Shown: one piece after another, positions 1 to 51,332 of the stretch
Numbering within the stretch: position 1 is the first letter of the stretch
How the letters are laid out: the number at the start of each line of letters is the position of its first letter
NCBI GenBank assembly: GCA_028865345.1
Contig: JAGWKL010000012.1
Coordinates: 1 to 51,332 of the forward strand
Origin: Candidatus Omnitrophota bacterium
GTDB taxonomy: Bacteria; Omnitrophota; Gorgyraeia; Zapsychrales; Fredricksoniimonadaceae
Length of the DNA: 51,332 nucleotides
Direction: 5' to 3'
Program-made: the position numbers and the translations under genes
The notes under the pieces: model-generated
Database searches by the model: none
Seen by the model: only the letters and a program-made list of their open reading frames with translations
Told to the model about the DNA's origin: nothing

Positions 1-3
1 GAC

Positions 4-819
4 ATGCGATCTATTTTATTGGTACTGTTTCTTATAATTGCTCCCTGTGCCGGCCTTGGGGAAGAAAGGCCTTTGCCGCCGTTTTATAAGACCATCATGG
101 CCATCATGGCCCCTTTGGAATATTCCGGGGTGCCGGTCATGGTCAAGCCGCATGTGTCTTTGAGCGTTGATTTCGGCCGCAGGACATGGACGCTTAACAA
201 CATCCATGAATACGACAGCCGCGGAAACATCATTTTAGCCCAGGGCCGTTTCGGCCTTTGCGCGGAGCTGGCCACCTACCTGTTTGAAAAGATCAGGCCC
301 CTTCTCAACAGCCGCTACGAAGTCAAATTCGCCATGGTCGCTGAACCGGAATTCTTTTCCGCAGACCGTTCCAACCATATCGCCTTGCTGCTGGCGGACA
401 AGGCCCAAGGCCAGATTTATTTGATCGACCCCAGTTTCCATAAATACGCAAGGCTCAAGGACCTTCCTGAATACCGGGTGCTTAATGCTCAGGACACCCT
501 TGCCTTCGTCAAGGACAAATCCCACGATATCACCTTCAGCGTTGACCAGGCCATCCCGCTTTATATCAGGAAGGATTGCCTGCTCTCTTTTTCGGTGACA
601 TCCGTCGACGGGAAATTTGACAAGGACAATTTCATTTTTGTCATCTCCGCCGACCGGCGCGGCAAACCCGGCGGGCATGACATCGTCCTCATCGGACGGC
701 GCAATAAGAAATTCGAGGACCTGGAAGACAGGCCGCGGCTCTACCGCATCCTGACACAGGAGGAGATCGACGTCCTGTTTGGCAAATTAAAGGTGTGGAT
801 CCGTTCTATTGGGCCATGA
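4..819 (+). CDS. Putative secreted protein, transglutaminase/cysteine-protease-like (GLCAEL...NHIALLL...LIDPSFH)
   Basis: ORF with signal-peptide-like N-terminus (MRSILLVLFLIIAPCAG); ordered Cys, His and Asp motifs. Confidence 0.6.
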   Translation: MRSILLVLFLIIAPCAGLGEERPLPPFYKTIMAIMAPLEYSGVPVMVKPHVSLSVDFGRRTWTLNNIHEYDSRGNIILAQGRFGLCAELATYLFEKIRPLLNSRYEVKFAMVAEPEFFSADRSNHIALLLADKAQGQIYLIDPSFHKYARLKDLPEYRVLNAQDTLAFVKDKSHDITFSVDQAIPLYIRKDCLLSFSVTSVDGKFDKDNFIFVISADRRGKPGGHDIVLIGRRNKKFEDLEDRPRLYRILTQEEIDVLFGKLKVWIRSIGP

Positions 820-1315
820 GCCCAAGCTGGGGCGCGGTCACAAGCCAATTCAATACGGCGCCCAGGCGGCCCTTGGGCCCTTGCAGGCTCAAAGAGCAAA
901 GACCGCCTTTTTTTAAATCGATCAGCAGCTCTTTATCGCTCTGTAAAAGGCGGGAGATCATCTGCGTCAAATGAGGCTGGTGGCCGACCAGCAGGATACT
1001 TTCGGACTTCGGGAAACGGCGGCGGAGTTCCTGCAGCAGATCTTCAACAGGGGCCGGCTCCAGCAGGTTGTTGGTCAGATGAATGTCCTTTTTTTTGATC
1101 TTATAAACCTTGGCGATGATTTCGGCGGTCTGGCGGGCCCGTAAAAACGGGCTGGAGATGATGCAGTCGAATTTCAGGCCCAGCACCTGCATGCCGAGGC
1201 CGGCACGGCGCATTTTTTCCTGACCGTCCGCCGTCAAAGGCCGCAGGCTGTCGTCTTTGTATTTGGGATCGCCGTATTGGCCGGCAAGGCCGTGGCGCAG
1301 AAAATAAAGTTCCAT
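806..1315 (-). CDS. sixA: Phosphohistidine phosphatase SixA-like (histidine phosphatase superfamily)
   Basis: MELYFLRHGLAG, SSPFLRARQTAEI and LLVGHQPHL motifs. Confidence 0.85.
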   Translation of the reverse strand: MELYFLRHGLAGQYGDPKYKDDSLRPLTADGQEKMRRAGLGMQVLGLKFDCIISSPFLRARQTAEIIAKVYKIKKKDIHLTNNLLEPAPVEDLLQELRRRFPKSESILLVGHQPHLTQMISRLLQSDKELLIDLKKGGLCSLSLQGPKGRLGAVLNWLVTAPQLGLMAQ

Positions 1316-1378
1316 GGCAAAATCCTCCTGAAACTATTATAATGAAACACCATTGATTGTTGATGACATATTTTATCA

Positions 1379-1453
1379 GGCCGCTTTTGCTGCTATGAAA
1401 ATTAATGAAAGCGGCACTTCGGATCAGTGGTAAAGCTTAGTGGGATTGTTTGG
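1379..1453 (+). repeat. Structured dispersed repeat, copy 1
   Basis: GCCGCTT...AAGCGGC hairpin then ACTTCGGATCAG...TGGTAAAGCTTAGTGG; similar to 26075-26168. Confidence 0.6.
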
Positions 1454-1466
1454 AAGGGAGTTTTTT

Positions 1467-1871
1467 ATGCGTTTTATAGGGATCATGCTTTTGAGTTTGG
1501 GCCTGGCCGGCTGCGCGACGGCGCCGGTCTATAATCCCATGCAGGTGGCCAATCAGCAGGAACTTTTATTGAATGAAAGCGGCCTTAAGGCTGTTGCCAA
1601 CGGCATGACCCTTGATCAGGTCCATCAGATCATGGGCCAGAAACTGATCATAGGCTATCAGTACCAGGCGCCGGATTACAAGCCCCTGACCATCCCCAAT
1701 CCGTATAAGAGCGAAACGATCAAGGGGACGGGGTATTTCATAGAATATTATATTCAGTCCATCGTCCAGCCTGACGGTACCGTAAGCGATGATGAATTGA
1801 TGCCTCTGGTGTTCAAAGACGGCAGGCTTATCGGCCGCGGCTGGCCCCTGGCCAACTCCCTGCGCCCGTAA
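1467..1871 (+). CDS. Small lipoprotein of unknown function
   Basis: Lipobox MRFIGIMLLSLGLAGC; internal start chosen over the 1440 extension. Confidence 0.6.
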   Translation: MRFIGIMLLSLGLAGCATAPVYNPMQVANQQELLLNESGLKAVANGMTLDQVHQIMGQKLIIGYQYQAPDYKPLTIPNPYKSETIKGTGYFIEYYIQSIVQPDGTVSDDELMPLVFKDGRLIGRGWPLANSLRP

Positions 1872-1874
1872 GTC

Positions 1875-2804
1875 ATGAAGAAGGCCTTTTATATTTCCTT
1901 AAAGCCTTTTTTGAACCACGGCGCCTTGCCGCGCCCGACGGACTGGAAGGCTGTTTTTGCCAATGATTTTCCCCTGGAAGTCGAGATCGGTTTCGGCAAC
2001 GGTGAATACCTGGCGGGCTTAAGCGCACAGACCCCCCGGACCAATTTTATAGGCTTCGAGCAGTACTGCGAACGCATCCAGAGGACCTTACGGAAATTAA
2101 GCCGCACAGGACTTGATAATGTGCGGGTATTGCGCTTGGACGCCAGGGCCGGCTTTCAAAGGTATTTGAGCCCGCAGACCGTCTCAAGGGTGCATTGCCT
2201 TTATCCGCCGCCGTGGCCCAAGAAATCGGATGCCAAGCACCGGCTTTTTACGGCGGATTTTTTGAGGCTTATCAACAGCAGGCTGGTGCCGGGGGGTGTT
2301 TTAAAGATCGTGACGGACCATTATCCTTATGTGGATTGGGTCAGGGAAAATATCCGGGACACCGGATTTGCCGTCGGGTTTGAAAAGACAGGCGCGCATC
2401 ACGGCACCAAATTCGAGAAGAAATGGGTGGAAGGCGGCCAGAGCGAATTTTACCAGCTGCTGCTGACCAAGCAGGACCATATGCCTGTCGGCATTACGGA
2501 GGACTCGGTTGTGCAAAGTTATTGTATCGATCATTTTGACCCCGAGCATTTCAGTTTTAAGGACTATTCCCATGAAGGGACCGCGGTGGCGTTCAAGGAA
2601 ATTCTATATGACGCCAAAAAGAAGACGGCCCTGGTCCATGTGATCGCCTGCGACGGGCCCCTCACCCAGAACATCCGCATCGTGATCGCCCATTCCCCCA
2701 AAGGCTGGCGCATCAATTTGGCCGAAGGCACAATGCTGATGCCGACCCTCGCCGTTGCCCGGGCCGTTGAATGCGTTTATGAGGCGGCGAAAAATAGTAA
2801 TTAA
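1875..2804 (+). CDS. trmB: tRNA (guanine-N7)-methyltransferase TrmB with C-terminal extension
   Basis: EIGFGNGEYL, NFIGFEQY, PPPWPKKSDAKHRL motifs. Confidence 0.88.
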   Translation: MKKAFYISLKPFLNHGALPRPTDWKAVFANDFPLEVEIGFGNGEYLAGLSAQTPRTNFIGFEQYCERIQRTLRKLSRTGLDNVRVLRLDARAGFQRYLSPQTVSRVHCLYPPPWPKKSDAKHRLFTADFLRLINSRLVPGGVLKIVTDHYPYVDWVRENIRDTGFAVGFEKTGAHHGTKFEKKWVEGGQSEFYQLLLTKQDHMPVGITEDSVVQSYCIDHFDPEHFSFKDYSHEGTAVAFKEILYDAKKKTALVHVIACDGPLTQNIRIVIAHSPKGWRINLAEGTMLMPTLAVARAVECVYEAAKNSN

Positions 2805-2843
2805 CTGTTGTATCTCCTGCCTTCCTAAAGTATATTGCCAGTT

Positions 2844-3662
2844 ATGCCAAAATTTTCTAAAGTGTTTTTCATTGCCGTCCTGGCGGCCGTCATCATTGCG
2901 CCGGGGCAGGGGTTGGCCTGGCGCCGGCCGTACCATTTAACGGCCCGCACGGCCCTTCTGTGGGACCCCGCGAACAACCATCGTTATTTTGACCTCGGCG
3001 CCGACCGGGAAGTTTATCCGGCTTCAACCACCAAGGTGCTGACAATACTTTTGGCCCTGGAACACCTTTCCTTGGACCAGTATGTGACGGTGCCGGAAAT
3101 CGCAACACGGATGCCGGAAACCAAACTGGGTTTGAGGGCCGGTGAATCCTACCGCGTGCGCGACCTCATTTACGGCATGCTGCTGATGTCGGCCAATGAC
3201 GCGGCCGTGACCCTGGCCCAGGCCGTGGCAGGGTCCCAGGAAAAATTTGTCGACATGATGAACGCCAAGGCCAGGGAACTGGGGGCCTTGCACAGCCATT
3301 TTGCCAATCCCGACGGGCTTCCCTCCAGGGGCCCGCAGTATACGACGGCCGCGGACATGAGCCTGATCTTCACCCAGGCGCTTAAAAATGACTTTTTCCG
3401 CCAGGCGATCACCCATAAATATATGGTCATCTCATCCAGGGCGGGCCGCCGTTTTTTCCTGCGTTCTTTCAACAAAACATTATTTTTCCGCTGGAGGTGG
3501 CATGTGTTCGGCAAAACCGGGTATACTAGAGAAGCGCGGTTTTGCTTTGTCGGTTATATTCCCAGGGGCAGGGACACCCTGGTCATCGCTGTTTACGGTT
3601 GCCGCCACCGGTGGACGGACATGAAATATATCATTGAACATTACGGCCACATCCTGCTTTAA
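2844..3662 (+). CDS. D-alanyl-D-alanine carboxypeptidase (S11 family)
   Basis: STTK (SxxK), SAND (SxN) and GKTGYT (KTG) motifs, signal peptide. Confidence 0.9.
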   Translation: MPKFSKVFFIAVLAAVIIAPGQGLAWRRPYHLTARTALLWDPANNHRYFDLGADREVYPASTTKVLTILLALEHLSLDQYVTVPEIATRMPETKLGLRAGESYRVRDLIYGMLLMSANDAAVTLAQAVAGSQEKFVDMMNAKARELGALHSHFANPDGLPSRGPQYTTAADMSLIFTQALKNDFFRQAITHKYMVISSRAGRRFFLRSFNKTLFFRWRWHVFGKTGYTREARFCFVGYIPRGRDTLVIAVYGCRHRWTDMKYIIEHYGHILL

Positions 3663-3730
3663 AATTTTATTGTTTGTTTTCTAAATTCATGTAGTATAAA
3701 AGCATTCATTTATCCCTTAAGGAGGATCGT

Positions 3731-4531
3731 ATGGACAATAAAAATAACGTCATTGTTATTCTGTTGGTCGTCTTAATCGTCATCGTTTCCGTGGTCGGCA
3801 TCCAGGGGGCGATTAAAGGCTCCCTGCAGAATGCCCTGGTCCCGTTGGACCAAAAGCTCGGTGTCATTCAGAGTTCCGAAAGGGACATTGAAAATAAACT
3901 CGACGGCCTGGAGAGGCAGTTGAGCCTGGTGAGCAGCAAGGTTGACTCCATCCATACTGTCGCGCCCCAGCAGCCCCAATTCCAGCCGCCCCCGGAGGAC
4001 ATGAACAAGGTTTACAATATCCCCGTCGGCACCTCCGCCGTCCTCGGCAACAAGAACGCTCCGGTGACGATCACGGAATTTTCCGATTTCCAATGCCCGT
4101 TTTGCGCCCGGTTTTATCCGCTCGTCAAAGAGGTCCTGGCCGCTTATCCTGGCAAGGTCAGGGTGGTCATCAAGAATTTCCCGCTGCCGTTTCACCCTAA
4201 CGCCCGTCCGGCCGCCAAGCTGGCCATGGCCGCCAGGCTGCAGGGCAAGTTTCAGGGGATGATGGAGTCCCTGCTGGCCAACGGCGGGGATGTTTCCGAT
4301 GCCAAGATCAAGGAATATGCCCAGAATTTAGGGTTGAATTATAATAAATTGATGGCTGATTATAAAAACCAGGATGCCCGGTGGGAAAAGGTGATCCAGG
4401 ACGATATGAAGCTGGGCCAAGAGGTGGATGTGCGCGGCACGCCGACATTTTATCTTAACGGCCGCAAAACCAATGCCCGGGACATCAACAGCCTTAAAGA
4501 GCAGATCGATCCGCTCCTCAAGGGAAAATAA
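3731..4531 (+). CDS. Membrane-anchored DsbA-like thioredoxin-fold oxidoreductase
   Basis: FSDFQCPFCARFYP (CxxC) and cis-Pro region VRGTPTFYLNGR; N-terminal TM. Confidence 0.88.
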   Translation: MDNKNNVIVILLVVLIVIVSVVGIQGAIKGSLQNALVPLDQKLGVIQSSERDIENKLDGLERQLSLVSSKVDSIHTVAPQQPQFQPPPEDMNKVYNIPVGTSAVLGNKNAPVTITEFSDFQCPFCARFYPLVKEVLAAYPGKVRVVIKNFPLPFHPNARPAAKLAMAARLQGKFQGMMESLLANGGDVSDAKIKEYAQNLGLNYNKLMADYKNQDARWEKVIQDDMKLGQEVDVRGTPTFYLNGRKTNARDINSLKEQIDPLLKGK

Positions 4532-4550
4532 CGGCAGTCCGGGATAATGA

Positions 4551-4587
4551 AAAGAGGGGACGCTTGATCCAGCGTCCCCTCTTTTTC
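4551..4587 (+). terminator. Intrinsic terminator after dsbA-like gene
   Basis: AGAGGGGACGCT-tgatcc-AGCGTCCCCTCTTTTT. Confidence 0.92.
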
Positions 4588-4590
4588 TCT

Positions 4591-4618
4591 TTGCAAAGAC
4601 GGGGATTTAGTGTATATT
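4591..4618 (+). promoter_or_regulatory. Sigma70-like promoter for bL27-like gene
   Basis: TTGCAA-16 bp-TATATT. Confidence 0.6.
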
Positions 4619-4658
4619 GTACGCTCCATAACGGGGTATTTACAGGAGGTTTGAATCT

Positions 4659-4910
4659 ATGGGTGGTCGTGTAGGAGGAATTACAAGCAAATATTATTAT
4701 GAGACCGCAGGCATCAAGGTCACCGGCGGCCAGAAGGTCAAGTCCGGGACCATTTTGACCCGTCAGGGCAATCAGTGGAAACCCGGCCTGAACGTGATCG
4801 GCCGTAGTTCGTTGACGGCCGCCTGCGATGGCGAAGTTTATTTCACCCGCCGCAAAAACAGTTACAACAAAGTCATCACGCTCATTAATATCAAGCCTTC
4901 AAATTCATAA
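4659..4910 (+). CDS. Divergent bL27-like ribosomal protein
   Basis: GIKVTGGQKVKSGTILTRQGNQWKPGLNVIGRSSLTAACDGEVYF aligns by eye to the bL27 core. Confidence 0.75.
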   Translation: MGGRVGGITSKYYYETAGIKVTGGQKVKSGTILTRQGNQWKPGLNVIGRSSLTAACDGEVYFTRRKNSYNKVITLINIKPSNS

Positions 4911-4921
4911 GGCCATAGCTT

Positions 4922-6751
4922 ATGTGTGGTATTGTGGGGTATGTTGGGAATAAGGACGCCCTGCCCATATTGCTCGAGAGCCTCAAAAAGCTTGAGTATC
5001 GGGGATATGATTCCAGCGGTGTGGGCCTTTTAGGCCATGAGGCGCGCCTCATCGTCCATAAGTCCAAGGGTAAGATCCGCAATCTTGAAGAGCTTTTGGC
5101 AAGCCAAAAGCTGCCCTTTGCCCCCGCAGGGATCTCCCATACGCGTTGGGCCACCCACGGCTTTCCTTCCGACATCAACGCCCATCCGCACACCGATAGC
5201 AGGCATACCATCGCCGTCGTCCATAACGGCATCATCGAAAATTACCAGGACCTTAAGGCCGTATTAAGGAAAAAAGGCTGTAAATTCGCTTCCGAAACGG
5301 ATTCCGAGGTCATTCCGCAGCTGATCGCGCATTTTTATAAAGGAGACCTGCCTGCCGCCGTGCGGCAGGCGATCGCCAAATTGAAAGGGACCTTTGCCTT
5401 AGGGGTCATCAGCCGCGACCATCCGGACGTGATCGTCGCCGCGCGGGTGGGCTCTCCGCTGGTCGTCGGCATCGGCAGGCATGAAAATTTTATCGCCTCG
5501 GATGTGCCCGCTATTTTGGATTTTACCCGCCGGGTCATTTATCTAAAAGACGGGCAGATGGCCGTCCTGACTAAGGAGAAGGTCGAAGTTTACGGCTTTG
5601 ACGGGAAGAAAGTCACGCCTGCCGTCGATACCGTGGCCTTCAATGTGACTGTCGCACGCAAGGATTCTTTCGCGCATTTTATGCTCAAGGAGATCCACGA
5701 GCAGCCCGGCGTGCTCGAGCAGATGTTGAACCTTCGCCTGAAGAACAAGCAGCTGACCCTGGAAGGATTGGGGATTTCCGACGATGTTTTAAAGCGCACG
5801 CGCAAGGTGATGATCGTCGCCTGCGGGACCGCGTATCATGCGGGTTTGGTGGGTAAATACGCGATCGAGGCCATGGCCCGCCTGCCCGTCGAGACAGATA
5901 CGTCCAGTGAATTCCGTTACCGTAATCCCATCATCGACAAGCATACTCTGATCGTTGCGGTCAGCCAGTCGGGGGAGACGGCTGATACCCTGGCGGCGGT
6001 GCGGGAAGCGCGTTCTAAGGGTGCACGGGTCATCGCCATTTGCAATGTGGTGGGTTCGTCCCTGGCCCGGGAAGCCGACGGGATCCTGTATACCTATGCC
6101 GGTCAGGAAATAGGCGTTGCCTCCACCAAGGCCTATACCGCCCAGCTCATGATGTTTTATCTGCTGGCCTTGAAATTGGCGCAGGTGCGCAAAAGCATGC
6201 CGCCCAAAGAATTGAAAAGCCTGGCCGGCCATCTGCTTCGCATCCCGGCGTTGTATAAAAGCATCCTTAAAAATATTGCCCATGTCCGGAAAGTGGCGGA
6301 AGCCAATTCGCACTTCGGCTGTTTTCTTTTTTTGGGCCGGCATGTCAATTATCCTTCCGCCCTGGAAGGGGCCCTCAAACTCAAGGAAATTTCCTATATC
6401 CCCGCCGAAGGTTACGCGGCCGGCGAGATGAAACACGGGCCCATCGCCCTCATCGACGAGTACCGGGCGGTCGTCTGCATCAATCCCGCCTCCCACGTCC
6501 ATGAGAAAATGTTTTCCAACATCCAGGAGATCAAGGCCAGGCGCGGCAATATCATCGCCATCGCAACCCAGGGCGATAAAGATATCCGGGCCCATGCCCA
6601 TTATGTCATCGAGGTGCCCAAGACCCCGGAGCTTTTAAGCCCGCTGTTGACGGCACTGCCTTTGCAGATGCTGGCCTATTTCATCGCGGTCAAACGCGGT
6701 TGCGACGTGGACCAGCCGCGTAATTTGGCCAAGTCGGTCACCGTCGAATAA
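4922..6751 (+). CDS. glmS: Glutamine--fructose-6-phosphate aminotransferase
   Basis: MCGIVGYVG N-terminal Ntn domain, SIS domains (SQSGETADTLAA), C-terminal DQPRNLAKSVTVE. Confidence 0.98.
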   Translation: MCGIVGYVGNKDALPILLESLKKLEYRGYDSSGVGLLGHEARLIVHKSKGKIRNLEELLASQKLPFAPAGISHTRWATHGFPSDINAHPHTDSRHTIAVVHNGIIENYQDLKAVLRKKGCKFASETDSEVIPQLIAHFYKGDLPAAVRQAIAKLKGTFALGVISRDHPDVIVAARVGSPLVVGIGRHENFIASDVPAILDFTRRVIYLKDGQMAVLTKEKVEVYGFDGKKVTPAVDTVAFNVTVARKDSFAHFMLKEIHEQPGVLEQMLNLRLKNKQLTLEGLGISDDVLKRTRKVMIVACGTAYHAGLVGKYAIEAMARLPVETDTSSEFRYRNPIIDKHTLIVAVSQSGETADTLAAVREARSKGARVIAICNVVGSSLAREADGILYTYAGQEIGVASTKAYTAQLMMFYLLALKLAQVRKSMPPKELKSLAGHLLRIPALYKSILKNIAHVRKVAEANSHFGCFLFLGRHVNYPSALEGALKLKEISYIPAEGYAAGEMKHGPIALIDEYRAVVCINPASHVHEKMFSNIQEIKARRGNIIAIATQGDKDIRAHAHYVIEVPKTPELLSPLLTALPLQMLAYFIAVKRGCDVDQPRNLAKSVTVE

Positions 6752-6756
6752 AAGAG

Positions 6757-7440
6757 ATGCTTTATATCGTCTCCACCCCCATCGGCAATCTTAAAGACAT
6801 TACTTTTCGGGCGATAGAGACCTTAAGGTCCGTGGACCTGATCGCCGCGGAGGACACCCGCCATACCAAAATACTTCTTGAGGCTTACCAGATCCAAAGG
6901 CCGCTGACCTCTTTTTTTGAGCACAACCAGCTTAAAAAGACTGAGGGTCTGCTTGAACTTTTAAAGGCAGGCAAAAGCGTGGCCCTGGTCACCGACGCGG
7001 GCACCCCCGGCATCAGCGACCCCGGCTTTCTTTTGGTCAGGCGCGCCATGGAAAACAATGTCCCTGTGAGCGTCATTCCCGGGGCCAGCGCCTGCCTCAC
7101 AGCCCTGACAGCGTCGGGCCTGCCGGCCCACCGTTTTTTGTTTGAAGGGTTTTTGCCCATCAAAAGCGGGGCGCGGCGCCATAAGCTTGAATCTCTGAAG
7201 GGATTTAAAGGCACGCTCATTTTTTATGAATCCCCGCACCGCCTGTTGAAGACCTTAAAAGACATGCAGGATGTTTGGGAAGATCCCGTGATCGTGGTGG
7301 CCCGCGAGCTGACCAAGAAGTTTGAGGAAGTGCTTCGGGACAAGACCAGCCGGTTGATGGAGCACTTCCGGCTCCATGCGCCTAAGGGTGAATTCGTTTT
7401 ACTGAGGAACGAAGACGAGGACGGGTCTTTACATACATGA
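6757..7440 (+). CDS. rsmI: 16S rRNA (cytidine1402-2'-O)-methyltransferase
   Basis: LYIVSTPIGNLKDITFRAIE, AEDTRHT, TDAGTPGISDPG motifs. Confidence 0.95.
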   Translation: MLYIVSTPIGNLKDITFRAIETLRSVDLIAAEDTRHTKILLEAYQIQRPLTSFFEHNQLKKTEGLLELLKAGKSVALVTDAGTPGISDPGFLLVRRAMENNVPVSVIPGASACLTALTASGLPAHRFLFEGFLPIKSGARRHKLESLKGFKGTLIFYESPHRLLKTLKDMQDVWEDPVIVVARELTKKFEEVLRDKTSRLMEHFRLHAPKGEFVLLRNEDEDGSLHT

Positions 7441-7866
7441 ACCCGGATTGCCGGGGATGTTGCTGCTGCATCCTTGCCCGGCGGGACAGGCCCCTTCTAA
7501 ATTTCCGCATTTATTTCCGCAGTTGTCATTGCCGCAATTAAGGGTCGCTGAACAGGGTTTGACCGGCATGCATGTGGCGTTGATCGATGTCCAGCTGGTT
7601 CCGGAAGAAACAAATATCGTCTGGGCTTCGGTATCAAAAAACATCAGCCCCGCCGGACAGGGAGGCAGATTGTCGGCGGGCTCAAAAGAGCAGTGGTACT
7701 GGGCTTGAACGGCGCTAAGGCTGGATGCGGCCAGCTGCAAGGAATTGGTATGGATTTTATTGTAATTGCCGGAGGGCGCCGGATAATAGGTGGTCAGGGT
7801 TTGGGTGGCGGCCAGCAAGGGCGCGGCCCCAAGCGCACAGAAAAAGGCGAGGACTAACACCCGCAA
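7429..7866 (-). CDS. Secreted Cys-rich protein with TTYYPAPSGNYNKI motif; probable TTG start
   Basis: Signal-peptide-like start, conserved-looking motif, CGNDNCGNKCGN Cys-rich tail; TTG at 7866 lies just after upstream stop. Confidence 0.6.
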   Translation of the reverse strand: MRVLVLAFFCALGAAPLLAATQTLTTYYPAPSGNYNKIHTNSLQLAASSLSAVQAQYHCSFEPADNLPPCPAGLMFFDTEAQTIFVSSGTSWTSINATCMPVKPCSATLNCGNDNCGNKCGNLEGACPAGQGCSSNIPGNPGSCM

Positions 7867-7867
7867 G

Positions 7868-8158
7868 CTACATATTGTTGGTAACGGCGTTGTCTTTCGG
7901 ATTATTTTCGGCTCCTTGGTTATCAGTTGCAGCGCCGCCATCGGATGGGTTTTCGTCCGCTGCATTGTCGTCAGCGCTGACAATATCGGCGGGGTTGTTC
8001 TCCGTGGCGGCCCCCGCGTCAGCCGGGTTTGCGTCCATAGAATTATCGGTGGTGATGCCGGAATCCGCCGCAGCGTTGTCCTGGGCATGTGTCATAACAG
8101 GACTCAACGAGAGGAAGGCAAGGCTTAAGGAAAAAATAAAAAGGGCGTAAAATTTCAT
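7868..8158 (-). CDS. Small secreted Asp/Asn/Ala-rich low-complexity protein
   Basis: MKFYALFIFSLSLAFLSLSPVMTHAQ signal peptide then DNAAADSGITTDN... low complexity. Confidence 0.6.
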   Translation of the reverse strand: MKFYALFIFSLSLAFLSLSPVMTHAQDNAAADSGITTDNSMDANPADAGAATENNPADIVSADDNAADENPSDGGAATDNQGAENNPKDNAVTNNM

Positions 8159-8224
8159 TTCAAAGGGATTATAAATCAAAGAAATCGGCGAATCAATGGT
8201 AAAAATGACCGCGCGCCATCGGCC

Positions 8225-8253
8225 TTGACACGCCTTCAAACAGATGGTATAGT
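8225..8253 (+). promoter_or_regulatory. Sigma70-like promoter of pyr cluster
   Basis: TTGACA-17 bp-TATAGT. Confidence 0.85.
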
Positions 8254-8271
8254 TGAAAAAATTTAAGCATT

Positions 8272-8312
8272 GCCTTTAATCCGGTTCTGTGAGGCTGGAA
8301 AGGGAGTCATGA
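8272..8312 (+). promoter_or_regulatory. PyrR-binding loop (anti-antiterminator)
   Basis: CCTTTAATCCGGTTCTGTGAGGCTGGAAAGG resembles the pyr mRNA PyrR-site consensus. Confidence 0.85.
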
Positions 8313-8341
8313 ATATTTTATCGGTCATCTTCGTTTTACGT

Positions 8342-8378
8342 CCCGTCTTCTTTCTAATGGAAAGCAGGCGGGTTTTTT
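8342..8378 (+). terminator. pyr attenuator terminator
   Basis: CCCGTCTTCTTTC-taat-GGAAAGCAGGCGGG followed by TTTTTT. Confidence 0.88.
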
Positions 8379-8406
8379 GTTTGATTGCGATTCGATCGGA
8401 GGGACA

Positions 8407-8973
8407 ATGGCAGGCACCAAGATCATGGACCAGGAGGCCATCCGCCGGGCTGTATTGCGCATGAGCCACGAGATCCTCGAGAAAAATAAGGGGGTGGAAC
8501 GCCTGGGACTCATCGGCATCCGCACCCGGGGGGTGATTTTGGCCCACCGCATCAAGGATGCCATCAAGGCCATCGAAGGGATGGATGTCCCGACCGGGAT
8601 TTTGGACATCACGTTATACCGCGATGATTTGACGTTGGTTGCGACATCGCCTGTGGTTAGGGAAACGCACATCGATTTCGACATCACCGGCATGAAGATC
8701 GTTTTGGTGGACGATGTGTTTTTTACCGGACGCACCATCCGGGCGGGCCTGGACGCGCTGGTCGATTTCGGAAGGCCTGCCGCCATCCAGCTGGCGGTCT
8801 TGGTCGACCGCGGGCACCGCGAACTGCCCATCCGGGCGGATTTCGTGGGCAAGAACATCCCCACCGCCCAAAATCAGGATGTGCAGGTCATTTTGGGAGA
8901 ATCCGACGGAAAAACGGACGAGGTGGTCTTGAAGGACGCGCCCGAGAACAATGAAGGGGGCCTCAACGTATGA
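8407..8973 (+). CDS. pyrR: Bifunctional pyr operon regulator/uracil phosphoribosyltransferase
   Basis: RRAVLRMSHEILEKN, GIRTRGVILA, VLVDDVFFTGRTIRAGLDAL. Confidence 0.96.
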   Translation: MAGTKIMDQEAIRRAVLRMSHEILEKNKGVERLGLIGIRTRGVILAHRIKDAIKAIEGMDVPTGILDITLYRDDLTLVATSPVVRETHIDFDITGMKIVLVDDVFFTGRTIRAGLDALVDFGRPAAIQLAVLVDRGHRELPIRADFVGKNIPTAQNQDVQVILGESDGKTDEVVLKDAPENNEGGLNV

Positions 8974-9899
8974 CCTGGAAGCACAAACATCTTTTGGGAC
9001 TGCAGGACTTAAGCCGACGGGACATTGAGATGGTCTTAGAGACCGCCAAGTCCTTTAAAGAAGTCTCCAGCCGGGACATCAAGAAGGTGCCGGCCCTGCG
9101 CGGCAAGACGGTGGTCACCTTGTTTTTCGAAGCCTCCACGCGCACGCGCATTTCTTTTGAGCTGGCGGCCAAGCGCCTTTCCGCGGACACGCTTAATATC
9201 GCCGCCAACGTTTCATCGACGAGCAAGGGCGAGACCCTGCTGGACACGGCCCGCAATATCGAGGCCATGAACGTGGATGCCATGGTGGTGCGCCATTCTT
9301 CGTCGGGATCGGTGTTCCTTTTGGCCGAGGGATTGAAGTGCTCTGTGGTCAATGCCGGGGACGGCTGCCGCGAGCATCCCACCCAGGCCCTGCTGGACAT
9401 CTTTACCCTGCAGGAAAAGTTCGGCCGCATCGAAGGCCTGAAAGTGGGGATCGTCGGGGACATCCTGCATTCCAGGGTGGCGCGCTCGAACATCTGGGGG
9501 CTGACCAAGCTTGGCGCGAAGGTCACGGTCTGCGGCCCCGCCACACTGATGCCGCGCGGCATCGAGGAGTTGGGCGTGGATGTGTGTTATGATCTCAACA
9601 GGGTCTTGAAACAGTCGGACGCGCTCATTGCCCTGCGCCTGCAAAAAGAACGCCAGCAGGACAAGTTTTTGCCTTCGATGCGGGAGTACTCGAGGCTGTT
9701 TGGTTTAAATCAGGCCAAGTTAAGCGAGGCCGGAGACCATCTGATCGTCATGCACCCGGGACCGACCAACCGCGGGCTGGAATTGTCCGCGGACGTGGCC
9801 GACGGGCCGCAGTCGGTCATCCTGGACCAGGTGACCAACGGGGTGGCTGTGCGCATGGCGGTGCTGTATTTGGTCCTGGGGACAAAAACGCCTGCCTGA
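8970..9899 (+). CDS. pyrB: Aspartate carbamoyltransferase catalytic subunit
   Basis: [35 protein letters not shown]. Confidence 0.97.
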
Positions 9900-9922
9900 A
9901 AGCGGGCGGGGAGCAGGAGTTT

Positions 9923-11200
9923 ATGGGACTATTGATCAAAAATGCTATAATCGTCAACGCCGATAAAACCGGCCAGGCGCCGCAGGACATTTTGTGCGAT
10001 GGGGGGAAAATCGCCCGGATCGCCGCCGGGATAGCTGCGGGTGGGCATGAGACGATCGATGCCGCGGGCAAGAAGGTCCTGCCGGGCTTAATCGACATCC
10101 ATACGCACCTTCGCCAGCCGGGACGCGAAGACAAGGAAACCATTGAGACCGGATCAAGGGCGGCGGTCAAGGGAGGCTTCACCTCCATCATGTGCATGCC
10201 CAACACCAATCCCGTCATCGATAATGCCATGGTCGTTGAATTTATCATCCGCGAAGCCGACCGCGTGGGACTGTGCAACGTTTATCCCATCGGCGCCGTC
10301 ACCAAGGCCCAAAAGGACGAGGAACTTACCGACATGGCGGAACTCAAAAGCGCCGGGTGCCTGGCGTTCTCCGACGACGGAAAGTCGGTCCTCAACAGCC
10401 GCCTGTTCAGGCTGGCCATGGAATACGCCATGATGCTGGATGTTTTGATCATCGAGCATTGCCAGGACCCTTTGTTGACGGCGGGCGGCGTGATGAATGA
10501 GGGCATTGTATCGACCAAAATCGGCCTGAAAGGCGACCCCGGCATCGCCGAGACGGTGACGGTGGCGCGCGATATCGAGATCGCCCGTTACCTGGGGGCC
10601 CGCGTGCATTTGGCCCACATGTCACTGAAGCGTTCCTGCGAGCTTATCCGTTTTGCCAAATCACAGGGGATCAAGGTTACGGCGGAAGCCTGTCCCCATC
10701 ATTTTACATTGACCGACGAGGCCTGCAGCGGTTTCGATGCCTCGACCAAGGTCAATCCGCCGTTGCGCACCCAGGAAGATGTGGACGCCATAAAAGAGGC
10801 CATTGCCGACGGGACCATTGATTGCATCGTGACCGACCACGCGCCGCACACCAAGGAGGACAAGGAAGTGGGTTTTGACGGCGCGCCTTTCGGGCTTATC
10901 GGCCTGGAGACCTCATTGAGTTTGACGATGACAGAATTGGTTAAACCGGGTATTATAAGCCTGAACCAGATGGCCGATAAAATGTCCGCCGCACCTGCGC
11001 GCCTGGTAGGCCTGACCGGAAAAGGGGCCGTCCGGCAGGGGTATGATGCAGACTTGACCATCATTGATCCGGACAAGGAATGGACGGTCACCCGGGAAGG
11101 TTTCGTATCTAAAAGCAAGAACTCGCCTTTCATCGGCCGTAAACTCAAAGGCTCGGTCGAATATACGATCTGCGGTGGAAGGGTGGTTTATAAAATTTAA
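9923..11200 (+). CDS. pyrC: Dihydroorotase
   Basis: GLIDIHTHLRQPGREDKET, TDHAPHTKEDKEVGFD. Confidence 0.97.
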   Translation: MGLLIKNAIIVNADKTGQAPQDILCDGGKIARIAAGIAAGGHETIDAAGKKVLPGLIDIHTHLRQPGREDKETIETGSRAAVKGGFTSIMCMPNTNPVIDNAMVVEFIIREADRVGLCNVYPIGAVTKAQKDEELTDMAELKSAGCLAFSDDGKSVLNSRLFRLAMEYAMMLDVLIIEHCQDPLLTAGGVMNEGIVSTKIGLKGDPGIAETVTVARDIEIARYLGARVHLAHMSLKRSCELIRFAKSQGIKVTAEACPHHFTLTDEACSGFDASTKVNPPLRTQEDVDAIKEAIADGTIDCIVTDHAPHTKEDKEVGFDGAPFGLIGLETSLSLTMTELVKPGIISLNQMADKMSAAPARLVGLTGKGAVRQGYDADLTIIDPDKEWTVTREGFVSKSKNSPFIGRKLKGSVEYTICGGRVVYKI

Positions 11201-11205
11201 GAAAT

Positions 11206-11280
11206 GCGCCCGTAGCCTAATGGATAGGGCAGCAGCCTCCGGAGCTGCTTGTGCAGGTTCGAGTCCCGCCGGGCGCGCCA
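11206..11280 (+). tRNA. tRNA-Arg(CCG)
   Basis: Cloverleaf: GCGCCCG/CGGGCGC acceptor, loop CTCCGGA, GGTTCGAGTCC T-arm, encoded CCA. Confidence 0.96.
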
Positions 11281-11298
11281 TTTTTTAGAAAGGTCTTC

Positions 11299-11772
11299 AT
11301 GCGAAAACAAGTGATCACCATCTCCGTCATCGGGGGCAGCAGCATCAGTTCCAAAGTCGAAGGCCTGGCGGAGGCCGTCGGGCGGATGATCGCGCAATTG
11401 GGTTGTGTCCTGGTCTGCGGCGGTCTGGGCGGCGCCATGGAGGCCGCGGCCATGGGAGCCAAAAAGGCCGGGGGGATGACGATCGGCATTTTGCCCGGCA
11501 AGGACAAAAGGGACGCCAATCCCTACATCGATATCGCGCTGCCCACCTCCATCGGCTACGCGCGCAACGCGATCGTGGCATGCTCGGCGGACATCATCGT
11601 GGCGCTGCCCGGAAGCTTCGGCACCAATTCCGAGATCTGTTACGGCCTGGTGTACGGCCGGCCTGTCATAGACTTGGGGCAGTGGAACATCGACGGCATG
11701 ATCGATGTCAAGAACGTCGCCGAGGCCGAAGAAAAGATCAAAAAGCTCATCAAGAAGCTGGAACATGCCTGA
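11299..11772 (+). CDS. TIGR00725-type (LOG/lysine decarboxylase-like fold) protein
   Basis: CGGLGGAMEAAAMGAKKAGGMTIGILPG, LPGSFGTNSEI. Confidence 0.85.
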   Translation: MRKQVITISVIGGSSISSKVEGLAEAVGRMIAQLGCVLVCGGLGGAMEAAAMGAKKAGGMTIGILPGKDKRDANPYIDIALPTSIGYARNAIVACSADIIVALPGSFGTNSEICYGLVYGRPVIDLGQWNIDGMIDVKNVAEAEEKIKKLIKKLEHA

Positions 11773-12571
11773 ACTGCCGGAAGTTGAGACCATTGTCCGC
11801 GATTTAAGCAAGTCCCTCGAAGGTAAAATTTTTTCCGATGTGATCGTCCGTGATGATTTTTTGCTGCGGCAGAGGCGGGAAGATTTTGTCCGACGGATCA
11901 GAAAGAAATCCGTCGCCGGGATTTCCCGCCGGGGAAAGGCCGTGATCATCGGGCTGTCCTGCGGCTCGTTTCTGGTCATCCAGCCGATGATGACAGGCCA
12001 GCTGGTCATCGACGGGCAGGAAGACAGGCATTCCCGCATCGTTTTCAACTTCAGCGACGGCACCAGGCTTTTGTACAATGACCAGCGCCGATTCGGGCAG
12101 TTAAGGGCTGTAGATGACCTTAAGGATGTGCCCTACTTTAATATTTTGGGGCCGGAGCCTTTTGCCGCACAATTTTCGCCCGCCTACATGGCCTGGGCCT
12201 TTCGAAGGTCCAGGCGGCCGGTCAAAAACAGTTTGCTCGACCATACCTTTGTGGCGGGTATCGGCAACATTTATGCCTGTGAAATACTTTTTCGAAGCGC
12301 CTTGGCCCCCCGGCGGCAGGCTTGCCGGATCAGCGAAGAAAAGATCAAGACCGTGCATCGTTTTATCAGGGAGGTCTTGAACGAGGCGATAGCGCACCGG
12401 GGTTCTTCCATGCGCAATTACCGCGACGGCCGAGGCCGAAAGGGCGCTTTTCACGGACGGCTGGCAGTCTACGGCCGTGAAGGCCTGCCCTGCCCGCGCT
12501 GCCGGCGCGCGGTCAAGCGCGTCATTCAGGCCGGACGCAGCACATTTTATTGTGGGCATTGCCAGAAATAA
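11765..12571 (+). CDS. mutM: Formamidopyrimidine-DNA glycosylase
   Basis: MPELPEVET start, C-terminal zinc finger CPRCRRAVKRVIQAGRSTFYCGHCQ. Confidence 0.97.
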   Translation: MPELPEVETIVRDLSKSLEGKIFSDVIVRDDFLLRQRREDFVRRIRKKSVAGISRRGKAVIIGLSCGSFLVIQPMMTGQLVIDGQEDRHSRIVFNFSDGTRLLYNDQRRFGQLRAVDDLKDVPYFNILGPEPFAAQFSPAYMAWAFRRSRRPVKNSLLDHTFVAGIGNIYACEILFRSALAPRRQACRISEEKIKTVHRFIREVLNEAIAHRGSSMRNYRDGRGRKGAFHGRLAVYGREGLPCPRCRRAVKRVIQAGRSTFYCGHCQK

Positions 12572-12613
12572 TGATATACTTTTTGCAATCTATTTGAAAT
12601 GGCATGACAGGGC

Positions 12614-12633
12614 CCCCGATAAAACATTCGGGG
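12614..12633. repeat. Small extragenic palindrome
   Basis: CCCCGA...TCGGGG within ATGACAGGGCCCCCGATAAAACATTCGGGGTGACAG. Confidence 0.5.
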
Positions 12634-12639
12634 TGACAG

Positions 12640-13428
12640 ATGAGCGGATGTATGGAGAAAATCCAGAACAATTACAAAGTCCTCGTCAATGAACGGCTTT
12701 GCCCGCAGTATTGGCGCCTGGTTTTTGATGCCCCATCCTTGGCCCTGCGCACCAGACCCGGCCAATTCGTGCATATACGCACCGACGAGGAAGGCCTGCA
12801 GCCTTTTTTCCGCAGGCCGTTTAGCGTTTATCGGGCCCGGAAATACGTGGAGATCTTCTACCAGGTGGTGGGTCCGGGCACCCGGTTGCTTTCCTTAAAG
12901 AAAAAAGGGGACATGGTTGATGTTTTGGGCCCTTTGGGCACGCCATTTGTCCTGCCGCCCCCAGACACCCGCCAGGTGGTCATGATCGCCGGCGGCATTG
13001 GAGTGGCGCCGATGCTCATTCTTTCCGACTTGCTTAAAAATAAAAAATACGATCTCCTGTTGCTCTTCGGCGGCCGGGACCGCAGCCATGTGTATCCGAT
13101 GAAGGAGTTCAAGGACAACGGGGTGGCGGTCCATATCGCCACCGACGACGGATCGGTTGGTGCCAAGGGCAGGGTGAGCGTTTTATTCGATAAGATCGGC
13201 AAAAACCCGGGGCCCTCGTTTGTTTATACCTGCGGCCCCGATCCCATGATGAAGGCGGTGCAGTCGTTTGCTGCGGGCAAAGGTATCCCCGGGCAGGCGG
13301 CCTGCGAGGAGATCATGGCCTGCGGCCTGGGGGCTTGCCTGGGCTGTTCGATAGAGACCACGGCCGGATTCAGGACCGTTTGTCATGACGGACCGTGCTT
13401 TGATTTGGATCAAGTCAAATTCCATTGA
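12640..13428 (+). CDS. pyrK: Dihydroorotate dehydrogenase electron transfer subunit
   Basis: FRRPFSVYR, AGGIGVAPML, CEEIMACGLGACLGC...C [2Fe-2S] ligands. Confidence 0.95.
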   Translation: MSGCMEKIQNNYKVLVNERLCPQYWRLVFDAPSLALRTRPGQFVHIRTDEEGLQPFFRRPFSVYRARKYVEIFYQVVGPGTRLLSLKKKGDMVDVLGPLGTPFVLPPPDTRQVVMIAGGIGVAPMLILSDLLKNKKYDLLLLFGGRDRSHVYPMKEFKDNGVAVHIATDDGSVGAKGRVSVLFDKIGKNPGPSFVYTCGPDPMMKAVQSFAAGKGIPGQAACEEIMACGLGACLGCSIETTAGFRTVCHDGPCFDLDQVKFH

Positions 13429-13429
13429 T

Positions 13430-14338
13430 ATGAACATAGCCGTTAAAATAGCCGGTGTGACTTTCAAAAATCCCGTGACGGTCGCCTCGGGCACCTTCGG
13501 ACACGCCGAGCGGTATTACAATCTTGAGGAAGTCAAACGCCTGGGGGCCATTGTCCCCAAGACCGTGACCCTTCATCCGCAAGAGGGGAACCCGCCGGTA
13601 CGTATTTTCGAGACACCGTCGGGCATGATCAATGCCATCGGCATCGAGAACCCCGGCATCGACGGATTTATCGCCCAAAAATTACCGGCCTTGAAGAAAA
13701 CAGGCGTCCCGTTGATCATCAGCATCCTGGGCCACGACGATGAACAATTTGCGGCCATCATGGAAAAGTTAAATGCTCAGCAGGGCATTGCGGCCGTGGA
13801 ACTCAATTTGTCCTGCCCCAATCTCAGGCAAAAAATTTTAGTGGCCCAGGATCCCGCGGCCACAACCCGCCTGGTGGCCAGGATAAAGGTCTTGTCAAAG
13901 GTTCCTGTCATTGCTAAATTGTCCCCCAACGTGACGGACATCGCCGCGATCGCCCAGGCCGCCGAGGCCGGAGGCGCCGACGCGGTGAGCCTGGTCAATA
14001 CTTTCTCGGCCATGGCCATCGATATCAAGAAACGCCAGAGCCGTATCGGCAATTTTACCGGCGGGTTGTCCGGGCCGGCCATACGGCCCATCGCCCTTTA
14101 TATGGTGCAGCGCGTTGCCTCCCGCGTCAAGATCCCGGTCATCGGCATGGGCGGGATCATGACAGCGCCGGATGCCCTGGAATTTTTGATTGCCGGCGCC
14201 TCGATGGTGGCCGTGGGCACGGCCAATTTTATAAACCCGCGGGCCCCCATCGATATTTTGGAAGGGATCGAATCTTTTATGAAGGAAAATAAGATCAGCG
14301 ATATCCGCGAGATCATCGGAAGCTTGAAAAATGCGTAA
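13430..14338 (+). CDS. pyrD: Dihydroorotate dehydrogenase catalytic subunit
   Basis: FKNPVTVASGTFGH, ELNLSCPN, GMGGIMTAPDALEFLIAGAS. Confidence 0.97.
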   Translation: MNIAVKIAGVTFKNPVTVASGTFGHAERYYNLEEVKRLGAIVPKTVTLHPQEGNPPVRIFETPSGMINAIGIENPGIDGFIAQKLPALKKTGVPLIISILGHDDEQFAAIMEKLNAQQGIAAVELNLSCPNLRQKILVAQDPAATTRLVARIKVLSKVPVIAKLSPNVTDIAAIAQAAEAGGADAVSLVNTFSAMAIDIKKRQSRIGNFTGGLSGPAIRPIALYMVQRVASRVKIPVIGMGGIMTAPDALEFLIAGASMVAVGTANFINPRAPIDILEGIESFMKENKISDIREIIGSLKNA

Positions 14339-15050
14339 AGCCCAATTGATACTGGCCCTGGACCTGGAAACTTTTGAGAGGGCGCGCCAACTGATCGACG
14401 AGGTTGCGGATGCCGTAGACATATTTAAAGTGGGCAGCCAGATGTTCACGGCCTATGGCCCCTTCATCACCCGTTACCTGCAATCGAAGGCCAAGAAAGT
14501 TTTTTTGGACCTGAAATTCCATGATATACCCAATACCGTGGCCTCTGCCGTCAAGAGCGCCGTGGGCTTGAGCGTGAGCCCTAACCGGGACCCTGATTTT
14601 ACCCCGCTTTTTATGCTGACGGTGCATACGGCGGGCGGCAGGGAAATGCTGGAGGCATCCGTACACGCGGCAGAAGCCCAAGCCAAGGCTTTGGGGGTGC
14701 CGCGGCCTTTGCTCGTCGGGGTCACGGTATTGACAAGCGCGCCCAAAGACGCCGGAACCCGCCAACTTGTTTTAGAGCGCGCCCGTCTGGCCCAAGAGTC
14801 CGGTTTGGACGGCGTGGTGGCGTCCGTGGAAGAAGCGGCTTTGATCCGCCGGGAATTGGGCAAAGATTTTTTGATCGTGACGCCGGGCATACGGCCCCTG
14901 GAGGCGTCGTCGGATGACCAAAAGAGGGTGGCCACGCCGAAAGCTGCCATGGATCAGGGGAGCGATTTTTTGGTGGTGGGGCGGCCCATCCTCCATGCCG
15001 CCTCCCCGCGCGAGGCTGCCTTGAAAATCCTGGGAGAGATGAAAAGATGA
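14331..15050 (+). CDS. pyrF: Orotidine 5'-phosphate decarboxylase
   Basis: LILALDLETFERA, FLDLKFHDIPNTV, VTPGIRP. Confidence 0.96.
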   Translation: MRKAQLILALDLETFERARQLIDEVADAVDIFKVGSQMFTAYGPFITRYLQSKAKKVFLDLKFHDIPNTVASAVKSAVGLSVSPNRDPDFTPLFMLTVHTAGGREMLEASVHAAEAQAKALGVPRPLLVGVTVLTSAPKDAGTRQLVLERARLAQESGLDGVVASVEEAALIRRELGKDFLIVTPGIRPLEASSDDQKRVATPKAAMDQGSDFLVVGRPILHAASPREAALKILGEMKR

Positions 15051-16504
15051 ATCTTTTTGTCAAGAAACCGATCAGCCAGTTGGTGGAAACCGCCGAGGGA
15101 GGGGAGTACCAGTTGAAACGTTCCCTGGGGGCCTTGAATTTGATCTCCCTGGGGATAGGGGCCATCATCGGTGCGGGGCTTTTCACCCTGACGGGCAACA
15201 CGGCTGCCGTCAATGCCGGGCCCGCCGTCGTTGTTTCATTCGTGGTGGCGGCCGTGGGCTGCGCCTTTGCCGGAATGTGCTACAGCGAACTGGCTTCCAT
15301 GATCCCGGTGGCAGGCAGCGCCTACACCTACGCGTACGCGACCATGGGCGAATTTATCGCCTGGATCATCGGCTGGGACCTGGTCCTGGAATACGCTGTG
15401 GCAGCATCGGTGGTGGCAATGAGCTGGTCCGGGTATGTCACCTCATTTTTGAACGATTTCGGCGTCCATATCCCGGCGCAATGGGCTGCGTGCCCCTTCG
15501 ACATGGTGACCCTGCCCGACGGCAGCCATGTGCACGGCATCATGAATGTTCCGGCGATGGCGATCATTGTGGTCATTTCCCTTCTGTTGATGTTGGGGAT
15601 CAGGGAATCGGCGACGGTCAATGACGTGATCGTTGTCGTCAAGCTCATCGTCGTGCTGACGTTCATTGCGGTCGGTTTCCATTATATTAAACCGGCCAAT
15701 TATGTGCCGTTTGTCCCGCCCAACACCGGCACCTTCGGGGAATTCGGGTTAAGCGGCATCATGCGCGCGGCGGGCATTATTTTCTTTGCCTATATCGGCT
15801 TTGATACGGTTTCGACCGCGGCCCAGGAAGCGCACCATCCTCAGCGGGACATCCCGCGGGGCATTATAGGATCTTTGGTCATTTGTACGGTTTTGTATAT
15901 CCTTTTTTCTTTTGTACTGACGGGCATGGTCAATTATAAAATGATGCGGGGGGATGCCGCCCCCGTGGCCACGGCCATCAATCTGACGCCGTTTCCGTGG
16001 CTGCACGTCGTGGTCAAGCTGGGCATCATCGGCGGATTGACATCGGTCATCCTGGTGATGCTGCTGGGCCAGTCGCGTATTTTTTATGCCATGTCGCGCG
16101 ACGGACTTTTGCCGAAACTTTTTTCCGACATCCATCCGCAGTGGCGCACGCCGTGGCGGTCGAATATGCTTTTTATGGTCTTCGTGGGTTTTTTCGCCGG
16201 GTTTTTCCCGATCTCCAAATTGGGAAATATGACCTCCATCGGCACCCTGCTGGCTTTTATCCTCGTGTGCGCCGGGGTCATGGTCCTGCGCAACACCCAG
16301 CCCCATGTCCCAAGGCCGTACAGATGCCCCTATGTCCCGTTGTTTCCCATTTTGGGGATCCTGGTGTGCCTGGCGATGATGACCTCGCTCGATGAGGAGA
16401 CCTGGTGGCGGCTGATCATCTGGCTTGCCATCGGGCTCATTATTTATTTCACCTACAGCCGTTTCAACAGCCTGTTGTATAAAAAGCAAGCCAGGAAGGG
16501 ATAG
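15047..16504 (+). CDS. APC-superfamily (cationic) amino acid permease
   Basis: SLGIGAIIGAGLFTLTG, 12+ TM pattern, YIGFDTVSTAAQEAHHPQRDIPRGI. Confidence 0.92.
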   Translation: MNLFVKKPISQLVETAEGGEYQLKRSLGALNLISLGIGAIIGAGLFTLTGNTAAVNAGPAVVVSFVVAAVGCAFAGMCYSELASMIPVAGSAYTYAYATMGEFIAWIIGWDLVLEYAVAASVVAMSWSGYVTSFLNDFGVHIPAQWAACPFDMVTLPDGSHVHGIMNVPAMAIIVVISLLLMLGIRESATVNDVIVVVKLIVVLTFIAVGFHYIKPANYVPFVPPNTGTFGEFGLSGIMRAAGIIFFAYIGFDTVSTAAQEAHHPQRDIPRGIIGSLVICTVLYILFSFVLTGMVNYKMMRGDAAPVATAINLTPFPWLHVVVKLGIIGGLTSVILVMLLGQSRIFYAMSRDGLLPKLFSDIHPQWRTPWRSNMLFMVFVGFFAGFFPISKLGNMTSIGTLLAFILVCAGVMVLRNTQPHVPRPYRCPYVPLFPILGILVCLAMMTSLDEETWWRLIIWLAIGLIIYFTYSRFNSLLYKKQARKG

Positions 16505-16519
16505 GGCGAGTTCGATTTT

Positions 16520-16597
16520 GGGCGGTTAGCTCAGTTTGGTTAGAGCATCTGACTTACATTCAGAAGGTCGAGGGTTCAATTCCTTCACCGCCCACCA
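16520..16597 (+). tRNA. tRNA-Val(TAC)
   Basis: GGGCGGT/ACCGCCC acceptor, loop CTTACAT, T-arm GGTTCAATTCC, encoded CCA. Confidence 0.96.
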
Positions 16598-16662
16598 GTT
16601 TTTGCTCGAAGTTTTTTGCTTTACAAATGGCATCACAGATATTAATATATCGCTTCACATAC

Positions 16663-16740
16663 GGGGTCGTGGTGTAGCCTGGTTAACACATCAGCTTGTC
16701 ACGCTGAAGACCGCGGGTTCAACTCCCGTCGACCCCGCCA
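16663..16740 (+). tRNA. tRNA-Asp(GTC)
   Basis: GGGGTCG/CGACCCC acceptor, loop TTGTCAC, T-arm GGTTCAACTCC, encoded CCA. Confidence 0.96.
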
Positions 16741-16950
16741 CTTTCCCACTCCCTTCCATATTAAGCAGGGATTTTTTATTGATATTTTCCGATGTGATTT
16801 GGTGTGAGGCGTACCGTAACGGGGAGGCCTTTTCCCGAAGAGCATGAGGGGCGCCCCTTAACTAAACTTAATTTGATCTTAAGGATAAATTAATCTTCGT
16901 TATGTTAGAGTCGCCACAGTTCAATTATCAACTATTAACGGAGGGATTCT

Positions 16951-17115
16951 ATGAAAACAATGTTTTCGTTCTTAATTTTGGCGGCAACAGCTCTTGTCGG
17001 CGTTGCTTTTGCACAGTCCATGGGCAGTGCCGGCGCCGGAGGATCTATGTCGAATAGCATGTCGAACAGCATGATGAACAGTACGACCAATTCGGCAACA
17101 AATAGCAGTTATTAG
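16951..17115 (+). CDS. 54-aa secreted Ser/Asn/Met-rich peptide (not in ORF track)
   Basis: GGAGGGATTCT SD then MKTMFSFLILAATALVGVAFAQSMGSAGAGGSMSNSMSNSMMNSTTNSATNSSY*; followed by terminator. Confidence 0.75.
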   Translation: MKTMFSFLILAATALVGVAFAQSMGSAGAGGSMSNSMSNSMMNSTTNSATNSSY

Positions 17116-17137
17116 GCCTTATGGCAGAAGGGGAGAG

Positions 17138-17169
17138 AGGGGGACACTTTGAAAGTGCCCCCTTTTTTA
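17138..17169 (+). terminator. Intrinsic terminator after small peptide gene
   Basis: GGGGGaCACTTT-ga-AAGTGCCCCC then TTTTTT. Confidence 0.9.
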
Positions 17170-17192
17170 TATCAGCTATTGTTACTCCTCTT

Positions 17193-17222
17193 TTGACATA
17201 TCTTGCCGTTTTGTGCTATCAT
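17193..17222 (+). promoter_or_regulatory. Sigma70-like promoter for ncRNA/leader
   Basis: TTGACA-18 bp-TATCAT. Confidence 0.8.
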
Positions 17223-17228
17223 GACCTA

Positions 17229-17334
17229 CTATTTAATAGCGTGGCCAAGAGAGGAATGCCTATCTGTGATGCGGCCACGCCGCCAGTTCTTGAAGGGAAT
17301 CCGCCCTGCCGGCTCGTCTCGGCGGGGTTTTTTT
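17229..17334 (+). ncRNA. Candidate ~105-nt ncRNA or attenuated leader, family unknown
   Basis: Promoter upstream; GCGTGGCC/GGCCACGC stem; terminator CCCTGCCG...CGGCGGGG-T7. Confidence 0.6.
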
Positions 17335-17376
17335 GTTTGACCGGTATTCGTTTACGGTGTAGTATATTTTGTAACC

Positions 17377-17399
17377 AAATGCTTACATAATAAGCATTT
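17377..17399. promoter_or_regulatory. Inverted-repeat operator upstream of tetR
   Basis: AAATGCTTA-cataa-TAAGCATTT perfect 9-bp arms. Confidence 0.75.
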
Positions 17400-17413
17400 T
17401 AAGGAGGAGCCCA

Positions 17414-18007
17414 TTGGGTTATAGCGGTACGGTCCGCCAGCGGGAGATCATCATTGCTGCGCGTTCGGTCATATTTTCACAGGGCATTGAAAATTTAACT
17501 GTCAGGGGAATAGCCAAAGAGCTTAAAGTGACCAACGGCGCCTTGTACAGGCATTTCAAGAGTAAGAATGAGATCATTAGTTTGTTGATCGATGATATTG
17601 AGGAGACCATGCTTGCGACCATCCGGGAAGCGGCAAAGGAAACCAGCAATCCCTTAAAAAAGCTGGAAAGCATGTTTTTAGCGCATCTTTCTTATTCCGA
17701 ACAAATGAGGGGGACCTCCTTTGCGATCATCAATCAGGTTTCAGGTATTGGCCCCAAGCACTTGAAATTAAAGATGTTCAAGGTTCTCAACAGGTACCTT
17801 AAAACGATCAAAACCATTGTGGTCCAGGGCATGGAATCCGGTATTTTCCGTAAAGACATCAACCCCGCTTCCGCCAGCATTTTGTTTTTCGGGAGCATAC
17901 AGTCCATGGTGACCTTGTGGTGTTTGAGCGGATATAAACTTTCTTTAAGAAAAGTGTATTTTACTCAAATGCTGGACATTTATAAAAGCTGGATCGCGGT
18001 TTGCTAA
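17414..18007 (+). CDS. TetR/AcrR family transcriptional regulator (TTG start)
   Basis: N-terminal HTH: ENLTVRGIAKELKVTNGALYRHFKSKNEI. Confidence 0.92.
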   Translation: MGYSGTVRQREIIIAARSVIFSQGIENLTVRGIAKELKVTNGALYRHFKSKNEIISLLIDDIEETMLATIREAAKETSNPLKKLESMFLAHLSYSEQMRGTSFAIINQVSGIGPKHLKLKMFKVLNRYLKTIKTIVVQGMESGIFRKDINPASASILFFGSIQSMVTLWCLSGYKLSLRKVYFTQMLDIYKSWIAVC

Positions 18008-18013
18008 AGATGT

Positions 18014-18093
18014 CCCCGCACCGCCCTTAAAGAACGGGTTTCCGCTCCCGGACTTTAAGACTTCTCCTCCGAGAAAGGCTGGTGCGGGTTTTT
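18014..18093 (+). promoter_or_regulatory. Three-hairpin structured element ending in a U-tract (terminator or riboswitch-like)
   Basis: CCCGCACC/GGTGCGGG-TTTTTA enclosing CTTAAAG/CTTTAAG + CGGG/CCCG and TTCTC-ctcc-GAGAA. Confidence 0.6.
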
Positions 18094-18130
18094 ATTTGAA
18101 ACTTTTGTGTCAGGCGAAAGCAGAAGATGC

Positions 18131-20140
18131 ATGGCTGGTTTTAATTTAAAAGATTTTTCCATACGGCGCGGTATGGTCTTTGATTCAGGAGTGCATTTTG
18201 TCCGGCCCATGCTGCTGGCCGTGGCGGTCGGCGTCGGCACCGGATTTTTGGTCGTCGCCTTTATCAAATCCATTTTATGGATGACCGCTTTTTGTTTTAA
18301 CCCGGCGACCAACGGGACATGGAAGGTCATTTTTATACCTGCCGTAGGAGGCCTTTTGGCTGGGCCTTTGATCGTATTTTTTGCGCCTGAGGCCAAAGGG
18401 CATGGTGTGCCGGAGGTCCTCAAGGCCATAGCCTTGCGCGGAGCCAGGATCAGGCCGATCGTGACCGTGATCAAGGCCGTGGCCTCGGTCCTTTCCATCG
18501 GCGCCGGATTTTCCGTCGGCCGGGAAGGGCCGATCGTGCAGTCGGGCGCCGCTTTAGGTTCGTCCTTCGGGCAATGGCTGAAACTTCCTGAAGCGATGAT
18601 CAGGAACCTGGTGGCTTGCGGGGCGGGCGCCGGGATCGCCGGCGTTTTTAATACGCCCATTGCGGGGGTCATGTTCGCCTCAGAAGTGATCCTGCGCGAT
18701 TTCGGCGCAAGTGCGTTGAGCACCGTCGTGGTCGCTGCGGTGTCTTCCAGCATTATCAGCCGTATTTTCTTGGGCGACCATCCATCCTTCAGTGTTCCCG
18801 CCTACCATCTTCAAAACCCGCAGGAAATATTCTTGTATTTCGGCTTGGGGATCTTGTCCGCATTGGCCGCGGTGTCATTCATGAGCACGCTGGAATGGTC
18901 GGAGACAAAGTTTGAGAATTGGAAATTTCCGGACTGGCTCAAACCGGCCTGCGCCGGCCTACTGGTCGGTTGCCTGGGGTTTGTTTTTCCGCAAATTTTC
19001 GGGTCCGGTCTTCCGGGCATCCAGGCCGCCTTGAACGGCAATTTGCCTTTGCATATTTTACTTTCCCTGGTTTTTGTCAAGATCGTAGCGACTGCGATTT
19101 CATTGGGCGGAGGCTCTTCCGGCGGCGTCTTTGCGCCCTTGTTGTTTACCGGCGCTGTTTTGGGAGGGTCTTTTGGACGGTTGGCATCGATGCATTATGG
19201 TTTTTCTCTGGCGCCCGACGGCGCGTACGCGCTCGTCGGCATGGCCAGCACTTTCGCGGCCGCAGCCCGCGCGCCGATCACTTCCATTTTGATCGTTTTT
19301 GAACTGACCGGCAGTTACGGAATGATCCTGCCCATCATGGTGGCCGTTGTTACCGCCACCTCCATCGCGCAGATCATATCCAAGGATTCCATTTATCTTT
19401 CAAGACTGAAACGCAAGGGGATCGATATCAAGTCCTTTGAAGAGTCCCGCGTGCTGGAAGGCTTAAAGGTCAGCGATGCCATGACGCGGGATTTTCAGTG
19501 TGTCCATCAGGACACTAACGCGCGCCAACTTGTGGATGTGATGTCCCAAAATCTGGCCAAGACCATTTTTGTCACGGACCGCCGCAACGCCTTATCCGGG
19601 ATGATCAAATCGACGGAGATCAACAATGTTTTGATGCTGGAGGGCAAGGATTTTCTGATCGCCGATGACATTGCCGTTGTCTGTAAAGAGCACACTTTTG
19701 CCGATGAGCCCCTGAATGAAGTCGCCCAGGTGATGGCCGCGAAGCATTTGACGGAAATAGCGGTCGTGGATACCTTTGACACCTCCAAGATCATCGGGGT
19801 TCTCAAGTCCGATGACATTTTCCGCGTCTATGCCGAAGGTGTTTCCAAGAGGGAAGAGATCCTCAATCATCAGGCTGGCGAACGGATGCTGGAGCCGTCG
19901 GACACGAAGACATTCATTTTTACCGTCACTCCCCGTTCTCCAATCGTGGGAAAGCTTATCAAGGAGTTGAATTTGCCTCCGGGGGTTCACTTTAATCTGG
20001 TCAAAAGAAGCAACAGGTTCGCTATACCGCACGGGAACCTGCTCATGGAGGCCCGCGACCAGATCACGGTCATTGTCATGGCCCAGCAGCAGGAGGCCCT
20101 GCTTGAATGGCTGAAACACAACAAGCTAAAAGTTTTCTGA
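18131..20140 (+). CDS. ClC family chloride channel/antiporter with CBS pair and C-terminal TrkA-C-like domain
   Basis: KGHGVPEVLKA, GREGPIVQSGAALGSSFGQ, GGSSGGVFAPLLFTGA; CBS region. Confidence 0.94.
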   Translation: MAGFNLKDFSIRRGMVFDSGVHFVRPMLLAVAVGVGTGFLVVAFIKSILWMTAFCFNPATNGTWKVIFIPAVGGLLAGPLIVFFAPEAKGHGVPEVLKAIALRGARIRPIVTVIKAVASVLSIGAGFSVGREGPIVQSGAALGSSFGQWLKLPEAMIRNLVACGAGAGIAGVFNTPIAGVMFASEVILRDFGASALSTVVVAAVSSSIISRIFLGDHPSFSVPAYHLQNPQEIFLYFGLGILSALAAVSFMSTLEWSETKFENWKFPDWLKPACAGLLVGCLGFVFPQIFGSGLPGIQAALNGNLPLHILLSLVFVKIVATAISLGGGSSGGVFAPLLFTGAVLGGSFGRLASMHYGFSLAPDGAYALVGMASTFAAAARAPITSILIVFELTGSYGMILPIMVAVVTATSIAQIISKDSIYLSRLKRKGIDIKSFEESRVLEGLKVSDAMTRDFQCVHQDTNARQLVDVMSQNLAKTIFVTDRRNALSGMIKSTEINNVLMLEGKDFLIADDIAVVCKEHTFADEPLNEVAQVMAAKHLTEIAVVDTFDTSKIIGVLKSDDIFRVYAEGVSKREEILNHQAGERMLEPSDTKTFIFTVTPRSPIVGKLIKELNLPPGVHFNLVKRSNRFAIPHGNLLMEARDQITVIVMAQQQEALLEWLKHNKLKVF

Positions 20141-20149
20141 TCTCCCGGA

Positions 20150-21760
20150 TCAAATGAACGGCGTCTTGCGTTTGAAGATAATGACGCCATGATTGTTGGC
20201 CCAGCCCGGCGGTTTGGTCCAGTCCCCTCCCTGGCGGACGAGGGGCGCGTAATTCTTATAGATGTAGATTGCCAGCAAAGGGCAGTAGGTCTTGCCGAAT
20301 ATCCCCAAACCTTTCTCGTCGGAAATGATGCGGTTGGACATCAGCACATAGCCGACCTTATGGCTTTCCAAGTCCTTGATCACCGAGATTTCCTGCTCGC
20401 GCGGGATGTTGATATGGTCGAAGAAGATCAATTGCCGCGTGGGACTTTCTTTTCCCGTCAAATAATAGTACAGGCAGTCGTAGGGCAGGGCGAAAAAATA
20501 GTCATTCTTTTTAAGAGTGGCGTTCAAGAATGAGGTGACCGTATTGACGGTGTTGGTCCATTGAGGTTCATTGCCGACGTAGATCTGCCCGCGCTTCATG
20601 CTCAAATAACGGAAAGGCTGTTTTTGGCTTTGGATGCTGCCGGTATGCACCACGACGCCCAATGCCACCAGCCCCCATAGGAATATGAGGACCAAAATGT
20701 TAAGGACCCTGGGAATGACGGTAAAGGCCACGGCGATCATCACAAAGTGAAAGAGGGTCTCGAAAGGCTGGGACCAATATGTCCTGTACCATACGCCGCT
20801 GACGAGAAATTCGTGGAAATACAGGACGAAGAAAATGCCGATGACCGCAAGCGCCAATAGAACATCCTGCCGGTAAGTTTTTTCCATTTTTTTGGTCGCC
20901 AGCAGATAAACGGCCAGCAAGGTGCATCCGTGCAGCACGATGCCGATGGCGACACCAACGGGCGAATGGATGAAGGTCAGCCAGTTTTGCATCAGGTAAT
21001 AAGGAATGACCAAGAGGGGAGAGGCATGGAACGGATGGTCCTGGGGCAGATAGGGCATGCACTGGCGGATGGCGTAAATAGGCAGGCCGTAAAGAAGCAG
21101 GAAGTAAATGATCGCCCAGCCCAAAGGCAGCAGAAGGTAGGTCATCCTATAGAATTTTTTCTTCTGGCCGTCGAAGGGGTATTTCTTGGCAAAATCGATC
21201 CAAATGACGCTCAGTACAAGGCCCACCAAACCGGCCAAACCGAAGTTGATCTTGACCAGACCCAGGATAAAATCAGCGATGAGCGCGATCCATAAATAAC
21301 GCCGGCCTTCCATTTTGATATAGGATAAAAGGCACCACGCTATGACTAACTCCGCGACGATGCCGCCGATATGGTTGTAGGTAAAGAAAAACTCCTGGCG
21401 GCTTTGGGTGAACCATGCGGCTGCCAGAAAAGCCAGGCCGGGGGACATCAGGCAGGCCGCTGCTAAATAAAAGAATACGGAGCAAAGGATCGCCATCAAG
21501 GCCCTGCCCAAAAGTACGCTGGTGATGTGCACGCCGAAAAGCTTAAAGAACAGGCCGTAATAATATGGCATGATGGGGCCGTACACCCACCAGAAATCCT
21601 TGTAAGGCAGTTGTCCGTGCATGACGGCATTAAAGGCATATAGATCGCGGCCATGGTCGCCCTGGGCAAGCAGCGGCTGGTAATTGAGATCAGGCCAGAC
21701 ATAAAGGACAGCTACGAGCACCGTCAAGAGCAAAAAAATACGTTTGTTGTTTAATCGCAT
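20150..21760 (-). CDS. Polytopic membrane protein, GT-C-glycosyltransferase-like (paralog A)
   Basis: QGDHGRDLYAFNAVMHGQLPYKDFWWVYGP; many TM segments; start MRLNNKR at 21760. Confidence 0.75.
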   Translation of the reverse strand: MRLNNKRIFLLLTVLVAVLYVWPDLNYQPLLAQGDHGRDLYAFNAVMHGQLPYKDFWWVYGPIMPYYYGLFFKLFGVHITSVLLGRALMAILCSVFFYLAAACLMSPGLAFLAAAWFTQSRQEFFFTYNHIGGIVAELVIAWCLLSYIKMEGRRYLWIALIADFILGLVKINFGLAGLVGLVLSVIWIDFAKKYPFDGQKKKFYRMTYLLLPLGWAIIYFLLLYGLPIYAIRQCMPYLPQDHPFHASPLLVIPYYLMQNWLTFIHSPVGVAIGIVLHGCTLLAVYLLATKKMEKTYRQDVLLALAVIGIFFVLYFHEFLVSGVWYRTYWSQPFETLFHFVMIAVAFTVIPRVLNILVLIFLWGLVALGVVVHTGSIQSQKQPFRYLSMKRGQIYVGNEPQWTNTVNTVTSFLNATLKKNDYFFALPYDCLYYYLTGKESPTRQLIFFDHINIPREQEISVIKDLESHKVGYVLMSNRIISDEKGLGIFGKTYCPLLAIYIYKNYAPLVRQGGDWTKPPGWANNHGVIIFKRKTPFI

Positions 21761-21762
21761 AT

Positions 21763-23436
21763 TTATAAAGGCACCTTTCTTTTTAGAATGCACGTCCCGT
21801 GGTTCCAAGCCCATCCGGGCTCATCTTTCCAATCACCGAAATGCACCAGCGCAGTAAAGTTATCCTCGATGTATTTTGCGATCAAAGGGCAATAGTTGGT
21901 CCCTAAAATACCCAATCCGCTCTCCTGATGGGCAAAGGCGCGGTTGGAAAGAAGGACGTAATTGACGCGGTTTTTCACGAGCTCTGCGATCACGGATTTT
22001 TCCTGGGCGGGCGGTATTTTGATGTGCTCAAAGAAGATCAGCTGCCGGGTCGGCGATTTTTTACCCGTCAGGTAATAATAGAGGCAATCATAGGGCAGGG
22101 CAAAGAAAAGTTCGCCGGGCTTAAGTGTTGTGTTCAGGTAGTTTGTGGTTTGTTCGACGGTCGTAATCCATGACGGAGAATTGGTCACGTAAATGCCGCC
22201 CCTGGGCAGGTCGAGGTAATGGCTTTTGGTCTTCATGGCACTGACCATGACCATGAATACGAACCAGCTGATTCCGAGCATGACGGCAATCAGCGAGAAA
22301 ACGGCGTAGCCGAAGGCTTTAGGGATGCTTTGCAGGGCCGCGTCGATCAATATAAAGATGATCATGATGCTCAAAGGCTGGGCCCAAAATTGGCAATACC
22401 ACACCCCGCTGGCGATGAATTCGTGGGAGTTGGCCGCGTAGAAAAGACCAAGCAGTCCCAGGGACAGCAGCAGGGCCATTCTGCGCGCCGGCGGCAGCTT
22501 ATTTTTGACGATCAGATAGATGCAGCGCAATGCGCAGGCATTGATAAGGACGGCAAATACGAGGTTCGACCATGTGGAGGTGATCGTATGCCAGGTGTTT
22601 GTGCAAAAAAAGCAGACGGCCGTCCATGGTGTTGTGTTGTAGGGATGGTCTCCGGGCAGATAAGGAAGACACTGGCGGATTTCCCTGATGGTAAGCCCGT
22701 GCAGCAGGGACCAGTAGATCAGAAAGTTTACAAGAGGAATGCCTATGACGGCCGCGGCGTAAAATGATTTCTTGGGCCTGTCGGCAGGCGTGCGGCGGAC
22801 AAAATCACAGACAGCCACGGTGATGACGCTGACGGCCAGCGCCGCCAGTCCGAAATTGATTTTGATGAGGCACAATACAAAAATGAAGGGCAGGCTGCTC
22901 CAAGGCGCTTTCGATGAACTCTTTTGTATATAAGCCAGAAGGCGCCAGGCCACGCCCAATATCATGACAAGGCCGCCGATGTGATTATAGGTATAAAAGA
23001 AATCCTGCTGAAAGAACATAAACCAGCAGGCGCCAATAAAGGCGGCCAGCGGCGAGGCGATTTCCAGCAGGCCCAGGGCCATCAAAATGCCGCCCGCGAT
23101 GCGAAGACAGAGCTTGCCTAAGATCATGCTGCTGATTTTGGTCCCGAAAATTTTAAAGAACAGGCCGTAATAATAAGGCATTAAAGGCCCGTACACCCAC
23201 CAAAAATCCTTGTAGGGAAGTTCTCCGCGGAAAACCGCCTGGGCCGCGTAAAGGTCGCGGCCGTGGTCGCCTTGTGACAGGTACTCCTGAAAATTAGTAT
23301 AAGGAGCGGCAATAATAATGCCTGCAGCCAGAACAGCCAGCAGGAGGAGGCCCGGTTTTTTCATGATCGCAGGATCCTTGGGAGTCAATGTTTCCTGTTC
23401 CTTCGACGTCATAGGGTTAGCGCCAATGCGGAGCAA
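21763..23436 (-). CDS. Polytopic membrane protein, GT-C-glycosyltransferase-like (paralog B)
   Basis: QGDHGRDLYAAQAVFRGELPYKDFWWVYGP; shares extended motifs with paralog A; exact start uncertain. Confidence 0.75.
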   Translation of the reverse strand: MLRIGANPMTSKEQETLTPKDPAIMKKPGLLLLAVLAAGIIIAAPYTNFQEYLSQGDHGRDLYAAQAVFRGELPYKDFWWVYGPLMPYYYGLFFKIFGTKISSMILGKLCLRIAGGILMALGLLEIASPLAAFIGACWFMFFQQDFFYTYNHIGGLVMILGVAWRLLAYIQKSSSKAPWSSLPFIFVLCLIKINFGLAALAVSVITVAVCDFVRRTPADRPKKSFYAAAVIGIPLVNFLIYWSLLHGLTIREIRQCLPYLPGDHPYNTTPWTAVCFFCTNTWHTITSTWSNLVFAVLINACALRCIYLIVKNKLPPARRMALLLSLGLLGLFYAANSHEFIASGVWYCQFWAQPLSIMIIFILIDAALQSIPKAFGYAVFSLIAVMLGISWFVFMVMVSAMKTKSHYLDLPRGGIYVTNSPSWITTVEQTTNYLNTTLKPGELFFALPYDCLYYYLTGKKSPTRQLIFFEHIKIPPAQEKSVIAELVKNRVNYVLLSNRAFAHQESGLGILGTNYCPLIAKYIEDNFTALVHFGDWKDEPGWAWNHGTCILKRKVPL

Positions 23437-23621
23437 AGGTTATTCTAAGGGAGGGCCTGTGGATTGTAAAGCACATAAACGCTTAATTGAAAAAATAAAT
23501 TGCGCTAAGTGGCTGTAGCGACGTCGATTAAGGGTTTAGAGAAAGCGCTTGCCTTGCCATGTTCAAAAAATGTGTTACACTTCAATCAGGTTTTAAGAAA
23601 GCGTTCTTTTCAAATAGTTCC

Positions 23622-23700
23622 GTTAACGATAAAGGCAAACCCGGAGTGATCCGGGGACGCAAAGCCGTGGATCCTTTTTTAAGGACTGCCTGGTTACCGA
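23622..23700 (+). promoter_or_regulatory. Cyclic di-GMP-I (GEMM-I) riboswitch
   Basis: AGGCAAACC-CGGAgtgaTCCG-GGGACGCAAAGCC...CTGCCTGGTTACCG matches the GEMM-I core and GNRA-capped P2. Confidence 0.92.
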
Positions 23701-23703
23701 AAA

Positions 23704-25182
23704 ATGAGAAAACTATTACAGTTGTTCATTGGCGTTTGTGTCCTTTTGGCTGGCGCTAATATCCCTCCTGCCGCCTGGGCACAAACCCCCATCATCCTTG
23801 ATCCTCAGGTATTCGATTGGCTTAAATCCAACATCAGTCCCATCACACATCTTCCGTATAGTTTTTATGTTCCCCGCAAGGACAGGTCCAAGATTTATGG
23901 GCTCATGGGATCAGCCGAAAGCGTCAAAGGCAGCATTGAAAGGATGATCACCCATGAAGGGATGGACATTTATGATGGGGCCGTCTACCAGATCGTTTTG
24001 GCCATGGCCGGAGGCCGGGATAATTTGGACCGGGCTTCCCTGGTGGACCGGTATTATTGGCAGGGGGCCGTGGGCGACACCTGGAACATCCGCGCGGGTT
24101 ATCCGATCAATACCTTTATTTATGACCCCAAACACCCTGACCGGGTGAGTTCCGATAACAACCGGTTCGGCAAGCGCGGCTTTATTTTCCGCATCATCGA
24201 TGCCGACGGCAACTATCTGGTCACAGACCCTTTGGACGGAAATAAATACCTGCCCGGATTTCCCGACGGCAGCCGCCTGCATTGGGTGGACTGGAAACCG
24301 GTGGCCGGAGAAAATGCGTGGGTGGTGATCGCCGCCATGCAGCTTTACCATAAAAAGCCCGACAGCATCGAATTGAAATTATCACAAGAGCTGGCCCGGG
24401 CCGCCATGATACTGCAAAGTCCGATCGGCGGCATCCGCATGGCGCCCCTGGGCACCGACCGGACCCTGAGCAAGGCCGAGGCTGCGTATTTCACGGCCGG
24501 TGACTGGTGGTACAATCACATATCGACGGAGAACAATATTTCCTGGTACGCGGCCTTTCGCATGCTTTACCAAATCACCGGCCAGGTCAAATACAAACAT
24601 GCGATGGAGGGCATCCAACGGTACCTGCGGTTCGTGTGGGACCCCCAACAGGGGTATTTCGCGCAAGGAGCGTATTGCATCAACGGCCGATGGGTGAAGG
24701 ACCATAAGAATTTCGCCTTGGACGTGCAGACCTGGAGCATTGCCTGCCTGGGACCTGAGAAATTAGACGCCTGGTTCGGGCCAGGCGCTGCCTGGCGCAT
24801 CTGGCAGGCAGGCCGCCGGCATTCCGGGGTTTTCGACAAGCAGGGCGGGCTTTTAGGCGTGGGCTATACGGACGAGCATGACAGGATTTCCGTTGAATGG
24901 AGCGCCGGGGCCATGGTGGCCTTGATGGAACTTTTCCGTTATTATCAAAGTACGGACCCTGCCCGGGCCGCCCGGGCGCTGCGTGACAAAGACTCCATGC
25001 GCAGGTCCATGGAAGGCCTGCATTATGATATTTCCCCGACACTTGCCGCGTACAGTTATTCATCCCGACGGGGATGGATCCCTTTTGGATGGAATTCACA
25101 CGATCCGCGGGTCATGAGCCTGGCTTCCAGCGGCTGGATGCTTTTCGTTGATGCTGGTTTTAATCCCTTTTGGCTGCTATAA
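23704..25182 (+). CDS. Secreted protein, possible alpha/alpha-barrel glycoside hydrolase-like, c-di-GMP controlled
   Basis: Signal peptide MRKLLQLFIGVCVLLAGANIPPAAWAQ; Trp/Tyr/Gly-rich repeats; directly downstream of GEMM-I. Confidence 0.6.
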   Translation: MRKLLQLFIGVCVLLAGANIPPAAWAQTPIILDPQVFDWLKSNISPITHLPYSFYVPRKDRSKIYGLMGSAESVKGSIERMITHEGMDIYDGAVYQIVLAMAGGRDNLDRASLVDRYYWQGAVGDTWNIRAGYPINTFIYDPKHPDRVSSDNNRFGKRGFIFRIIDADGNYLVTDPLDGNKYLPGFPDGSRLHWVDWKPVAGENAWVVIAAMQLYHKKPDSIELKLSQELARAAMILQSPIGGIRMAPLGTDRTLSKAEAAYFTAGDWWYNHISTENNISWYAAFRMLYQITGQVKYKHAMEGIQRYLRFVWDPQQGYFAQGAYCINGRWVKDHKNFALDVQTWSIACLGPEKLDAWFGPGAAWRIWQAGRRHSGVFDKQGGLLGVGYTDEHDRISVEWSAGAMVALMELFRYYQSTDPARAARALRDKDSMRRSMEGLHYDISPTLAAYSYSSRRGWIPFGWNSHDPRVMSLASSGWMLFVDAGFNPFWLL

Positions 25183-25222
25183 TAGCGCCTCTTAATTAAA
25201 AATTTTACCTAAGGGGATCGTT

Positions 25223-25543
25223 ATGGCATCCATAGAAGATTTCAGGAAATTGGAATTGGTGGTGGCCCAGATCAAGGAAGTCAGGGAGCATCCCAACGCG
25301 GACCGTCTTTATGTGCTGCAGGTGGATACAGGCAAGGACGTACGGCAAATCGTCGCCGGGATACGCAAAGCATATACGCCCGAGCAGCTTGTGGGCAGGC
25401 GCATCATCCTGGCGGCCAATCTGGAGCCCGCGGTGATCCGGGGGGAGGCTTCCAACGGGATGCTTCTGGCCGCCTCGGATGCCGACGGCATGGCCTTGCT
25501 CATGCCCGACAAGGAAATGTCCTTGGGAAGTGTTGTGAAATAG
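25223..25543 (+). CDS. Stand-alone tRNA-binding domain protein (MetRS C-terminal/CsaA-like)
   Basis: LELVVAQIKEVREHPNADRLYVLQVDTG, RIILAANLEPAVIRGEASNGMLLAA. Confidence 0.9.
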   Translation: MASIEDFRKLELVVAQIKEVREHPNADRLYVLQVDTGKDVRQIVAGIRKAYTPEQLVGRRIILAANLEPAVIRGEASNGMLLAASDADGMALLMPDKEMSLGSVVK

Positions 25544-25563
25544 AGTTCAAAAAGAGGCTTTAT

Positions 25564-26100
25564 ATGCCTGAATTATCCATGATGCCGTTTGTCCCGTCGG
25601 ACGTCTGCCTGAAATGCGACGGCTGCTGCCGCTATAAGAGCGCGGATTCGCCCTGGCGCCCCAAATTAGGCGAAGCCGACAAACAAAGCCTGGCGGCCGC
25701 CATAACCGATGGCGACGTTTTGGATGACCAGGCGTATATCAAAACTATCCAAAATTGCGGACAACATTTCTGCCGCTTTCTTAATCAGTCCGACAACACC
25801 TGCGGCATTTATGCCAAGCGCCCCCTGGAATGCCTGCTGTATCCCTTCGTGCTTTCCCAGACGCCCGACGGCATAAAGGTCTATGTGCACTTAAGCTGCC
25901 CCTATGTCCAGGACCATCTTTCGCGCAGCGATTTTGACTCTTATGTGTCTTATTTGAAAGAATTTTTTCGTAAGGAAGGCGTGCGCGCCTTCCTTTCCCG
26001 CAATAGGGCCATGTTCCACGATTACAGCGCTTTCGCGCCGGAATTGCTGCATTTGTTCGACTTGTTGTTTTTATGGCCGCTTCCGGACAATGAAAATTAA
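25564..26100 (+). CDS. YkgJ-type cysteine-cluster protein
   Basis: CLKCDGCCRY, CGIYAKRPLECLLYPF. Confidence 0.85.
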   Translation: MPELSMMPFVPSDVCLKCDGCCRYKSADSPWRPKLGEADKQSLAAAITDGDVLDDQAYIKTIQNCGQHFCRFLNQSDNTCGIYAKRPLECLLYPFVLSQTPDGIKVYVHLSCPYVQDHLSRSDFDSYVSYLKEFFRKEGVRAFLSRNRAMFHDYSAFAPELLHLFDLLFLWPLPDNEN

Positions 26101-26168
26101 GGAAAGCGGCACTTCGAATCAGTCCCCGAGTCTGGGGACAGGTGGAAAAGCATAGTGGAATTATTTGG
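26075..26168 (+). repeat. Structured dispersed repeat, copy 2
   Basis: GCCGCTT...AAGCGGC-ACTTCGAATCAG-[TCCCC..GGGGA]-CAGGTGGAAAAGCATAGTGGAATTATTTGG; matches 1379-1453. Confidence 0.6.
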
Positions 26169-27071
26169 ATGAAAGACACGTTTGTGCTTGAGCAAAAATC
26201 GCTGGTGGAATCCTATCTGAACCGTGGCCCCAGGCCCCTGTCGAGTTATTCTTTTGTCAGCGTGTTTGCCTGGTGTGATTTTTTCGATTTCGAATTCCGG
26301 ATGATCAAGGATTCCTTGTGCATCTTTGCCACAGGCGCCTCCGGCAGCTTTTTATACCTGCCGCCGCTGGGAAAGGTTTTTGACTTATCGACGGTAGAGG
26401 AGGTTTTTCGGCACCTGGGCCGCCAGGGCGGGCCCAGAGCCGTACACCGCATCGAAAATATTCCGGGAAATTTATTGCCTGTCTTTGGCGGCGGCGGTTA
26501 TAATCAGTTTGCCAAGAATGCGGAGTACGTGTACCGCAAAGAGGACCTGATTGCCCTGAAAGGCAATGCGTATAAATCCCAGCGGCATGATTGCAATTAT
26601 TTCAAGGCCCATCATGCCGATGTGTCTTTTTTGCCTTACACGGATGAAGATTTCAGCGGGTGTATGGACCTGTATGAGCGCTGGGCGGCGGGGCGCGCCC
26701 GGGCCAACAGCGATGGAGTTTATCGATCCATGTTGCAGGAAAACCGCCTGGTGCATGCGCGCTTGCTTCGGAAGTGGAAGGCCCTGGGGTTGGTGGCAGG
26801 CGTGCTGAAGGCGGACGGCAAATGTGCAGGCTATAGTTTCGGCTACGCCGTGGATGAATCGACCTTTTGCGTTTACGCCGAGATCGCGGATTTGCAGACC
26901 ACCGGCGGCGCAGCCTACATGTTCAGGAGCTTGTGCTCCGACAGCCGCCTGGCGGCCTTCGGCCGGATCAATACCATGGACGATTTCGCCATGCCCAACG
27001 TCGAGCGCGCCAAACAGGCGTATCATCCCTCTGAGATGATCGCCTCCTACGCCGTATCGCAAAGGATTTGA
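26169..27071 (+). CDS. DUF2156 (phosphatidylglycerol lysyltransferase C-terminal/GNAT-like) protein
   Basis: NAYKSQRHDCNYFKAHH, KADGKCAGYSFGYAVDESTFCVYAEIAD, MDDFAMPNVERAKQAYHP. Confidence 0.8.
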   Translation: MKDTFVLEQKSLVESYLNRGPRPLSSYSFVSVFAWCDFFDFEFRMIKDSLCIFATGASGSFLYLPPLGKVFDLSTVEEVFRHLGRQGGPRAVHRIENIPGNLLPVFGGGGYNQFAKNAEYVYRKEDLIALKGNAYKSQRHDCNYFKAHHADVSFLPYTDEDFSGCMDLYERWAAGRARANSDGVYRSMLQENRLVHARLLRKWKALGLVAGVLKADGKCAGYSFGYAVDESTFCVYAEIADLQTTGGAAYMFRSLCSDSRLAAFGRINTMDDFAMPNVERAKQAYHPSEMIASYAVSQRI

Positions 27072-27077
27072 AAAATC

Positions 27078-27698
27078 ATGAACATCAAACTGGCCGAATT
27101 TGTGATCTTTGACGTGGAAACGACCGGCCTTTCCCCCGTCGACGGCGACCGCATCATCGAGATTGCGGCCATGAAGGTCAAAGGGCCGGTGGTCGTCGAT
27201 AAGTTTTATTCCCTGGTCAACCCCCAGCGGACCGTCCCACTGGAGGCCACCCAGATCCATAGTATCACCACAGAGATGCTGGTCACGGCGCCGCCCGCCG
27301 CGGAGGTTTTGCCCCAAATGATCCATTTTATAGGCGGGGCATGTGTGGCCGGGCATAATGTGCGTTTTGACCTGAATTTTCTGTGCTATGAGCTGAGCCT
27401 GCTCGGACGTCGTCTCCACGACCAGACCCCGGCGATAGACACCTTAAAAATGGCCCGCGATCTGCTTCCCTATTTGAGCAACCACAAGCTGTCCTATCTG
27501 GCGCGCTGCCTGGGGGTCGCGGTCGACCAGACCCACCGCGCCATGGCCGACGTTGAACTCACCGTGGCGGTGTTTTTGCGGCTGATGGAAATGGCCGGCG
27601 ACAAAGACCTTCATCAAGTGTCCGTTTTCCTGGACCAATTCGGCGTCGAGAAACCAAGCTTCAGATTAAACCAAAAATCCCAGGAATCGCTTTTCTAA
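27078..27698 (+). CDS. DnaQ-type 3'-5' exonuclease
   Basis: FVIFDVETTGLSPVDGDRIIEIAA, VAGHNVRFDLNFL, HRAMADVE. Confidence 0.92.
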   Translation: MNIKLAEFVIFDVETTGLSPVDGDRIIEIAAMKVKGPVVVDKFYSLVNPQRTVPLEATQIHSITTEMLVTAPPAAEVLPQMIHFIGGACVAGHNVRFDLNFLCYELSLLGRRLHDQTPAIDTLKMARDLLPYLSNHKLSYLARCLGVAVDQTHRAMADVELTVAVFLRLMEMAGDKDLHQVSVFLDQFGVEKPSFRLNQKSQESLF

Positions 27699-28973
27699 AT
27701 GGCGCCTTCGGTGTATCAGCACACACTTTCCCTTCGGGGAAGGGCTTTTGGGGTTTTCCGCGTTTTCAGGAGCAGGCCGCGGGTGTTTTTCTTGGACAGC
27801 AGCCTGCGCACGCCCGGGGCGCGGTTTTCCTACATCGGCTTTGCGCCGTTTACGACGGTGAGAGGCGGCGATCTGGCAGGCCTCAAAAAGGAATTCGACA
27901 AGCACCGTCTGCCGCGGCAGAAATTGTCCTTTCCCGCCGGCGCCGTCGGCTATTTAGGCTACGACGGGTCCTTGTGCTTCGGATTTTACGACACCGTCCT
28001 GACTATTGACCATCAAGAGCATAAGCTCATTATTTCGAGTTTTTTCCGGGGACGTATCAAAGATATATTAAAAGAATTGTATTTATCAACGGGTGGCGGG
28101 GCCTCGCCAGGCCCCGATGAGCAGCGAAGTCTTAATTTCCAAAGCAATTTTACCAGGGCCGGGTACATGAAGGCCGTGCGTCAGGCCCTGGAACACATCC
28201 GCCGGGGGGATATTTACCAGATCAACCTTTCGCATCAAATCAAGGTGCATATACCGGACTGGCAGCGCATCACGGATCCTGCGGCCATCTACGGGCATTT
28301 ACGCCGAGCTTTCCCGTCGGAATACGGGGCGTATCTTGATGACGGAGAGCGGGTCATCCTCAGCGCTTCCCCGGAGCGTTTTTTACGCCTGCATAACGGC
28401 ACCGTGCAGGTCAAGCCGATGAAGGGAACAAGGCCGAGGGGGAAAACCAAAGCGCAGGACAGGGCATTCAAAGAGGAGTTGATCAAAAGCCCGAAGGAAA
28501 TCGCCGAGCTTTTGATGGTGACAGACCTGGAGCGCAACGATTTGGGCCGCGTCTGCGATTACGCCTCCGTCAGGGTCAGGCGCTTGCGCACGATAGAGAC
28601 GTACAGGTCTGTGTTTCAGGCCACCTCCACCGTCGAGGGCCGCCTGCACAAGGCCCGCGACCAATTCGACCTGCTCAAAGCCGCCTTTCCCAGCGGTTCG
28701 GTGACAGGATGTCCCAAGATCGAGGCCATGAAGACGATCGAGAAGCTCGAGCACGGCCCCCGCGGCCTGTACACGGGCGCCTTGGGCTACATCAGTTTTT
28801 CCGGGGACATGGATTTTAACGTGATCATACGCGCCCTGTTCCTAAAACCGCATGAGGTTACTTTTCACGTCGGAGGCGGCATTGTGGCTGATTCCAGGCC
28901 GGCGGCCGAATGGCAGGAGACCTGGGACAAGGCCGGGCCGTTGATGGAAACATTAAGGCGGTCATTTTCATGA
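27699..28973 (+). CDS. pabB: Aminodeoxychorismate synthase component I
   Basis: GDIYQINLSHQ, SASPERFL, KPMKGTRPRG, MVTDLERNDLGRVC, SVTGCPKIEAM. Confidence 0.93.
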   Translation: MAPSVYQHTLSLRGRAFGVFRVFRSRPRVFFLDSSLRTPGARFSYIGFAPFTTVRGGDLAGLKKEFDKHRLPRQKLSFPAGAVGYLGYDGSLCFGFYDTVLTIDHQEHKLIISSFFRGRIKDILKELYLSTGGGASPGPDEQRSLNFQSNFTRAGYMKAVRQALEHIRRGDIYQINLSHQIKVHIPDWQRITDPAAIYGHLRRAFPSEYGAYLDDGERVILSASPERFLRLHNGTVQVKPMKGTRPRGKTKAQDRAFKEELIKSPKEIAELLMVTDLERNDLGRVCDYASVRVRRLRTIETYRSVFQATSTVEGRLHKARDQFDLLKAAFPSGSVTGCPKIEAMKTIEKLEHGPRGLYTGALGYISFSGDMDFNVIIRALFLKPHEVTFHVGGGIVADSRPAAEWQETWDKAGPLMETLRRSFS

Positions 28974-29722
28974 GAACGGTTTATTTTGACGGGCAATACC
29001 TCAAGGCTGGCACCCGGATCATTGAAGCTTTTACGCCGGGTTTTTTTAAGGCCAAAGGCGTTTTTGAAACCATGCTCGGTTTAGACGGCGTTGTGCTGGA
29101 TGCTTCCTTGCACCTGGAGCGCCTGCTTTCCGGGTTGAAAGCATTGGGCATCAAGCCGCCGCCCCTTAATGCTTTGCTGCTCAAAGAGGTCCTGCGGCGC
29201 AATCGATTATCAACGGCCCGCGTGCGGGCCATGGTCTGGCAGGCAGGCCGTGAGGTCCATGTGATGGCCGTGGCCCTCCCCTATAAGGCGCCTGAAAGAA
29301 AGAATTACCGGGTATGTCTTTTCAGGACCGGCCGTCGTGCGGACGACCGTCTGGCCGGCGTCAAGTCATTGGACTATGGATTGTTTGCCAAAGCCTTTGC
29401 CCTTGCCCGGGCCAAGGGCTTTGACGAGGCCCTTTTGCTCAACCGCCGCGGTCATATTTTTGAGGCCGGCCGGGCCAATATTTTCTGGATCAAGGACAGG
29501 GTTTTATACACACCCCCTTTGTCTTCGGGCTGTTTGAGCGGTATCACCCGCAGGCAGGTGATCGACAGCACGAGGAGGTTGAAAGTTCCGGTCCAAGAAA
29601 GGGACCTGACGCCCCAAATCCTTAAAGCTGCCGACGCTGCGTTTCTGACCAATTCTTTGATAGGCATTAAACCCATTGAAATCCCGTCAATTGGCGCCGC
29701 CGCTATCAAGAAAATAGATTAA
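28970..29722 (+). CDS. pabC: Class IV aminotransferase / 4-amino-4-deoxychorismate lyase
   Basis: KSLDYG, DEALLLNRRGHIFEAGRANIFWI; 4-bp overlap with pabB. Confidence 0.85.
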   Translation: MRTVYFDGQYLKAGTRIIEAFTPGFFKAKGVFETMLGLDGVVLDASLHLERLLSGLKALGIKPPPLNALLLKEVLRRNRLSTARVRAMVWQAGREVHVMAVALPYKAPERKNYRVCLFRTGRRADDRLAGVKSLDYGLFAKAFALARAKGFDEALLLNRRGHIFEAGRANIFWIKDRVLYTPPLSSGCLSGITRRQVIDSTRRLKVPVQERDLTPQILKAADAAFLTNSLIGIKPIEIPSIGAAAIKKID

Positions 29723-29800
29723 AGATTTCACACAAGACCCGGGAATTGATATACTATTTTAGATTAAATTTTATTAACCTTTAATGCTTTAGGACATCAG

Positions 29801-30940
29801 ATGAAGATCCGCACCAAGGCCGTACATACCGGCGTCAATATCGATAAAACATTTAACTCGGTGATAACCCCGATCTATCCCACATCCACTTTTTTCTTCG
29901 ATGAGATCGGCAAAAATAAGGGATATGATTACACCCGCTCGGGCAATCCCACCCGCGCGGCCCTGGAGGCCAATATCGCGGCCATGGAGGGCGGCGTGGA
30001 CTGTTCGGTGACAGCCACGGGCATGGCCGCCATTACGGCTGTGATGTTCTTCCTTAAAGCAGGGGACCATATCATCACCGGGGATGACATTTACGGCGGC
30101 ACCTTCCGGTTGTTCAATGCCGTCTTAAAGCCTATGGGGTATGAGTTTTCGTTCCTGAACATGAGGGACATCAAGGCCGTGAAGGCCGCTGTGAAGAAGA
30201 ACACCAAAATGATCTGGATCGAAACGCCGTCCAATCCTTTGCTTAATATCGTGGACATGGAAGCGGTCGTGGGCCTCGCCAAGAAGGCCGGTTGTTTGAG
30301 CGTCGTGGACAACACCTTTCTGTCCCCGTATTTCCAAAGTCCTTTTGAATTCGGCGCGGACATGGTGGTCCACTCGACGACCAAATACCTCAACGGCCAT
30401 TCCGATGTGGTGGGCGGGGCGATCGTTTATTCTCGCCAAGAACTGCAGGAGCGCGGCCGTTATCTGGTCAATGCCCTGGGGGTTTCCCAGTCGCCTTACG
30501 ATGCCTGGCTGGTTTTACGGGGCGTGAAGACCCTGCCCCAGCGCATGGAAGCGCACCAGGCCAATGCCCTGAAGATCGCCCAATTCCTCGAAGGGCATAA
30601 AAATGTCAAGAAGGTATATTATCCAGGCTTAAAAAGCCATCCGCAGCAGGAACTTATCAAAAAACAGATGAAGGGCTTCGGTGCCATGCTGGCTTTTGAA
30701 TTGGACACCAAGCAGGTGCCATTGAATACATTCTTTAAGAAGTTGCATTTTTTCGCCCTGGCCGAGTCCTTGGGCGGAGTGGAATCCTTGGTCGAGACCC
30801 CATGGTTCATGAGCCATGCCTCCATGGGCGAGGCAGGGCTTATTGCCTCGGGCATGACCAAAGAGACCGTACGCGTGTCCGTAGGTATTGAAGATGCCGA
30901 AGACCTGATCGCCGATTTGAACCAGGCATTAAAAGGATAA
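29801..30940 (+). CDS. Cys/Met-metabolism PLP enzyme (cystathionine gamma-synthase/lyase type)
   Basis: YDYTRSGNPTRAALE, IWIETPSNPLLNIVD, VHSTTKYLNGHSDVVGG. Confidence 0.94.
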   Translation: MKIRTKAVHTGVNIDKTFNSVITPIYPTSTFFFDEIGKNKGYDYTRSGNPTRAALEANIAAMEGGVDCSVTATGMAAITAVMFFLKAGDHIITGDDIYGGTFRLFNAVLKPMGYEFSFLNMRDIKAVKAAVKKNTKMIWIETPSNPLLNIVDMEAVVGLAKKAGCLSVVDNTFLSPYFQSPFEFGADMVVHSTTKYLNGHSDVVGGAIVYSRQELQERGRYLVNALGVSQSPYDAWLVLRGVKTLPQRMEAHQANALKIAQFLEGHKNVKKVYYPGLKSHPQQELIKKQMKGFGAMLAFELDTKQVPLNTFFKKLHFFALAESLGGVESLVETPWFMSHASMGEAGLIASGMTKETVRVSVGIEDAEDLIADLNQALKG

Positions 30941-30941
30941 T

Positions 30942-31712
30942 ATGGATAAAAAAGACCGTTTTGCGGCGCTGTTTCTGGCCGCTGTTTGTTTTGTCTCAGC
31001 CGCAGGTCAGGCCTATGCCGGCATGCCTGACGTTGCGGCCGCGATCATGAACAAGAATTATACAGCCGCCCGCGACCTGGCATCTGCGATCATGAACAAC
31101 AGCCAGGACCCTGCCCAGCGTACGGAGGCTCAATATTATTACGGTTTGGCCCAGCTGCGTTTGGGGCAATATGCGCAGGCCCGCAGCGCCTTTCAAAGCG
31201 TCATGGACAGCCGTCCGTCCCAGGACGGTTATGACAAGGCCGCCCTGAGCCTGACGGAAGGATTTTATATGGCCGGCTTGTATTCCGATGCCCTGGATAC
31301 GGCCACCCGGTTATTGAGAAAAAGTCCGCATTCTTCATATCTTAGCCTCATCTATTTCAAGATCGCGGGGGCGGATTTGAAATTGATGCGCTGGGAAGAG
31401 GCCCATTACTATTTGAACAAGATCCTCGAAGATTTTCCCAAAAGCCCTGAGGCGTCCATTGCCAAGCAGCTTCTGGAAGAAAAGCAGTATTTTGCCGTCC
31501 AGGTGGGGTCGTTTTTGGACAAGGGCCGGGCCCTGGCCCTGATCGACGATCTGAAAGGCGACGGCCAATATGCCTACGTGGTCGAAACTACATCCCCCGA
31601 TGGGCACACCTATTACCGCGTGCGTGTGGGACAGATGAGCTCGCTCAATGACGCCGAAGATTTGAAGAAGGACCTGGAAAAATTGGGATACTCCACCTTG
31701 ATCTATCCTTAG
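30942..31712 (+). CDS. TPR/SPOR domain protein
   Basis: Signal peptide, TPR-like repeats, C-terminal FAVQVGSFLDKGRALALIDDL...YYRVRVG SPOR. Confidence 0.85.
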   Translation: MDKKDRFAALFLAAVCFVSAAGQAYAGMPDVAAAIMNKNYTAARDLASAIMNNSQDPAQRTEAQYYYGLAQLRLGQYAQARSAFQSVMDSRPSQDGYDKAALSLTEGFYMAGLYSDALDTATRLLRKSPHSSYLSLIYFKIAGADLKLMRWEEAHYYLNKILEDFPKSPEASIAKQLLEEKQYFAVQVGSFLDKGRALALIDDLKGDGQYAYVVETTSPDGHTYYRVRVGQMSSLNDAEDLKKDLEKLGYSTLIYP

Positions 31713-32645
31713 ATGAAACCTCCCGCAGTGATCTTTATCGCCGGGCCGACCGCCGTAGGGAAATCCGAAGCAGCCCTTGTCTTGGGGCCACGCCTTGATG
31801 CAGAAATCATCTGTTGCGATGCTTTTCAGGTTTACCGCGAGATCAACATTGCCAGCGATAAGCCATCCACGCAGGCAAGGTCAAAGGTTTTCCATCATCT
31901 GGTGGATGTTCTTTCCGTCACGGAAGAATTCAATGCGGCCCGATGGCAGAAGCTTTGCTTAGCCGCCATCCGGGACGTGCGTTCCCGCGGTAAAATGCCC
32001 TTGATCGTCGGCGGCAGCGGCATGTACATGTCGGTTTTGCTGGACGGTATTTTTGAAGAGGTCCCGGCAGGCAAGGATATAAAGGAAGAGTTAAGCCGGG
32101 AACTGGCGGCCAAAGGTCCGGCGGTTTTGCATGAACGTCTCATGGCCCTGGATCCGCAGGCCGCCTCCAGGATCCATCCCCGTGATCCGCAAAGGATCAT
32201 CCGGGCCCTGCAGGTGGTCCAATCGACAGGCAAGCCCATTTCGCAGCTTCAACCCAGGCGCGAAGGACTGTGGGGCAAAATGCCGGTGGCGATCTTCGCC
32301 CTGAACCGCCCGCGCCAGGAACTTTACCGGCGGGTGGATGCCCGTGTGGAGGGGATGTTCGCCCAAGGGATCGTCGAAGAAATTCAAAAAGTCTCGCGGC
32401 TGCCTTTGAGCGCCACCGCGCGCAAGCTCATCGGCATCCCTGAGGTCACGGGATATTTGAACGGGGAGTATGATCTCGACCGCGCCAAATACCTGATGAA
32501 GCTCCATACCCGGCATTACGCCAAACGTCAATTGACCTGGTTCAGGGGCCAAGAGCGCCTGAGGTGGATCGACATCGCGGCAGGGCAATCGGCGCAGGAT
32601 GCGGCGGAAATCATCGCACGGCATATAGAAGATGATCAGGGCTGA
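31713..32645 (+). CDS. miaA: tRNA dimethylallyltransferase
   Basis: IAGPTAVGKSEAAL, IICCDAFQVYREINIASDKPS, YAKRQLTWFR. Confidence 0.96.
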   Translation: MKPPAVIFIAGPTAVGKSEAALVLGPRLDAEIICCDAFQVYREINIASDKPSTQARSKVFHHLVDVLSVTEEFNAARWQKLCLAAIRDVRSRGKMPLIVGGSGMYMSVLLDGIFEEVPAGKDIKEELSRELAAKGPAVLHERLMALDPQAASRIHPRDPQRIIRALQVVQSTGKPISQLQPRREGLWGKMPVAIFALNRPRQELYRRVDARVEGMFAQGIVEEIQKVSRLPLSATARKLIGIPEVTGYLNGEYDLDRAKYLMKLHTRHYAKRQLTWFRGQERLRWIDIAAGQSAQDAAEIIARHIEDDQG

Positions 32646-32860
32646 GTTTATTCTTCGAGCGACACTTCGATTTTTAGCTGCCGCACGCCGAGCAAACGAG
32701 GGAAGCCTGAGCCGTAGGGCGAAGGCTGGCCAAACTTGTCCGAGCTTTGAAGTTCAAGAGAACTTCAAAGCGAGTTGTTTGGCCACCGAGTGAGCGAGGA
32801 CCGGCAGCGGCCGCCGTAGGCGGCAAAAATCGACCGTGGAGCGAGAAGAATAAATTCAGC
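32641..32860. repeat. ~220-bp imperfect inverted repeat with perfect central palindrome
   Basis: GCTGAGTTTATTCTTC vs GAAGAATAAATTCAGC arms, TCGATTTTT/AAAAATCGA, GGCCAAAC/GTTTGGCC, centre GCTTTGAAGTTC-aaga-GAACTTCAAAGC. Confidence 0.8.
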
Positions 32861-32881
32861 CAGTATCTTTTAAACCACTCT

Positions 32882-34138
32882 ATGAAAGAAAAGATCATAT
32901 TAGCGCTGGTCATCGAGCACGCGCACAGCAGCTGGTCGCCGGACGATGAGGCGGCGGAGATGACGCAGTTGATCACCAGCTGCGGCGGGGAAATCGTGCA
33001 TACGGTTTTCTGCCGGACCATGCCGCCCACCGCCTCCCACATGCTCACCAAAGGCAAGGTCGACGAGATCAAGGCCTTGTGCCGGGCGGGCGGCATCGAC
33101 GCTGTGATCGTCAGCTGCGACCTGAAAGGCACCCAGCAGCGCAACCTCGAGGCTGATTTCGGCGTCAAGACCCTGGACCGCACCCAGGTCATCCTGGATA
33201 TTTTTGCCAAACGCGCCACCTCGCAGGAAGGCAAGATGCAGGTGGAGCTGGCCCAGTTGCAATACCGTCTTCCCAGGCTCACGGGTCACGGCGAAGAAAT
33301 GTCGCGTTTAGGCGGCGGCATCGGCAGCTTGGGCCCCGGAGAAACCAAGCTCGAAATCGACCGCCGCCGCATCGCTGAGAAAATCGACAGGCTGAGGAGG
33401 GATCTCAAGGGAGTCACCCAAAACCGGCAAGTCAAACGCAAAAAACGTCAAGACCAAAAAATCCCCACCGCGGCCCTGGTCGGGTATACCAATGCCGGAA
33501 AATCCACATTGCTAAACGCCCTCACCGGGTCGGAAACCTTGGTTAGGGACGGACTTTTCACCACCCTGGATCCGTTGGCCCGCCAAGCCATCCTGCCTGA
33601 CCGCCGCAAGGTGGTTTTTTCAGACACCGTCGGGTTCATGCATGCCCTGCCCCATGGACTGATCGAGGCTTTCAAGGCCACCCTCGAGGAAGTCCGGGAG
33701 GCGGACCTGTTATTGCATGTGCTGGATGTCAGTCACCCCGATTATCATAAATTTTATGACGCGGTCAACGAGGTCCTGGGCCAATTAAAGGTCCTGGACA
33801 AGCCCACGGTCCTGGTGTTTAACAAAATAGACAAACTGGAAGACCGCAAGCGGCTGGAGCAGATCAAGAGGGGATTGGGTCCCGGCATAGGCATCTGCGC
33901 GCTTAAAGGCGAGAATGTCCAGCAACTGCTCTTGTTGGTCGAGGACATGTTGTCCGCGGGCCATGTCGATATCGATGTCGTGCTGCCGGCCGGCCGCATG
34001 GACCTGGTCAATCTGGCCCATGTCAAGGGCAGGGTGCATGAGGTCAAGTATTCGGCCAAAGGCATACGCCTCAAAGCGTCCCTGCCGGCCCAAACCGCCG
34101 GCCTTTTTAGGCTGCCCCAAGTTGACAAAGCCGTTTAA
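32882..34138 (+). CDS. hflX: GTPase HflX
   Basis: RLGGGIGSLGPGETKLEIDRRRI, VGYTNAGKSTLLNALTG, FSDTVGFMHALPHGLIEAF. Confidence 0.96.
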   Translation: MKEKIILALVIEHAHSSWSPDDEAAEMTQLITSCGGEIVHTVFCRTMPPTASHMLTKGKVDEIKALCRAGGIDAVIVSCDLKGTQQRNLEADFGVKTLDRTQVILDIFAKRATSQEGKMQVELAQLQYRLPRLTGHGEEMSRLGGGIGSLGPGETKLEIDRRRIAEKIDRLRRDLKGVTQNRQVKRKKRQDQKIPTAALVGYTNAGKSTLLNALTGSETLVRDGLFTTLDPLARQAILPDRRKVVFSDTVGFMHALPHGLIEAFKATLEEVREADLLLHVLDVSHPDYHKFYDAVNEVLGQLKVLDKPTVLVFNKIDKLEDRKRLEQIKRGLGPGIGICALKGENVQQLLLLVEDMLSAGHVDIDVVLPAGRMDLVNLAHVKGRVHEVKYSAKGIRLKASLPAQTAGLFRLPQVDKAV

Positions 34139-34157
34139 CTATGTTAAATTGACCCCT

Positions 34158-35099
34158 ATGCTCCGTCGCAATATTCTTTTTTCAGCCCTGTTTTTAATTG
34201 TGTTTCCTTCTCTGGGCCGGGCGGATTGGATCTGGACCCCTGAGACGGGAAAGTTCATCAATCCCCAGTGGGAAGTCAAATCAACCCCTGCCGACCAGCT
34301 GGAATTCGCCCAAAGTTTCAGGGACCAGGGCAACTGCAAGAAGGCCATTGTCGAGTACAAGAAACTGCTGAACACCTATCCCCGCTCTAAGGAGGCCCCG
34401 GAAGCCGAGTTTTATACGGGCCAATGCCTGGAAAAAATGGACAAACCTTATGAAGCCTATAAGGCCTACCAGATGGTCATCGATAAATATCCCTTCAGCA
34501 ACCGTTCCGCGCAGATCGTAACGCTTGAGTACAATATCGCCAACCATCTCCTGGAGAACAAAGGCCGCAGCAAATGGGCCCAGGCGGTCATGGGCAGCGA
34601 CCAGCGCGTTATTGAGATATTGAACACCGTTGTCAAGGACGCGCCTTACGGAAAATACGCGGCGCTTTCCGAATACAAGATCGGGCTTTATTATAAGGAA
34701 AGAGGAGATTACCAGAATGCCCGTGATGAATTCGAAAAGACCATGGACGATTACCCCAACAGTGAATGGGCGCAGGCCGCCAAATTCCAGATTGCCATGG
34801 CCGACAGCTCCAGGGCCTCGGACGCGCAGCATGAGCAGAAGGTCAGCAGCATCGCCCTGGATGAATTCAAGCAATTCGTCAAGACCCACCCGGACAGCGA
34901 ACTGGACCCCGAAGCCAAGAAACAAATGGCCCTGCTTAGGAACAAAGAAGCGAAAAATGATTTTATCATTGCCCAATTTTATCAAAAGCAGAGGCAGTTG
35001 GAGGCCGCGCGGATTTATTATAAGGAAGTCGTTGATCACTACCCAGATACTCCCTGGGCGTTCAAAGCCCTGGCCATCTTAAAAACCATCGGTGGATAA
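34158..35099 (+). CDS. bamD: Outer membrane assembly factor BamD-like TPR protein
   Basis: Signal peptide; FRDQGNCKKAIVEYKKLLNTYPRSKEAPEAEF...YQMVIDKYPFS repeats. Confidence 0.85.
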   Translation: MLRRNILFSALFLIVFPSLGRADWIWTPETGKFINPQWEVKSTPADQLEFAQSFRDQGNCKKAIVEYKKLLNTYPRSKEAPEAEFYTGQCLEKMDKPYEAYKAYQMVIDKYPFSNRSAQIVTLEYNIANHLLENKGRSKWAQAVMGSDQRVIEILNTVVKDAPYGKYAALSEYKIGLYYKERGDYQNARDEFEKTMDDYPNSEWAQAAKFQIAMADSSRASDAQHEQKVSSIALDEFKQFVKTHPDSELDPEAKKQMALLRNKEAKNDFIIAQFYQKQRQLEAARIYYKEVVDHYPDTPWAFKALAILKTIGG

Positions 35100-35617
35100 T
35101 GTTCCGTATTGTCTTGTGTTTGCTCTTGGTGACGGCTGCCGGCTGCGGGTATACGACCGGTTCCCTGCTGCCCGGCAAATATAAGAAAATCACCATCCTG
35201 CCTTTCCGCAATAAGATCAGCAATTTCAACGTAGACAGCAGTACGATTTATGTGCCCGGCCTGGAGACCCAGGTCACCACCGCCATTATCGACAGGTTCT
35301 TGTTCGACGGGAATTTACGGGTTGTTAAGCCGCAGGAGGCTGACCTTATTTTAAGCGGGGCCTTGACCGGCATCGCACAGGACGAACTGCGCCAGGACGT
35401 CAACCAGAATGTCCAGGAATACCGCATCCGGATCATCGTAGCCATGACCTTGAAGGATGCCGCCACGGGCAAGGTACTTTGGAGAGAACCTTCTTTCACC
35501 GGGGAAAGCACCTATTTTCTCACCGGACCGCAGGCCCAATCGCAAAGTTCCGCGATAAGCACCGCGTTGACCGACCTTGCCACCCGTGCTGTTGAGCGCA
35601 CCGTCGAAAATTGGTAA
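35099..35617 (+). CDS. LptE-like LPS-assembly lipoprotein
   Basis: Lipobox VTAAGCGY; KKITILPFRNKI...LSGALTGI pattern. Confidence 0.8.
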   Translation: MFRIVLCLLLVTAAGCGYTTGSLLPGKYKKITILPFRNKISNFNVDSSTIYVPGLETQVTTAIIDRFLFDGNLRVVKPQEADLILSGALTGIAQDELRQDVNQNVQEYRIRIIVAMTLKDAATGKVLWREPSFTGESTYFLTGPQAQSQSSAISTALTDLATRAVERTVENW

Positions 35618-35620
35618 CCT

Positions 35621-36274
35621 ATGATCTATCTTTTGCTGGGCGATGACCTTGCGGCCGTTGATGCCAGGATCGCCGAGATCAAGTCCAGGTTTTTTAAAGG
35701 TTCCGAGGAGGCCCTGGCCTTTGACTTTGACAATCTCGACGGCAGCCGGCTGGAGGCCCACGCATTAAAAAAAGCGCTGCTCGTCCTTCCGGTCATTGCC
35801 CCGCACCGCCTCATCGTTGTCCGTCAGATCCATAAATTAAAACCCGCGGACATCAAGGTGTTGATGGCTTTTTGCCAAAAGCCGGCGAAGCACTGCGATC
35901 TTGTCCTGGAATCCTCTGAAAGCGCGCTTAAAGGCGATTTGAAGGACCTCACCCTTTACGTCAAGGCCAGCATGCTGGAAGGCCCCAAGGCGCCCAATGT
36001 TTTTGACATGACCAAATTGATGACAGCCCACCGCAGCGGGGAAGCCCTGAAAATATTGGACGGTTTTTGGCGTGCCAACATGCATCCTTTGCAGATCATG
36101 CCGGCGCTGGTGTGGTATTGGAGCAAGGAAGGCAGGTTACGCGGCAAGGAGATCTTCAAGAAAGGGCTTACGGCGCTCCAGGAGGCGGACCTGAACATCA
36201 AACGCAGCCGGCTGGAACCTAAATATGCGCTGGAGAAATTAGTGGTGGAGTTGGGCCTGTTACTTCGCCGCTAA
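35621..36274 (+). CDS. holA: DNA polymerase III delta subunit-like
   Basis: HRLIVVRQIHKLK..., LVLESSES, C-terminal LNIKRSRLEPKYALEKLVVEL; position before rpsT. Confidence 0.82.
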   Translation: MIYLLLGDDLAAVDARIAEIKSRFFKGSEEALAFDFDNLDGSRLEAHALKKALLVLPVIAPHRLIVVRQIHKLKPADIKVLMAFCQKPAKHCDLVLESSESALKGDLKDLTLYVKASMLEGPKAPNVFDMTKLMTAHRSGEALKILDGFWRANMHPLQIMPALVWYWSKEGRLRGKEIFKKGLTALQEADLNIKRSRLEPKYALEKLVVELGLLLRR

Positions 36275-36517
36275 AAGCTTGGCGAAACCGGATTTCCGTC
36301 GGGCCGCCGTTTTTTTGTGCATGATGCCGCGTTTGGCCGCCTTGTCGAATTTTTTGTATATTTCTTTAAGCAGGTCAGCCGCCTCGGCTTTCTTGCCGCC
36401 GGCTGCGGCCGTGAACTGTTTGACGCACTTTTTAAGATCAGTCTTGATCTGCATGTTGTGCAGGTGCCTGGTGCGGTTTTGGCGTAAATCTTTAATGGCT
36501 GTACGGCGTTGTGGCAT
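36260..36517 (-). CDS. rpsT: 30S ribosomal protein S20
   Basis: MPQRRTAIKDLRQNRTRHLHN...KRGIMHKKTAARRKSGFAKLL. Confidence 0.93.
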   Translation of the reverse strand: MPQRRTAIKDLRQNRTRHLHNMQIKTDLKKCVKQFTAAAGGKKAEAADLLKEIYKKFDKAAKRGIMHKKTAARRKSGFAKLLAAK

Positions 36518-36554
36518 GAATAAAGTCTCCTTTAAGCATTGTTACGAAGGACAA

Positions 36555-36583
36555 ATAATAGCAAACCGCCTTGCCTATGTCAA
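36555..36583 (-). promoter_or_regulatory. rpsT promoter overlapping murJ start
   Basis: Minus strand TTGACA-17 bp-TATTAT. Confidence 0.8.
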
Positions 36584-37929
36584 CTGATAAATCCTGCTCC
36601 CGTTGTGACCCCAATCATGCCCTTTTAAAATCCAGCGGCGTTGTGGCCGGCGGGGTGCTGACCTCAAGACTGCTTGGTTTCGTGCGCGATGTCATCCTGG
36701 CGCGTTTTTTAGGCACCGGCCTTCTGGCGGAGGCGTTCTTCGTGGCCCAGCGTATCCCCAATTTGTTGAGGGACATGGCCGGCGAGGGCGCGGCCAATGC
36801 GGCCATCGTGCCGACCCTGACGGAATACGCCCAAAAAAAGACCGCCCAAGATTGGCAGCAATGCATTAACGCGGTCATGACATGGGGGCTGATCATTTTA
36901 GGGACGATCACGGTCATCGGCATATTGGCCGCTCCGTTGATTGTGAGGCTCATTGCGCCGGGCTTCATCGCACAGCCGGAAAAATTGCACCTGACGATCA
37001 ATTTGACGCGCATCATGTTTCCTTATTTGGTCCTGATCGCTCTAACGGCTTTTCAGGCGGGCATTTTATATTCGTTAAATGCGTTCTTCGCGCCGGCTTT
37101 CGGTCCATGCCTTTTGAATGTGGCCATGATCTTAAGCGTGTGGGTGGCATGCCTGTTCTCCCTGCCGTTGGCCTATACGATCTCCATCGGGGTTTTAGTG
37201 GGCGGCATCTGGCAGTTCTGGGTCCAATTCTCGGCGCTCGCCCGCCGCGGCGTGCATTGGAAATTGTCGGCGGATTTTAGGAATGAGGGCGCTTTGAAAA
37301 TAGGACGGCTCATGCTGCCGCGGTTGTGGGGCAGCGCGGTCTATCAGATCAATGTTTTTGTAGACACGTTTTGCGCGTCCCTGGCCTTTATCGTGGGGGC
37401 AGGCGGCATTGCCGCGATTTATTACGCCAACCGCATGATCCAGCTTCCCCTGGGGGTTTTCGGTTACGCGCTTTCGTCGGTGGCCCTGCCGTCCTTGTCC
37501 AGGCTTGCCCAGGAAAAGGACATGGCCCGGTTCAAATCGACCTTGTTTTTCGCCCTGCGCAATCTGGTGCTCGTCCTGGCGCTGGCAGGCATAGGCATGG
37601 CATTTTTTTCCAAGTGGATCATTCATATTATTTTCCAGCGGGGCGCATTTGACGCCTATTCCACATCAGTGACGGCCCGGGTGATGTTCTATGCGGCCCT
37701 GGGGTTGCCGTTTTTCGGGGCCTCAAGGATCCTGGTGTCCGCTTTTTACGCGCTGCAGGACACCAAAACCCCTGTGAAGACGGCAACGGTCTGTCTGGTC
37801 ATCAACATTGTTTTGAACGTCGCGCTGATGTTTCCTCTTAAGATCGGCGGCATCGCCCTGGCCAGCAGCATCGCCGGCGCCGTCAACTGCCTGCTGTTAT
37901 GGAACGCCCTTCAAAGGAGATTGAAATGA
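36577..37929 (+). CDS. murJ: Lipid II flippase MurJ
   Basis: TSRLLGFVRDVILARFLGTG, FFVAQRIPNLLRDMAGEGAANAAIVP, polytopic. Confidence 0.95.
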   Translation: MSTDKSCSRCDPNHALLKSSGVVAGGVLTSRLLGFVRDVILARFLGTGLLAEAFFVAQRIPNLLRDMAGEGAANAAIVPTLTEYAQKKTAQDWQQCINAVMTWGLIILGTITVIGILAAPLIVRLIAPGFIAQPEKLHLTINLTRIMFPYLVLIALTAFQAGILYSLNAFFAPAFGPCLLNVAMILSVWVACLFSLPLAYTISIGVLVGGIWQFWVQFSALARRGVHWKLSADFRNEGALKIGRLMLPRLWGSAVYQINVFVDTFCASLAFIVGAGGIAAIYYANRMIQLPLGVFGYALSSVALPSLSRLAQEKDMARFKSTLFFALRNLVLVLALAGIGMAFFSKWIIHIIFQRGAFDAYSTSVTARVMFYAALGLPFFGASRILVSAFYALQDTKTPVKTATVCLVINIVLNVALMFPLKIGGIALASSIAGAVNCLLLWNALQRRLK

Positions 37930-38429
37930 AGATAAAAATCAAACGATGCTGTCTTTGCACCCGGTGGCCCGTTTATACCGCCAGGGCGAAATATTGCCTG
38001 CGCTGCCGTAAGTTTATGTATTGCATGAAAAACAGGCGGATCAACGGCGAGGCTGCCGAAAGAATTAAAGCCTGGGTCAGGCACTGCCGTGGTTTTTTCT
38101 GTTTTTATACGGGAGTGGAACTCAATTTGGAAGATCCTGCAGACCCATACTATTTTGAATTTGATCACTTCGTACCGGGCGACCGCCGCCGCATGAATTT
38201 GACCTGTACGTTATTTAATGAGATCAAATCCGATCTTCTTCTACAGGAGCTTAAACGTTACGTCCATCAACTGGAGATGCACTGGACAACAGGTGCCCCG
38301 GTTAAGAAAATGAAGCTCAAATTCTGGTTTCGCTTAACGCCGCCCAAGGCAAAAGACGGTGTTTTCTTAACCATGCGCCAATACCGCAAACTGCTTGCCC
38401 TGGCCAAGCGCAGCCGTCACAATAGATAA
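37926..38429 (+). CDS. Zinc-ribbon/HNH-like small nuclease candidate
   Basis: CCLCTRWPVYTARAKYCLRCRKFMYC; CFYTGVEL...YYFEFDHFVPGDR; ATGA overlap with murJ. Confidence 0.55.
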   Translation: MKIKIKRCCLCTRWPVYTARAKYCLRCRKFMYCMKNRRINGEAAERIKAWVRHCRGFFCFYTGVELNLEDPADPYYFEFDHFVPGDRRRMNLTCTLFNEIKSDLLLQELKRYVHQLEMHWTTGAPVKKMKLKFWFRLTPPKAKDGVFLTMRQYRKLLALAKRSRHNR

Positions 38430-38472
38430 TTATTTATGCATTGATCGGGAAACTGTACATAGGATTCAATCA

Positions 38473-39726
38473 ATGGAGATCAGGGAAACGATCAAAACAT
38501 TGCCGACGACCAGCGGCGTGTATTTGTACAAGGACGCCGCGGGGGAGGTCATTTACGTCGGCAAGGCGGTCAATATCCGCAAGCGCGTGGAATCCTACTT
38601 CCGCAAGGAGACCGGGAGCGTCAAGACGGACTTTCTGGTCAGTAAAATAGCCGGCATTGAGACGGTGCAAACCGCCTCCGAAGCCGAGGCCCTGCTTTTG
38701 GAGGCCGGCCTCATCAAGCGCCACCTGCCCAAGTACAATGTGGAGCTTAAGGACGGCAAGACCTATCCGTTTATCCGCATTACCAAGGAAGAGTTTCCCT
38801 TGGTTTCAGTCGTGCGTCAAACCACGCGCAAATACAAGGACGTGGCCGCGGAATTCTGGGGGCCATACGTGAATCCGGCGTTGGTGCGCGAAGCCTTGAA
38901 TATCATCCGTAAGATTTTTCCTTTCCGCACCTGCGAGCCTTTTGCCGCCCAACTGTGCCTTTACTATGATTTGGGGCTGTGCCAGGGGCCTTGCGAGGCC
39001 AAGGTCGGCAGGCAGGAGTATATGCGCAACATCAAAAACATAAAGCTGATTCTCGACGGTAAGAAAGACGATCTATACCGCCGGATGCGCCGCCGGATGG
39101 AAGAGGCTTCCCTGGCACAGGATTTCGAAGGCGCGGGACGCCTGCGCGACCAGATCAGGGCCGTCGGCGCTCTGTATTCGGGGACAGGGGACATCAATTA
39201 TTACAAAGAGGCCGAACAGCTGCAAAGGGCGCTGGCACTTGGGCGCGCCCCGGCACGCCTGGAGTGTTTTGATATTTCCAACATCATGGGCAACCAGGCG
39301 GTCGGCTCCATGGTGTCGTTTTTAAACGGCAAGCCGGACAAGAACAATTACCGGCGGTTTCGCATCAAGACCGTGCAGGGCATCGATGATTTTCAGATGA
39401 TCGCGGAGGTGGTGCGCCGGCGTTACAGCCGCCTGCAAAGGGAAGGTCTAAGTTTCCCTGATCTCATCGTCGTCGACGGCGGCAAAGGGCAGCTGGGCGC
39501 CGCGCTCGGGGAATTAAAAAAATTGAATTTGTCGCTTCCGGTCATTGCGCTGGCCAAGCAGGAAGAAGAGATTTTTGTCCCCGGTAAACGCAATCCCTTA
39601 AGGCTGCCGCATGATTCATTGGGCCTGAAGCTTCTCATGCGCCTGCGCGATGAGGCCCACCGTTTCGGTCTCAAGTACCATACCCTTCTGCGCGCCAAGA
39701 AATTTTTAGGCCTCGACAAGCCTTGA
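38473..39726 (+). CDS. uvrC: Compact UvrC (GIY-YIG + UVR + RNase H-like) lacking C-terminal HhH
   Basis: TTSGVYLYKDAAGEVIYVGKA, ECFDISNIMG, LIVVDGGKGQL, RDEAHRFG; ends DKP*. Confidence 0.9.
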   Translation: MEIRETIKTLPTTSGVYLYKDAAGEVIYVGKAVNIRKRVESYFRKETGSVKTDFLVSKIAGIETVQTASEAEALLLEAGLIKRHLPKYNVELKDGKTYPFIRITKEEFPLVSVVRQTTRKYKDVAAEFWGPYVNPALVREALNIIRKIFPFRTCEPFAAQLCLYYDLGLCQGPCEAKVGRQEYMRNIKNIKLILDGKKDDLYRRMRRRMEEASLAQDFEGAGRLRDQIRAVGALYSGTGDINYYKEAEQLQRALALGRAPARLECFDISNIMGNQAVGSMVSFLNGKPDKNNYRRFRIKTVQGIDDFQMIAEVVRRRYSRLQREGLSFPDLIVVDGGKGQLGAALGELKKLNLSLPVIALAKQEEEIFVPGKRNPLRLPHDSLGLKLLMRLRDEAHRFGLKYHTLLRAKKFLGLDKP

Positions 39727-39741
39727 TTTTCCCATTATTAT
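39713..39741 (+). promoter_or_regulatory. Promoter for uvrC-ychF intergenic RNA
   Basis: TCGACA-17 bp-TATTAT. Confidence 0.65.
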
Positions 39742-39747
39742 GTACGT

Positions 39748-39905
39748 TTTTGAGTATCACCGGGTGGCGAGGCATTGATGTTTCGGAGCGCACGATACCG
39801 GCTCAAGGGGCCACTATTTGGTAAACCACCATTGAAGCGGGCTTGTGGGTTGCACCCACCCAAGGAGCACCGAAATATCAATGCTGAGCCAGGACCCGGT
39901 GGTCA
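39748..39905 (+). ncRNA. Candidate structured ncRNA/leader, family unknown
   Basis: CACCGGGT/ACCCGGTG and GCATTGATGTTTCGGAGC/GCACCGAAATATCAATGC long stem with branched interior. Confidence 0.7.
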
Positions 39906-39926
39906 GCTAAACGAAGGTTTATTATT

Positions 39927-41003
39927 ATGGAAATTGGTATCGTCGGCCTGCCTAATGTCGGCAAGTCTTCGCTGTTTAACGCCTTGACCGGCGCTGCCGC
40001 GGCCGCGGAGAATTTTCCTTTTACCACGATCGAACCCAACATCGGGGTCGTTCCCCTGCCGGATGAGCGCCTGCAGTTTCTGGCTCAGGAATGGAATTCC
40101 GCCAAGGTGACCCCGTCAGGGATCCGTTTCGTGGACATCGCCGGCATCGTCAAGGGCGCTTCCCAGGGGGAAGGGTTGGGCAACAAATTCTTGTCCCATA
40201 TACGTTCTGTCGACGCGGTGGCCCACGTGGTGCGCTGTTTTAAAGACGAGAATGTGGTCAATGTTTGTCCCGAGCTTGATCCCTTGTCCGCCGCGGACAT
40301 CATCACCACCGAACTTTTATTGGCCGATATCCAGCAGTGCGAGGCGGCCTTGGGGCGCTGGTCCAAGAAAGCCAAGTCCGGGGACAAGGAAGCCATCGCT
40401 AAATGTAATGCCCTCAATGACTGCATGAAGGCTTTTAACGAAGGCACTCCGGCCAGACGACTGAAGGCCATTCCCCCGGAAATTTTAAGCGAATTCCAGT
40501 TTTTGACCGCCAAGTCCCTGATGTACGTGGCCAATACCGACGAAGGAGAACCTGACGAAGCCCTGTTGAAACCGCTGCGCGAACGCGCGGACAAAGAAGG
40601 GGCGGCTTTGGTTTCTTTGTGCACGAAGCTGGAGGCGGAAATCGTGCAGTTGCCGCCTGAGGAGCGCGGCGCTTATTATGAAGCCGCCGGCATCGCCTCG
40701 CCGGGTTTGAGCCGCCTGGCCCACGCAGGCAAAGACCTGCTGAAATTGATCTGTTTTTTTACCGCGGGCCCGCAGGAAACCCGCGCTTGGCTTGTTCCTC
40801 AAGGGACGCCGGCCGTCAAGGCCGCCGGGAAGATCCATACGGACATTGAGCGCGGGTTCATCCGCGCCGAGATCTATAAATGCGACGACCTTAAAAAACT
40901 CGGTTCCTATAAAGCCGTGCAGGAAAAAAACCTGGTCACCCTCGAGGGTAAAGAGTATATTATGCAGGACGGGGACGCTGCCTATTTTCGTTTCAGCGTG
41001 TAA
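39927..41003 (+). CDS. ychF: Redox-regulated ATPase YchF
   Basis: GIVGLPNVGKSSLFNALTGA, ENFPFTTIEPNIGVV, DIAGIVKGASQGEGLGN. Confidence 0.97.
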   Translation: MEIGIVGLPNVGKSSLFNALTGAAAAAENFPFTTIEPNIGVVPLPDERLQFLAQEWNSAKVTPSGIRFVDIAGIVKGASQGEGLGNKFLSHIRSVDAVAHVVRCFKDENVVNVCPELDPLSAADIITTELLLADIQQCEAALGRWSKKAKSGDKEAIAKCNALNDCMKAFNEGTPARRLKAIPPEILSEFQFLTAKSLMYVANTDEGEPDEALLKPLRERADKEGAALVSLCTKLEAEIVQLPPEERGAYYEAAGIASPGLSRLAHAGKDLLKLICFFTAGPQETRAWLVPQGTPAVKAAGKIHTDIERGFIRAEIYKCDDLKKLGSYKAVQEKNLVTLEGKEYIMQDGDAAYFRFSV

Positions 41004-41009
41004 AAATTT

Positions 41010-42141
41010 ATGTCAGACCAATTGACCAGACAATTCGATGAACTTGCCAACAGGCTGGCCGGCCTAAGGGGGTATCTTTGATGTCCCCCAGAAAGAAAAA
41101 TCCATAGCCCAAATACAGGAGCGGATGGGGGCACAAGGGTTTTGGGGAAACCCGGAAGCGGCCAACAAAACCATGCAGGAGCTCAAAGTCCTTAAGAACC
41201 TCGTCGAGCCTTTTCAGGAATGCGTCAAGCGCGTGCACGAGGCCCAGGAATTTTTAGGTTTGGGCGGGGGAGATGAGGATTTGAACCGGCAGTTGGCTGA
41301 TGAGGCCTCTGCTTTGAGCGCCCAAATCGCCGTTTTGGAATTGCAGGCCCATTTGAGCTCCCCCTTTGACGGCGCCAACGCGCTTTTGAGCATCAACGCC
41401 GGCGCCGGAGGCACGGAATCCTGCGATTGGGCGGCCATGCTGATGCGCATGTACGCGCGCCATGCGGATTTGAAGGGCTATAAGTGCGAGACCATCGACA
41501 TTTTGTATGGCGATGAAGCGGGCATCAAGAACGTCGTCCTTCGCATCGAAGGCGAGATGGCCTACGGGTATCTGAAATCGGAAAAAGGCGTGCACCGGCT
41601 GGTTCGTATTTCCCCGTTTGATTCCAACAAGCGGCGGCATACGTCCTTTGCTTCCGTAGAGGTCATCCCTGAAGTAGAGGACAGCGCCGAGGTGGCGATC
41701 AATCCCGCGGAATTACGCATTGACGTTTACCGCGCCTCAGGCCCCGGCGGCCAGGGGGTCAACACCACGGATTCCGCGGTGCGCATCACGCATTTGCCGA
41801 CGGGCATTGTGGCCCAGTCGCAGAAGGAACGTTCGCAATTGCAGAACAAGGCTCAGGCCATGAAGGTCTTGAGGGCCAGACTGGCCGCGCTTAAGGCCCG
41901 CGAGCAGGAAGAGGCTATGAGCAAAGAGGCCGGCGACAAGCAAAAGATCGAATGGGGCTCGCAGATCCGCTCCTATGTGTTGTACCCGTACCAGATGGTC
42001 AAGGACCACCGGACCGGAGTGGAAACATCGGCGACCCAAAAAGTCCTCGACGGCGAGATCGATGAATTTATTGAAGGATTCTTAAAAACAAAGCCCGAAG
42101 ACAGAGACAAACGCCTTAGGGAAAGGCAACAGGAAGAATAA
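41010..42141 (+). CDS. prfB: Peptide chain release factor 2, +1 programmed frameshift at CTT TGA (41076-41081)
   Basis: AAGGGGGTATCTTTGATG slippery site; downstream SPF-type codon-recognition and [11 protein letters not shown] motifs. Confidence 0.96.
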
Positions 42142-42143
42142 TT

Positions 42144-45122
<2,979 letters not shown>

Positions 45123-45134
45123 TTTCTTCTCCGG

Positions 45135-45166
45135 TCATTCCCGCATGCTTTTAGCGGGAATCCAGA
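45135..45166. repeat. REP-like extragenic palindrome
   Basis: GTCATTCCCGC-atgctttta-GCGGGAATCCAG. Confidence 0.75.
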
Positions 45167-45216
45167 CATTCGGCTTGCCTTTGAAATTTATCTTGCCCAT
45201 GAGGAGATTACATGTT

Positions 45217-45245
45217 ATATTCTCCGCATAAGGTGCGGAGAATAT
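45217..45245. promoter_or_regulatory. Perfect 12-bp-arm inverted repeat overlapping fic start codon
   Basis: ATATTCTCCGCA-taagg-TGCGGAGAATAT; ATG at 45244. Confidence 0.85.
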
Positions 45246-46365
45246 GAAGTACATTCATCAGACAGACAGTTGGCCAAGGTTCACGTGGGATATCCCAAAG
45301 ATTACATCCTTGCTTGGGCCTGTGCGTAATCGTCAAGGGCGATTATTAGGGCGGATGGAGGCTTTGGGGCTTCCTTTGCGCTCAGAGGCCGTATTGCAAA
45401 CCCTCACGCTCGATGTCGTCAAGAGCAGTGAAATCGAAGGCCAGATGCTTGATTTATCTCAAGTCCGTTCTTCCATTGCTCGTAGATTAGGTATAGATAT
45501 CGGCGGCTTGATTCATTCTGATCGTCATGTAGAGGGAGTGGTGGAAATGATGCTGGATGCTACTCAACATTTCAATAAGCCGTTGACCAAAGACCGCCTG
45601 TTAGGCTGGCACGCCAGTTTGTTCCCAACGGGCAGAAGCGGGATGCATAAAATTACAGTGGGTGCTTGGCGTCGTGATATCCATGGTCCTATGCGGGTTG
45701 TTTCAGGTCCTGTTGGCCGCCAAAAGGTGCACTTTGAGGCGCCGGAAGCTGGGCGTTTATCTGTGGAAATGAAGAACTTCCTGGATTGGTTTAAGAATGC
45801 ACAGGATTTAGATCCGGTCCTTAAGGCCGGTATGGCTCATTTGTGGTTTGTGACAATTCATCCTTTTGACGATGGCAATGGACGTATTGCCCGCGCTATT
45901 GCAGATTTGCAATTGGCTCGAGCTGACGGGAGTCGGGAACGTTTTTATAGTATGTCCGTTCAGATCCGGCAGGAACGCAATGCCTACTATGATATTCTTG
46001 AAAAGACGCAAAAGAGCACCGATGTGACGAAGCGCGGAATTGATATTACAAAATGGCTTGAATGGTTTTTGTCGTGCCTTAATCGATCACTGGATACAAC
46101 GGAAAACACCCTCGCTGTCGTTTTAAAGAAAGCGCAGTTTTGGCAGCGTCATACATCTGGAAAATTCAACGAACGGCAGAAAACTATCATTAATGAACTG
46201 TTTGATGGTTTCGAAGGCAAATTGACTTCTTCCAAATGGGCAAAGATCACGAAATGCTCACAGGACACGGCTTGGCGTGATATAAATGATCTTATTGATA
46301 AGGGCATCCTTCTTAAAGATACTGCCGGAGGGCGCAGTACGAGCTACGTGTTGAAGTATTCTTAA
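45244..46365 (+). CDS. Fic family protein (DUF4172-type N-term, class II inhibitory motif, C-terminal wHTH-like)
   Basis: HPFDDGNGRIAR Fic motif; SSEIEG inhibitory motif; C-terminal wHTH-like region. Confidence 0.93.
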   Translation: MKYIHQTDSWPRFTWDIPKITSLLGPVRNRQGRLLGRMEALGLPLRSEAVLQTLTLDVVKSSEIEGQMLDLSQVRSSIARRLGIDIGGLIHSDRHVEGVVEMMLDATQHFNKPLTKDRLLGWHASLFPTGRSGMHKITVGAWRRDIHGPMRVVSGPVGRQKVHFEAPEAGRLSVEMKNFLDWFKNAQDLDPVLKAGMAHLWFVTIHPFDDGNGRIARAIADLQLARADGSRERFYSMSVQIRQERNAYYDILEKTQKSTDVTKRGIDITKWLEWFLSCLNRSLDTTENTLAVVLKKAQFWQRHTSGKFNERQKTIINELFDGFEGKLTSSKWAKITKCSQDTAWRDINDLIDKGILLKDTAGGRSTSYVLKYS

Positions 46366-46495
46366 TCTTACTGACACGGTGTTAACAATACATGTTGGAA
46401 TCGGTTAAAACATCCATCCAAAGAGCCCGAACTCTTGGCTAAAGTCTAATCTTGTTCGCAAAAGATTCAGGGGCTTCGCCAAAAGAGCGATAGTA

Positions 46496-46523
46496 TTGAC
46501 TTTCTATTCTCGCCCGTTAAAAT
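46496..46523 (+). promoter_or_regulatory. Promoter placed for leaderless lnt transcript
   Basis: TTGACT-16 bp-TAAAAT ending 6 nt before ATG. Confidence 0.6.
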
Positions 46524-46529
46524 ATCCGC

Positions 46530-48017
46530 ATGGCCAAAAACTTTACGACGGCAATGCAACAGGGAATTTTGGTATTTTTATCCTGTTTATTGTCCGCGGG
46601 GCTTTTGGTGGTGTCCTTTCCCCGTCTTGAATTGTCCTTTCTCGCCTGGATTGCTCTTGTCCCGCTTTTATGCATTCTGGATGGCAAGAAGGAGTGGCGG
46701 GCTTTCCGCCGCGCCTATTTGTGCGGTTTTCTGTTCTTTGCCGCGGCCATAGGGTGGGTCTGCTATGTCACCTATATCGGCGCTTTTTTGCTGGTCGCCT
46801 TTTTGGCCCTGTACTTCGCGCTTTTCGGGGTTGCCTTTGTTTTTTTTCAACGCCGGTTAAAACTCATACCGCGCCTGTTTGTTCTGGCTGCCGTGTGGGT
46901 GGCGTTGGAATATATCCGCTCCCATTTTTTAAGCGGTTTCGGCTGGGTGAAGTTGGGACATACGCAGTACAAGAATTTGTGGCTTATCCAAATAGCGGAC
47001 AAGACCGGCATCTATGGAGTTTCCTATCTGGTGATGCTGGTCAATCTCCTGGTCTTCGAAACCGTTAAAGCGCGTTCCTTGTTGCCCAGGGCGAGCATGA
47101 TCGTCGGGGCCATTATAGCGGTAGTGTTGACCAACGGCTGGTGGACCATGGGGCATACCAGGCAGGAAGGCGAGGTCAAAGTCGGTGTGGTCCAGCCGGA
47201 CATCTCCCTGGCGGATGACTGGGATGAAGCCCGCAAACCCTGGATCATCGGCAAGACCGTCGGGCTGACCCAGGCCTTCAGCGACAAGAAATTGGACCTG
47301 ATCGTCTGGCCGGAAACCTCCCTGCCGGGTGTTTTTACCGACGCGCCGTTTTTGACTTATGAGATCAGGGCCACGGCCGCCGGCATGCATACTCCCATTG
47401 TGATGGGTTCCATTGACCAGGAGGGCCGGCATTATTATAATTCCGCTTTCTACATTGGCACGGATGGACGAGTGCTGGGCCATTACGATAAAATCCATCT
47501 TGTCCCTTTCGGCGAATTTTTGCCCTTGAGGCCGATTTTAGGCTGGATCGATCAATTTGTCCCCCTGGAGGATTTTACTCCGGGGACAAAGTACAAAGTT
47601 TTTTCACTGGGGGGACAAAAGAATTTCAGCGTCCTGATCTGTTTTGAGGACACCTTGGGTTCTTTGTGCCGCCATTTTGCTTTGGCCGGCGCTGATTTTT
47701 TTGTGAACATCACCAATGATGCCTGGTTTGAGCAAACCAGGGCGCCGTACCTGCATTTGCAGGGTGCGGTGTTCAGTTGCGTGGAAAATCACCGGGCGCT
47801 CGCCCGTGCGGCCAATACCGGCGTCAGCGCCCTGATAGACCCATGGGGCCGCATACTGACCACCGTCACCAATGGGAAGGGCAGGAAAATTTTCGTGACA
47901 GGAAGCACGTGGGGGACGCTGCCTTTGGTCCATGAAAAGACTTTTTATACAAAGTACGGAGATGTTTTTACTTGGGCCTGTTTTTTGTGTATAGTAGTGG
48001 CAATGGCAATTTCCTAG
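46530..48017 (+). CDS. lnt: Apolipoprotein N-acyltransferase
   Basis: N-terminal TMs, VWPETSLPG, KIHLVPFGEFLPLR, VLICFED, FFVNITNDAWF. Confidence 0.95.
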   Translation: MAKNFTTAMQQGILVFLSCLLSAGLLVVSFPRLELSFLAWIALVPLLCILDGKKEWRAFRRAYLCGFLFFAAAIGWVCYVTYIGAFLLVAFLALYFALFGVAFVFFQRRLKLIPRLFVLAAVWVALEYIRSHFLSGFGWVKLGHTQYKNLWLIQIADKTGIYGVSYLVMLVNLLVFETVKARSLLPRASMIVGAIIAVVLTNGWWTMGHTRQEGEVKVGVVQPDISLADDWDEARKPWIIGKTVGLTQAFSDKKLDLIVWPETSLPGVFTDAPFLTYEIRATAAGMHTPIVMGSIDQEGRHYYNSAFYIGTDGRVLGHYDKIHLVPFGEFLPLRPILGWIDQFVPLEDFTPGTKYKVFSLGGQKNFSVLICFEDTLGSLCRHFALAGADFFVNITNDAWFEQTRAPYLHLQGAVFSCVENHRALARAANTGVSALIDPWGRILTTVTNGKGRKIFVTGSTWGTLPLVHEKTFYTKYGDVFTWACFLCIVVAMAIS

Positions 48018-48029
48018 AGGAGATAAAGT

Positions 48030-48398
48030 ATGGCCAAGAAAATTCTGCTGGTCGATGACGATCCGGGAGTGCACCTGATCACGGTCCCTATCCTTAGCAA
48101 GGCCGGCTACAATGTTGTTTCCGCAAAGAACGGCGAACAGGCCCTGCACCTGGCGCTCAATGAACGCCCGCATCTTATCCTGATGGATGTGATCATGCCG
48201 GGCATCAAAGGACGCGACCTGTGCAGGAAGATCAAGGCCTACGATGTGCTCAAGGACATCGCCGTCGTGTTTTTGACGGCCAAGGATTCCGAAGATGATA
48301 TCCAGGCCGAAATACAGGCCGGCGGCCTGACCCACCTGACCAAACCGGTCAATCCGACGGAATTGCTGCAGACCATCAGCGGGATCATCGGTAAATAA
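48030..48398 (+). CDS. Stand-alone response regulator receiver protein
   Basis: KKILLVDDDPGVH, LILMDVIMPGIKG, VVFLTAKDSE, TKPVNP. Confidence 0.95.
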   Translation: MAKKILLVDDDPGVHLITVPILSKAGYNVVSAKNGEQALHLALNERPHLILMDVIMPGIKGRDLCRKIKAYDVLKDIAVVFLTAKDSEDDIQAEIQAGGLTHLTKPVNPTELLQTISGIIGK

Positions 48399-48400
48399 TC

Positions 48401-49363
48401 ATGGCAACCAATAATGTCGGCAAAAACATCCAGAGGACCTTTGTGCGCTGGACGTTCTATTTTTTTACATGGCTCTTCAAGATGCTGCCTTATCCGGCCA
48501 TTCAGGCGATCACAGGAGGGCTGCTTTCCATCGCGTACTCTTTTGTAGGACATATGCGACAATCTGCCATGCATACGTTGACCGTTGCCTTTGGTAAAGA
48601 AAAATCGGAAGATGAGCTACAGAAGATCTGTAAAGCCTGCTTTTATAACGCAGGGCGCGGGGCCATTGAGCTGGGCATCGCCATGAGCAAGCCGGAATTT
48701 ATCAAGGAGAAGTTCTCTTTTTCCCCGCATTCCCGCGAAAATTTGGAAGCGGCCTTAAAGGAAGGCATGGGAGTCATCGGCATTTCCGCGCATTTCGGCA
48801 ATTTTCCCCTGATGTTGATCTACCTGGCCCAAATGGGGTTTCCCACCCATGCCATCATCCGTCCCAGCCGCGATCCGTTCATTGAAACGCATTTTCAGGC
48901 CGCCCGCGAGCGCCTGGGGCTCAAGACCGTCCACAGTTATCCGCGGGAGGCCTGCGTGGCCCAATCGCTCAAGGCCTTGAGGGACAAGGAGCTTTTGGTG
49001 GTTTTGATGGACCAAAACACCGGCAGCAAATCCGGCGTTTATGTTGATTTCTTCGGCCAGAAGGCAGGGACGCCGACGGGCCCTATTGTTTTCGCCATGC
49101 GCACCGGCGCTCCCTTGCTGCCCATCTTCACCTTGCGCGAAGGCGAAGGGGACAGGCATGTCCTGGTCATTGAAAAGCATTTTTATCTGGAACAGAAATC
49201 GACCGACACTCAGACCATCCAGTACAATGTCCAGAAACTGACCAATATCATCGAAGGGTATGTTCGCAGGTATCCTACAGAATGGGGATGGATGCACCGC
49301 CGCTGGAAAAGCCGTCCCAAATCGCCGACTCCCCAGGCGGAAACAGGAATCCATGCCGCGTAA
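48401..49363 (+). CDS. LpxL/HtrB-like lipid A acyltransferase
   Basis: GVIGISAHFGNFPLM, LLVVLMDQNTGSKSGVYVDFFGQKAGTPTGP, YPTEWGWMHRRWK. Confidence 0.9.
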   Translation: MATNNVGKNIQRTFVRWTFYFFTWLFKMLPYPAIQAITGGLLSIAYSFVGHMRQSAMHTLTVAFGKEKSEDELQKICKACFYNAGRGAIELGIAMSKPEFIKEKFSFSPHSRENLEAALKEGMGVIGISAHFGNFPLMLIYLAQMGFPTHAIIRPSRDPFIETHFQAARERLGLKTVHSYPREACVAQSLKALRDKELLVVLMDQNTGSKSGVYVDFFGQKAGTPTGPIVFAMRTGAPLLPIFTLREGEGDRHVLVIEKHFYLEQKSTDTQTIQYNVQKLTNIIEGYVRRYPTEWGWMHRRWKSRPKSPTPQAETGIHAA

Positions 49364-49523
49364 AGTCATTCTTTTTATCATAGGTTTTGTTCTAACGGTT
49401 TTCGGGATCACCCTGACCCTGCAGCAATGGGACGCGATCGTCCTGGTATTCAAGGCCGTTATCGGTCCGTTGACGGCTGTGGCGGGCCTGGTCATTTTAT
49501 TCGCTTCTACCCTCAAGAATTGA
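49353..49523 (+). CDS. Small two-TM membrane protein (56 aa)
   Basis: MPRKVILFIIGFVLTVFGITLTLQQW...; overlaps end of acyltransferase gene. Confidence 0.55.
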   Translation: MPRKVILFIIGFVLTVFGITLTLQQWDAIVLVFKAVIGPLTAVAGLVILFASTLKN

Positions 49524-49557
49524 ATTTAACCTTGCGAATTCAAAGGAACAGGGAATA

Positions 49558-50211
49558 TTGATTAAACTGGTCATCTTTGATTTGGACGGCACGCTGGTCA
49601 ACGCGTACCCGGCGGTAACGAAGAGCGTTAATCATACCTTGAAGGCCATGGGGTTTGCCCCGCGCTCCCGTCTTGAGGTCAAGCGCAGCGTGGGTGGCGG
49701 CGACCGCAAGCTGATGGCCCATTTTGTCGGCGAAAAATCGGTGCCGGAGGCCATAGCCATTTACCGGCCTCACCACGCCAAGGCTTTGAGGCAAAAAGGC
49801 GGCGTGACCTTGATGCCCGGCGCCGTGGGTGTCCTTAAGTTTTTGAAGGCCCGTGGCTGTAAGCTTGCCATCGCCAGCAACCGCCCGACGAAATTCACGC
49901 GGATTATTTTAAAAGAATCGGGGATATTGAAGTTTTTTGATGCGGTGCTTTGCGCGGACAGGGTCAGCCGGCCCAAACCCCATCCCGATATTTTATGGAC
50001 GATCGCCAGGCGCCTCAGGTTCGAGTTGTCTGAAGTCCTTTATGTGGGCGATATGACCATTGATGTGCTTTGCGCCCGTCAGGCAGGTGTCATGATGGCG
50101 GCTGTCAGCACGGGATCGAGCCATAAAAAAGAACTAAAAGCATTGAAACCTTTATGTGTTATCGGTAAAATAACTCAATTAAGAAAATTATTTCAGGAGG
50201 TGTTGAATTGA
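49558..50211 (+). CDS. HAD-family phosphatase (Gph/PpaX-like), TTG start
   Basis: LVIFDLDGTLVNAYPA, IASNRPTKFTR, YVGDMTIDVLCARQAG. Confidence 0.9.
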   Translation: MIKLVIFDLDGTLVNAYPAVTKSVNHTLKAMGFAPRSRLEVKRSVGGGDRKLMAHFVGEKSVPEAIAIYRPHHAKALRQKGGVTLMPGAVGVLKFLKARGCKLAIASNRPTKFTRIILKESGILKFFDAVLCADRVSRPKPHPDILWTIARRLRFELSEVLYVGDMTIDVLCARQAGVMMAAVSTGSSHKKELKALKPLCVIGKITQLRKLFQEVLN

Positions 50212-50288
50212 GCAAGAAACTGCGTAAGGGTAAGTTAAAATGGCGTTCCAAGAAAGCCAACCACGGCGCCAAGCCGGGGAAGGGCTAA
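50208..50288 (+). CDS. 26-aa basic peptide (not in ORF track)
   Basis: AGGAGG SD 7 nt before TTG; MSKKLRKGKLKWRSKKANHGAKPGKG*. Confidence 0.7.
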   Translation: MSKKLRKGKLKWRSKKANHGAKPGKG

Positions 50289-50294
50289 AGACTT

Positions 50295-50687
50295 ATGAAA
50301 AATTCTTCTAAATTCCTTCAGTTGGTGCTGGCCGCCTGCCTGTGCATGCCTTTGAGCGGCTGCTGGTTTTTGGTCGTCGGAGGCGCCGGGGCGATCGGAG
50401 GATACGCCATCAGCCGGGACACCTTTGAAGGGGTCAGCGACAAGGGCCAGGATGAGATTTTGTCCGCGGCCCATAAGGTCCTGGCCATCATGGGGACCAT
50501 CACCAATGAGCAGCCCAAGGAAGGCAAGATCGAGGCCAGGGTTTACGGCGCTCATGTGATCGTTACCGCCATCCAAATCAATTTGACAACCACCAAACTT
50601 CGCGTCAAAGCCCGCGCCGGCCTTTTCCCGCGTATTGCCATTGCCCAGGAAGTTTATACCAAGATCATGAACCAACTGGGACAATAA
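50295..50687 (+). CDS. DUF3568-like lipoprotein
   Basis: Lipobox CMPLSGC; GGAGAIGGYAISRDTFEGVSDKGQDEIL. Confidence 0.75.
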   Translation: MKNSSKFLQLVLAACLCMPLSGCWFLVVGGAGAIGGYAISRDTFEGVSDKGQDEILSAAHKVLAIMGTITNEQPKEGKIEARVYGAHVIVTAIQINLTTTKLRVKARAGLFPRIAIAQEVYTKIMNQLGQ

Positions 50688-50708
50688 AAAGCGCTTCCCA
50701 GTTTAGTA

Positions 50709-50736
50709 TTGACAAAATTCGATAGAGGGATATTAT
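50709..50736 (+). promoter_or_regulatory. gapA promoter
   Basis: TTGACA-16 bp-TATTAT. Confidence 0.75.
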
Positions 50737-50758
50737 TTTCTTTTTAGAGCATTGTTAA

Positions 50759-51332
<574 letters not shown>

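Follow-up and report, generated by a model that had tools for sequence, protein, structure and literature searches.

The locus considered here raises the question of how a riboswitch could act on a gene that begins where its aptamer ends. In the window, i.e. the whole 51,332 nt stretch of DNA analysed, which comes from a genome of the phylum Omnitrophota, a c-di-GMP-I (GEMM-I) aptamer is separated by one or two A residues from ATG 23704-23706, which opens a 492-aa open reading frame. We propose that this riboswitch has probably lost its separate expression platform and acts by direct occlusion of translation initiation. The features on which the argument draws are the following.

23554..23581, forward strand: sigma-70-like promoter (TTGCCA, 16 nt, TACACT, with TG before the -10 element), from a consensus scan.
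23602..23609, forward strand: leader element CGTTCTTT, a copy of the GYTCTTT motif that is enriched 5' of Omnitrophota c-di-GMP-I aptamers.
23613..23624, forward strand: predicted 5' strand of a P1 extension (AATAGTTCCGTT), with C23621-G23622-U23623 opposite the start codon where orthologs read CAU, from held-core folding.
23625..23702, forward strand: c-di-GMP-I aptamer (RF03167 62.2 bits, RF01051 65.8 bits), its residues mapped onto Vc2 by hand.
23703..23717, forward strand: predicted 3' strand of the P1 extension, comprising the start codon and codons 2-5, paired at 23703-23706, 23708-23709 and 23712-23717, from held-core folding.
23704..25182, forward strand: putatively controlled gene for a secreted 492-aa protein with signal peptide MRKLLQLFIGVCVLLAG... 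and a predicted (alpha/alpha)6-barrel sugar-enzyme-like fold, from the open reading frame and AlphaFold.

The GEMM-I core sequence given in the original prediction was correct, and the covariance-model search with RF01051 that it had proposed recovered the aptamer at 23624-23701, well above the gathering threshold of 35 bits. A cmscan of the whole window returned RF03167 at 23625-23702 (+; gathering score 59, E 2.2e-12); the P1 core is formed by 23627-23628 with 23698-23699. Hand alignment gives G23634, A23661 and C23697 as the equivalents in the window of residues G20, A47 and C92 of Vc2. RF03167 stands for the c-di-GMP-I-GGC variant, whose consensus carries G at the A47 position. The window passes its gathering score but has A there, as do 179 of the 188 c-di-GMP-I aptamers that we sampled from the family and phylum, so that the best-scoring name is no evidence of the GGC variant and this assignment was rejected. 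The RF03167 model has matches in 163 of 191 sampled Omnitrophota genomes, up to 14 in each.

Since the three equivalents, which are ligand contacts in c-di-GMP-I aptamers (PMC11218506), are G, A and C, the possibility of cGAMP specificity, raised earlier for the G20 position, leans towards c-di-GMP, and the pocket appears to be of the ordinary c-di-GMP type. With seven GGDEF matches in the genome, beside two EAL matches, c-di-GMP is a plausible ligand. In other GEMM-I RNAs the residue at G20 affects selectivity between c-di-GMP and cGAMP. Several aptamers of the same family have A or C at this position (ATAATAGCAAAC, ATACCGCAAAC), namely L003 1501-1583 (in the window's own genome, G000:C35), G205:C2, G200:C6, G200:C21, G116:C22, G131:C46, G192:C2 and G193:C46.

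Adjacency of aptamer and gene, for which a gap of 3-4 nt had been given, held up, while the exact value is set by where the aptamer end is placed and amounts to 1-2 nt from the model end. No SD-like motif was found at -17 to -4 of ATG 23704 and no terminator between the aptamer and this codon, in line with the earlier observation that neither an SD nor an expression platform is visible there. SD-like motifs precede 24 of the 43 crude ORFs within the window, and the 16S tail of the genome carries a normal anti-SD.

The arrangement is shared by relatives. Orthologs at 66-74% identity retain both aptamer and abutment, which excludes chance; in the window and in G200, G201, G202, G203 and G204 the aptamer ends in CCGAAAAATG and the gene starts at that ATG, and the abutment is by this sequence comparison conserved within the genus. 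An aptamer upstream on the same strand is common to the genus orthologs and, at larger distance, to most of the distant orthologs; outside the clade it usually lies farther upstream, with terminator-like sequence in between. The exception within the clade is L037, where a terminator and a GGAGGGGGAGGG SD precede the ATG homologous to 23704. L037 is placed beside L036 within the clade (support 96/95) and retains CATGAACG...CGAAAAATG around its aptamer. Since the first branch, L040/G203, is already abutting, the terminator platform of L037 looks like a later gain. In G205 the ortholog of the 492-aa gene is absent.

Other rearrangements were observed among these loci. The paralog L039/L053 of G201, from the assembly to which L038 belongs, has the 3' half of the aptamer alone before its ATG (L039, about 2180-2245), the riboswitch having apparently decayed. 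Three orthologous aptamers (L040 3865-4000, L037 3745-3870 and L054, the latter in G204:C162) are enlarged by two additional hairpins, which lie at GGGGAC^GCAAAGCC between P2 and P3 of an otherwise intact core. At L037 3876-3959, L230 (G327) and L236 (G116:C22), the aptamer is directly followed by an AUG and an ORF of 23-27 codons that extends through an intrinsic terminator. Translation of the leader might in this way link the riboswitch to attenuation, although these ORFs may be due to chance.

The bases flanking P1 suggest how the abutment could be used. Directly 5' of the P1 core, orthologs read CAUUAACG, CAUGAACG or CAUUACG and the window reads CGUUAACG, while the bases 3' of the core are CGAAAAAUG. 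The triplet 5' of P1 is CAU in five genomes (G200-G204) and CGU in the window, where the CGU-AUG helix keeps one G-U pair. When the aptamer core is kept closed, folding predicts an extension of P1 in the window by 12 bp, reaching into codon 5, in which the AUG pairs upstream with a mean P of 0.83, compared to 0.14 with upstream flanks taken from other aptamers (p 0.043). Computationally, the initiation signal would therefore lie within the structure that is predicted to be stabilised by the ligand. In free minimum-energy folding, P1 and its extension are absent in most orthologs, which is why folding with a closed core was used.

We infer from this the following mechanism. Upon c-di-GMP binding P1 would close and its helix would be prolonged beyond a short A-rich internal loop; the CAU or CGU bordering the aptamer on the 5' side would then pair with the AUG bordering it on the 3' side, barring the 30S subunit from loading. 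Without ligand P1 would open and make the A-rich, SD-less CGAAAAAUGAGAAAA stretch available for SD-independent initiation, so that high c-di-GMP would turn translation off. Ligand binding stabilises the P1 helix of GEMM-I RNAs, which is in turn important for binding (PMC9262584), and an AUG located in this helix should hence be hidden when c-di-GMP binds. According to the same work, P1 of pilM forms only with ligand and Vc2 is a translational OFF switch in which P1 stability is key, while P1 signals are absent in Cd1, so that not every member of the class forms this helix. The occlusion by ligand-bound P1 put forward in the original prediction is supported and at the same time sharpened, as the predicted 3' strand of the P1 extension would be the AUG itself and not an SD. 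The AUG is invariant and cannot change in compensation, so that support for the pairing comes from conservation of the 5' side; moreover, the sequences that gave rise to the hypothesis also served to test it, with tests designed after the pattern had been seen. The evidence for start-codon pairing is therefore good but not conclusive.

Twelve of the 188 sampled aptamers (about 6%) end at most 3 nt from a credible gene start, and these fall into seven independent, unrelated loci. Pairing of the AUG at the seven loci exceeds that in swapped-upstream controls, with a combined p of about 0.001 and with single-locus p >0.1 in four of the seven. The clearest pairings are UUCAU opposite AUGAA at the response-regulator gene G205:C2 (p 0.005), whose homolog in the window genome has a terminator and an SD, and UCAUG opposite CAUGA at the gene of G185:C16 (p 0.016). 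Upstream pairing of the AUG region reaches 0.69 at abutting loci compared to 0.33 in 142 other aptamers (p 0.002), with a weaker or mild P1 extension present in other aptamers too. At seven further loci, where 7-11 nt separate aptamer and start, the RBS region shows the same excess of upstream pairing, with a combined p of 1.3e-4; at G207:C120, one of these, the leader CGUUC pairs with GAACG. With somewhat less than even confidence, we suggest that Omnitrophota c-di-GMP-I riboswitches have repeatedly dropped their platform and pair the start codon with a CAU "anti-start-codon" in a P1 extension, thereby controlling SD-less initiation, and that at related loci an SD is hidden by this extension. 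When 386 genomes were scanned with a strict pattern for abutting ATGs, 12 matches were obtained in 11 genomes, most of them short or doubtful ORFs and several running into terminators; an ATG near the aptamer was hence rejected as a sufficient criterion and credible genes were required. Genes behind Omnitrophota aptamers include pilin-like, adhesin-like and response-regulator genes.

The pairing between CAU and AUG might be incidental if the ligand-folded aptamer simply kept the 30S subunit off the AUG by steric block. The end of the aptamer lies well within the ribosome footprint, pairing of the AUG is only moderate at several abutting loci, and PMC10907184 reports translation attenuation by a direct-occlusion riboswitch whose RBS lies as much as 10 nt beyond the aptamer. 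However, the excess of pairing over both swapped flanks and other aptamers speaks against a plain steric block, as does the retention of CAU in G204, where the remaining leader has diverged and P1 is one base shorter. We therefore regard a plain steric block as unlikely.

Considerably less likely still is an ON switch, in which an alternative fold of the unliganded RNA hides the AUG and c-di-GMP frees it. It would agree with the free fold of the window, in which the AUG forms a hairpin with the coding sequence downstream of it (P 0.93-0.99), so that access to the AUG may be incomplete even without ligand. This hairpin, however, differs across orthologs, with the AUG of L038 only 4-11% paired in its free fold, and the predicted liganded fold places the AUG in P1. 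It is highly improbable that the riboswitch has no action on ATG 23704, with translation starting downstream or on a leaderless transcript from a promoter inside the aptamer: the missing SD could be read in this way, but a K/R-rich signal-peptide start, M(K/R)(K/R), follows the ATG at the same place in genus orthologs, L037 has its SD before the homologous ATG, and a promoter layout similar to that at 23554-23581 stands 5' of the orthologous aptamers as well. The neighbourhood offers no in-frame starts other than TTG codons, which would cut into the signal peptide; the alternative start considered in the original prediction is hence unlikely, and the SD of L037 confirms the start at ATG 23704.

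Occlusion of the AUG within an extended P1, the reading we prefer, has its closest relatives in known systems. With Vc2 of Vibrio cholerae (RF01051) the window shares the aptamer core, the three-way junction and the canonical G20/A47/C92-type pocket; it differs in having no separate platform and no SD, with an AUG that adjoins the aptamer and is predicted to be paired in the P1 extension. In Bc1 of Bacillus thuringiensis, SHAPE shows that c-di-GMP traps both RBS and AUG in structure (PMC11218506), but this is brought about by a platform of roughly 220 nt with two terminators, not by P1. Direct occlusion is described for preQ1-I, preQ1-II, SAM-II, SAM-III, SAM-SAH and some TPP and SAM-I riboswitches, and c-di-GMP-I is absent from the classes given in the available parts of PMC2258182 and of the 2024 review PMC10907184. 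In these classes, as described there, the start codon lies within 15 nt of the aptamer, the distance used in PMC2258182 for direct translation attenuation (1-2 nt in the window), and the initiation region is hidden by ligand binding itself. What they conceal is an SD or RBS located in the aptamer or P1, whereas in the window the element predicted to be occluded is the AUG. Direct occlusion being known already, the window is, on the predicted fold and as far as those parts of PMC10907184 go, a c-di-GMP-I member of this group in a variant form, with the AUG rather than an SD paired. The literature searched contained no description of SD-less direct occlusion in c-di-GMP-I and no paper mentioning both Omnitrophota and riboswitches. 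If true, this would be near the smallest possible riboswitch design, combining sensor and output in one helix with the start codon as switching strand, and a compact system for asking whether occluding an SD-less AUG suffices for control by a ligand. The loci also suggest a route by which terminator-based riboswitches can lose their expression platform and, apparently in L037, regain it.

The GYTCTTT motif in the leader occurs in 35 of 187 Omnitrophota aptamer leaders, mostly 8-23 nt 5' of the aptamer (20/78 leaders compared to 2.7 expected, and 15/109 compared to 2.6 expected). A general role in anti-SD pairing with a downstream SD was rejected, being unsupported over 36 loci (mean p 0.42).

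For the 492-aa product, sequence searches gave no Pfam, NCBIfam or other named family. Its AlphaFold model (mean pLDDT 70.9, low in 119-187) finds glucose/cellobiose 2-epimerases as best PDB folds (E about 1e-6), and the predicted fold is similar to that of sugar epimerases and glycoside hydrolases with an (alpha/alpha)6 barrel. Surface and polysaccharide functions are usually tied to c-di-GMP, and such a sugar-enzyme-like fold would fit them. Two similar membrane proteins are encoded side by side at 20150-21814 and 21763-23436 (-), transcribed away from the riboswitch gene, and one of them shows a weak PMT_2 glycosyltransferase match.
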